Source of the DNA: Candidatus Kuenenia hertensis
GTDB lineage: Bacteria; Planctomycetota; Brocadiia; Brocadiales; Brocadiaceae
Assembly: GCA_021646465.1 (NCBI GenBank)
Contig: SOET01000036.1
Span: 1 to 44,190, forward strand
DNA: 44,190 nucleotides
Direction of reading: 5' to 3'
Within the stretch, counting starts at the first letter, position 1; each line of letters begins with the position of its first letter. Both the position numbers and the translations under genes were made by a program. Of the stretch, positions 1 through 44,190 are shown piece by piece. A model generated the notes under the pieces. The model made no database searches and was not told the origin of the DNA. It worked only from the letters and a program-made list of their open reading frames with translations.

Positions 1-211
1 ATTGCGTCTCTACAAGAGGGGATTTAGGGGTGTGTTATAAATTTACGCTGAAATAGATACTTTATTTATAAGAATTTTACCTTTTTCAACAGACTGTACC
101 AATATTCCTGGAGAATAAATAGTGCAGAAATAAAACCCTGCATGCAAAATCTATATACCATAATTGTCACTGCGCAGTTGCATAATCCTGTTTACATAGT
201 CCTTGATTTAA
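1..211. other. Non-coding lead-in with repeat fragment
   Basis: No credible gene is seen here. Bases 12-60 hold one arm of a G-rich repeat (AGAGGGGATTTAGGGGTGTG) followed by ATTTACGCTGAAATAGATAC. Both parts recur elsewhere in the window: the G-rich arm at about 33.94 kb and the ACGCTGAA motif near 17.91 and 18.56 kb. The rest is AT-rich and probably carries the mqnE promoter, but no clear -35/-10 pair could be picked. Confidence 0.5.
12..60. repeat. Half copy of palindromic G-rich repeat
   Basis: The G-rich arm followed by GTGTTAT and a TACGCTGAA-like tail matches 33942-33986 closely, with only scattered differences. At 33.9 kb the arm is part of a complete palindrome. Here the inverted partner, if present, would lie outside the window. 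Confidence 0.5.
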
Positions 212-1360
212 GTGTCATTTTCTGATATTTTTTCAAAGATGGAATGGTTATTAAAACAATCTTCTCTTTATGATATTTTACTTAAGGCAGAACAACAGGA
301 ACGTCTCGGCTTTGAGGATGGCATCAAACTCTTCAAATCGAATGATCTCCTCCGGATAGGCTTTGTTGCCAATAATATAAGAGAACGGAAAAACGGTAAC
401 AGGGCATACTATATTATTAATCGTCACATTAATTATTCCAATATTTGCAAGAACCAGTGCAAGTTTTGCGCCTTCAGCAAAAAGCAGGAAGATCCTCATG
501 GGTATACCATGAGCATGAAAGAAATCCTTGACAAAGCCGCTTTTGCCTCTGAAGAAGGAGCGACGGAATTTCATATTGTGGGCGGTTTGCACCCCGAACT
601 TCCGTTTGATTTTTATGTAAAGATGATTAGTTCGATTCATGAAAGTCATCCCGATATTCACATACAGGCATTTACTGCTGTAGAGATTGAACATCTGTCA
701 CAAATGGCTGGAATTTCCGTAAGCGAGACCTTGAAAATCCTGAAAGAAGCGGGACTCGGCTCTCTTCCCGGCGGAGGAGCGGAAGTATTCTCTTCCTCTG
801 TTCGTGAAAAACTGTGCCCCGAAAAACTCAGCGGAGAGGGTTGGCTTCAGGTAATGCGCGAAGCACACAATATTGGGCTCAGAAGTAATGCCACCATGTT
901 GTATGGTCATGCAGAAACACCGGAAGACCGGGTTAATCATCTGATAAAACTTCGAGAATTACAGGATGAAACGGGAGGATTTATGTCTTTTATTCCGCTC
1001 GCATTCCATCCTAAAAACACAGAATTATCTTTTTATTCCAGTACTACTGCCATGCTCGATCTGAAGGTGATCGCTATCAGCCGCCTGATGCTTGACAACT
1101 TTGACCATCTCAAGGCATTCTGGATTATGCTGGGAATTAAACTTTCTCAGATATCTCTCCGTTTCGGGGTGGACGATATTGACGGCACCGTACAGGAGGA
1201 AAAGATCACTCATGCTGCGGGGGCAAATACGCCAGAGGCGCTTTCCGTAGTCGAAATAATTCGATTGATCAGAGAAGCAGGCCGTGAACCCGTTGAAAGG
1301 GATACTCTCTATAATCCTGTAGTGAGAAAACAGAGAGATGCGGTATTACAGGGCGTTTGA
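212..1360 (+). CDS. mqnE: Aminodeoxyfutalosine synthase MqnE (radical SAM)
   Basis: This radical SAM enzyme of the futalosine menaquinone pathway joins the product of MqnA to the adenosyl radical of SAM to give aminodeoxyfutalosine in the cytoplasm. The cluster motif CX3CX2C is at Cys79, Cys83 and Cys86 (CKNQCKFCAF). Other family hallmarks are the GGLHPELP segment, the GLGSLPGGGAEVF stretch and the C-terminal THAAGANTPEALS block; the last two separate MqnE from its sister MqnC. At 382 aa the length is normal. The start is uncertain: a GTG at 212 or an in-frame ATG at 239, and neither has a clear ribosome binding site. No other mqn gene is adjacent, so the pathway must be dispersed. It implies a menaquinone-based respiratory chain. 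Confidence 0.93.
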   Translation: MSFSDIFSKMEWLLKQSSLYDILLKAEQQERLGFEDGIKLFKSNDLLRIGFVANNIRERKNGNRAYYIINRHINYSNICKNQCKFCAFSKKQEDPHGYTMSMKEILDKAAFASEEGATEFHIVGGLHPELPFDFYVKMISSIHESHPDIHIQAFTAVEIEHLSQMAGISVSETLKILKEAGLGSLPGGGAEVFSSSVREKLCPEKLSGEGWLQVMREAHNIGLRSNATMLYGHAETPEDRVNHLIKLRELQDETGGFMSFIPLAFHPKNTELSFYSSTTAMLDLKVIAISRLMLDNFDHLKAFWIMLGIKLSQISLRFGVDDIDGTVQEEKITHAAGANTPEALSVVEIIRLIREAGREPVERDTLYNPVVRKQRDAVLQGV

Positions 1361-1487
1361 GTTTCTCATACACAATGAATGCTTAATTTTCACAAACTGT
1401 TTTTATTACAAAACGAGAGACATCCGCATTTTTAAAAAAATTTTCCATTTTTAGTAAATACATCAACATCCTTTGCTTGCCCATTTT

Positions 1488-1493
1488 AGGAGG
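1488..1493 (+). promoter_or_regulatory. Ribosome binding site of the flavoprotein gene
   Basis: A perfect AGGAGG lies 11 nt before the ATG at 1505 and fixes that start. It is one of the strongest Shine-Dalgarno sites in the window. Confidence 0.7.
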
Positions 1494-1504
1494 TCGTATT
1501 ACAG

Positions 1505-3430
1505 ATGACAGCATTTCCAACCCTTTTCAGTCCATTTCGCATAGGTTCAATGAGTATCAAAAATCGCATTGTGATGTCTCCCATGGAAACACATCTATGC
1601 AATGCGGAAGGTTTTGTCACAAAAGAACTCATTAGTTATTATAAAGAACGCGCTCTCGGCGGTGCAGGATATATTACTGTGGAAAACACTGCCGTTGATC
1701 CTGCAGGCAGAGTGAATGACGGCATGATGTGCATTCACGATGATAAATTTATTCCTGAATTGAAAAACCTTGTTGACACCATTCATGCGGTTGGGGGAAA
1801 AATAATCCTCCAGTTGAGCCATGCGGGCAGAGAAGCCTTGCCCTATTTTACCGGAACGGGAACGGTTGCTCCTTCGGCGATACCCAGCCCCTTAACGAAG
1901 GAAATGCCGAAGGAATTAACCATTGACGAAGTGAAAGCGGTTATCAATGCATTTGTATGCGGCGCGGAACGGGCTCTGAAAGCGGGATTTGACGGAGTTG
2001 AAATCCATATGGCACACGGATATCTTGTAAATCAATTTTTCTCGCCGGAATCCAACACACGAACAGATGATTATGGGGGTGACACCGTGCGAAGAGCAAG
2101 GTTCGGGAAAGAAATTGTTGAAGGTATCCGAAAGAAAGTGCCGGGCGATTTTCCCGTTATATGCCGGATCAGCGCCGATGAATATACTGAAACAGGGCTA
2201 AAATTAGAGGAGAGTAAAGAAATTGCAAAGATACTGGAAAGGGCGGGAGCAAGCGCCATTCATGTTTCTGCGTGCAATTACGCATCAGCCTTTTTTAACA
2301 TACCATGTTATTACCTGGAAGAAGGATGTTTTGTTCATCTCGCGGAAGGAATTAAGAAAGTAGTAAATATTCCCGTTTTATCCGTGGGGAGGATTCAGGA
2401 TCCTGTAATGGCAGAAGAAGTGTTGAAAGAAAGCAAGGCGGATCTTATTGTTTTGGGGCGTCCTCTTATTGCTGATCCCTATTTGCCAAATAAAATCAAA
2501 GAGGGGAATCTTGAAGACATACAAGTATGTTTAAGCTGCAACCGGTGTATCGAAAGCATCTCTGATAAAAAGCTCGTATGTACGGTAAACCCGTATGTCG
2601 GTAAGGACGAACTCTTCCACTTGCAGAAAACCGCAAAGCCCGGAAAGGTGTTGATTATCGGAGGAGGCCCGGCGGGTATGTCTGCCGCTATAACATTATC
2701 TGGACGCGGGCACAACGTTACTTTGTGGGAAAAAAACGGTGAACTCGGTGGTAATTTACGTTATGCTTCCATGGCGCCGAAAAAGGAGCCTGTCAAAAAA
2801 TACCTCCAATATTTGGTAAACCAAATAAAAAAGAAGAAGGTTTCGATAGTGCTTAACAAAGAAGCCGGTGAAGACGATATAAAACAATTTGCGGCTGACG
2901 TAGTAGTCCTTGCACAAGGGGCAAAAGACGTCCCTGTCGAAATAAAAGGTATGGAGGAAAACAGAGTATTAAATGTCAAAGGCGCATTTTCCTCGACTGA
3001 CACGATTGGTAATAATGTAGCAATTGTGGGGGGAGCAGCGGAAGGATGCGAACTGGCGGACTATCTTTCTTTACAGGGGAAAAAAGTTTCCGTCATTGAA
3101 ATGAGACGTGTCCTGGGTCTTGGACTTGTTGCGCACCCACGGTATCACGTGTGTGAACGTTTAAGAAAAGAAGGGGCGACCCTTATGGTAAATGCAAAAG
3201 TAACAGAAATAGGACGCAATTACATTGTCATAAGCCGCAGAAAGCAACCTGATGAGAAACTCGAAGGATTTGACACAATAGTCATTCCTACGCTGCATCA
3301 GCCTAACATGGAGCTTGAATCATCACTTCAACCCTTTGTTTCCGAAGTTTATACTATTGGTGACGCAAAAGAGGGACGTACCGCACTTGAGGCAATTGCG
3401 GAGGGCGTCGAAATAGGGTTAAAAATATAA
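1505..3430 (+). CDS. FadH/old yellow enzyme-type NADH:flavin oxidoreductase
   Basis: This is a three-part flavoprotein related to 2,4-dienoyl-CoA reductase, trimethylamine dehydrogenase and BaiCD-type enoate reductases. Residues about 1-335 form the FMN-binding TIM barrel (start FSPFRIGSMSIKNRIVMSP; barrel motif HMAHGYLVNQFFSP). Next come four cysteines for a 4Fe-4S cluster near residue 342 (CLSCNRC, then Cys 11 residues on). From about residue 378 there is a FAD/NAD(P) domain with GGGPAGMSAA and a second nucleotide fold near residue 502. The length of 641 aa is usual for the family. Electrons would pass from NAD(P)H through FAD and Fe-S to FMN and then to an unsaturated substrate. The substrate cannot be read from sequence. 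The MBL hydrolase gene follows after 27 nt, so the two are probably co-transcribed. Confidence 0.9.
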   Translation: MTAFPTLFSPFRIGSMSIKNRIVMSPMETHLCNAEGFVTKELISYYKERALGGAGYITVENTAVDPAGRVNDGMMCIHDDKFIPELKNLVDTIHAVGGKIILQLSHAGREALPYFTGTGTVAPSAIPSPLTKEMPKELTIDEVKAVINAFVCGAERALKAGFDGVEIHMAHGYLVNQFFSPESNTRTDDYGGDTVRRARFGKEIVEGIRKKVPGDFPVICRISADEYTETGLKLEESKEIAKILERAGASAIHVSACNYASAFFNIPCYYLEEGCFVHLAEGIKKVVNIPVLSVGRIQDPVMAEEVLKESKADLIVLGRPLIADPYLPNKIKEGNLEDIQVCLSCNRCIESISDKKLVCTVNPYVGKDELFHLQKTAKPGKVLIIGGGPAGMSAAITLSGRGHNVTLWEKNGELGGNLRYASMAPKKEPVKKYLQYLVNQIKKKKVSIVLNKEAGEDDIKQFAADVVVLAQGAKDVPVEIKGMEENRVLNVKGAFSSTDTIGNNVAIVGGAAEGCELADYLSLQGKKVSVIEMRRVLGLGLVAHPRYHVCERLRKEGATLMVNAKVTEIGRNYIVISRRKQPDEKLEGFDTIVIPTLHQPNMELESSLQPFVSEVYTIGDAKEGRTALEAIAEGVEIGLKI

Positions 3431-3457
3431 ATCGTGCCATACGTAAAATAGATATAT

Positions 3458-4225
3458 ATGGAATTAACCATTATAGGATCAGGTACGGGAGTACCTTCTA
3501 AAACCAGGGCATATCCATGCACTTTAATAAAAATCAAAAACAAATACCTCGTTTTTGATACCGGCCCCGGTTCATTGCGCCAGTTGTTTCTCGCTGGTGT
3601 CACGTATACAGATATTGACTATATCTATTATTCGCACTTTCATCCCGACCACTCGCTGGATCTCGTCTCGTTTCTTTTTGCAATGAAATATGATACTCCT
3701 GAAAGAACAAAACCACTCTATGTCACAGGTCCCCGTGGTTTACATGAATTTCATCAAGGATTATTGTCTGTCTATGGGAATACTATCCGGCCAAAGTCTT
3801 TTGACCTTCACCGGAAAGAAATAGAGAGAGGCAAACTTACCTATGATGGATGGGAAATTAGCGTAGAACCCATGCAGCATTCATCACAAAGCATTGGGTT
3901 CCGGATAGGGACTCCGGAGGGAAATTCAATAACGTATTCAGGCGATACGGATTACTGTGATGGTATAATTCATCTGGCGAAAAATACCGATTTGTTAGTT
4001 CTTGAATGTTCTTTTCCCGATGATAAAAAAGCAGAAGGGCATCTTACCCCACGCCTTTGCGCTCAAATTGCACAAAAGGCACAGTGTAAAAAACTGATAC
4101 TTACCCATTTCTACCCAATGTGCAGTGAGGAGATAAAAAACAACAAAAGCCTGCTTGCCGAACTCAAGACTATTTATAATGGTACAATTGTTTTTGCTGA
4201 AGATTTTGACAGGTTTGAAATCTGA
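3458..4225 (+). CDS. MBL-fold (RNase Z-like) metal hydrolase
   Basis: This is a 255-aa metallo-beta-lactamase-fold protein of the RNase Z/ElaC-like branch. The N-terminus reads GSGTGVPSKTRAYPC, as is usual for that branch. The metal-binding motif HFHPDH lies at about residues 60-65, YSGDTDY around residue 167 supplies the bridging Asp, and a late His is in LILTHF. Two zinc ions are expected. It is shorter than long-form RNase Z and lacks an obvious tRNA-clamping flexible arm, so a small-molecule or phosphodiester hydrolase is as likely as a tRNA 3' nuclease. It lies 27 nt after the FadH-like gene and probably belongs to the same transcript. Confidence 0.85.
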   Translation: MELTIIGSGTGVPSKTRAYPCTLIKIKNKYLVFDTGPGSLRQLFLAGVTYTDIDYIYYSHFHPDHSLDLVSFLFAMKYDTPERTKPLYVTGPRGLHEFHQGLLSVYGNTIRPKSFDLHRKEIERGKLTYDGWEISVEPMQHSSQSIGFRIGTPEGNSITYSGDTDYCDGIIHLAKNTDLLVLECSFPDDKKAEGHLTPRLCAQIAQKAQCKKLILTHFYPMCSEEIKNNKSLLAELKTIYNGTIVFAEDFDRFEI

Positions 4226-4350
4226 TACTGTAGCTTCTTTGTGTGCCTTTTTTACTCTTTATTTATTCAATATGCCAAGTTTTATTTCACTGAATATTTT
4301 TAAAAACTAAAATATTACGATATCTTTAAAAATGAAATAAGAAAATACAT

Positions 4351-4734
4351 ATGGAACATTGGTCTTTTTGGAAAACTCTTTCCTTTCAAATAACAGGATT
4401 GTCTTTCGTGATAGCAAGCCTGAGTGGAATTGCCCTGTTGCTTTATATACTTGGGTATTGTATAAGAAAGGCGGAAAACAGGAAATCTCCTACCGGTACT
4501 GAAACAATTTTTGAGGAAATGTTACAGGGGAAACCGGAAGTATCCCCACAGGAAATGGGTCAAAACACGCTTCTTGCAGTTATTACCACGGCGGTTGATG
4601 AGGTAATAAAAGAACCACATAGAATTGTTTCCATCCGGCAAGTCGATCAAGGTCAGGTCTCAGGAGAGCTTTATCTCCAGGCATGGTCTGCGGAAGGCAG
4701 ACGCCAGCACTTTGCGTCTCACAAAGTCCGCTGA
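4351..4734 (+). CDS. Small membrane subunit of Na+-pump decarboxylase (OadG/MmdD-like)
   Basis: This 127-aa protein has one membrane helix at about residues 15-38 (GLSFVIASLSGIALLLYILG) and then a charged cytoplasmic part. That is the layout of the OAD_gamma/MmdD family, whose members assemble the membrane beta subunit with the soluble decarboxylase subunits. Primary sequence is weakly conserved in this family, so the call leans on the neighbours: a biotin carrier gene follows after 51 nt, then the unmistakable beta subunit. No clear Shine-Dalgarno site precedes the ATG. The C-terminus (ELYLQAWSAEGRRQHFASHK) is basic rather than the proline/histidine-rich zinc-binding tail of Klebsiella OadG. 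Confidence 0.7.
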   Translation: MEHWSFWKTLSFQITGLSFVIASLSGIALLLYILGYCIRKAENRKSPTGTETIFEEMLQGKPEVSPQEMGQNTLLAVITTAVDEVIKEPHRIVSIRQVDQGQVSGELYLQAWSAEGRRQHFASHKVR

Positions 4735-4785
4735 TTTGTTTTTTTAAGAGGTAAACTGAAAACGGATATATTTTGAGGGCGTTTA

Positions 4786-5151
4786 GTGAAAAGACTAAGA
4801 ATTACTGTTGAGGGAAAGGTATACGAGGTAATTGTGGAAATCCTTGACGAAGAGATATCTAAAGTTGCACATCCGGAAAAACAAACACCTTCCCATGGTC
4901 AGATTATTTCTCAAAAACCATTTCCTGCTGACAAGAAACAAGGAGATATTACGAGCCCGATACCAGGGAAAGTAAGCACTATTTTTGTACAAAAAGGGCA
5001 ATACGTGAAAGAGGGTGAGCGATTAATGGTTTTAGAGGCAATGAAAATGAATAATTACGTCTACGCCCCTCATGATGGTAAAATAGATGCAATTTATGTA
5101 AAAAGCGGAGATACAGTCGAAGAGGATCAATTATTATTAAATATTTCGTAA
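4786..5151 (+). CDS. Biotin carrier subunit of Na+-pump decarboxylase (MmdC/GcdC-like)
   Basis: This 121-aa biotinyl domain protein carries the biotin acceptor Lys87 in EAMKM, about 35 residues from the C-terminus as expected. Conserved glycines and PIPGKVSTIFV mark the flattened beta barrel. The N-terminal third (LRITVEGKVYEVIVEIL) is the short hinge-like part seen in free-standing carrier subunits of methylmalonyl-CoA, glutaconyl-CoA and oxaloacetate decarboxylases. Carboxy-biotin formed by an alpha subunit would be delivered to the membrane beta subunit encoded 16 nt downstream. The start is a GTG supported by GAGGG at 4775-4779. It could in principle serve an acyl-CoA carboxylase, but the beta-subunit neighbour argues for the decarboxylase. 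Confidence 0.88.
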   Translation: MKRLRITVEGKVYEVIVEILDEEISKVAHPEKQTPSHGQIISQKPFPADKKQGDITSPIPGKVSTIFVQKGQYVKEGERLMVLEAMKMNNYVYAPHDGKIDAIYVKSGDTVEEDQLLLNIS

Positions 5152-5167
5152 TGAGAGCAATACGATA

Positions 5168-6301
5168 ATGTTTTGCATGATTAAATTATTGCATGTATTG
5201 CCGATTCAACAGGTATCATGGCAAATGGTAGTAATGTGGGGCATTGCCTTCATATTACTATATCTTGCGGTTTATAGGGGCTTTGAACCATTACTGCTCG
5301 TTCCTATTGCCTTTGGGGCGCTTATCGCAAACCTTCCTACGCAAGGCATGGTAAACCCTCCCATAGATGGCAGGCCGGGAGGGTTATTTTATTATGTTTC
5401 AAAGGGGATTACCTGGGAAATATTTCCTCCCTTGGTTTTTCTGGGAGTAGGCGCTCTGTCGGACTTTGGCCCGTTGATAGCAAATCCCCGCACGCTTTTA
5501 CTCGGAGCTGCTGCCCAGTTGGGGATATGTGTGACATTTATAGCTGCCGTCTTATTGGGATTTTCCCCTCATCAGGCGGCGTCAATAAGTATTATCGGCG
5601 GTGCGGATGGCCCCGTTGCAATTTTCACAAGCAATAAACTTTCTCCGGAACTTATTGCGCCGATAGCCATAAGCGCGTATCTTTACATTTCCCTCGTTCC
5701 CCTGATTCAGCCGCCTATCATGCGGACACTTACATCAAAACGGGAGAGACGAATACGCATGAAATCGCTCCGAAAAGTGTCAAGGCGGGAGAAATTGCTT
5801 TTCTGTCTGATTATTACCATTGCGGGCGTGCTTATTGTCCCCGATGCTTCACCACTGATATTCATGTTAATGCTCGGAAACTTCTTGCGCGAATGCGGAG
5901 TGACCGAACGGTTATCGCATGCGGCACAAAATGAGATTATTAATGTCGTTACGATTTTCCTTGGAGTATGCGTGGGTATTACCATGAAGGGAGAACGATT
6001 CCTTACTATTGAAACGCTAATGATTGTTTTTATCGGCGCGATTGCCTTTGGGATTTCGACGGCAGGGGGAATCCTTATGGCAAAGTTAATGAACGGGATC
6101 AATCCGAAAAATCCCATTAACCCTCTGATTGGTGCGGCCGGAGTATCAGCCGTTCCCATGTCGGCAAGGATTGTCCAAATGGAAGGGCAAAGGGAGGACA
6201 AAAATAATTACCTGCTTATGCATGCGATGGGGCCAAATGTCGCCGGCGTTATTGGCACCGCCGTAGTTGCGGGCTACTTTATTGCAAGGTTAGCGAAGTA
6301 A
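5168..6301 (+). CDS. Na+-translocating decarboxylase beta subunit (OadB/MmdB/GcdB)
   Basis: This polytopic membrane protein decarboxylates carboxy-biotin and exports Na+ in exchange for a proton. Diagnostic motifs are ISIIGGADGPVAIF near residue 143, which holds the essential Asp of the GGADGP loop, and the C-terminal block NPLIGAAGVSAVPMSARIVQ with the Asn, Gly and Ser that line the Na+ path in Klebsiella OadB. About nine hydrophobic segments are visible, and 377 aa is usual for the MmdB/GcdB branch. The gene order small membrane subunit, biotin carrier, beta subunit resembles mmdD-mmdC-mmdB of Veillonella. The alpha (carboxyltransferase) gene is not adjacent. The substrate (oxaloacetate, methylmalonyl-CoA, glutaconyl-CoA or malonate) is therefore open. 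Confidence 0.93.
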   Translation: MFCMIKLLHVLPIQQVSWQMVVMWGIAFILLYLAVYRGFEPLLLVPIAFGALIANLPTQGMVNPPIDGRPGGLFYYVSKGITWEIFPPLVFLGVGALSDFGPLIANPRTLLLGAAAQLGICVTFIAAVLLGFSPHQAASISIIGGADGPVAIFTSNKLSPELIAPIAISAYLYISLVPLIQPPIMRTLTSKRERRIRMKSLRKVSRREKLLFCLIITIAGVLIVPDASPLIFMLMLGNFLRECGVTERLSHAAQNEIINVVTIFLGVCVGITMKGERFLTIETLMIVFIGAIAFGISTAGGILMAKLMNGINPKNPINPLIGAAGVSAVPMSARIVQMEGQREDKNNYLLMHAMGPNVAGVIGTAVVAGYFIARLAK

Positions 6302-6373
6302 GCTATAGAATCTTGTAATATTCCTTTTTTCATATTTACTTTTGATGCCATATTTATTTATTCTGTATGCACA

Positions 6374-7915
6374 ATGAACATACTACTCATATATCCTGAA
6401 TTCCCTGACACCTTTTGGAGTTTTAAACACGCACTTAAGTTTATACGTAAAAAGGCATCATTTCCTCCTCTGGGGCTGCTGACCGTTGCCGCAATGTTGC
6501 CGAAGGAATGGACAAAACGACTGGTAGATGTCAATGTAACAAAGCTTACGGATGACGATCTGGCATGGGCGGATTACGCGTTTGTCGGCAGTATGGTCGT
6601 GCAGAGAGTATCGGCTAAACATATCATTGAACGATGCAATAGCGCAGGGGTACCTGTGGTTGCCGGAGGGCCTTTGTTCACAAGTGAACATGAAAATTTT
6701 GAAACAGTCAATCATTTCGTGCTCAATGAGGCAGAGGTAACCCTTCCGGCATTTCTGGAAGATATAAAAAATAACTGCGCTAAACGCATATACACTTCGG
6801 CTCAATTTGCCGACATTCAAAAAACACCCGCCCCACTTTGGGAATTGGCAGATTTAGATAAATATGCGTCAATGAGCATACAGTACACCCGTGGTTGTCC
6901 CTACCATTGCGAATTCTGTAATGTAACAGCACTCTTCGGGCAACGCACCCGCTCCAAGACTGCTGAACAGGTTATTGCCGAGTTGGACATTTTTTATAAT
7001 CTGGGTTGGCGAGGGCCGGTATTTTTCGTAGACGACAATCTTATTGGGAACAAAAAAATTCTCAAAAACGAACTACTCCCCGCTTTAATCAAATGGCAGA
7101 ATGAACATGTCTCATTGCCGTTTAACACCGAGGTATCCATCAATCTGTCTGATGATGAAGCCCTTATGCGCATGATGTCTGAAGCGGGATTTGACACGGT
7201 TTTTGTCGGCATTGAGACTCCGGATGCGGAAAGCCTTGCCGATTGCAACAAGAAACAAAATAAAAACCGGAGTTTAGCTGAAGACGTAAGGCGCATTCAG
7301 CGGGCAGGTTTGCAGGTACAGGCAGGCTTTATCGTGGGGTTTGACACCGACACCCCCTCTATCTTTCAAAGGCAAATTGATTTTATACAGAAAAGCGGAA
7401 TTGTTACCGCCATGGTCGGACTGCTCCAGGCACCAACGGGAACAAAACTTTATGAACGTCTGAAGCGGGAGGGACGGTTGCTCGGCAATATGTCCGGAGA
7501 CAATGTTGACGGCACAACGAACATTGTCCCGAATATGAATGCCAATATTTTACGTGAGGGATATAAAAATATATTACGACACATTTATTCCCCCGAAAAC
7601 TATTACCAGCGTATTAAAACCTTCTTTCGGGAATACAAAGCGCCGAAAATCAGGGCTCAGTTTAAACCCAATCATATAATGGCATTAGTCCGCGCCATTT
7701 ACCATCTTGGTATCCTTGGCAATGAACGTATCCAGTTTTGGAACCTTTTGCTATGGACGTCATTCCACCGCCGTGAACTATTACCATTATCCATTACCCT
7801 TGCGGTTTACGGCTATCATTTCCGTAAAATCAGCGAGTTAAATGTCCTGTATTCACATTCGGGAGCCATTCCAAATCCACAAAATAATTTTTCAGACAAC
7901 AACGTTTATACATGA
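6374..7915 (+). CDS. B12-binding radical SAM protein with DUF4070-like C-terminus
   Basis: This is a 513-aa cobalamin-dependent radical SAM enzyme. The N-terminal 140 residues form the B12-binding Rossmann domain (start MNILLIYPEFPDTFWSFKHA). The cluster cysteines are Cys175, Cys179 and Cys182 (RGCPYHCEFC), followed by the SAM barrel (FFVDDNLIGNKK, GFDTVFVGIETPD). The C-terminal 130 residues (from about RIKTFFREY) correspond to DUF4070. The family includes HpnP, the hopanoid C-2 methylase, and many relatives of unknown substrate; methylation of an unactivated carbon is typical. I cannot assign the substrate. It stands 72 nt after the decarboxylase beta gene without a clear ribosome binding site and may have its own promoter. 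Confidence 0.87.
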   Translation: MNILLIYPEFPDTFWSFKHALKFIRKKASFPPLGLLTVAAMLPKEWTKRLVDVNVTKLTDDDLAWADYAFVGSMVVQRVSAKHIIERCNSAGVPVVAGGPLFTSEHENFETVNHFVLNEAEVTLPAFLEDIKNNCAKRIYTSAQFADIQKTPAPLWELADLDKYASMSIQYTRGCPYHCEFCNVTALFGQRTRSKTAEQVIAELDIFYNLGWRGPVFFVDDNLIGNKKILKNELLPALIKWQNEHVSLPFNTEVSINLSDDEALMRMMSEAGFDTVFVGIETPDAESLADCNKKQNKNRSLAEDVRRIQRAGLQVQAGFIVGFDTDTPSIFQRQIDFIQKSGIVTAMVGLLQAPTGTKLYERLKREGRLLGNMSGDNVDGTTNIVPNMNANILREGYKNILRHIYSPENYYQRIKTFFREYKAPKIRAQFKPNHIMALVRAIYHLGILGNERIQFWNLLLWTSFHRRELLPLSITLAVYGYHFRKISELNVLYSHSGAIPNPQNNFSDNNVYT

Positions 7916-7959
7916 ACCCGAATATCTCTGAAACATACAGTTTATGAAGTTTAGGGAGA

Positions 7960-8496
7960 TTATTTCTTTTTCGAAGGTAACTTGATCGTCTCGCCGGCTA
8001 CCATGAACGCGCCTCTCCCCCGATGGTGAATCGTCCGCGGGTCTTTGTTTAAGGGATCAATCCACACTTTAAGCACCTCAAGGATGAAAAGGTTGTATTG
8101 GGCTACCATCTTCCCGTCGACTACCTTGCATTCAAGATTTGTATAGCACTCATCGATGAGTGGAGCCGTGATGCACGAGGCGGGCGCCTGCGTGAGTCCA
8201 AAGGTTTCGAACTTATCGACCTTTCGTCCGGAAGTATTCCCGCAACCCACTACCTTTTCCGCTAACTCCACCGTAGGGATATTGATCACACATTCTCCGG
8301 TTGCCTTTAAAATATCGAACGTGTAATTTTGATTGCTAATTATACAACCGAGTGTTGGTGGCTCGAAATCTATCATCATGTGCCACGACATGGTCATAAT
8401 GTTTGCCCGTCCCTTGTGATCGGTCGTAACCATAACCACTGGTCCCGGCTCGATCAGTCCATAAACTTTGGATAAAGGAAACAACTTTTTTTTCAT
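7960..8496 (-). CDS. Flavin reductase family protein (FMN split barrel)
   Basis: This 178-aa protein starts at the ATG at 8496 (MKKKLFPLSKVYGLIEPGPV), which has a GGAG site just upstream on the minus strand. It shows the flavin_reduct/split-barrel pattern: PVVMVTTDHKGRANIMTMSW near the start, a hydrophobic strand then SNQNYTFDILKATGECVINIP, and GRKVDKFETFGL. Such proteins bind FMN and either reduce it with NAD(P)H or act as small flavoproteins. An open frame continues upstream to 8640, but that extension runs antisense to a decayed gene and is not counted. It is convergent with the radical SAM gene (44 nt between stops). Confidence 0.85.
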   Translation of the reverse strand: MKKKLFPLSKVYGLIEPGPVVMVTTDHKGRANIMTMSWHMMIDFEPPTLGCIISNQNYTFDILKATGECVINIPTVELAEKVVGCGNTSGRKVDKFETFGLTQAPASCITAPLIDECYTNLECKVVDGKMVAQYNLFILEVLKVWIDPLNKDPRTIHHRGRGAFMVAGETIKLPSKKK

Positions 8497-8536
8497 TTTT
8501 ACTACTCCTGCTTTAGCGATTTTTAACGACCTCCAT

Positions 8537-8640
8537 CGTCTCTCCGTCTGAATGTCAAGGCAAGTTTTGATCTTGCAGAATCCACAGATATTTCCTTTGA
8601 ACACAGCAAGATCAAACAAATCATAGGAGTGTCCTCTCAA
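8537..8640 (+). pseudogene. Decayed copy of the gene at 8892
   Basis: On the plus strand this stretch can be read as FDLAESTDISFEHSKIKQII, which aligns with IHFAESADVPFVQSKIKRIV of the ORF at 8892. The DNA also matches well over about 60 nt (TTGCAGAATCC-CAGAT and AGCAAGATCAA blocks). No start or flanking frame survives, so it looks like a remnant of a tandem duplication. It overlaps the promoter side of the flavin reductase gene. Confidence 0.55.
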
Positions 8641-8813
8641 TTGTCTGATTACTATTTACGAGGATACTACTATACCTTTTTTTGCTCCTTCTGTATTCAA
8701 TAATTTTGAAAACACAAAGAAAATAACCCCATATAAAAAGATATACAAATATGTTAAACTTAATAAAAACTGCAAAGATAAATGGAACATAAACTATTCA
8801 CGATCGAACAAAA

Positions 8814-8837
8814 TTTGCTAAACAATTGTTTAGTAAA
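8814..8837. promoter_or_regulatory. 24-bp palindrome, likely operator
   Basis: The core CTAAACAATTGTTTAG (8818-8833) is a perfect 16-bp palindrome, and the 24-bp extension has a single mismatched pair. Form and size resemble operators of TetR-family dimers. It sits between the divergently read flavin reductase gene and the small ORF at 8892, about 55 nt before the latter. No regulator gene lies beside it. Confidence 0.5.
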
Positions 8838-8891
8838 TGATACTTGTGCTTCTCTAAAAAATTACACCTTTTGAAATAAAATAATTACAAA

Positions 8892-9176
8892 ATGAGCAAG
8901 ACATATAACGACCATCCACTGGCACCCTTTGATATTCCGACACGACAACAGAGAAAAACGTTAATTGAGAACCAGAAAAGTATCCACTTTGCAGAATCCG
9001 CAGATGTTCCTTTTGTGCAAAGCAAGATCAAGAGAATCGTCGAAATGGCTGAAAAACGCGGCGCGAAACGTGGAATTGATTACATCATTACACTGAGGGA
9101 GATAGTACCCTGCTACCGGTTGATAACGTTTTATTCCACAAGCGCCTTTATTTCGCCAAGAGAAGACTTCTTCTGA
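8892..9176 (+). CDS. Hypothetical protein, possibly truncated
   Basis: This is a 94-aa reading frame of unknown function. The first 70 residues are charged and look like a real protein (SKTYNDHPLAPFDIPTRQQR, then a helix-like KIKRIVEMAEKRGAKRG). The end (REIVPCYRLITFYSTSAFIS) reads less convincingly, and the frame stays open for another 22 codons after the TGA, which suggests a recent stop mutation or a frameshift near 9100. A diverged copy of the middle part lies at 8537-8640, which supports the plus-strand reading. No Shine-Dalgarno site precedes the ATG. A palindromic operator candidate lies just upstream. Confidence 0.45.
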   Translation: MSKTYNDHPLAPFDIPTRQQRKTLIENQKSIHFAESADVPFVQSKIKRIVEMAEKRGAKRGIDYIITLREIVPCYRLITFYSTSAFISPREDFF

Positions 9177-9375
9177 TTCGCAGTTTTCATTCCCCTTGTA
9201 CCACATAAAATCCTCACTGTCCGTGGCATGCAACAAAATTACTGATAAAACAGACTGAAGGTAGAAAAATTTGGCAAGGTAATAAGTGTGGAAACCTCCT
9301 AAATTTTTAATATAATTTACAAAGCTGATTTGAGATGTTAAAAAGAGAACATTGCGAAAGGGTAATTACGGATAA

Positions 9376-10191
9376 ATGACGATAGAAAAACAGAAATCTT
9401 CGACTTTTGTTAAGAAGGTACGAATCCATGTTTTACTTTTTATTGCCACTTCTCTGACAACGTATTACGTTAACGGGATATGGTACTCAATTGCCATTAT
9501 GTCAATTCTCCTTTCCCATGAATTAGGACACTTTTTTATGTGCAGAAAATACCATGTGGACGCTACTATGCCGTATTTTCTGCCCCTTCCGCTCCCGCCT
9601 TTTGGAACATTCGGTGCAGTAATTAAAATGAAAGGGCATATACCCAACAAACGGGCATTGTTTGATATCGGAGCAGCAGGCCCGTTAATGGGGTTAGTAT
9701 TCGCCATTCCTACAATTATAATAGGACTTATCCTTTCAGACGCACGTCCGGTACCAACGGATTCCTCCCAATATCTGGGGCTTGGAGAACCTCTTCTTTT
9801 TTCGTTTATCACAAAAGTTATATTCGGAACATTACCGGAAGGGGTGGACATTTATCTCCATCCCCTTGCATTTGCCGGATGGGCAGGATTATTCGTCACA
9901 GCACTCAATCTCTTACCCATCGGGCAACTTGATGGGGGGCATGTTATGTACGCACTGTTGGGGAAAAAGAGCGATATCGTTTATCGCATAGGGATATTTA
10001 TTTTTTGTGTGATTGCCGTGTTTTTCTACAAGGGCTGGATTTTATTTGCCATACTCCTTCTTATTTTTGGATTTCGGCACCCTTCGCCCGCAGATGAGAT
10101 TACCTCTCTGGACCGCAAGAGAAAGATACTCGGCATAATCCTTTTCATTGTTTTCCTCATATCGTTTACCCCTGTACCTCTTAAATTTTAA
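9376..10191 (+). CDS. Site-2 protease family (M50) membrane metalloprotease
   Basis: This 271-aa polytopic membrane protein has the zinc motif HELGH at about residues 50-54 (LLSHELGHFFMC) and the second metal-ligand motif NLLPIGQLDGGHVMYAL near residue 178. The LPLPPFGTFGAVIKM loop is typical of the SREBP-like branch. Such proteases cut transmembrane segments of anti-sigma factors or clear signal peptides. No PDZ domain is seen, so this is a minimal S2P. The next radical SAM gene begins 16 nt after the stop, implying co-transcription. There is no anti-sigma factor nearby, so the substrate is unknown. Confidence 0.9.
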   Translation: MTIEKQKSSTFVKKVRIHVLLFIATSLTTYYVNGIWYSIAIMSILLSHELGHFFMCRKYHVDATMPYFLPLPLPPFGTFGAVIKMKGHIPNKRALFDIGAAGPLMGLVFAIPTIIIGLILSDARPVPTDSSQYLGLGEPLLFSFITKVIFGTLPEGVDIYLHPLAFAGWAGLFVTALNLLPIGQLDGGHVMYALLGKKSDIVYRIGIFIFCVIAVFFYKGWILFAILLLIFGFRHPSPADEITSLDRKRKILGIILFIVFLISFTPVPLKF

Positions 10192-10207
10192 TATCAGTAC
10201 GGAACAA

Positions 10208-11671
10208 ATGAACATTCTTTTACTATCTATGCCTGATTGTGCTCCACACTTTAATGCCATACGATGGAAACCGCCAAATCTTGCCATTTCATCAATAGCC
10301 GGCAATATCGAGGGGCATAATGTCTACGTAGCCGATCTCATATTGCGCAGAAATTCTATAGTTGAGACGATAAAGGAGTTGATTGCTCAATATCGCCCGG
10401 ATGTAGTCGGCTTATCTGCAATGAGTATGCAATTTGCCACTGCAAGGAAGATAGCCAGCTTAATTAAGGGGATCGATAAAAATGTAAAGACCGTTTTAGG
10501 CGGTTACCACGCAACACTTATGTATAACGAATTGTGCCAGGGAGACGATTCCGCCCCTTTTGATTTTCTCGTCCGGGGGGAAGGCGATTTGTGTTTCAAT
10601 GAATTGATCGGGGCAATAAACGGCACAAAATCCATAGAAAGCATAGCAGGCGTTTCCTTTCGCAGCAACGGTACCTTTATTCACAATCCACAACGCCCTT
10701 TAGAGGATCTGGATAAAATAAAAATCCCCGACAGATCAAAGCGGATATGGAAAGGATATAGATATTATGGCTTTACCCTCGATATTATAGAATCTTCCCG
10801 CGGATGTGTGATGCCCTGTAACTTTTGCAGTATGGATAAGATGTATGGCAAAACCTTTCGAAGATTCAGTACGGAAAGAATTCTCGCCGATATTGCCAAT
10901 GCCAAGCAATATGGTGCAAATTTTATTATCTTTTCCGATGATAATTTTGCGTTGGATATAAAACGATTTGAATCATTGTGTGATGCGATTGCGGATGCGG
11001 GGCATAATGATATTCGTTACATTATCCAGGCAAGCAGCGCCGGGATTGCATCGTCGGAAACTCTTGCCAGAAAAATGGCAAAAGCGGGTTTCAGGATCGT
11101 TTTCCTTGGTATTGAAAACGCATCGGAGGAAAATCTGAAACTGATGAAGAAGGGAAATATCATTGAAAAAACAAAACTCGCTGTACAACGTCTTCATGAA
11201 CAGAACATTATGATTGTTGGCGGGATGATAATCGGGAATCCAAATGATAAAGAAGAAGATATTGCCAGAAATTATGAGTTCTTTGTGGACCTGCAAATTG
11301 ACTTTTTTGCTGATCAAATCCTGACTCCTTACCCAAAAACCGGCATGCGTGAAGAATTATTGAAAGCGGACCTGGTAACGAACAAATATGACTACAGCCG
11401 CTATAACTGCTTTTGGGCAAACGTGAAAACAAATTATATAGGATCTGAAGATCTCCAATTTTTAAGATGGAAATATAACAAAAAATATGCTAATTACATA
11501 TGCACCACACCCGCATTTATCAAAAATTACCCTCTTGCTTATTATTACAGACAGTACTTTAGACGGCCGTTTATGCGGTTAAAAAACAGGTTGTTCCAAA
11601 ATAAACGAAGCGAGCGGGAATTATACAATGAAGATATGGCAAAAGCCGAAGCAATGAACAAATTCTTTTGA
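10208..11671 (+). CDS. B12-binding radical SAM protein
   Basis: This second cobalamin-dependent radical SAM enzyme has 487 aa from the ATG at 10208. A longer frame starting at 10148 overlaps the protease gene and is unlikely. Residues 1-140 are the B12-binding fold (MNILLLSMPDCAPHFNAIRW; VVGLSAMSMQF; VLGGYHATLMY). The cluster cysteines are Cys200, Cys204 and Cys207 (RGCVMPCNFC). The barrel continues with FIIFSDDNFALD and FRIVFLGIENASEENLK. The C-terminal 100 residues are basic and rich in Tyr and Phe, unlike the DUF4070 end of the enzyme at 6374. The substrate is unknown; related enzymes act on lipids, bacteriochlorophylls, hopanoids and peptides. It lies 16 nt after the site-2 protease gene. 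Confidence 0.87.
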   Translation: MNILLLSMPDCAPHFNAIRWKPPNLAISSIAGNIEGHNVYVADLILRRNSIVETIKELIAQYRPDVVGLSAMSMQFATARKIASLIKGIDKNVKTVLGGYHATLMYNELCQGDDSAPFDFLVRGEGDLCFNELIGAINGTKSIESIAGVSFRSNGTFIHNPQRPLEDLDKIKIPDRSKRIWKGYRYYGFTLDIIESSRGCVMPCNFCSMDKMYGKTFRRFSTERILADIANAKQYGANFIIFSDDNFALDIKRFESLCDAIADAGHNDIRYIIQASSAGIASSETLARKMAKAGFRIVFLGIENASEENLKLMKKGNIIEKTKLAVQRLHEQNIMIVGGMIIGNPNDKEEDIARNYEFFVDLQIDFFADQILTPYPKTGMREELLKADLVTNKYDYSRYNCFWANVKTNYIGSEDLQFLRWKYNKKYANYICTTPAFIKNYPLAYYYRQYFRRPFMRLKNRLFQNKRSERELYNEDMAKAEAMNKFF

Positions 11672-11741
11672 ACTTGCGTGTAATAAAGTTATACGAAAAA
11701 GTTGTAAAGTAAATACGAGAAATTTTTTACGAGGTGTTCCC

Positions 11742-12932
11742 ATGCCTGTAGTTTCAATTGCAAAATGTGATGATTATACTCCGGAAAAGGTTTATCACGC
11801 GATACATCAGTCCTTAAGTATGCTTAACGGCACTGAAAAACTTGTACGGCCGGGAAAGAAAGTACTGCTAAAACTTAATCTCCTTTCTTCATCCCAGCCT
11901 CCGGAAAGAGCGGTAAATACCCATCCTGTAGTTGCCAGGGCATTAGTGGATATATTTCAGAAGGATTTTGGATGTGAAGTATATATCGGAGATTCATCGG
12001 GAAGCGTAAAGAACAGTTCCACGTTTAATGCCTTTCGGGTTACCCGTATTAACGAAATTGCAGAAAATACCGGTGCAAAGATTGTAAACTTTGACAAGGA
12101 TAAATATATTGATGTCCACAACAAGGATTACGAAATTTTAGATAAATTCCGTATTGCAAGAACATTGAGAGAAGTAGATTTTATTGTTTCTGTGCCAAAG
12201 CTGAAAACGCACGGTTTAACACAGTACACCGGAGCGATAAAAAACATGCTTGGCACTATACCAGGCAATGGCAAAAAGAACGTCCATTTAATAGCACCTA
12301 AACCAACAGTCTTCGCCAAAGCATTGGTAGATATCTACCAGATGGTACCGCCTAATCTCATCATAATGGATGCGATTGTCGGTATGGAGGGAAACGGACC
12401 TAACGCGGGAAATCCCAAAAAAGTAGGTTTAATTATCGCCAGCAAGGATAGTGTTGCACTGGATACCGTGGCCAGCAACATAATTGGTTTCGAACCTATG
12501 GCCGTGCCGACTATTCGCTTTGCACATCAACGTGGTTTGGGCATTGGCGAGTTTAGCGATATTACGGTAGCAGGAGAATCCATTCAAAATGTTGCAGTAC
12601 ATGATTTTAAAAAACCTTCCAGCGGTGCACAGGATTTTGCGGGAAAGTATCTTCCCAATTTCCTTCTTGCAATGATGTTTGACAATACATGTTCTACTTT
12701 TTCCACCGTAAACCATTCGAATTGTACGCGATGCTATGAATGCGTAAGGAATTGCCCGGCAGGTGCAATGTCAAAAGAAACAGGAAAAGTGATTGTCGAC
12801 AAAAAAAAATGTATTGGGTGTTTTTGCTGTGATGAAGTATGCGATTTTCAAGCGATAGAGATGAAACGTTCTCTGGTTGGCAGAACTTTGCTTGGTATGG
12901 CAAAGGCATTAGGAGTAGAAAAAGTAGAATAA
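11742..12932 (+). CDS. DUF362 protein with C-terminal 2x[4Fe-4S] ferredoxin domain
   Basis: This 396-aa cytoplasmic protein is of the DUF362 family. The DUF362 part covers about residues 35-250 (KVLLKLNLLSSSQPPERAVN, VYIGDSSG, DFIVSVPKLKTHGLTQYTGA, IKNMLGTIPG). It is followed by a bacterial-type double-cubane ferredoxin domain with CTRCYECVRNCPAGAM and CIGCFCCDEVCDF. Members are often encoded near radical SAM and iron-sulfur enzymes, and a redox role is likely, but no reaction is established for this branch. The ATG is preceded by ACGAGGTG. The gene is 70 nt after the radical SAM gene and may belong to the same unit. Confidence 0.9.
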   Translation: MPVVSIAKCDDYTPEKVYHAIHQSLSMLNGTEKLVRPGKKVLLKLNLLSSSQPPERAVNTHPVVARALVDIFQKDFGCEVYIGDSSGSVKNSSTFNAFRVTRINEIAENTGAKIVNFDKDKYIDVHNKDYEILDKFRIARTLREVDFIVSVPKLKTHGLTQYTGAIKNMLGTIPGNGKKNVHLIAPKPTVFAKALVDIYQMVPPNLIIMDAIVGMEGNGPNAGNPKKVGLIIASKDSVALDTVASNIIGFEPMAVPTIRFAHQRGLGIGEFSDITVAGESIQNVAVHDFKKPSSGAQDFAGKYLPNFLLAMMFDNTCSTFSTVNHSNCTRCYECVRNCPAGAMSKETGKVIVDKKKCIGCFCCDEVCDFQAIEMKRSLVGRTLLGMAKALGVEKVE

Positions 12933-13068
12933 ATTCTTCCACTATAGAGAATACAAAGAAATAATGCCTCCAGTAGAAATAGTTTTTTTGTACGCATGAA
13001 ATTTTTTTTAAGGTCAATAGTTTTATTAGACAGGAACATTATCAAAACTTTAAACCTATATAAAACAA

Positions 13069-14433
13069 ATGGAACTAAAGTGGGTAAATATCATCCTTCC
13101 GGAAATTAAGGAACTTAGCAGAACAAAGAACTTCAAGCGACTGCGAGAGTTCCTTCGTGAACGTCATTCTGCTGACATTGTTGACTTGCTCTCCGGTCTC
13201 GAACCTACGGAGAAAGTGGTAAGTTTCAGATTGCTTGACAAGATCAAAAGTTCCGAGGTCTTTGCGCTCTTTGATTCTTCAGAACAAGAAGAACTCCTCA
13301 AGCAATTCACGGAACAACATGTAAGAACGCTTTTAATAGAAATGGAACCGGATGACAGAACCCAGTTATTTGATGAACTGCCGGCGGATGTTGTGGAGAA
13401 ACTCCTAAAATTACTCCCACCAGCGGAACGGAAAGAAGCAAATGAACTTCTAAATTATCCGCAAAATTCCGCCGGACGCATAATGACGCCGGAGTACGTA
13501 GCACTTAAAATGCATATGACCGTTGCGCAAGCACTTGAACATATACGAAAAACAGGATTAGACCGTGAAATCATTTACATATGCTACATCGTTGATGAAA
13601 CAAAAAAATTGCGGGGAGTCACTTCTCTTAAAAACATTATCCTTGCAAATCCTGACCAATTTATCAAAGAAATAATGAATGAAAATGTTGTATACGTTCA
13701 TACCACCGATGATCAGGAAGAAGCTGCAAAAGTAGTACAAAAGTACGATATTCTTGCCGTACCGGTTGTCGATAATGAAAACAGACTCGTTGGTATCGTT
13801 ACCGTTGATGATATTCTTGATATTCTTGAAGAAGAGGCCACCGAAGATTTTAAGAAAATGGCAGGCGTTCAAACTATTGAGGACGAGTACTTCCGCGTTG
13901 GAGTATCAAAACGCGTGATTAACCGGATAGTCTGGCTCGTTGTACTTGTTATTGCCGCAACAATTTCACAAACAATACTGAAAGGATATTCTGAAGTCTT
14001 AACTTCGATGATTGCAATTGCTTATTTTATTCCTATGTTGACAGGATCCGGAGGCAATACCGGATCGCAATCCTCTACCCTTGTGATCAGGGCACTGGCT
14101 ACCGGAGAAATAAAAACCAAAGAATGGTGGAAGATATTATTATGGGAATTGCGGGTAGGGGTTGTGCTTGGATTGATTCTGGGATTTATTGCTTTTTCCA
14201 TAGCAGCGCTATCTACAAAGCAAATCGCAATGGCAACAACTGTAGGAATTTCCCTCTTTTCCGTTGTAAGTGTTGGGAATATCGTGGGCGTTTCAATCCC
14301 CCTGTTTTTCCGGCTGATAAAGTTAGATCCTGCGTTTGTATCTGCACCATTAATTGCAACCTTACTGGATGCAACAGGCCTTATTATTTATTTTGAAATC
14401 GCAAGGAGGATACTGGTGACAACTACCAGTTAA
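13069..14433 (+). CDS. mgtE: Magnesium transporter MgtE
   Basis: This 454-aa protein has the full MgtE layout: an N-terminal superhelical domain (about 1-130, with LLIEMEPDDRTQLFDELPAD), a CBS pair (about 135-260, with ILAVPVVDNENRLVGIVTVD) that closes the pore when cytoplasmic Mg2+ is high, a plug helix, and five membrane helices from residue 285. The pore motif is PMLTGSGGNTGSQSSTLVIR, and the acidic site of the last helices is in LLDATGLIIYFEIAR. The length is normal. No Mg2+-sensing leader was recognised in the 136 nt upstream. Confidence 0.95.
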   Translation: MELKWVNIILPEIKELSRTKNFKRLREFLRERHSADIVDLLSGLEPTEKVVSFRLLDKIKSSEVFALFDSSEQEELLKQFTEQHVRTLLIEMEPDDRTQLFDELPADVVEKLLKLLPPAERKEANELLNYPQNSAGRIMTPEYVALKMHMTVAQALEHIRKTGLDREIIYICYIVDETKKLRGVTSLKNIILANPDQFIKEIMNENVVYVHTTDDQEEAAKVVQKYDILAVPVVDNENRLVGIVTVDDILDILEEEATEDFKKMAGVQTIEDEYFRVGVSKRVINRIVWLVVLVIAATISQTILKGYSEVLTSMIAIAYFIPMLTGSGGNTGSQSSTLVIRALATGEIKTKEWWKILLWELRVGVVLGLILGFIAFSIAALSTKQIAMATTVGISLFSVVSVGNIVGVSIPLFFRLIKLDPAFVSAPLIATLLDATGLIIYFEIARRILVTTTS

Positions 14434-14483
14434 CATTTATCGTAACCCGTGCTTTTATTGTAGCGTGCATGCACAAACTAAAC

Positions 14484-14512
14484 TTGACTTTTTTTTTGAC
14501 CAATGGTATCCT
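14484..14512 (+). promoter_or_regulatory. Candidate sigma-70 promoter for the envelope cluster
   Basis: TTGACT (14484-14489) and TATCCT (14507-14512) are separated by 17 nt. The predicted start near 14519 would give a leader of about 44 nt to the TTG start at 14563. The -10 box matches the consensus at four of six positions. Confidence 0.45.
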
Positions 14513-14562
14513 TTACACCTTAAAATACAATAAGTTCAGAATAGACGAGAAAGGAGCCGCTA

Positions 14563-14844
14563 TTGCAGGATGACCGCAAATCTTTAAACGAAAATATCGT
14601 TTTACTTGGCCTTGCATTTGATAATGAAGATAATCATAAAAGAATTACTACAGGAGAAAATTTTTATGTACTTGGCGGTTCTACCGAAACCCATGATAAC
14701 CTCGTTGAAAAGGTGATGGCTTTTCATGAAACCGTGAAAACATATGGTAAAAAATTAGAAGACCTTTCCAAAACGGAGTTTTACGAAATCGTCAAAAAAA
14801 TTGATCAGAAAAGTAAAAAAATGTTTTGGTTTTATCCTGAATAA
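14563..14844 (+). CDS. Hypothetical protein, TTG start
   Basis: This is a 93-aa soluble protein of unknown function. AAGGAG at 14551-14556 stands 6 nt before the TTG and supports that start; there is no ATG near it. It has no signal peptide or membrane helix. The sequence is charged and mostly helical (LVEKVMAFHETVKTYGKKLE, KTEFYEIVKKIDQKSKK). It is the first gene of a compact run of exported proteins (the TPR gene begins 10 nt after its stop) and follows a candidate promoter, so it may be a cytoplasmic partner of that set. No family was recognised. Confidence 0.7.
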   Translation: MQDDRKSLNENIVLLGLAFDNEDNHKRITTGENFYVLGGSTETHDNLVEKVMAFHETVKTYGKKLEDLSKTEFYEIVKKIDQKSKKMFWFYPE

Positions 14845-14854
14845 TAATAGACAA

Positions 14855-15655
14855 ATGATAAAAATTTTTTTTACCCTGCTACTTCTTAACTCGTTTTTTG
14901 CTTTTCAAAGTTTTGCGCAGGAATTCTTCGATGATTTTGAAATACATTACAGATTAGGAAATGAATATAATAACCGGGGAATGATTGATGAGGCTATCGC
15001 AGAATACAAAGAGGCAATAAATTTAAACTCAAGCCATCCAAATAGTTACAACAATTTAGGTGTTGCATATAGCAAAAAGCGAATGTTTGATGACGAAATC
15101 AGGTCATATAAAAAAGCAATCGACCTGGATGCCGCTTTTACGGAAGCATATTTTAACCTGGCAATCGCATATGGTTCAAAAGGAATGGTTGACGAAGAAA
15201 TCTCCACTTACCAAAAATTAATAAACATCGATCCGGAAAATTTGGAAGGTTTGTACAATCTGGGGCATGCTTATCGTGCGAAAGAAAAATATGATGAATC
15301 CATTGCCGCATACAAACGAGTAACGGAGTTGTATCCCGATTATCTCAATGCGTATTTCAATTTGGGTGTTGTTTATGGCCAAAAAGGATTGTTAAGCGAA
15401 GAAATTATTCAATACAAAAAAGCACTGGTATTAGATCCGAATAACGCAAAGATTCACTTCAATCTGGGCATTGCTTATGGCGAAATGAGAATGATTGAAG
15501 ATCAAATACGTGAATTTAAAGAGGCTATCAGCATAGATCCTTATTATATCAAGGCTTATAAAAACCTTGAATCGGTCTATCGGCAAAAAGGATTGATTGA
15601 AGAAGCAGATAAAGAACTATCTAAGCACAACGACTTAGCAAAGGAGAAAAGGTAA
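14855..15655 (+). CDS. Exported TPR protein
   Basis: This 266-aa protein starts at the ATG at 14855, where a clear signal peptide begins (MIKIFFTLLLLNSFFAFQSF, cleavage after AQ). The remainder is seven tandem 34-residue tetratricopeptide repeats, from FEIHYRLGNEYNNRGMIDEA to KAYKNLESVYRQKGLIEEAD, with the canonical pattern of small residues and a Pro near each end. It should be a periplasmic or paryphoplasmic protein-protein interaction scaffold. A longer frame from 14801 overlaps the previous gene and would mask the signal peptide. Other exported or membrane proteins follow directly. Confidence 0.85.
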   Translation: MIKIFFTLLLLNSFFAFQSFAQEFFDDFEIHYRLGNEYNNRGMIDEAIAEYKEAINLNSSHPNSYNNLGVAYSKKRMFDDEIRSYKKAIDLDAAFTEAYFNLAIAYGSKGMVDEEISTYQKLINIDPENLEGLYNLGHAYRAKEKYDESIAAYKRVTELYPDYLNAYFNLGVVYGQKGLLSEEIIQYKKALVLDPNNAKIHFNLGIAYGEMRMIEDQIREFKEAISIDPYYIKAYKNLESVYRQKGLIEEADKELSKHNDLAKEKR

Positions 15656-15728
15656 AAAATAATCTTACATTATATTTTTGTTGTTTCGGCAATAACGTAA
15701 ATACTGTAAAAATCAAAGGAGAAAATAA

Positions 15729-16034
15729 ATGATCGACAAAATCAACTCAATAATAGACAAGCTCAATGGAATAATTTCTGAGAAATCGGACAAGGTTATG
15801 ACAAACAAAAAAGTAGAGGGTCTGGTAAACAATCTTGGCGGAATGGCCGCTTTTCTCGGTGCAATCGCTTTTGGCGTTGTTTTTATTATGTGCACCACAA
15901 GTTTAATGAAAACCGGCAAGAACTATGTAGTAGGACCAGCTTCTGAAACAGCCATAGAAGAAGAAGCGACTTCCGCAGATGCGGAAGAAACCGAAGAGGA
16001 ATCAGGTGAAGATGAAGAAGAGGACGAGGAATAA
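15729..16034 (+). CDS. Small membrane protein with acidic tail
   Basis: This is a 101-aa protein with a good ribosome binding site (AAAGGAGAAAATAA before the ATG). It has an amphipathic N-terminal region (IDKINSIIDKLNGIISEKSD), one hydrophobic segment at about residues 39-57 (AAFLGAIAFGVVFIMCTTSL), and a last third made almost only of Glu and Asp with a few Ser and Ala. No family was recognised. The acidic tail could bind cations or basic partner proteins. It lies between the TPR protein and another exported protein in the same direction. Confidence 0.75.
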   Translation: MIDKINSIIDKLNGIISEKSDKVMTNKKVEGLVNNLGGMAAFLGAIAFGVVFIMCTTSLMKTGKNYVVGPASETAIEEEATSADAEETEEESGEDEEEDEE

Positions 16035-16097
16035 ATAACGTCAAAAACCCTGTCATTTTTGTTTTATCCGATTTACAATACTGTGAAAGTTAGGGAT

Positions 16098-16700
16098 ATG
16101 GGAAAAAAAATCTTTCTGCTAACAAATAGTTTCTTATTTGTTTTTGCCCTATTTTATTTAAAACAAACAAAAGCAATCACCTTAAACCTGTCACCCGATC
16201 AGATAAAGGAAGCAATTCAATACGGAAAGCAAAACAAAAGTGTTGATTTTGTTACATTTTCCGGTAGTTGGACGGTAGCCCTTGGAAAGGGAAAAGGATT
16301 TGCAACCTTATTCACCCCTTATCACAACATTGCTTATAAAGCAAAAAAATTTGAAATAGAACACAGAGAACTTTCAAACCGGGACATACTGAATGCGTTA
16401 GAAATAGGAAACTCGCTTGTGTTTACTGTGACTGTTTACGGAGATGTATTCAATTTCGCAGTATTTCAAACCGCAAAACTTTGCCAAAAAGATTTGGAAA
16501 TAAAACCTATATATGAGTTTAAACCTGATATAGCAGATGCCAGTGAATTTTGGCCAAACCCACCAAGTCAAATGGCTCGAATGGTTTTTAGATTTCCTGT
16601 TTACGATATTGATTTAAATGCACCGGCAACATTAGTTGTTTTTGATCCGGAAGGAGATGAAGGGGTATCGTTTCCTTTCGATTTAACAAAAATGAAATGA
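16098..16700 (+). CDS. Secreted protein of unknown function
   Basis: This protein has 200 aa from the ATG at 16098, where a signal peptide starts (MGKKIFLLTNSFLFVFALFY, probable cleavage after TKA). A TTG at 16059 in frame would add 13 residues and is less likely. The mature part begins ITLNLSPDQIKEAIQYGKQN, followed by a mostly beta domain with VDFVTFSGSWTVALGKGKGF and a C-terminal PATLVVFDPEGDEGVSFPFD. It contains one cysteine. I do not recognise the family. It belongs to the run of envelope proteins at 14.5-17.6 kb. Confidence 0.72.
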   Translation: MGKKIFLLTNSFLFVFALFYLKQTKAITLNLSPDQIKEAIQYGKQNKSVDFVTFSGSWTVALGKGKGFATLFTPYHNIAYKAKKFEIEHRELSNRDILNALEIGNSLVFTVTVYGDVFNFAVFQTAKLCQKDLEIKPIYEFKPDIADASEFWPNPPSQMARMVFRFPVYDIDLNAPATLVVFDPEGDEGVSFPFDLTKMK

Positions 16701-16798
16701 ATATTTCGTTCCTGCCCATAATATTCTATAAATATTGTGATACTCAAAATAAAGATTAGCACGTTACCTCCCAAACTTAACCCAAAAAGAGGTCTATT

Positions 16799-17626
16799 AT
16801 GTCGAAATTTGTCACACTCGTTATGACTGTATTAGTATTGCCTTTAACATTAATAGGATGTATTACTGTTGAGACAAAAACTTGTAAGGATAATGAGGAA
16901 CATTTGGCATTAATTGATCAAAAGGTGAGTGAATTCGAAAAACAAATTAAAGATTTAGATTATAATACGAAAAATTTAACTACGCGCATTGAAATGCTCA
17001 CACAAAAGAATATGAGCATGGATACAAAATATTCTAACCTCTGTGAAACGCTAAACACTCTTAGTACTAATATTGAAGCAAAAAACAGTTCCCTGGAAAC
17101 CTCCCTTTCTTACCTCACAAACGATATAGAGAATATCGAAAAACATTTGGATGAACTTGAAACAACTAACTCTGATTTACAAAATCAAATTGTCGTCTTA
17201 CAAAATCAAAGGTCCCGCATAATCAGTTCAAAAATAGTGCCGGAAGAAACAGTAATAAATAAAGAAGCGAAAGAAATACTGAGTACAAATATTGAAATAA
17301 TTAAAGGTACGAAAGATGAGGTAGAGTTCGCAGAACAAGAGGACGACAGTGAAGATCAGGAAATTGAAGAAACAACAGAAGGCGAAGAAGTTGAAGCGAT
17401 AGAAAAAGTGTTTGTAAAAGAAGAAACAAAGGAATTATCAGATGTGCAAAAAAAAGAATTACTGCAAAAGTTATTAGACGAAGCGTTAGAGCGTTACCGG
17501 GAAGGGAACTACCGGGAAGCCCTTGCAAAATGGGAAGAGGTACTCGAAATAGAACCGGATAATCTGGAATCAAAATTCAATATTGAAATCACCAAAGAAA
17601 AAATAAAATCATTATCGAAAAACTGA
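16799..17626 (+). CDS. Coiled-coil/TPR lipoprotein
   Basis: This 275-aa lipoprotein has a type II signal (LTLIGC, lipidated Cys21). Residues about 30-145 form a long coiled coil with Leu, Ile and Asn at heptad positions (LDYNTKNLTTRIEMLTQKNM and similar). An acidic linker (about 175-205, EEDDSEDQEIEETTEGEEVE) follows. The C-terminus is one TPR-like hairpin (ALERYREGNYREALAKWEEV). The layout, a lipid anchor plus coiled coil plus TPR, recalls the YbgF/CpoB partner of the Tol-Pal system, but no tol genes are near. AAGAGG upstream supports the start. It is the last gene before the hairpin cluster. Confidence 0.8.
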   Translation: MSKFVTLVMTVLVLPLTLIGCITVETKTCKDNEEHLALIDQKVSEFEKQIKDLDYNTKNLTTRIEMLTQKNMSMDTKYSNLCETLNTLSTNIEAKNSSLETSLSYLTNDIENIEKHLDELETTNSDLQNQIVVLQNQRSRIISSKIVPEETVINKEAKEILSTNIEIIKGTKDEVEFAEQEDDSEDQEIEETTEGEEVEAIEKVFVKEETKELSDVQKKELLQKLLDEALERYREGNYREALAKWEEVLEIEPDNLESKFNIEITKEKIKSLSKN

Positions 17627-17698
17627 TATCCTATAATTTCAGCAGCATCCATTAATTCCTATTATTCAGCGTAATTTATTAAACTACCGGAGCGCAGT

Positions 17699-17763
17699 AG
17701 TGCAGTTGCATTCCCAAACTCCAGTTTGAGAATGCAACTGCACTGGAAACTTTGTTTCCAGTG
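17699..17763. repeat. Two overlapping perfect hairpins
   Basis: Arms 17699-17713 and 17730-17744 are a perfect 15-bp inverted repeat (AGTGCAGTTGCATTC) with an inner AAACT/AGTTT pair in the loop. A second perfect 10-bp stem (CACTGGAAAC, 17741-17750 with 17754-17763) shares CACT with the first, so both cannot form in full together. There is no U-tract right after, so this is not a standard intrinsic terminator. Confidence 0.7.
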
Positions 17764-17827
17764 AGGGTTTGATCTAACACGTTATTAAAATTACAAAATG
17801 TCTGAATACGGTGATTTTATTCACTAT

Positions 17828-17898
17828 CTGTCTACAGACAGGCGAGAAACCGGAGTTTCTTGAACAAGTACATTCCCAAACTGGAGTTTGGGAACGAG
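17828..17898. repeat. Three short palindromes of dispersed families
   Basis: CTGTCTACAGACAG (17828-17841), AGAAAC/GTTTCT (17845-17860) and TCCCAAACT/AGTTTGGGA (17873-17892) follow each other. The first has a relative at 28200-28215 and the second at 44150-44175. The last, with its GGAGTTTGGGAACGAG tail, has a relative at 26843-26858. Confidence 0.65.
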
Positions 17899-18031
17899 CC
17901 GTGTAATATTTACGCTGAATAGATAATTTGTACAGTAAAGAAAATCTGCTGAATACCATGTGCAGTGATTTTGCATGCACGGTTTTGGAGAGAGGTGGCT
18001 CTTTTTGGATTAACCCTGCCTCTACTCATCC

Positions 18032-18463
18032 CTATTCCAATGGGATAGTATCTATATCCTCTCTTGAAACGCCTTTCCAGAGTCCTTTTATTTTTTCCGG
18101 TTCCGTTTCTTCAACTTTGGTTATCTTTTGAAGTTTTATGTGATCAGGCGCCGGCGGTTTCCAGAGCATTGCCATATAATCACCTACGTTGCCAACTTTT
18201 TCCGGAGTAGCAATAGTGATTTTTTCCTTTGAGAACCCACACGTGAGCAGCGCGTTTACTGCTTTTTCCTTCAAATCCGCTCTTCCGTGAAGGAACAGAT
18301 ACACGTCTTTCTGTGCATCTATTTCTGCAGAAGCACTACTTTGTCGTACCGTAAATCCTAATAAGAGGATAATTGCAACTATAATAATCTTCCCCCGCAT
18401 TTTCAGCTTCTCTTGTTTCATCCTCGTTATTTCCGTGTGAACAGATATCCTTTCATATGTCAT
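18032..18463 (-). CDS. Exported small protein of unknown function
   Basis: This 143-aa frame opens at an ATG with a strong GAGGAG site 7 nt upstream on the minus strand. The N-terminus is long for a signal peptide: about 21 polar residues, then GKIIIVAIILLLGFTVRQSS and a probable cleavage at ASA. The short start at residue 22 gives a more typical signal. The mature part (KDVYLFLHGRADLKEKAVNA, FSKEKITIATPEKVGNVGDY) looks like a small alpha/beta domain, and the tail is charged. The family was not recognised. It lies downstream of the Tat-tagged radical SAM gene on the other side of a 124-nt gap. Confidence 0.7.
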   Translation of the reverse strand: MTYERISVHTEITRMKQEKLKMRGKIIIVAIILLLGFTVRQSSASAEIDAQKDVYLFLHGRADLKEKAVNALLTCGFSKEKITIATPEKVGNVGDYMAMLWKPPAPDHIKLQKITKVEETEPEKIKGLWKGVSREDIDTIPLE

Positions 18464-18561
18464 GAAATGCTCCTCTATTTATTGTTAAAATTATTTATAT
18501 CACCTTTTTCCATTTATCCGTATTCCCGATTCCGGTTCTTGGTTACTGGTTACTGAATCAT

Positions 18562-18580
18562 GTTTACGCTGAATAAATAC
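18562..18580. repeat. Copy of the TTTACGCTGAATA motif
   Basis: GTTTACGCTGAATAAATAC matches 41-60 and 17908-17925 at nearly every position. It lies just past the stop of the radical SAM gene. Confidence 0.45.
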
Positions 18581-18587
18581 CGTTTCT

Positions 18588-19730
18588 TTATGACCAAATG
18601 CCCGGAATAGTTGTTTCGCAGTCTTTACATTTATTATCGTTGATATGGTTTTCCAATATTCTGTATCCCGCCCGCCGGATCAGGATATTTTGACAGTGAG
18701 GGCAATAGGTATTTTCCCCTTTATGCCCGGGAACATTGCCCACATAGGGGAAGAGAAGCCCGTTATCAATGGCAATTTCCCTTGCACTTTCAAGGGTTTT
18801 GATTGGAGTGGGGGGAAGGTTTTTAATCCTGAATGTAGGGTGGAATCGTGTAAAGTGAACCGGCACCTGTGGGTCAAGCTCGTTTTTTATCCACTTGCAC
18901 ATTTCCCTGATTTCTGCTTCGGCATCATTAAGTGTTGGTATAATCAATACAACGATCTCAAACCATATTCCAATATCTTTTAAGGTTTTCAGGGTTTGCA
19001 ATACCGGTTTTAGTTCGCCTGCGCATACTTCCTTATAAAATTTTTCCGTAAAACCCTTCAAATCGATTTTTACAGCACTAAGATACTGGCACAATTCGCG
19101 TAATGGTTTCTCCTGAATGTAACCATTTGATATCATCACGTTATTCAAGCCGTTTTTGCTGGTTAATTTTGCCGTGTCAGTCATATACTCATAAAACACT
19201 ACTGGTTCCGAATAGGTATAGGCTATTGTTTTGCATCTGCCTGATTTTGCTTCATTCATAACGTCTTCCGGCGTAAGCCTGATGCTGTCAATTTGTTCCG
19301 GCCGGTACTGCGAGATCTGCCAGTTCTGGCAAAATTTACACTCCACATTACACCCGGCCGTGGCAATGGAATATGCCATTGTACCCGGCAGAAAGTGAAA
19401 TAAGGGCTTTTTCTCGATAGGGTCTGCATTAAGCCCGCATACACGGGAATGAACCAAAGTGTAATACGTGCCGCCCCGGTTTTCTCTTACCCCGCAGTAT
19501 CCCCGTTCCAAATCTGCAATAGTGCATTCACGCGGACATAATACGCACTGCACCCGCATATCCTCAATTTTTTTATAGTGCAGTGCTTCTTCAACCGGGA
19601 AACCCTGATTGATGCCCCTTAATTTTTCGGCAGTATAAATATCTTCAGCCAGTGCAGTTAATTTATTCCCGAAACAAAGGGCGCATGCACCAAGCACACC
19701 GGTTTTCATTAATGTCCTTCTTGTAATCAT
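18588..19730 (-). CDS. AmmeMemoRadiSam radical SAM enzyme with Tat-type signal
   Basis: This 380-aa protein is of the AmmeMemoRadiSam radical SAM family (relatives of pyruvate formate-lyase activating enzyme). An N-terminal Cys set (CVLCPRECTIADLERGYCGV) precedes the radical SAM motif CNVECKFC (CX3CX2C) and family segments such as TIAYTYSEPVVFYEY and VKIDLKGFTEKFY. Two further CXXC pairs lie at the C-terminus (CPHCQN; CKDC). The first 30 residues look like a twin-arginine signal: TRRTLMK, a hydrophobic stretch and ALAED. Usual partners AMMECR1 and Memo are not adjacent. The reaction is unknown. Export of a SAM-dependent Fe-S enzyme would be unusual. Confidence 0.88.
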   Translation of the reverse strand: MITRRTLMKTGVLGACALCFGNKLTALAEDIYTAEKLRGINQGFPVEEALHYKKIEDMRVQCVLCPRECTIADLERGYCGVRENRGGTYYTLVHSRVCGLNADPIEKKPLFHFLPGTMAYSIATAGCNVECKFCQNWQISQYRPEQIDSIRLTPEDVMNEAKSGRCKTIAYTYSEPVVFYEYMTDTAKLTSKNGLNNVMISNGYIQEKPLRELCQYLSAVKIDLKGFTEKFYKEVCAGELKPVLQTLKTLKDIGIWFEIVVLIIPTLNDAEAEIREMCKWIKNELDPQVPVHFTRFHPTFRIKNLPPTPIKTLESAREIAIDNGLLFPYVGNVPGHKGENTYCPHCQNILIRRAGYRILENHINDNKCKDCETTIPGIWS

Positions 19731-19846
19731 GGATCAATACACTCGCCAAAAATTAATACTATTATAGTTAGATTCTTTATAAAAATTGTAACCCTCATGC
19801 ACTGTTATGTCAAGCAAGGTGATTAAAAGAGGATGTTTTATTAAAA

Positions 19847-19875
19847 TTGACAATTTAAAGAATGTTTAGTATGGT
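19847..19875 (+). promoter_or_regulatory. Sigma-70-type promoter of the parvulin gene
   Basis: A perfect -35 TTGACA (19847-19852) and TATGGT (19870-19875) are 17 nt apart. The predicted start near 19882 leaves a leader of about 67 nt before the ATG at 19949. Confidence 0.55.
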
Positions 19876-19948
19876 TATTTTTAAGAATAAATTCCCAAAG
19901 AAAATAAAACAACTTTCAGGATATTTTCCTTTTCGATAAGGAGTAACA

Positions 19949-20884
19949 ATGTATAAAAGATCAGTCCTTTTTTTGTGTGCCGTTTTTCTGTTATTTCACT
20001 TGGTAAATTTTTCTTCTGAAAATCATGTTCTTGGTGAAAATATCGTTGCTATAGTAAATGGGAAAAAAATTAAAAGTGATGATGTCGAGAAACGTTTACA
20101 TATTTTTAAGGATGCCGACGCGGAAACATACAATGCTATCCGGCAAGAGGTTCTTGAACAGTTTATAACGGATGTTTTATTGGAAGATTTCATAGATAAA
20201 CAAGGCATTATTGTTAGCTCCCTTGAAATTAAAAGAGAACTGGATCAGATAAAAAAAGACATTGCAGACGATAGTGGCGATGCGGAAGCCTTTTTAAAGG
20301 ATATGCTTGCATCCATCGGTTCAAATTTATATGACTTCGAGAAAACAATAAAACACTCCCTTGCCCTGGAGAAATATTTTAATGACACCCTCAACTTTCA
20401 AAATCTGAAAAAATATTTTGAGAAAAACAAGAATTTTTTTAATGGAGAGACGGTAAAAGTAAGCCATATTTTTATCGACACGAGAAATGTTGATACCAAA
20501 GAAGGAATATCGAAGGCAATGGAGTTGGCAAATACCTTGAAAACAGAACTTGATAAAGGAGCTGATTTTGAAGAACTTGCAATGAAGTATTCGGACTGCC
20601 CCTCTGCACCAAATGGAGGAGATTTAGGGTTCATACAAAGAAAAGGCAGTTCATTTGAAGAACCGTTTGTAAGTACCGCATTTTCATTACATATAGGGGG
20701 AGTAAGTGAACCGGTAAAAACTGAATATGGGTATCACCTGATAAAAGTCACCGACAAAAAAAAAGGGGTTACGATAAACTTTGAAGATGTTATAAACGAC
20801 GTGCGTTCAGCAATGTTAGATGACGAAATACTGGAATTACTGAAAAGACTCCGAAGTGAAGCAAAGATTGAAATTTTGCAATAA
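19949..20884 (+). CDS. Exported parvulin-type peptidyl-prolyl isomerase (SurA/PrsA-like)
   Basis: This 311-aa exported folding factor starts with a signal peptide (MYKRSVLFLCAVFLLFHLVN). A SurA_N-like chaperone region follows (about 30-160; IVAIVNGKKIKSDDVEKRLH). The parvulin domain covers about residues 168-265: VSHIFIDT, FEELAMKYSDCPSAPNGGDLG, a phenylalanine-rich core and GYHLIKVTDKK. It should catalyse cis-trans isomerisation of prolyl bonds of envelope proteins. There is no lipobox, so it is either soluble or held by an uncleaved signal. AAGGAG precedes the ATG. It is transcribed alone from a good promoter and converges with the lipoprotein gene at 20970. Confidence 0.9.
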   Translation: MYKRSVLFLCAVFLLFHLVNFSSENHVLGENIVAIVNGKKIKSDDVEKRLHIFKDADAETYNAIRQEVLEQFITDVLLEDFIDKQGIIVSSLEIKRELDQIKKDIADDSGDAEAFLKDMLASIGSNLYDFEKTIKHSLALEKYFNDTLNFQNLKKYFEKNKNFFNGETVKVSHIFIDTRNVDTKEGISKAMELANTLKTELDKGADFEELAMKYSDCPSAPNGGDLGFIQRKGSSFEEPFVSTAFSLHIGGVSEPVKTEYGYHLIKVTDKKKGVTINFEDVINDVRSAMLDDEILELLKRLRSEAKIEILQ

Positions 20885-20969
20885 TGTTATTGTCAGGTAA
20901 CAAATATCTTCCGAAACACAAAGAAAGAACAATATGAAGCAGGTTGATACAATCAAGATTTTCAACTTA

Positions 20970-21623
20970 CTAATTTACTTTTTGGCCGAGAATTTTTCCT
21001 GCTACAGCGAGTTCCTGCGCCAGGGTAAAAGTGATTTTTTCAATCGCTTTATCAACCGCCATACCAAATTTTGGCCCGGATGTACTCCACCACTCCCATT
21101 CAACATATGATGAAACAAAATCCAATCCCTTCCCCTCTGAAGAAATTTCCTTTTCCCATAATTTGTCTAATTTCGTATCGTAAAGCAGAACATAAAGAGA
21201 AAGTTTATGCTTTCCTATGGCATACAATACTGACTCCTCGATTTGCAGGTTTATGCTCGATTCTTTCAGACAAAATTTCAAAATGCCATCCAGAGATTTT
21301 TCTTCCAATATCTCCTTTTGCTCCAAATTATTTAAGAAGACCACTTCTTGAAATAAAGCTTGGCAAGTTTCCTCGATTTTTTCAGCAAGGGGTTTTCCTA
21401 CAGGGAAAACAAAGTATTGAATGCCAAGTGCCTGATGCCATAACTTTTCTATCTGCTCATGGTTTCTCAGATCAGGTTCAATATAAATGCCCATAGTCAA
21501 TGGCTGTTGCGGGATTTCATAAATCCTCTTATCAAATGAGGGGGCTATGGTAACCGGAGGTTTTTGTGTACTGAAACAGCCACTCAGAACCACAAAAATA
21601 AGTAAAACAAATCTGTTTTTCAC
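20970..21623 (-). CDS. Lipoprotein of unknown function
   Basis: This 217-aa lipoprotein has a short type II signal (FVLLIFVVLSGC, lipidated Cys16), which fixes the GTG at 21623 as the start despite a weak ribosome binding site. The mature domain (LTMGIYIEPDLRNHEQIEKL to VDKAIEKITFTLAQELAVAG) resembles in pattern the small alpha/beta lipoproteins that sense or build the outer membrane. That is only an impression, and no family was recognised. A hydrophobic aromatic stretch, SSYVEWEWWS, is notable. Its stop is 86 nt from that of the parvulin gene. Confidence 0.7.
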   Translation of the reverse strand: MKNRFVLLIFVVLSGCFSTQKPPVTIAPSFDKRIYEIPQQPLTMGIYIEPDLRNHEQIEKLWHQALGIQYFVFPVGKPLAEKIEETCQALFQEVVFLNNLEQKEILEEKSLDGILKFCLKESSINLQIEESVLYAIGKHKLSLYVLLYDTKLDKLWEKEISSEGKGLDFVSSYVEWEWWSTSGPKFGMAVDKAIEKITFTLAQELAVAGKILGQKVN

Positions 21624-21816
21624 CTAAAATATAACCAAAAAAGGACTGACATAAATCGACATGTAATTTAATGCCCAACTTTATAAATAGTAGTATGGGT
21701 TAAAATATTTCTATTCACAAGAAAATTATTTTACACATAACAAACAAATTGAAAGAAGCTCTGGTATTTTGAAGAGAAATTTCTTCAGGTGGAGAATTAT
21801 TTTACCGTGTGGTTTC

Positions 21817-22215
21817 TTATCTCATCCACTTTATTGGCACATCACTACTATTTCGGCCAATGAGTACTACGCCGATTAGTTTTTTTTGACTATTGTAAAT
21901 TGGGTATGTTTTTAAGAGGATAGGGTCGCCCGTTTTAAAGTTCAAAATTTCTCCAGATACTGAATGACCCGTTTTTAACGTTTGCCATATCAGACAATCT
22001 TTACACACTGAAGCAAATTTATGTTTTGTCGCAAAACATTTTTTGTCAACCGGCTTACCAGGAAAAAATTGTTTTGCCGCCTTATTTAATTTTTTAATAT
22101 TAAATTCAGCATCAAATATAACAATGGGATCTGTAATCGAATCGATAAGAAAATCGATTTCCCCTTGCTTTTCCGAAAATATCAATGATATTCTACGATT
22201 TTTACTGATTTTCAT
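21817..22215 (-). CDS. Single PAS-domain protein
   Basis: This protein has 132 aa from the ATG at 22215; the frame begins 12 nt earlier at a poorer TTG. It is one PAS domain: IDSITDPIVIFDAEFNIKKL, a middle part with cysteines in CFATKHKFASVCKDC, and the end strand LIGVVLIGRNSS. There is no output domain, so it may be a free sensor that pairs with another protein or a remnant of a larger kinase. The Cys/His pattern near residues 65-80 recurs in PAS domains of similar regulators and could bind metal or haem. No partner is adjacent. Confidence 0.72.
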   Translation of the reverse strand: MKISKNRRISLIFSEKQGEIDFLIDSITDPIVIFDAEFNIKKLNKAAKQFFPGKPVDKKCFATKHKFASVCKDCLIWQTLKTGHSVSGEILNFKTGDPILLKTYPIYNSQKKLIGVVLIGRNSSDVPIKWMR

Positions 22216-22514
22216 AGTAAAACACAAACAATTTGCCGAATCTGCGTTTATAAATGGGAAATAGTCTCAAATTTTTAATGACCGTTTGACAATTCGCAAC
22301 TGTAATGCCATCTTTAAATTATTTCTGTACACCGTATAAAGTATTTTCGCAACCGTTGAATTTCTCTATAGATAAGGAAATGGAATTATTATTAACACCT
22401 TGTCATCTAAAAATTGCGGATATGATATCGTATAAAAAGGATGATTTCACTGGTAATAATCAGCCAGTGGAATGAAAAAAGAAGAAAGGAGGAAAGCATA
22501 ATCATTTAAGAGGG

Positions 22515-22534
22515 TTATTGCGTTAACGCAATAA
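22515..22534. promoter_or_regulatory. Perfect 20-bp palindrome
   Basis: TTATTGCGTTAACGCAATAA equals its own reverse complement. It could be a dimer binding site or the stem of a second hairpin after the terminator. It lies about 300 nt upstream of the PAS gene start and just past the terminator of the neighbouring gene. Confidence 0.5.
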
Positions 22535-22547
22535 GTGTTGATAATAA

Positions 22548-22590
22548 AAAAGCAGTTATTACCATAATACAATAGGTAATAACTGCTTTT
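22548..22590 (-). terminator. Intrinsic terminator of the Cna-B-like gene
   Basis: A perfect 16-bp stem (AAAAGCAGTTATTACC with its complement) encloses an 11-nt loop and is followed on the minus strand by a T-rich run. It begins 32 nt after the stop at 22623. Confidence 0.75.
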
Positions 22591-22622
22591 ATAATATTGC
22601 TTTGTAAATGTTTAACGTTAAA

Positions 22623-22967
22623 TTAGTGTCCACCTTTTGGATGAAGAGCTTTTGATCCAAGATCCAATGACAAGAAACGGATGTTCCCTTCGTCCAATGT
22701 AAGTTCTGTATGCGCGCTTTGTCCGCCATGTTCATGAACGGAAACTTCATAAGTACCAGGTCTCAAATCAAAAACACAGGTACCATTCTTGCCAGTAGTA
22801 CATTCTTCGTCCCCAACTTTGATTTCAGCACCTTCTATTGGTGTACCAATAGCAATAGCCGTTACCCATAATTTTGCAGGTTTTACTTCATAAGCCTGCG
22901 CTGTTGTCATTCCAATTCCTGCGATGAGTGCCGCACCGAACATACCTGCCAATACCTTCTTAAACAT
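22623..22967 (-). CDS. Small exported protein with carboxypeptidase-regulatory/Cna-B-like fold
   Basis: This protein has 114 aa from the ATG at 22967, which has GGAGA upstream and begins a clean signal peptide (MFKKVLAGMFGAALIAGIGM, cleavage after AQA). The mature 90 residues form a transthyretin/Cna-B-like beta sandwich: AKLWVTAIAIGTPIEGAEIK, a disulfide-capable pair Cys-Thr-Thr-Gly-Lys-Asn-Gly-Thr-Cys, then RPGTYEVSVHEHG and a final strand. The end HPKGGH and HEHGGQSAH are histidine-rich, so metal binding is possible. A strong promoter and a perfect terminator bracket it as a single-gene unit, which suggests high expression. Confidence 0.82.
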   Translation of the reverse strand: MFKKVLAGMFGAALIAGIGMTTAQAYEVKPAKLWVTAIAIGTPIEGAEIKVGDEECTTGKNGTCVFDLRPGTYEVSVHEHGGQSAHTELTLDEGNIRFLSLDLGSKALHPKGGH

Positions 22968-23120
22968 TACTAATTCTCCTTTCCTATCTTTCTTAAAATA
23001 TAACGTACAAAGATTACTATAGAGTATATAAAGTAATTTATCGCCTCCCTGTATTCCACCCCCTTTCATAAAGTATATCACCGCATAAGAGTATTATTCA
23101 TTGTTTCAAAATGGTGATTC

Positions 23121-23148
23121 ATTATACAGTTTAAACTTTCTTCGTCAA
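23121..23148 (-). promoter_or_regulatory. Strong promoter of the Cna-B-like gene
   Basis: On the minus strand TTGACG (23148-23143) and a perfect TATAAT (23126-23121) are 16 nt apart. The transcript would start near 23114 and carry a leader of about 147 nt before the ATG at 22967, long for such a small gene. Confidence 0.6.
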
Positions 23149-23264
23149 GTTATATATTTATGAATATGAATGGTAAACCAACGGAGATGCTTGCAAAAGT
23201 ACTTGTTGTTTTCTTTTACAGCAGAGTGAGGCTCTTCTTGATGGCGCAAATATTTCCTCTGCGT

Positions 23265-23777
23265 TTAGTTATTTCTTGTTTGAGTAATTCTTACCTTAAG
23301 TGTTCCGATATTGTCCTTGAACCCCTTTCCGTAATTCCCAATAATATCATCATTCATGCTAAGATATAAGAACTCCCCTTCTTCATTTGGCAGAGCAAAG
23401 ATTGAGCCTTTACTTCCCATGGGAAACGTTCTGCCACAGTCTCCAAACCTTCCGATAAGCATGCCGATGGGTTGATCGATTAATACATAATTTATTAATG
23501 CCAGCACTGGAATACCATCTGCCGTGTGCCCCTCTGGATAGAGATCGGGATTAAAACTCCATAAATTGTCCTTTTCAACACTCCAGCTTAAAACAGAATT
23601 TTCCTGCATTACGATGTCTGTCATTTCCCATACTATGTTTGCATGGACAAGTACAGTATTTGTTCCTGTCTCCGCTTCAGGAATATAAGCCGATAATAGA
23701 AAAAAACAACAAATGAGAAACACTGCAATAGAACAACTATTCCTTTTTTTAAAGTATCCGATATGGCGGAACATCAT
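23265..23777 (-). CDS. Exported LecA/PA-IL-like lectin-fold protein
   Basis: This 170-aa exported protein has an N-terminal hydrophobic signal (about 14-32, SCSIAVFLICCFFLLSAYIP). The second half has the pattern found in PA-IL-like and planctomycete galactose-binding-like domains: LIGRFGDCGRTFPMGSKGSI, a Tyr-Leu-Ser-Met-Asn-Asp-Asp segment and DNIGTLKVRI. The Asn/Asp cluster is the likely Ca2+ or sugar site. The start ATG directly abuts the TAA of the FmdE-like gene (TAAATGATG), so translation is probably coupled. A second ATG follows at once. Sugar specificity cannot be judged. Confidence 0.72.
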   Translation of the reverse strand: MMFRHIGYFKKRNSCSIAVFLICCFFLLSAYIPEAETGTNTVLVHANIVWEMTDIVMQENSVLSWSVEKDNLWSFNPDLYPEGHTADGIPVLALINYVLIDQPIGMLIGRFGDCGRTFPMGSKGSIFALPNEEGEFLYLSMNDDIIGNYGKGFKDNIGTLKVRITQTRNN

Positions 23778-24419
23778 TTACTTTAATTCCTTTATTTCAA
23801 ACATGCCCTCCGGAGGATTCAGCAATACGATTTTAATCCTCTCGTGCCATAATTCACCGAATTCCTTTATTTCGGCATCAGTGCCCTTCCCTGTTACCGC
23901 CAAGGGCATTAAATCGCCCATTTTTGGATTCATTGGAAGCATATGATTTCGGTAGCTGATTTCTATTTTTTTATGGTTGTCCGTTCTTTCGAAAATCACT
24001 GTACATACCGCGTTTGCCTCTGCCTCTTCTTTCTCATTAAACGAAAGCAGGTTGTACCGGTTGTATCTGCCGCCCCCCAGCCCTTTAAAACCAGTCTCCC
24101 CGGAAGCCCCCGTTATCAATGTAACAACCTGTGATATCGGGCCATTTACTTTATATTCCACACCCCCTTTGAATGTGACCAGGATTTGTCCCCGTTCGGG
24201 CATTTCATTTTTGTATAAAGCTTTTAAGGCTAATTGAGTTAATTTGTAAGCACCGGAAACGGCAGGACATGAATGCCCGGCAAGTTTTACCACATCCGTA
24301 TAAGTAAAAACAAACGGTTCGTTTTTATCGATTGCCCCAAGCGCCACTGCAAGCATGTCCCTGATCTTTATGGGTTCCACATCATTGAAGAAAGGTTTGT
24401 TAAATTTTGTTTGCTCCAT
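23778..24419 (-). CDS. FmdE-like domain protein
   Basis: This 213-aa soluble protein has the GHSCP motif (His49, Cys51) in VVKLAGHSCPAVSGAYKLTQ that marks FmdE-family domains (named after formylmethanofuran dehydrogenase operons). FmdE-like proteins bind metal with a conserved His and Cys and have varied, mostly unknown roles. The remainder (VTFKGGVEYKVNGPISQVVT, HKKIEISYRNHMLPMNPKMG) is consistent with an alpha/beta fold. It has no zinc-ribbon tail. GAGAGGAGA precedes the ATG. It lies 52 nt after acsA and abuts the lectin-like gene, so the three form one unit. Confidence 0.72.
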   Translation of the reverse strand: MEQTKFNKPFFNDVEPIKIRDMLAVALGAIDKNEPFVFTYTDVVKLAGHSCPAVSGAYKLTQLALKALYKNEMPERGQILVTFKGGVEYKVNGPISQVVTLITGASGETGFKGLGGGRYNRYNLLSFNEKEEAEANAVCTVIFERTDNHKKIEISYRNHMLPMNPKMGDLMPLAVTGKGTDAEIKEFGELWHERIKIVLLNPPEGMFEIKELK

Positions 24420-24471
24420 TATTTAAGTTTCTCCTCTCACTAAAATGTAATGACAATACCAGTGCATATCT

Positions 24472-26202
24472 TTAATCTTCGAGCGTGGAAATATCACCGG
24501 TAGGCAGCCCAAGGTCTTTCGCCTTTAAAAGCCTGCGCATAATTTTACCGCTTCGGGTTTTTGGCAGATTTTCACAAAATTCTATTTCGCGGGGATAGGC
24601 GTGTGCTGCCAGATGATGTTTTATGAATTTTTTAATCTCATCTTCCAATTCGTGGGAAGGTTTAAATCCTTCTTTAAGGGAAATAAATGCCTTTATGATT
24701 TCACCCCTTTCCGGATCTGGTTTGCCTATTACTCCCGCCTCGGCAACCGCCCGATGTTCCAGCAGGGCGCTTTCCACTTCAAACGGACCCACTCTGTGGC
24801 CAGACGTGTTAATAACATCATCCGCCCTTCCAACAAACCAAAAATAACCATCTTCATCCTTATACGCGGTATCTCCTGTGGTATACCATCCTTCAATACT
24901 GAAATATTCTTTGAAACGGTTTTCGTCTCCCCATACTTTCCTCAGCATAGAGGGCCAGCCAGGTTTTAATGCCAGGACGCCATGATGTCCATCCGGAAGT
25001 TCATTTCCCTTACCATCAATAATTGCGGCTTTAATGCCAGGGAATGGCTTTCCCATAGAACCAGGTTTTATTGGTATGCACGGATAATTTGCAATCATGA
25101 TAGAACCCGTCTCCGTTTGCCACCATGTATCATGGATGGGAAGATTATACACATTCATACCCCACTTAATTACTTCAGGATTGAGGGGCTCTCCTACACT
25201 GCAAATATACCGCAAACTGCCTAAATCGTATTGAGTAATAATGTAATCGCCCGATTTCATTAGCATGCGTAACGCCGTAGGAGCAGTATACCATACCGTA
25301 ATCTTGTATGTTTGTATGGCTTCATACCATTTATTTGCATCAAACCTGCCATCATATACATATGTTGAGATTCCGTTTAACCACGGCCCCCACACGCCAT
25401 ACACTGTTCCCGTTACCCAACCAGGGTCCGCCGTACACCAATAAATGTCATCATCTCTCAAATCCAATGACCACTTTGTGGTAATATAGTGAGAAATCAT
25501 GTCATTGTGTACGTGTGTTATGCCTTTCGGCTTTCCCGTAGTTCCCGATGTATAGAGGATATAAAATGGATCTTCAGGGTGCATCCATTCTATTTCAAAC
25601 TGTTCCGATGAATCTTTCATTAAAGATTTGTAACATACATTTCCTTCTTCTAATTCGTAATCTTCCTTGACATTGACAAGTACAATACGTTCCAATTTTG
25701 GCAATTCCCACAGCACCGTATCAACGCGTTCCTTTAATTCCGGAGTAGTGATAAGAACTTTTGCCTCACTGTTCTGCAACCGGTCACGCACCGCATCAGG
25801 TCCAAATGCGGAAAACATTGGCCCTGAAATGGCGCCGAGTTTTGCAATTGCAATCATACTGATGAAGAGTTCAGGCAGGCGTGGCAAGAATAAAAAAACA
25901 CGGTCTCCCTTGCCTACCCCTAATTTCTGTAACATGTTAGCACATTTATCGGAAAGGATTTTCAGTTCCTGAAATGTATACTTTAGGTGTGTACCATCCG
26001 GGCCTTCCCAATACAGCGCCACTTTGTTTTTTCTCCAGGTTTTGGCATGTTTATCTATTGCCTCGTAAGCAATATTTACCTTGTTGCCGGTAAAACCAAT
26101 TTCTTTTTTTACCGTATCCCAGGAGAAATTTTTGTATTGATCTTCATAATTAATGAGATTGTACGCTTCAGAATCTTTATTGATTATTTCTGTCTTATTC
26201 AT
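24472..26202 (-). CDS. acsA: Acetyl-CoA synthetase (AMP-forming)
   Basis: This enzyme activates acetate with ATP and CoA through acetyl-AMP in the cytoplasm. All adenylate-forming motifs are present: YTSGTTGKPKGITHVH (P-loop), a TWWQTETGS motif, TTGD, GRADDVINTSGHRVGPFEVE, and the C-terminal PKTRSGKIMRRLL with the lysine that is acetylated for control in other species. It has 576 aa, the length of the short AcsA branch (as in Bacillus) rather than the 650-aa Acs branch. It leads a unit with the FmdE-like and lectin-like genes and is divergent from the PPC-domain gene. No Shine-Dalgarno site is seen before the ATG. Confidence 0.92.
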   Translation of the reverse strand: MNKTEIINKDSEAYNLINYEDQYKNFSWDTVKKEIGFTGNKVNIAYEAIDKHAKTWRKNKVALYWEGPDGTHLKYTFQELKILSDKCANMLQKLGVGKGDRVFLFLPRLPELFISMIAIAKLGAISGPMFSAFGPDAVRDRLQNSEAKVLITTPELKERVDTVLWELPKLERIVLVNVKEDYELEEGNVCYKSLMKDSSEQFEIEWMHPEDPFYILYTSGTTGKPKGITHVHNDMISHYITTKWSLDLRDDDIYWCTADPGWVTGTVYGVWGPWLNGISTYVYDGRFDANKWYEAIQTYKITVWYTAPTALRMLMKSGDYIITQYDLGSLRYICSVGEPLNPEVIKWGMNVYNLPIHDTWWQTETGSIMIANYPCIPIKPGSMGKPFPGIKAAIIDGKGNELPDGHHGVLALKPGWPSMLRKVWGDENRFKEYFSIEGWYTTGDTAYKDEDGYFWFVGRADDVINTSGHRVGPFEVESALLEHRAVAEAGVIGKPDPERGEIIKAFISLKEGFKPSHELEDEIKKFIKHHLAAHAYPREIEFCENLPKTRSGKIMRRLLKAKDLGLPTGDISTLED

Positions 26203-26252
26203 AGAGGAGAGTATCAGGAAAATTTGATAAAAAAGTGAATATTATTACAAAA

Positions 26253-26281
26253 TTTATATATAATAATGGGTCTTATATCAA
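26253..26281 (-). promoter_or_regulatory. Promoter of acsA
   Basis: On the minus strand TTGATA (26281-26276) and TATAAA (26258-26253) are 17 nt apart. The predicted start near 26246 leaves about 44 nt to the acsA ATG. It lies in the 110-nt divergent region shared with the PPC-domain gene. Confidence 0.55.
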
Positions 26282-26312
26282 TTACTTTTTTATAAAATAA
26301 GAGGATATCTGT

Positions 26313-26750
26313 ATGAAATATCAGGTAGGCACTATAGGAAAAGTTGTTGTGGCAAAATTTGAGGACGATGATAATGTTTTGGAAAATTTGATTCATATAA
26401 TAAAAAAAGAGAAAATCCCCGCAGCAGCCTTTTATTTAGTTGGCGGTCTGCGTGAAGGGAAATTCGTTGTCGGTCCTGAAAATGATTCTTTCCCTCCGGT
26501 ACCCATGTGGAGAAAACTGGGAGAAAGCCATGAAATAATAGGGTTTGGCACGGTATTTTATCAGGATAATGAACCAAAGGTACATTTACATGGCGCCTTC
26601 GGAAAAGGCGACTCGGTAAAAGTTGGCTGTCTCAGGGAAAAAACGAAAACGTTCCTGGTGCTCGAAGCGGTCATTCTCGAACTTTCCGGAATAAATGCAA
26701 TACGGGAATTTGACCCAGCCTCGGGAATGTCTCTGTTGAAGATTTGTTAA
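26313..26750 (+). CDS. PPC/DUF296-domain protein
   Basis: This 145-aa single-domain protein is of the PPC (DUF296) family. The pattern includes FEDDDNVLENLIHIIKKEKI, then AAAFYLVGGLREGKF, a histidine pair in HLHGAFGKGD and LVLEAVILELSGINAIREFD. In plants the domain is found in AT-hook proteins; bacterial stand-alone forms make trimers and are described as DNA-binding, but their role is not settled. The His-X-His site may hold a metal. It is divergent from acsA and is followed by a 207-nt gap with a repeat fragment. Confidence 0.85.
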   Translation: MKYQVGTIGKVVVAKFEDDDNVLENLIHIIKKEKIPAAAFYLVGGLREGKFVVGPENDSFPPVPMWRKLGESHEIIGFGTVFYQDNEPKVHLHGAFGKGDSVKVGCLREKTKTFLVLEAVILELSGINAIREFDPASGMSLLKIC

Positions 26751-26842
26751 AAACTTACCCTAACGGGAAGATTGAAGAGAGGATAAGAGACCGTGAAGGA
26801 AGAATACGGCATTATATTTTATCTTTTTTTGACCCACTACGT

Positions 26843-26858
26843 GGAGCTTGGGAACGAG
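26843..26858. repeat. Fragment of GGAGTTTGGGAACGAG repeat
   Basis: GGAGCTTGGGAACGAG differs from 17883-17898 at one base. Here the inverted partner is imperfect (CCCACTACGTGG), so this is a degraded copy. Confidence 0.5.
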
Positions 26859-26957
26859 TTGCGATCTTTTTTTAGGACTTACAAAAATTTGGGAATGTTT
26901 CGTTTTATTGTTTTACTGTGGTATTTTACATAACAACAAAAGGGAGGAGAAAACTCT

Positions 26958-28004
26958 ATGTCCGTATTTGATAATAGTGAATATGATAATCATGAACAAG
27001 TTCTATTTTGCCGCGATGCAGAGACTGGTCTGTTTGCTATTATTGCCATTCATGATACCACCTTGGGTCCTGCTGCCGGAGGGTGTCGGATGTGGCCCTA
27101 TGCAACAGTTGACGATGCTGTGTTCGATGTACTTCGTCTTTCCCGGGCAATGAGTTATAAGAATGCGCTGGCCGGCTTGCCTCTGGGTGGGGGGAAGGCG
27201 GTTATTATTGGCGATCCATTCAAAGATAAGAATGAGAAACTTCTTACTTCCTTTGCCCGGTTTATCCAGCGGTTGGGCGGTCAATATTACACAGCGGAAG
27301 ACGTTGGCATAGGTGTTAAGGATGTCGAAGTTTTTGCAAAGACGAGTGATTATGTTTTTGGTTTAAAAAAAACGGGCGACCCTTCTCCCTTTACTGCCCT
27401 TGGATGTTTTCATGGCATGAGGGCTGCTGTAAAGCATAAGTTTGGTCGTGACACTCTTAAGGGGCTTACGGTGGCGGTACAGGGGGTAGGCAAGGTAGGC
27501 CAATTTGTTTGTAAAAAACTGCACGAAGCCGGAGCAGGACTTATTGTTACCGATGTAAATCAGGAAGCCGTTGCCCATGTAATGAAAAATTACGGGGCGA
27601 AAGCAGTTGCTCCCGGTGAAATTTACTCACAGGAAGCTGATATATTTTCTCCATGTGCAATGGGAGGAGTGCTGAACGATAACACCATTCCCCAGCTTAA
27701 AGCCTGTATTGTTGCAGGTTCGGCAAACAACCAGCTTGCCGAAGCGCGCCACGGTAAAATGCTTCATGACAGGGGTATTTTGTATGCACCTGATTATGTG
27801 ATCAATGCGGGGGGTATGCTCAACGCATCGGGTGATATCTTTGGGAAATATGATGTAAACGAGGTAATGAAAAAGATATCAGGCCTGTACGACGCCACCT
27901 TGAAAATTTTTGAAACAGCACAGGCGGAGGGAAGGCTTACCTTTGAGGTTGCCGATGAGCTTGCCCGGCAGAAAATAGCTGCAGGAAAAGTATCGAAGAA
28001 GTAA
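26958..28004 (+). CDS. Leucine dehydrogenase (Glu/Leu/Phe/Val dehydrogenase family)
   Basis: This NAD+-dependent enzyme interconverts branched-chain amino acids and 2-oxo acids with release or fixation of ammonium. The leucine dehydrogenase signature is AAGGCRMWPYATVDDAVFDV and the catalytic-lysine loop is AGLPLGGGKAVIIGDP. AEDVGIGVKDVE follows, then the Rossmann motif VAVQGVGKVGQF and DYVINAGGMLNASGDIFGKY. It has 348 aa, slightly short of the usual 364. AGGGAGGAG precedes the ATG. The last seven codons lie inside an 87-bp sequence that is repeated at 30425-30511, so the 3' end marks the edge of a rearranged segment. Confidence 0.9.
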   Translation: MSVFDNSEYDNHEQVLFCRDAETGLFAIIAIHDTTLGPAAGGCRMWPYATVDDAVFDVLRLSRAMSYKNALAGLPLGGGKAVIIGDPFKDKNEKLLTSFARFIQRLGGQYYTAEDVGIGVKDVEVFAKTSDYVFGLKKTGDPSPFTALGCFHGMRAAVKHKFGRDTLKGLTVAVQGVGKVGQFVCKKLHEAGAGLIVTDVNQEAVAHVMKNYGAKAVAPGEIYSQEADIFSPCAMGGVLNDNTIPQLKACIVAGSANNQLAEARHGKMLHDRGILYAPDYVINAGGMLNASGDIFGKYDVNEVMKKISGLYDATLKIFETAQAEGRLTFEVADELARQKIAAGKVSKK

Positions 28005-28067
28005 CATCAGAACTCCTGATCTGTTGGAATATGATTTGATACCAAATTATATACAAGACGCAAATTT
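27981..28067. repeat. 87-bp direct repeat, left copy
   Basis: From GCAGGAAAAGTATCGAAGAA to GACGCAAATTT this stretch is identical, base for base, to 30425-30511. It spans the last seven codons and stop of leucine dehydrogenase plus 63 nt of downstream DNA. The sequences diverge on both sides. Confidence 0.9.
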
Positions 28068-28243
28068 TTGCCTGGGAAAATCGTTTCGGAATTATTAAGG
28101 ATGTTACATAATTGCTGAACATATCTGTTGTTTCCTGGATTTGTCACGTCAGGAACATATTTCTGTATATCGTGTTCTTCGCCTTCTGTTTACAATACCC
28201 CTGTCTGCCGACAGGCAGGAATGTCTCATACTTTATCTGCTGT
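28005..28243. other. Junction region with palindrome
   Basis: No gene is seen. The right part of the 87-bp repeat is followed by the palindrome CCTGTCTGCCGACAGG (28200-28215), a relative of that at 17828. The palindrome lies close to where the transposase remnant breaks off. Confidence 0.5.
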
Positions 28244-28663
28244 CTATTCAACAGTTGTGGTCTTGGTTCTTATCTGACTTTGCAACTCTCTATACCGGGG
28301 ATTCACCACCTTTGTCGTCTCATTTATTTCCTCCTGTTCATACTCAATAAGTCTGTCTATGCCAGAATGTTCCATCATATACTTAAGAAAGTTCTCCTGA
28401 GACCATCGGGAAAACATCCTCGATGCCACTTCCTCAACATTACTCACAAAATCGGTGGTTATTACTGGCCAGTATCTTGACAACTCTTTGCTCCACTCTT
28501 CCGGTTTGCCGTGGCTTGTTATGTATTCCACTTTCCCGCGCAGTGTTCGCACTTCCGGTATGCGGTCTAATCCGATCCCCTTCACACAATACCGGACTTG
28601 CTTCTTGAGCCCTCCTAATGCAGCTTCTACACGCTCCTGTTCCCGTGTACATCCAGGCCCCAT
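28244..28663 (-). pseudogene. Transposase remnant
   Basis: This open frame of about 139 codons is an internal-to-C-terminal fragment of a DDE-type transposase. The segment SRWSQENFLKYMMEHSGIDR followed by TTKVVNPRYRELQSQIRTK is typical of the catalytic-domain end in a family of large transposases, where the Glu of the DDE triad lies in the WxQENF helix. Upstream the frame has no plausible start, and the rest of the catalytic domain is missing. Downstream it breaks off next to the palindrome at 28200. No terminal inverted repeats could be paired. It is read as an old, truncated insertion inside the repeat-bounded segment. Confidence 0.7.
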
Positions 28664-28845
28664 ACTTGCCTTGCTATCTATCCGGGATCGTTCACTTTTC
28701 GGGAATTCCCTAAGAAAAAAATCCCTCTCAGGTAAAAAATTATTCTGTTTTAATTAACGCAAATTTCTAACTGGACAAAGCTGAATCTCTTTATCAAAAT
28801 TTAATTAACTATAACACTCCTCCATCTGTACCCATCCGTGGTTAG
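28664..28845. other. AT-rich gap inside the bounded segment
   Basis: No gene or terminator is evident. It contains several TTAATTAA-type stretches. Confidence 0.4.
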
Positions 28846-30336
28846 TTAATTAATCTTTCGTTCATTTTCGGTGATTTTCTTTGGTAATAATAATTTAAGA
28901 ACCATAGGGCCAGCCAAAATTATAATACCAATCATCAGGTTTTCCAATCTTAATCCCCTGCCTCTCAAGCTCATCAAAATAGCTTCTACTATAAAAGAAG
29001 ATAAGATAATAGCTCCACAGATTATAAATTTCTTTATTACATACCGGCCACTTATTGATTTAACTGTAATTGAATAAAGCATGCTTAAAGGTGCAAAAAT
29101 AATGAGGTAGTAGATAATTTTGTAACACACCAAATGATACCTATCTGGATGGAATAAATACCTGAGAGATATGCCTCCCGGAGTAAGTTCAAGTTTGTTA
29201 GGATTAAGCACGCCATCAATGTAGAGATGTAATACCGATCCATTATATGTAATAACCAGATTATGTAGATTTGTAGAAGAAAATACCTCAGGTACTATCA
29301 ATTCGGGATGTGTCCCATTTCTGCCGGTGAGGGGAGTGCGTAGACGAAATATTAAGTCAGTTTTCAGTTGCGCAAGGGTAAAGTTTCTACAACCTGTATC
29401 TTCTGAAAGCGAGATAATACGCGCAGGTCCTGTTTGTGATGTGTTTCTGGTTGCCAGAGATATGCCCAAGGTAAATTGAGAAGTTTCAACTATCCTTTGA
29501 GTCAAAGATTCTGCGGAAACTACAGTTTCCAACCAATTATTATGGCTTAGAAATACACCTTCACTTTGTTGAACATCATGGGTTTTACCCGTCCAAACCA
29601 AATCAGGAAGAACCCCTTTTTTATCACGATAGTTTCCTAAAGCCGACAATTGATATGAAGCCAGAAGATAGTCTTTGATTAAGGCAAATGAATTCTTTTC
29701 CGAAAATACGCTTGCCATTTCTGACTCTGAGAGTGCTTTATCGGCAATATGTAATTCAAAAATACAACCCTCCCATGGCCGATCACCGGTGCGCTCGTTT
29801 CCAAGAATTAGGGGAAAAGTCTTGTTCCAATTGCTAAGACCAGAGTACCACTGAAACGAAATAGATACCAAAAGGGCAAACAACGCATATCCAAAGAAGC
29901 ATAACCATAAATTTTTTCCTACAAAAAGCAACAGGTTATCAAAGACTTTAACTCTCCGTTCCCATAAACGAAATAAAAGAAACCCGAGCAGCCCACCGAC
30001 ACTGTTACTAAACACATCTCCCATAGATGGAAATCTTGATGGCTGAAATACTTGCAAAACCTCGATAGTGTATGATAACAAGAAGCTGATTATGATAATT
30101 ACTGAGAAGGAATATCGCTTTGGCAATCTCATAGTCTGCATCAGATAACCTGTAAGCCCAAAACCCAGAGGTATGAATAGCAAAAGATTTCCCTGAACAT
30201 CCAGAGTATTAGTTTCTCCCCATCCTAAAAGAAGGGAACGATATCCCAATTTGTTATATGTTTCACTAAACAAAAAGTCAAAGGGATAGAGAGTCTTGTA
30301 TAAAATTAACAAAAAACCTAAAAAAGCAATTATCAT
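28846..30336 (-). CDS. VanZ-like membrane protein with LamG-type domain
   Basis: This protein has about 496 aa from the ATG at 30336, which has GGAAAG 7 nt upstream. A frame start at 30387 would add 17 residues encoded by a repeat (MVPPEFTRNS). The first 150 residues are VanZ-like: several membrane helices with DVQGNLLLFIPLGFGLTGYL and VFQPSRFPSMGDVFSNSVGG. The middle (about 170-410) is soluble and concanavalin/LamG-like (EGCIFELHIADKALSESEMA, HLYIDGVLNPNKLELTPGGI). Two or three membrane helices close the protein. VanZ/LamG pairs occur in planctomycetes and in exopolysaccharide settings; the function is unknown. It is the only intact gene inside the repeat-bounded segment. Confidence 0.8.
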   Translation of the reverse strand: MIIAFLGFLLILYKTLYPFDFLFSETYNKLGYRSLLLGWGETNTLDVQGNLLLFIPLGFGLTGYLMQTMRLPKRYSFSVIIIISFLLSYTIEVLQVFQPSRFPSMGDVFSNSVGGLLGFLLFRLWERRVKVFDNLLLFVGKNLWLCFFGYALFALLVSISFQWYSGLSNWNKTFPLILGNERTGDRPWEGCIFELHIADKALSESEMASVFSEKNSFALIKDYLLASYQLSALGNYRDKKGVLPDLVWTGKTHDVQQSEGVFLSHNNWLETVVSAESLTQRIVETSQFTLGISLATRNTSQTGPARIISLSEDTGCRNFTLAQLKTDLIFRLRTPLTGRNGTHPELIVPEVFSSTNLHNLVITYNGSVLHLYIDGVLNPNKLELTPGGISLRYLFHPDRYHLVCYKIIYYLIIFAPLSMLYSITVKSISGRYVIKKFIICGAIILSSFIVEAILMSLRGRGLRLENLMIGIIILAGPMVLKLLLPKKITENERKIN

Positions 30337-30359
30337 AATTAATCTTTCCACCAATAATG

Positions 30360-30418
30360 AATTCCGGGTAAATTCCGGGGGCACCATCTAATTCAATTCA
30401 GGGGATACCATACCTAAT
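30360..30418. repeat. Imperfect tandem 24-bp repeats
   Basis: Units 30371-30394 (AATTCCGGGGGCACCATCTA...) and 30395-30418 (AATTCAGGGGATACCATACC...) are tandem, with a shorter AATTCCGGG piece before them. GGGG(AC)ACCATACTTAATT-like sequences are familiar next to IS200/REP-type Y1 transposases. The putative long start of the VanZ protein falls inside the first unit. Confidence 0.5.
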
Positions 30419-30424
30419 TTTACA

Positions 30425-30511
30425 GCAGGAAAAGTATCGAAGAAGTAACATCAGAACTCCTGATCTGTTGGAATATGATTTGATACCAAATTATATACAA
30501 GACGCAAATTT
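30425..30511. repeat. 87-bp direct repeat, right copy
   Basis: Identical to 27981-28067. It includes the last seven codons and stop of leucine dehydrogenase as a detached gene end. It lies 48 nt beyond the subtilase stop and about 90 nt upstream of the VanZ/LamG gene. Confidence 0.9.
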
Positions 30512-30559
30512 CGGATTGCTTTGTGAATTGTACCGGGGTTTTCTTGGGCTTCCTGCCTA

Positions 30560-32338
30560 TTACCGTAATAACGCCTCTTCGACAGCGCGATCTGCCTGAA
30601 TGAGGCCATATCCGCTGTCATAATCAAACCCAGAGTCTTCCATATCAAGTGCGGTGTCTTTCAGTATGGAATAAATGTCGTCCGGTGATAAAAGAGGATT
30701 TGCCTCGAGCATTAACGCGGCAACTGCTGCTGCATGAGGCGCTGCAGCGGATGTCCCAAAGAAGTTTGGAAAGCCGTCTGTTTCTGTATCGGTTCCGAAA
30801 AAGGTGGTATTCACTCCGTCAATGGACACAATTTCCGGTTTTTTACGGGCTTTGGGTGCTGAAAAGGCTCCGTTTTCATCAAAAATAACCACGGTCGGGC
30901 CTGCAGAAGAATAATACTCAAGCTGCGCCGGATCAACACCGAATTCCGGTGTTTCATAATATGCCGCCGCGCCAACTGCCAATGCACCGGCTGCGTTTGC
31001 ATGCCCGTAGAGTGTGCCGCTTTCCGTATCATATTCGTTAATCGTTCCTTCGAAATTAAATAGTACATATTTTATTAATTTCGGCGCCGGTCCTCTCGTA
31101 TTTTCAATTACAATATTAAAATTTGTGTTTCCTGAGCCTATGGGATTATAATAATACAACGTTTCCACCGGATCGCTTCCAATATTATTATCGATACCGT
31201 ATGCAAGTACGGTTGTCGCCGGATCGTTAGTGAGAAAGATATCAACATCATTGCGGGATCCGGGAGGACTTACTGAATAGAACGGAGAATCCCATTGAAG
31301 AACAATATACACTTCCGTTCCTTCCGGTATGGTTACACTCTGAAACGTATCGGTGTCTACACCGGGGTCGAAATCATGCGGTTCTCCAAAAAATACGGAA
31401 GCCTCACCACTCGGCTGAAACAGGCTCTCATAAGCGTCTCTGCCTGAGTTGCCCGCTGCTGAAAAATAGGCTGCCCCTAAATCTTTCACAATATCGACCG
31501 CTTGGGCAATAATTCCGTCCTGAAACATCGGTTCTGCAAAATATTGTACGTCATCTACGATGATATTTGCTCCCGCTTCCGTCTTCAGTTCGATAATTCC
31601 AATGGCAAAATCAGCCATGCCGTTATATGCAGTATGAAATGCCAGACTGGCGCCCGGTGCAATGTCGTGTATGATCTGCATCATTGCACGACCTTCATCC
31701 GAACCGGAGAAACAACCAAATTCTTCTTCCAGTATGGTAATTTCATCGTGAAGGTCGTCATTTCTTACATCATTTACCGCACCACCCAGACAGTTAAAAC
31801 TGTCAGATAAAACGCCTATAGTATTTCCTGTCCCGTCAATTCCATATCTGCTGCGCGCCAAATCGGATTTCATTGCAATGTCACCCTGACTATCCACCCT
31901 GCCCGAACTGGTTATGGCATATGAAGGCCTTGCAAATTGGAGGCTTTTCAGAGCATCCATATCTTTTATAGCCTCAATAGGCAATAAACCTGATACAACA
32001 TTTCCATAAATAACCGCCTGCTTCATGCCAAGGGATTCAAGTTGTTCTTTTAAAATGTCGGAATCATTTACGGCAACAGCATCAATAACTACCGTATCAT
32101 CCTTAATTCTATAAAGAGGCGTTTTTGGTTTAAATTTTCCGGTTTTAACACGAAGATAAGCAAGGTATTCATCATATAAAACGGTTAAACCATGTTTTGC
32201 CCTTGCAAATTGTTTTTCTCTTGCAAGAATCATCTTTTGCACCGCTTCGGTTTTACTCATTTCCGCATAAAGAATATTCATAGTAATAATATTTAAGAGT
32301 ACTACCGCAAAAATAAAATGTTTAAATAAATGCTTCAT
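30560..32338 (-). CDS. Exported subtilase-family (S8/S53) protease, Glu at His position
   Basis: This 592-aa protein has a signal peptide (KHFIFAVVLLNIITMNILYA). A 140-residue pro-region is followed by a subtilase catalytic domain. Asp179 is in IGVLSDSF, the oxyanion Asn297 in SAAGNSGRD and the nucleophile Ser530 in GTSAAAPHAAAVAAL. Where canonical subtilisins have HGTH, this one reads SDEGRAMMQIIHDIAPGA, placing Glu215 at the catalytic base position, as in sedolisins. A beta-rich insert (about 315-420) precedes the Ser region. It should be a secreted or periplasmic protease if active. It is the last gene of the long minus-strand run, 10 nt after the phosphatase, with AAGGAAA before the ATG. 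Confidence 0.87.
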   Translation of the reverse strand: MKHLFKHFIFAVVLLNIITMNILYAEMSKTEAVQKMILAREKQFARAKHGLTVLYDEYLAYLRVKTGKFKPKTPLYRIKDDTVVIDAVAVNDSDILKEQLESLGMKQAVIYGNVVSGLLPIEAIKDMDALKSLQFARPSYAITSSGRVDSQGDIAMKSDLARSRYGIDGTGNTIGVLSDSFNCLGGAVNDVRNDDLHDEITILEEEFGCFSGSDEGRAMMQIIHDIAPGASLAFHTAYNGMADFAIGIIELKTEAGANIIVDDVQYFAEPMFQDGIIAQAVDIVKDLGAAYFSAAGNSGRDAYESLFQPSGEASVFFGEPHDFDPGVDTDTFQSVTIPEGTEVYIVLQWDSPFYSVSPPGSRNDVDIFLTNDPATTVLAYGIDNNIGSDPVETLYYYNPIGSGNTNFNIVIENTRGPAPKLIKYVLFNFEGTINEYDTESGTLYGHANAAGALAVGAAAYYETPEFGVDPAQLEYYSSAGPTVVIFDENGAFSAPKARKKPEIVSIDGVNTTFFGTDTETDGFPNFFGTSAAAPHAAAVAALMLEANPLLSPDDIYSILKDTALDMEDSGFDYDSGYGLIQADRAVEEALLR

Positions 32339-32348
32339 AATGATTTCC

Positions 32349-33011
32349 TTATGCTAAATGATCTATTATTTTCATAATTTCCTGCGGCTTTTGAATTACT
32401 CTTTGTGCACCGCTTCTTTTCAGTTCGTCTTCAGGGCGAAACCCCCACAAAACACCAACAGGAAGCATTCCCGCTGCTATTGCCGTTTTCATATCAATGG
32501 GTGTATCACCAAGATAGATAATTTCCGATGGAAGAACGGCCAGGCATTCTGCAATTTCCTTTGCACCCGCTGGGTCGGGTTTTTTGGGAACGGAATCTCT
32601 TTGGCCTATTACCTGCTCAAATTTCCATTTCGGTAAAAACTCTGCAACGCATTTTTTTGTAAAGTAATCAGGTTTATTTGAAAGGATTGCCATTTTCAGG
32701 CCGCGCAGCGTAATTAAATCCAGCATCTCGGTGACCCCTTCGTATAGTTTTGTGTGTATATTCCAATTTTTCCGATAGTCTTCACGAAACTCCCTGACGC
32801 AAGAGTTTATTATCTCTTCATTTTTTATTTCACCCGGTAATGCTCGTGTAATGAGAGTATCGACTCCCTCGCCGACAAAATACCGGTAGTCTTCCATCTT
32901 GTGGGCAGGAAAATTATATTTCATTAATACACGGTTCGTGGCATTACCTAAATCTTCCAGAGAGTCTATCAGTGTACCGTCAAGATCAAAGATAATCGCT
33001 TTAAAGGACAT
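32349..33011 (-). CDS. gph: Phosphoglycolate phosphatase-like HAD hydrolase
   Basis: This 220-aa HAD-superfamily phosphatase has the nucleophile motif FDLDGTLIDSLEDL near residues 8-20, motif II in KMAILSNKPD, a lysine in VPKKPDPAGAKEIAE and motif IV YLGDTPIDMKTAIAAGMLPV. The alpha-helical cap lies between motifs I and II (C1 type). Length and motifs fit Gph, which removes 2-phosphoglycolate formed in DNA repair or oxygenase side reactions; other small phosphates remain possible. It lies between ydbL and the subtilase gene. Confidence 0.88.
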   Translation of the reverse strand: MSFKAIIFDLDGTLIDSLEDLGNATNRVLMKYNFPAHKMEDYRYFVGEGVDTLITRALPGEIKNEEIINSCVREFREDYRKNWNIHTKLYEGVTEMLDLITLRGLKMAILSNKPDYFTKKCVAEFLPKWKFEQVIGQRDSVPKKPDPAGAKEIAECLAVLPSEIIYLGDTPIDMKTAIAAGMLPVGVLWGFRPEDELKRSGAQRVIQKPQEIMKIIDHLA

Positions 33012-33126
33012 TTTTGTGCATCAAATTTTATGAAAAGGAATTATATTAATTAAATATTACCAGTTATTTTGTCATTTTAGAAGTGTTACAGATCACTTAC
33101 GTCAGAAAAAAGTTTTTCCGAATGTT

Positions 33127-33507
33127 TCACTTTTGATACCATTTTCCGTTTTGATCCTGCAGCCAGTCTCCCTTTAACGCTTTTTTCGCAATCTGCAATG
33201 CCCTGCGCCGTCCTACCTGTTCAGTACTTGCGCCTTCTTTTTCCGCTATGGAGGCATACACTTTCTTTCTATCTTCATTTTCCGCATCGATTACTTCCTC
33301 TTTTTCACGGCTTGTACCCATAAACTGTAAATATCCCTTGTTATCTTCACCAATAATTCCCTTCGACTTTAATTCGACTATGATAGGAAGGCGTTTTTCC
33401 ATTTGCCCTTTTATTGTATAGATATCATTGGCAAAAGTTGTACTATTGGTGAGAAATATTCCGGCACATAAAATAAATAAAAATGTTGCAAAAATATTTG
33501 ATTTCAT
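33127..33507 (-). CDS. ydbL: YdbL family periplasmic protein (DUF1318)
   Basis: This 126-aa exported protein has a signal peptide (MKSNIFATFLFILCAGIFLT, cleavage near TFA) and the DUF1318 pattern: a first helix with MEKRLPIIVELKSKGIIGED, then NKGYLQFMG, VIDAENEDRKKVYASIAEKE and the end GDWLQDQNGKWYQK. In E. coli YdbL is the periplasmic partner of YdbH and YnbE, which together link the two membranes. The same order is kept here. AAGGAG lies 9 nt before the ATG. Confidence 0.88.
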   Translation of the reverse strand: MKSNIFATFLFILCAGIFLTNSTTFANDIYTIKGQMEKRLPIIVELKSKGIIGEDNKGYLQFMGTSREKEEVIDAENEDRKKVYASIAEKEGASTEQVGRRRALQIAKKALKGDWLQDQNGKWYQK

Positions 33508-33549
33508 CTGTTTTTCTCCTTACGACAAAAATTTCCTATCAACATAAAA

Positions 33550-33783
33550 CTATTGGGCTGGCTGCTCCGCATCCTCTGCATCGGAAGTCTCGATTTCCCC
33601 GCCGAGTGTTTTGGCTGCCTCATCCAGATTGCCAAAGAAATTTTCAAGTTCTTTATCTATCCGAATATTCAAATCAATGGTAATTTGCATCGGTTTAACT
33701 TCGACTTCCACTTTATGTTCCGTTTTACATCCCTGTAAAATGAGAAAAAACAACATACACAAAACTATACTATTTTGCTTCAT
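33550..33783 (-). CDS. ynbE: YnbE-like outer membrane lipoprotein
   Basis: This 77-aa lipoprotein has a lipobox ending LILQGC (lipidated Cys19; Gln at -2 is uncommon). The short mature part KVEVEVKPMQITIDLNIRID resembles the YnbE core, which adds beta strands to the C-terminal end of YdbH and caps the bridge at the outer membrane. After residue 50 comes an acidic tail (ETSDAEDAEQPAQ) that is longer than in E. coli YnbE. AAGGAG supports the start. It stands between ydbH and ydbL. Confidence 0.82.
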   Translation of the reverse strand: MKQNSIVLCMLFFLILQGCKTEHKVEVEVKPMQITIDLNIRIDKELENFFGNLDEAAKTLGGEIETSDAEDAEQPAQ

Positions 33784-33879
33784 CTGTTGCTCCTTAACAG
33801 TAATTCCTTACGAACGTATTGATATAGTCAAACAAATCTGGTTTTAGACTTTTTGAAAAACAGGTTTATAGATTTATTT

Positions 33880-33966
33880 GACAAAACACCCCCCCCAGAC
33901 CCCTCTTAATAGAGGGGAGAAAAGGCAAGTCCCCTCTATCAAGAGGGGGTTTAGGGGTGTGTTATT
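33880..33966. repeat. Palindromic repeat element between ydbH and ynbE
   Basis: The left arm (33880-33918) and right arm (33930-33966) are inverted copies about 36 nt long with a few mismatches. Each arm has its own smaller hairpin, CCCCTCT/AGAGGGG (33900-33917 and 33931-33948). A run of eight C lies at 33889-33896. A half copy is at 12-60. It resembles a small MITE- or REP-like element. Confidence 0.7.
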
Positions 33967-33990
33967 AATTATACCGAATAGAATACATTT

Positions 33991-36522
33991 TTATTGGGAT
34001 TTTAATAAATCACTAAACCCTGTACCATAGTGTAACATTTCATCGAGGGGTAATGTAAAGTTAAAATTAAAAAGTATTCCCTGGAAATGTGCCCGTGGTG
34101 TTCCTTCTGTTTTAACCAGACCGGATTCCTTCGAGTAGGTAAAAGGCAGTAAGCCAACAGGCCTTCCCTCCATCTGTAAATGAACATGGAGGTTTTCCTC
34201 CCTGCTTGATAATGAAAGCTTTGCCCAATCATATTGGAAGTTTTTCAGGGCTTCGTGTGCAATTTGCGTTTGTATTCCCTGTTGTATACCAGCGGCGCCG
34301 GGTATAAGTGTTTCTGTATCAAACCGAACAATACCACCCTCACCGGGAGTAGAATAAAGGAAACCGTCGGTAATTTTTATTTTTCCGTTTTCATAACTAA
34401 TTGGCAACCTGCCATTTACTGACCCCTCACCCTCTGCAGATGCAAGGTGAAACTGTCTTAAAATTGCCGCCAGTTTCAGACGGTCGCAGTAACAGATAAT
34501 ATCAAAGCCTTCAATCCCTGATTTTAAACGGAGTCCATGTGTGTAGACATTCCCACCGCACCAGGAAAAACTACTCTTTTTAAGAAAAAAAGAAGAGGGG
34601 GATTCAATCTGAAAAGCAACATCTCCTGCATTTACTTCTATATCTCCCCAGGTAAAACGCTGAAATTTCAGCGTTTGGTCAGGGTCGCTGCGGAAGTTTA
34701 ATAAATCACGCAGTGTAAGCTTAAGTTCAGATCCTTCCATAGCCATTTTTATTTCGGGAGCAATTATATTCGCACCGCCCAATCCAACCATACCTGTGCT
34801 TGTTATATTTCCTCCATTAAAATCCCACTTTCCTTTGGCAGTAACGATTCCCTCAAAAAATATGTCCCCCAATTGTTCTGCCACAAGAGGTAATTTACAT
34901 TGTATAGCTTTTTCCTGTTCACCGGAATTAAACTCGCCTTTCAAAACAAGTGTATTTTTATCACTCAAACCAATCAGATTTGTAAAATTAATATTTAAAC
35001 CGGGGAAAACACTTTTTAACAATCCTGCGATATAAAGGTTTTTGCCCTTTTGATATGGTGTTGCAGTAATTGTTCCAATATTTATGCCGGAATAGTTTAT
35101 TGCATTAATAACGAAATAGCGGTCTTTAGCATCTCTGACATTAATGTATTCATCCCCAAGAGAAGGAAATGGCCATTGAAGGGGGATTTTGGCCTCTATC
35201 TTCTTCGCATGAAAATCGTTCGAGGCAAATTCCGCATTAGATATCTGTACAAAGGTGTTTATAGAAGGTGCATCAAGCTTGTTCAGTGTTCCGCTTCCCT
35301 CCAATGATACATGAGGAATTACTATATACATGTTATTTCCTTTATACACAACAGAGGAAAAATTTACCGCAAATTGTAAAGCACCGCTGGCATCCAATCC
35401 TTCTCCCTGTATTGAAATCTCTTTTGGAGAAATGCTCATCATTTCGGTTCTCCGGGAAAAATCCAGAGGATGAGGTGTTCCGGGAGAGTTCAGGGAAAAA
35501 CACCACATCTCTCCCTGTTTTTCTCCTTTTAAAAAAAATGGCAGCAATACAGATTGATTAAGCTTTGCATCAAAACGGGAATCGTTGTTTATTAAATCTT
35601 TGTTAAAAAGCATATTAATGCTTCCTTCTGCATTCAGAGTATCTTTGCTTATGTTCACCGCAAGGATTGCATCATGATGCATTGATAATTCAAAGGGGAA
35701 AGGCGATCTCACACAAAACCGGTTAAAGTGCAATCGAAGGAGATTCCTTGTTCCTGTAACAGTTATTGTCAGCGGAACATCTTTTGAAGAATTCCGAAAT
35801 TGTATGTCATCATAGCGAATGTCCATATCGGTAAGATTAAGTTGTGATTCAAAAGTACCGGTTGTAAAGTCATACTCTGCAAAAGCATGTATCTGAGATT
35901 TTATTTTTACTCCCGGGAAAATATCTGCAAGTTGTGGGTCTAACCAGCAGTGCAGTTTGTAGCCAGAAGGTTGTTCTTCCTTTTCCTTAAAAACGGGATG
36001 CATCTTTATCCTGAAAGGGATATAAAAATCTTCGTCCCCTGATTTCAGAAGAATTACAGCATTCCGTATTTCGATTTCTCCGATGCTGATGTGGATTTTT
36101 TGAGGAGTCTTTTGTTGCTTGCGGTCTGTATTTGAAGGGTTTCCGAATAGGTAGCCGAGATCTATTCCGGGAATACTAAGTTTGCCGTCCTTAAACTCCG
36201 CCCTTATTTCGACACCGCTGATTATTATTCGTTTTATATGCTTTTTTATTAAGGACGGCAAAGAATAATCAAGGCGTATAGAATCAAGGAAGACAGACGG
36301 GCATTCCTGATTTCCCAGGCAAAGAGATGTTACGTCTAATCCGGTAAAACCAAATTTTCTGACGTCACAGATTGAGTGTTCGCATCCTGTTTTTTCAAGT
36401 ATACCAGGAAGAACTTTCCTTTCCAAAAAAACAGGAACTGAAAAGTAAATGCCGCACAGCAGGAAAAAAATTATGCAACCAATAGAGAAGAAACGTGTTG
36501 CAATAATCTTAAAACGAGACAT
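33991..36522 (-). CDS. ydbH: YdbH-like AsmA-type intermembrane transport protein
   Basis: This 843-aa protein is close in length to E. coli YdbH (about 880). One N-terminal membrane helix (about 12-32, GCIIFFLLCGIYFSVPVFLE) anchors it in the inner membrane. The rest is a long series of beta strands, typical of the AsmA-like bridge that carries phospholipids to the outer membrane. The C-terminal part (GEGSVNGRLPISYENGKIKI and VHLQMEGRPVGLLPF) corresponds to the conserved dicarboxylate-transport-like domain of the family. AAAGGG precedes the ATG. It begins 36 nt after the pyruvate carboxylase stop and is followed by ynbE and ydbL; a palindromic repeat interrupts the spacing to ynbE. Confidence 0.87.
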   Translation of the reverse strand: MSRFKIIATRFFSIGCIIFFLLCGIYFSVPVFLERKVLPGILEKTGCEHSICDVRKFGFTGLDVTSLCLGNQECPSVFLDSIRLDYSLPSLIKKHIKRIIISGVEIRAEFKDGKLSIPGIDLGYLFGNPSNTDRKQQKTPQKIHISIGEIEIRNAVILLKSGDEDFYIPFRIKMHPVFKEKEEQPSGYKLHCWLDPQLADIFPGVKIKSQIHAFAEYDFTTGTFESQLNLTDMDIRYDDIQFRNSSKDVPLTITVTGTRNLLRLHFNRFCVRSPFPFELSMHHDAILAVNISKDTLNAEGSINMLFNKDLINNDSRFDAKLNQSVLLPFFLKGEKQGEMWCFSLNSPGTPHPLDFSRRTEMMSISPKEISIQGEGLDASGALQFAVNFSSVVYKGNNMYIVIPHVSLEGSGTLNKLDAPSINTFVQISNAEFASNDFHAKKIEAKIPLQWPFPSLGDEYINVRDAKDRYFVINAINYSGINIGTITATPYQKGKNLYIAGLLKSVFPGLNINFTNLIGLSDKNTLVLKGEFNSGEQEKAIQCKLPLVAEQLGDIFFEGIVTAKGKWDFNGGNITSTGMVGLGGANIIAPEIKMAMEGSELKLTLRDLLNFRSDPDQTLKFQRFTWGDIEVNAGDVAFQIESPSSFFLKKSSFSWCGGNVYTHGLRLKSGIEGFDIICYCDRLKLAAILRQFHLASAEGEGSVNGRLPISYENGKIKITDGFLYSTPGEGGIVRFDTETLIPGAAGIQQGIQTQIAHEALKNFQYDWAKLSLSSREENLHVHLQMEGRPVGLLPFTYSKESGLVKTEGTPRAHFQGILFNFNFTLPLDEMLHYGTGFSDLLKSQ

Positions 36523-36558
36523 ATTTACAGCCCTTTCTCGTCTTATGTTGTCTTTTTA

Positions 36559-39500
36559 TTACTTGTAAACAACCAGCAGATCTCCGGCCTCGACACTATC
36601 TTTTGGCTTCACCAGAATCTGACCAATTTCTCCGTCATGCTCGGCATAAATGGTAGCTTCCATCTTCATTGCCTCCATAATCAGGAGCGGATCGTTCTTA
36701 ACAACCTTATCACCAGCGGTAATCTTTACTTTGACTACCATACCTGGCATGGGGGCGCCGACATGTTTGAGATTCCCCTCCTCTATCCTGGGTCGCCTGG
36801 TTATTAACGCGGCAACTTTACGGTTGGCAATAACAACTTCACGCGGTTGTCCGTTCAGTTCAAAGAATACGGTGCAGTTTCCATCCTCATTTGCCGGACT
36901 TATTGCCACCAATTTTAAAATCAATGTTTTTCCTTCTTCAATGTCAATGGAGATTTCTTCATGCATGGGGAGTCCGTAAAAAAACACATCCGTAGGTATG
37001 ACAGAGACATCCTCGTATTTCTTTCTATGTTCTGCATATTGAAGGAATACGGCCGGATACATTAAATAGGACATGAGTTCTTCGTTCGTGATGGTTCTGT
37101 AGATACGGGTCTCAACTTCTTCTTTTTCCTCCTCAAGATTCACGGGAGGCAGATTAGCACCAGGTCTTTCCGTAAAAGCAGGAGCTCCGCGCAAAATTTT
37201 ATACTGTACTTCTTTCGGGAAACCTCCCGTCGGTTGGCCAAGGCGACCTTCAAAAAATTCAACAACAGAGGTAGGAAATGAAATATCCCTGTCTTTGCTG
37301 AGGATATCCTGCGCCTTCATATTATTAGTAACCAGAAAAAGCGTCATATCTCCTACCACCTTTGAAGAAGGAGTTACTTTTACAATATCACCAAAAATCT
37401 GATTGACGTCCGCGTAAACATCCGTAATTTCATGCCACCGGTGTGCCAGACCCATGGAATGCGCCTGCTGGAAAAGATTGGTAAACTGTCCTCCTGGTAT
37501 TTCATGATGATATACCTCTGCAGTGCTTGCCTTTTGAATGGATTCAAATGGCGCATAATACTCTCTGATCACTTCCCAGTAATCCGAAAGTAATCCCAGG
37601 GCTTTAAAGTCCATGCCCGTGTTACGTTCATGAAAGCGCATCACCTCTACCAAAGTATTCAGATTAGGCTGAGACGTTAATCCGGAAAGGGGGGCTATAG
37701 ACGCATCCACAATATCCACATCAGCTTCCGCAGCTTTTATAAGGGTGGCAATCTGACCTCCCGAAGTGTCATGCGTATGCAAATGTATGGGAATGCTTAT
37801 TTCCGACTTCAGGGCACGAACAAGTTCGTAAGCAGCATAAGGTTTCAAAAGCCCCGCCATGTCTTTTATTGCCAGAATATGCGCTCCCAGTTTTTCCAGT
37901 TCTTTTGCCATTTTTACATAATAGTCAAGGGTGTATTTTGTTCGTTTGGAATCCTGTATATCGCCGGTATAACATATCGCCGCCTCGCATAAGGCCCCTG
38001 TTTCCAGAACAGCGTCCATTGCCACTTTCATATTTTCCACCCAGTTAAGAGAGTCGAAGACGCGAAACACGTCTATCCCGCTTTCAGCCACCTGCCTGAT
38101 AAACGCCTTGACAACATTATCGGGATAGTTTGTATACCCTACTCCGTTAGAAGCCCTGAGCAGCATTTGAAAGAGTATATTGGGCGTAAGCCGGCGCATG
38201 GAACGCAAACGTTCCCACGGACACTCCGTGAGAAACCTCATCGCCGTATCAAATGTAGCTCCTCCCCACATTTCAAGCGAGAAAAAATCAGCATGATTCC
38301 GGGAATAAACCTCGGAAATTTTCAGCATGTCTATGGTTCTCATGCGGGTCGCGAGCAGTGACTGATGAGCATCGCGAAATGTTGTGTCCGTCAGCAATAG
38401 TCTTTTTTCGTCACGAACATACCGGGCAAATTTTGCCGCTCCCATTTCACGCAGCAAATCACGGGTCCCCTTTGGCCTGGATTTTTTATGATCAATAGAA
38501 GGTACCGGTGCTTTGCGGCGGCATATTGATTTAGGTACTTCCTTAATGAGAGGATGGCCGTTGACAAGAACGTCCCCTATAAAACGCATGATAAGAGTAG
38601 CACGATCCCTGCGACGGGAAAAACGGAAAAGGTCCTGATTTTCATCAATAAAATTTGTAGTGCACTTTCCTTTCAGGATGTCCTTATGGTTGACAAGATT
38701 GATAAGAAAAGGAATATTGGTCTTTACACCACGAATCCTGAATTCATCCAAGGCCCTGTCCATGCGGCTCACTGCATCCTCAAAACAAATTCCAAATGCC
38801 GTGACTTTCACAAGCAGCGAATCGTAATAAGGGGTAACAATTGCCCCGGAGAAGGCGGTTCCTGCATCCAGACGAATACCCATTCCACCGGCAGAACGGT
38901 AGTGTTGAATACGGCCATAGTCGGGAATAAACTTATTGGACGGATCTTCCGTGGTAATCCGGCATTGAAAGGCTGTACCTTTAATTTGGATCGATTCCTG
39001 GTTCGGGATGCGAATTTCCGGAGAGTGAAGGGGATACCCTTTGCTGATCAATATCTGTCTTTTGACAAGATCAATACCGGTTATCGCTTCCGTAACGGTG
39101 TGTTCGACCTGAATCCTTGGGTTTATTTCAATAAAATAAAATTTGTTCGTTTCCGTATCGAGAAGAAATTCGACCGTTCCGGCATTATCATATTGTACCG
39201 ATTTACATATTTTTACGGCTGCGTCACAAATATTATGCCTGACAACCGCATCGAGATTCTGTGCAGGTGCTATCTCAATAACTTTCTGATGACGTCTTTG
39301 AAGAGAACAATCGCGTTCATAGAGGTGCACAATATTACCGTGTTTGTCACCAAGAATTTGTACCTCGATGTGTCGCGCTTTTTCAATGTATTTTTCTATG
39401 AAACATTCATCGGAACCAAAGGCGGTCATGGACTCCCGCTGTGCCTCGCTGAGGCGGCTAATTAATTCCGACTCGCTGCGGACAACACGCATTCCCCGTC

Positions 39501-40008
39501 CACCCCCTCCATGGGCAGCCTTAATGATTACCGGATACCCCAGTTCTTTGCAAAAGGCTACGGCTTCATCCGGACTCTTAACGGGGGACTTGTTTCCCGA
39601 AAGGATGGGAACCTGTGCCTGGTCGGCAATCTGCCTTGCAGAGGTCTTGTTGCCAAGCAGGGTAAGAATTTCCGGACGCGGGCCTATAAAGGTAGTATCC
39701 GCATTTTCACAGGCACGGGCAAAGTCCGCATTTTCAGAAAGAAATCCGTAACCAGGATGTATAGCGTCAACTTCCTTGTCTCTGGCAAGTTGAATGATTC
39801 CGTCAATATCCAGATACGCTTTAACCGGATTTTTTCCTGTACCTATCTGATACGCTTCGTCTGCTTTAAACCTATGAAGCGCGAAACGGTCTTCATGTGA
39901 ATATATCGCTACAGTCCTTATGCCGAGTTCATGCGCCGCCCGGCATACCCGTATCGCAATTTCACTGCGGTTGGCAACGAGTAATTTTTTAAATTTCCTG
40001 ATTTCCAT
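36559..40008 (-). CDS. pyc: Pyruvate carboxylase, single-chain
   Basis: This biotin enzyme makes oxaloacetate from pyruvate and bicarbonate. It has 1149 aa from the ATG at 40008 (MEIRKFKKLLVANRSEIAIR); an earlier TTG at 40038 is less likely. Biotin carboxylase, about 1-455: ATP-grasp loop AAHGGGGRGMR and FIEINPRIQVEHT. Carboxyltransferase, about 520-810: LLTDTTFRDAHQSLLATRMR, the lysine in AIKDMAGLL and the metal site HLHTHDTSG. The C-terminal carrier domain ends with MEAMKM, whose Lys holds biotin. All parts are present and the length is normal. The gene follows the 5-oxoprolinase by 33 nt. It could supply oxaloacetate to the decarboxylase encoded at 4.3-6.3 kb. Confidence 0.95.
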   Translation of the reverse strand: MEIRKFKKLLVANRSEIAIRVCRAAHELGIRTVAIYSHEDRFALHRFKADEAYQIGTGKNPVKAYLDIDGIIQLARDKEVDAIHPGYGFLSENADFARACENADTTFIGPRPEILTLLGNKTSARQIADQAQVPILSGNKSPVKSPDEAVAFCKELGYPVIIKAAHGGGGRGMRVVRSESELISRLSEAQRESMTAFGSDECFIEKYIEKARHIEVQILGDKHGNIVHLYERDCSLQRRHQKVIEIAPAQNLDAVVRHNICDAAVKICKSVQYDNAGTVEFLLDTETNKFYFIEINPRIQVEHTVTEAITGIDLVKRQILISKGYPLHSPEIRIPNQESIQIKGTAFQCRITTEDPSNKFIPDYGRIQHYRSAGGMGIRLDAGTAFSGAIVTPYYDSLLVKVTAFGICFEDAVSRMDRALDEFRIRGVKTNIPFLINLVNHKDILKGKCTTNFIDENQDLFRFSRRRDRATLIMRFIGDVLVNGHPLIKEVPKSICRRKAPVPSIDHKKSRPKGTRDLLREMGAAKFARYVRDEKRLLLTDTTFRDAHQSLLATRMRTIDMLKISEVYSRNHADFFSLEMWGGATFDTAMRFLTECPWERLRSMRRLTPNILFQMLLRASNGVGYTNYPDNVVKAFIRQVAESGIDVFRVFDSLNWVENMKVAMDAVLETGALCEAAICYTGDIQDSKRTKYTLDYYVKMAKELEKLGAHILAIKDMAGLLKPYAAYELVRALKSEISIPIHLHTHDTSGGQIATLIKAAEADVDIVDASIAPLSGLTSQPNLNTLVEVMRFHERNTGMDFKALGLLSDYWEVIREYYAPFESIQKASTAEVYHHEIPGGQFTNLFQQAHSMGLAHRWHEITDVYADVNQIFGDIVKVTPSSKVVGDMTLFLVTNNMKAQDILSKDRDISFPTSVVEFFEGRLGQPTGGFPKEVQYKILRGAPAFTERPGANLPPVNLEEEKEEVETRIYRTITNEELMSYLMYPAVFLQYAEHRKKYEDVSVIPTDVFFYGLPMHEEISIDIEEGKTLILKLVAISPANEDGNCTVFFELNGQPREVVIANRKVAALITRRPRIEEGNLKHVGAPMPGMVVKVKITAGDKVVKNDPLLIMEAMKMEATIYAEHDGEIGQILVKPKDSVEAGDLLVVYK

Positions 40009-40041
40009 AAGACATAAAATAAACACTATTTTTATCAATAA

Positions 40042-43000
40042 TCAACATATTTTACCATATCCCCCGCCGCCTGGTGTTTCTATACGAATTCTATCTCCCT
40101 GATTCATTTTTATCTCGTTCTTTCCCCCAAGATTGAATATTCCCCCGTTTTTTTGCAGAAAAATATTTTTTCCTTTTGCTCCGTTTTCCCCGCCATTCAT
40201 ACCATAAGGCGCAAATACCCTGCGTTCTGAAAGTATGGCTGCGTTGAACTCTTCTCTTGCTTCTATCTCACGTACCAAACCATCTCCCCCTCGAAACAAG
40301 CCTTTGCCTCCCGAATTTTTTCTCAGGGAGAATTCACGCAACTGAACCGGATAGCGAAACTCCAGTATTTCAGGGTCGGTAATTCTGGTGTTTGTCATAT
40401 GAGTATGAACCCCTGACTGTCCATGCCAGCTTGCTCCCGCCCCGGCACCTCCGCCAATCGTTTCATAATAGCTGATCCGTTCATTACCAAAGGTAAGATT
40501 GTTCATGCATCCCTGTGATGCCGCCACTACCCCAAAGGCCTTGAAGATAACGTCAACAATTCTTTGCGAAGTCAGAACATTGCCTCCCGCGACTGCCGCC
40601 TCGGATGATGGAGAAAGAAGAGTACCGTCTGGTATTTTTATGGTAATCGGATTTAAAAACCCCTGGTTGAGGGGGATGTCTTTTTCAATCAGACACCGCA
40701 GTGTGTAAATAATTGCTGAAATGGTAATTGCTCTCGGAGCATTCCAGTTCGCAAAAACCTGCGCACCTGTTTCACTAAAATCAAAGAGAGTGTTCCCGTT
40801 TTCACGATTAATTGTTATGGCCAGGCGGATCGGGGAACCATCATCCATGTAATCCACCGCCTTAAGAACTACTGACTTGTTTAATCCCTTTTTACGTGAC
40901 AGGCCCTTGAACATTTCTCTCACCACTTTTTCCGCATTGTCCTGTATATACTGCATATAGATTTGAGTCGTTTTTAAAGTATATTTTTGTGCCATTTCCT
41001 GCAGGAGATTCGCTCCCTTTTGATTCGCCGCTATCTGTGCCTGCAGGTCGGAGATATTATCTTCAAGACGCCTGCTGCCCTTTAACAATTCCCGGATTCC
41101 CTCTTCCTGGAATGTTCCCCGCGTAACCAGTTTGAAGGATTGTATACAAACGCCTTCTTCTCCGAGCATGCGCGAAAAAGGAGGCATGGAACCGGGAGAA
41201 ATGCCCCCGATATCAGCATGATGCCCCCTTGACGCTACATAAAATGCAATTTTATTTTGAATCCATACGGGAGTAATCACTGTTATGTCCGGCAAATGCG
41301 TTCCCCCGATAACAGGATGGTTTGTCACAAACACATCTCCTTTTTTCATGCCGGAATGATGCATCCGTATTTGCGCCTTTACCGCTTCACCCATTGAACC
41401 AAGATGGACGGGAATGTGAGGTGCGTTTGCTACCAAATTGCCGCTGCGGTCAAAGACAGCGCATGAAAAATCCAACCGTTCCTTGATATTGGTGGAAATT
41501 GCCGTCCGCTGGAGTGTTCTCCCCATTTGTTCTGCAATGGACATAAACATATTACTGAATACGGAAAGATTCACCGGGTCTATCTTTGTGCCGATGACGT
41601 TTTTTTTCGCCGATTTTATTGTAATTTCCACATCCCCGTATTCCGTAATCGTTGCCGTGCAATCCGGTTCGACAATAATCGTGGAGGTATCACTTAAAAT
41701 AATGGCAGGTCCTGAGATTTTACATGAAGACCCCAATGTCTCTAAAAAATAGATGGGCGTCTCGTACCAGCATCCATCGAAATAACAACGCGTCGTTGTT
41801 TCAAAGTTGACCTTCCTGGTTTGTTTCTTTATTTTGGAGCGTTTTATATGCGTTGACATTCCGATCGCACGCACCCGGAGGTCATCAACTACTATTTCTC
41901 TCGAAACCGGACAAAAACCAAATTCCCGGAAATATTCATTTTTAAACACGCGGTCATAGTGCATATCGTGCGGTTGCGGAATCATCAGACTCGTATCCGT
42001 TCCCTCATAACGCATACTCAGAAAAAATTGTAGGGTAATGTGCTGTTTACGGAATCCATACCCCTGTAATTGTTTCTGCGCCAGATTTGCAAGCCTGCGG
42101 AGTTGTTTCAGCAATGAGGGCAGTTTTTCTGCACTATACATCGCATTTGAAGGGGTCTGTTTTTCGATTACAACGTCCGCAAACCCCATCCCATATGCGG
42201 AAAGGATACCGGCAAACCGGTGTATAAAAATTTTAGAAATACCCAGCTTTTTCGCTATGGAACACGCATGCTGACCTCCCGCTCCGCCAAACGTTGCAAG
42301 GATATGTTCTTTGAGGTTATATCCTCTCATGATGGAAATTTCCCGAATTGCCCGCGCCATTATTTCATTCGCGACATTGATAAAACCGGACGCCACTTCT
42401 TCAACGGTCAGAGAGGTTTTACCATAATCCTTATAATAATTGTTCACTTCCCGTGTAAGTTTCTCAAAGGCCATTTCCGTAGCTTTTTTATCCAGGGGAA
42501 GATCATGATTTTTCCCGAATATTTTGGGGAAGTAATCGGGATGCAATCGTCCCAGAAGCAGATTGGCGTCGGTAATAGACAAAAAGCCTTTTTTTCGGTA
42601 GCACATGGGTCCGGGGTCTGCCCCGACGGATTCAGGGCCGACAACAAACATGCCCTCCTGAAAAAAAAGACGTGAACCCCCTCCGGCGGCGACCGTTTTT
42701 ATGAACATTTGCGGGGCCTGGATCGAAATGCCCGCGGTTTCCGTTTCATGAATTAATTCATATTCTCCGGCAAAACGGGAAACATCCGTTGAGGTGCCCC
42801 CCATATCAAATCCGATCACCGGCTGCTTTTTATCCTGCTGGCAGGTGGTCATTGCATATCCCACAACTCCCCCCGCAGGGCCTGATAATATGGCGTTGCA
42901 TCCGCGAAATTGTTTCGCATAGCTGAGGCCCCCGTCGGACTGCATAAAAAGCAACTGCGAATTACGCAATTCCCCGGAAAAACCGGAATGAAAGCTGTCC

Positions 43001-43755
43001 AGATAAACCTGAATGTGCGGCGTAAGATAGGTGTCTACAACCGTAGTCTGCCCGCGTGGAATAATCCTTACCATAGGCATTACCTGTGAAGAAAGCGAGA
43101 TGTGGGCAAATCCCAATGTTTTGGCGATCTCTGCCACCTGCACCTCATGCTTCGGGAAGTTGTATCCATGCATAAAAACAATGGCAAGGCTGTTAATCCC
43201 CTTTTTTTTAATCGTAAGGAGCACGTCCTTAACCTTTTCCAGATCAGGCGCCGCCAGTATCTCATAGTATTCATTTGAAATTCCCCGCTCAACGGCTTGA
43301 TTATGTAACCGTTTTTTCACAGGCAACACCCGTTCATCCACTTCAACAACGGTCTCATATAACAATTCCGGTTTTCGGATATTCAGCTCAAATATTTTTG
43401 GCCGTGTCTGATTGCCGATTTGCAATAAATCACGAAACCCTTTTGTAATTACCAGCGCTACTCTTTCTCCTTTTCGCTCCAGGAGTGCGTTTGTGGCTAT
43501 CGTTGTCCCCATGCGAATCCAATCGATATATTCCGGATTTATCTTTTCGCCGGAAACCGGTTTACCGGTAACTTTTCCGATAATCCTGCGAATACCTTCG
43601 ATGGCAGGATCCTCGTAATTCTGTGGATCTTTCGAAAGCAATTTTTCAATATAAAAATCTTCCTTGCCGGGAATTTCGGCATAGATATCCGTAAAAGTCC
43701 CCCCTCTGTCGATGGCAAAACGGATTCGTGGTATGTCTTTTTGCATAGTTAGCAT
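40042..43755 (-). CDS. 5-oxoprolinase-type hydantoinase A/B fusion
   Basis: This 1237-aa fused HyuA-HyuB protein is most like ATP-dependent 5-oxoprolinase, which opens 5-oxo-L-proline to glutamate. The HyuA half (about 10-690) has the acetate-kinase-like [34 protein letters not shown] and [13 protein letters not shown]. The HyuB half (from about 715) has [20 protein letters not shown]-like and [20 protein letters not shown] segments, where the His residues and Asp are typical. The related acetone and acetophenone carboxylases usually have separate subunits, so the fusion favours oxoprolinase. The start is ATG at 43755 or 43746. It leads the long minus-strand run. Confidence 0.88.
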   Translation of the reverse strand: [1237 protein letters not shown]

Positions 43756-44190
43756 TTATGGATAAAAAGTGTTATGAATCAAATAATGACGAGATTATTA
43801 TAGTATTTTTATCTTCTTACTAAAGGAAAATAATAGCAATGAAATTCCTTAATACGAATAAGAACAAAGAGTTAAAACACCTTCGCCTATATCCCCTATG
43901 CTTCGTGCAATATTACCCGGTACTTTATTCATAAATAGCCATTTTTAATATTGCTTTTGTTTAAATATTAAGCTTAAATCATCTAAAATGAGTTCTTGAT
44001 ACAGACCTGCCCCGCAAGTGCCGTTATCCGGATTTTTAATGTACATTTTATCAATCGTATAATTCAGTATTTAACAAAATAGATTCCAAGATAAAACCAT
44101 CTCTTTGCTTGCGGGCTTAAAACTTTGCGCCCTTGGCTTGTGCCGTGAAGTTAAGAAATGCCGAAGTTTCTTAACCTGCTGTAATAAAGA
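43756..44190. other. Gene-free right end of the window
   Basis: No frame of gene quality is seen in these 435 nt. On the minus strand TATAAT (43802-43797) could be the -10 box for the oxoprolinase gene, but the -35 is poor. A hairpin GTTAAGAAA/TTTCTTAAC (44150-44175) belongs to the AGAAAC/GTTTCT hairpin family of 17845. Confidence 0.45.
44150..44175. repeat. 9-bp hairpin
   Basis: GTTAAGAAA and TTTCTTAAC pair perfectly around an 8-nt loop (TGCCGAAG). A related form is at 17845-17860. It lies far from any stop codon in view. Confidence 0.5.

Follow-up and report, generated by a model that had tools for sequence, protein, structure and literature searches.

Two bacterial systems built around tetratricopeptide repeats (TPR) offer the closest described parallels to the gene set presented here. 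MamA is a cytosolic TPR scaffold of a bacterial organelle, the magnetosome, while CpoB, whose gene sits in the tol-pal operon, consists of a coiled coil followed by TPR units. Anammox bacteria harbor an energy-producing organelle, the anammoxosome, and the choice of exported proteins between this organelle and the envelope is open according to two studies (PMC2881027; PMC12758564). Signal peptides of anammoxosome and envelope proteins look alike (PMC2881027), and systems targeting proteins to the anammoxosome must have evolved, as the second study, from 2025, puts it (PMC12758564). No description of the five genes p1–p5 reported here, nor of a targeting system built from them, was found in the anammox literature searched, supplementary tables being outside its scope. 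These genes form a real, conserved, and largely undescribed set, which is more than chance and belongs to none of the families tested.

The five-gene set and its surroundings

The window, that is, the whole 44,190-nucleotide stretch of DNA analyzed, corresponds to contig C27 in a draft genome of 4.17 Mb. Since this genome contains an 809-aa hydrazine synthase alpha gene and 13 matches to PF13447 (HAO-like), it is that of an anammox-type planctomycete, presumably of the genus Kuenenia. Its closest named record, as retrieved by a scan of genome contigs, is VGXV01000036.1, a Planctomycetota MAG contig with 81% identity in p4 (one locus, L032).

Five ORFs, all co-directional, occupy positions 14563–17626 of the forward strand, precisely where the original prediction had placed five compact genes (Table 1). 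All of them are real genes, as judged from dN/dS values of 0.07–0.29 relative to two genomes of the same genus, which reflect purifying selection on each one. Membrane or export features appear in four of the five products (p2–p5), with the signal peptides and lipid anchor of p2, p4, and p5 being assessed by eye and with a hydropathy window; the proposal that these are mostly envelope proteins is borne out to that extent, the membrane of destination being a separate question.

Table 1. Positions in the window of the five genes and of the features flanking them.
Feature	Position	Strand	Description
p1	14563..14844	+	93 aa, soluble, TTG start; old Planctomycetota family
p2	14855..15655	+	exported, seven TPR units; longest ORF from TTG 14801
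p3	15729..16034	+	membrane protein, one helix, acidic C-terminal tail
p4	16098..16700	+	exported, helices and beta sandwich, order-restricted family; longest ORF from TTG 16059
p5	16799..17626	+	predicted lipoprotein with coiled coil, acidic linker, and a TPR-like motif at the C-terminus
mgtE-type transporter gene	13069..14433	+	Pfam MgtE; frequent upstream neighbor, outside the unit
Dispersed palindromic element	17663..17921	none	12-bp terminal inverted repeats; outside the unit

When the neighbors of the set were scanned with Pfam, they comprised MgtE, one unmatched ORF, and a radical SAM gene. We infer co-transcription of p1–p5, and the signals previously suggested to delimit their transcript did not hold up. 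Promoter-like sites amount to 14, versus 12.4 ± 3.8 in shuffled sequences, so the single promoter candidate is at chance level. Regarding the hairpin cluster taken as an end signal downstream of p5, no terminator was found on the forward strand, and the hairpins are part of a dispersed repeat of ~259 bp, bounded by 12-bp terminal inverted repeats (TATTCAGCGTAA) and with two palindromes inside. The core palindrome of this element was located at 30 genomic places, versus none for the reversed control, with copies often paired about 160–180 bp apart. The eight paired sites fetched all align to the element with 79–87% identity (seven over most of its length and one, L088, over 215 bases), two single palindrome sites align partially, and the element was not found in the two loci of the same genus. 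Considering its terminal inverted repeats, the 30 palindrome places, and the frequent pairs, it resembles a small non-autonomous mobile element.

Conservation within and outside the family

Relatives were sorted into families under the working labels f1 to f9, f1 being that of the window, with 33 genomes, 29 of them showing a locus with the cluster p4. The order p2-p3-p4-p5 and its strand are constant in all 29 loci, the window's own genome included, and p1 directly precedes p2 in 28 of them (25 read at the locus; G012, G013, and G019 by coordinates). The exception is G026, where p1 is absent although the contig extends 2.5 kb further. Thus, inside f1 the genes are neither scattered nor reduced to one or two, and their reading as a single machine is plausible there at the sequence level. 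Three of the other four f1 genomes are broken by contig ends (G034 and G038 with the edge in or beside p5, G042 split between contigs), while the fourth, G025, genuinely lacks the set: the gene after its intact mgtE (77% identical), on that very contig, is by its sequence an Era-like GTPase gene. None of p1–p5 lies beside that mgtE, and genome-wide p1, p3, p4, and p5 were not found either, absence in draft genomes being weak evidence.

The flanks of 14 relatives were compared. mgtE is adjacent to the set in 10 of them, shifted about 7.6 kb away in another, and could not be seen in the remaining three, and no recurrence was detected in these flanks for the three downstream window genes tested. 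The set itself is whole in all 14, apart from p1 in G026. As flanking genes vary while the set persists, the unit ends at p5 and is independent of mgtE.

Outside f1, the set breaks up. Searches across the class (75 genomes) matched p4 in 60 genomes, p1 in 43, p3 in 44, and p5 in 48. Of the 17 f4 genomes, 16 have p4 and p5 separated by about 0.5–0.9 kb, and G050 lacks both. A like protein is encoded between them in the three f4 loci opened, with Pfam TerB and DnaJ domains in the one locus tested; DjlA-like by layout, this TerB and J-domain neighbor is no homologue of p1–p5, and its gene is missing from the f1 cluster. The f4 p3 is found apart from p4 and p5, where a PilZ-like gene and the gene of an exported zinc-ribbon/TPR/FGE-sulfatase protein precede it (three loci opened, Pfam in one), and two small cytochrome c'-like genes are seen at this locus on the opposite strand (L068:4609-7023, also L069 and L070). 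In f3, p1 is located beside an exported protein without Pfam match in the three loci opened, two of which also show an ABC exporter. With its profile matching in 99 of 392 phylum genomes, p1 is an old, phylum-wide gene.

Features of the individual proteins

Sequence families were inspected for the proteins of the set, and for p1, p3, and p4 of the window neither Pfam nor NCBIfam gave a match above cut-off. Extending the Pfam-A search to 41 p4 and 24 p1 homologues (p3 being represented by the window protein only) produced nothing better than E 0.01, and profiles of p4 and p1 retrieved no match among PDB sequences.

The TTG start proposed for p1 is corroborated by an AGGAG just 5' of it and by most relatives beginning at the same alignment column. 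Its homologues display conserved D, H, and R residues, and an enzymatic role may be envisaged for it. The AlphaFold2 model (pLDDT 82.0, the five models spanning 61 to 82) presents a small beta part, then two helices, and found no counterpart among solved structures, either at E ≤ 0.001 with Foldseek or with the structural aligner (best Z 3.7). For p2, the description as an exported protein of seven TPRs agrees with seven 34-residue units recognized by eye and with Pfam TPR_11 (4.2e-46, in six stretches). Read from ATG 14855, its residues 1–20 form a hydrophobic stretch, signal-peptide-like by eye; this ATG, rather than TTG 14801, is probably the start, since in several relatives p2 begins just past the p1 stop.

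Hydropathy shows a single transmembrane stretch in p3, at about residues 32–63, in agreement with the one helix expected. Its C-terminal tail contains 18 D/E among 33 residues and no K/R, so the nearly pure acidic tail also announced is confirmed for the window, but not as a constant feature: such tails are found in the three genomes of the window's genus, two further f1 genomes, and f4, whereas those of most other f1 genera are mildly acidic and A/P/T-rich. A similar partial agreement was obtained for p5, described beforehand as a coiled-coil/TPR lipoprotein. The lipoprotein signal (LIGC) and the coiled coil are present, followed by an acidic linker, while the TPR portion is limited to one TPR-like motif with a TPR_2 score of 20.9 versus the Pfam cut-off of 27. 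Among the p5 ORFs listed, the signal ends in a GC pair in 35 of 36, the remaining ORF being incomplete, and the strict lipobox pattern is observed in 18 of 36. Tandem duplications of p5 occur in L037, L038, and L045 (genera g6 and g7). In G014 (L039/L013), p2 and p5 each appear as two ORFs and the p3 tail is in another frame, reflecting either sequencing errors or decay.

The expectation of a secreted, beta-rich p4 is met by a signal peptide from ATG 16098 and by a model with a beta sandwich. This ATG is probably the start, rather than TTG 16059, since the signal peptide follows it directly and the starts of relatives agree. In the AlphaFold2 model (pLDDT 87.5), N-terminal helices precede the sandwich. 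Its best solved structure is 3fjv, a Burkholderia protein of unknown function without sequence match to p4 (Z 7.2, in the range of unmatched models; rmsd 4.8, 150 aligned residues, 11% identity), with the alignment covering residues 43–212 of the model. Subsequent matches are mostly immunoglobulin-type sandwiches, with Z not exceeding 6.0 and about 99 residues aligned, and the structural aligner rows give good coverage of model residues 77–213 only. Antibody domains are also on top in Foldseek, with TM about 0.3 and none at E ≤ 0.001; we read the model as a generic beta sandwich rather than as a probable immunoglobulin relative. Only A, Y, F, W, and L residues are invariant in p4, and no candidate catalytic set is seen among them.

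In the phylum-wide search, the p4 profile matched 35 of the 392 genomes, all from the same order (35 of its 36 members, versus none of the 356 other Planctomycetota), so that the family is order-restricted among the genomes sampled. In a tree of 41 proteins of this family, the p4 of the gene cluster and its f2, f3, and f4 relatives are set apart from a paralogue clade with 100/98 support. This agrees with vertical inheritance following an early duplication, deep placements being uncertain owing to some long branches. In two f1 genomes, a p4 paralogue directly adjoins a gene that by eye is nitrilase-type amidohydrolase-like (L071:6720-7325 and L077:5465-6073).

Co-distribution with hydrazine synthase

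Hydrazine synthase alpha (HzsA) was matched at E ≤ 1e-20 in 43 genomes of the order and in a 44th, G064, outside it. A p4-family match accompanies it in 42 of the 43, the exception being G050 (77% complete); in G038 this match is the paralogue, and G061 (f5) shows a p4 paralogue but no match to HzsA. In G012, G024, and G055, only a fragment of HzsA is matched, and the co-occurrence represents a lower bound, because HzsA was not detected in several f1 genomes whose rated completeness exceeds 90%. Being confined to one clade, this co-distribution cannot separate an anammox trait from other traits of the clade. G025, devoid of the cluster, nonetheless has nine HAO-like matches. Matches to PF18582, the hydrazine synthase alpha middle domain, number 11 in G064 (f7) and 16 in G065 (f8), class members outside the anammox order.

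Regarding physical proximity, one hzsA copy of G031 begins about 19 kb from p1 (22 kb if measured between p4 and the PF18582 domain), while both copies of G029 are more than 600 kb from the cluster; a general linkage of p1–p5 with the hydrazine synthase operon was thus rejected. Between the upstream genes of the G031 cluster and this hzsA copy there is a tandemly repeated block (L073-L074), comprising a cobalt/nickel transport protein-like gene and two genes upstream of hzsA. A position of the cluster near kuste282 to kuste285 had also been guessed from the numbering of the hydrazine synthase genes; among these locus tags, the literature yielded the 285 series only, which did not confirm the guess.

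Proposed role and alternatives

The kinds of proteins encoded, namely a membrane anchor, a lipid-anchored coiled coil, a TPR adaptor, and a beta-sandwich binder, suggest binding or holding rather than catalysis. Our tentative preference, held at somewhat less than even confidence, is that p1–p5 constitute an operon passed on vertically in one anammox family, and that their products most likely build an exported complex that is non-enzymatic and serves as a scaffold or in assembly. We infer such a physical complex, its scaffold role, its topology, and its compartment. p3 would be its membrane anchor and p5 would extend from its lipid anchor through the coiled coil, whereas p2, by its TPRs, and p4, by its beta sandwich, might act as soluble exported adaptors holding partner proteins; p1, from an older family, would be a cytosolic accessory. 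Since p4 and p5 are neighbors in two families, they could form the core. In favor of the scaffold complex are (i) the constant order in 29 of 29 f1 loci, (ii) the p4-p5 linkage in f4, (iii) purifying selection, (iv) the TPR, coiled coil, lipid anchor, and membrane helix, and (v) the lack of a catalytic set in p4, modeled as a beta sandwich. Against it stand the absence of all five genes from G025 and of p1 from G026, the presence of p1 and p3 elsewhere outside f1, the inconstant acidic tail, and the conceivable enzymatic role of p1.

The five genes might instead share a transcript without a common task, as a stable neighborhood devoid of a joint complex. The phylum-wide p1, found elsewhere without the other four, and the f4 p3 beside PilZ-like and FGE-sulfatase/TPR genes point that way, but p2–p5 persist while flanking genes vary, p4 and p5 stay linked in f4, and G025 lacks all five together; we consider this reading unlikely. 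A comparably low probability is given to an accessory of outer-membrane or lipoprotein assembly, by analogy with CpoB- or BAM-associated TPR and coiled-coil proteins. The make-up of p5, a lipoprotein with coiled coil and TPR-like end, would suit it, as would the exported neighbor of p1 in f3 and the gene separating p5 from p4 in f4, whose J domain might provide a chaperone link. On the contrary, neither p2 nor p5 qualifies for the CpoB family (see below), and no Tol-Pal or BAM gene was identified among the immediate neighbors of the cluster.

Slightly less probable still is that p4 and p5, joined by p1–p3 in one family, are parts of an anammox-only machine for the organelle, either sorting exported proteins into the anammoxosome or tethering the organelle to the cell membrane. 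The p4 family is nearly universal in the order, absent from the other Planctomycetota sampled, and matched in all but one of its HzsA-positive genomes, and anammoxosome targeting is an open problem in the literature (PMC2881027; PMC12758564). Nonetheless, co-distribution in a single clade cannot isolate the organelle from other clade traits, G061 has the paralogue without HzsA, and G025 has HAO-like proteins without the cluster. For the favored scaffold complex as well, "envelope" could equally denote the membrane of the anammox organelle, because no signal is known to tell the two destinations apart (PMC2881027). Kept together in almost the whole family and including a protein family seen only in anammox-type bacteria, the set is a good candidate for part of the compartmented anammox cell; a conserved operon of exported proteins that includes a family confined to this order among the 392 phylum genomes sampled supplies concrete targets for localization and pull-down, which could tell whether it encodes a scaffold of the envelope or a component of the organelle.

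Comparison with known systems

CpoB/YbgF (TIGR02795) was rejected as an identity for either protein, p2 scoring 29.4 bits versus a cut-off of 90.1 and p5 being unlisted at E ≤ 1. p5 shares with CpoB the layout of a coiled coil leading to a TPR-like region, and differs from it in being predicted to be lipidated and in ending in a single weak TPR-like motif. MamA (NF040959) is the best NCBIfam match of p2 (2.5e-36), but its 125.1 bits are below the NCBIfam cut-off of 200, so p2 was not accepted as a MamA homologue; any regular array of TPRs would match in this way. Unlike the cytosolic MamA, p2 carries a signal-peptide-like N-terminus.
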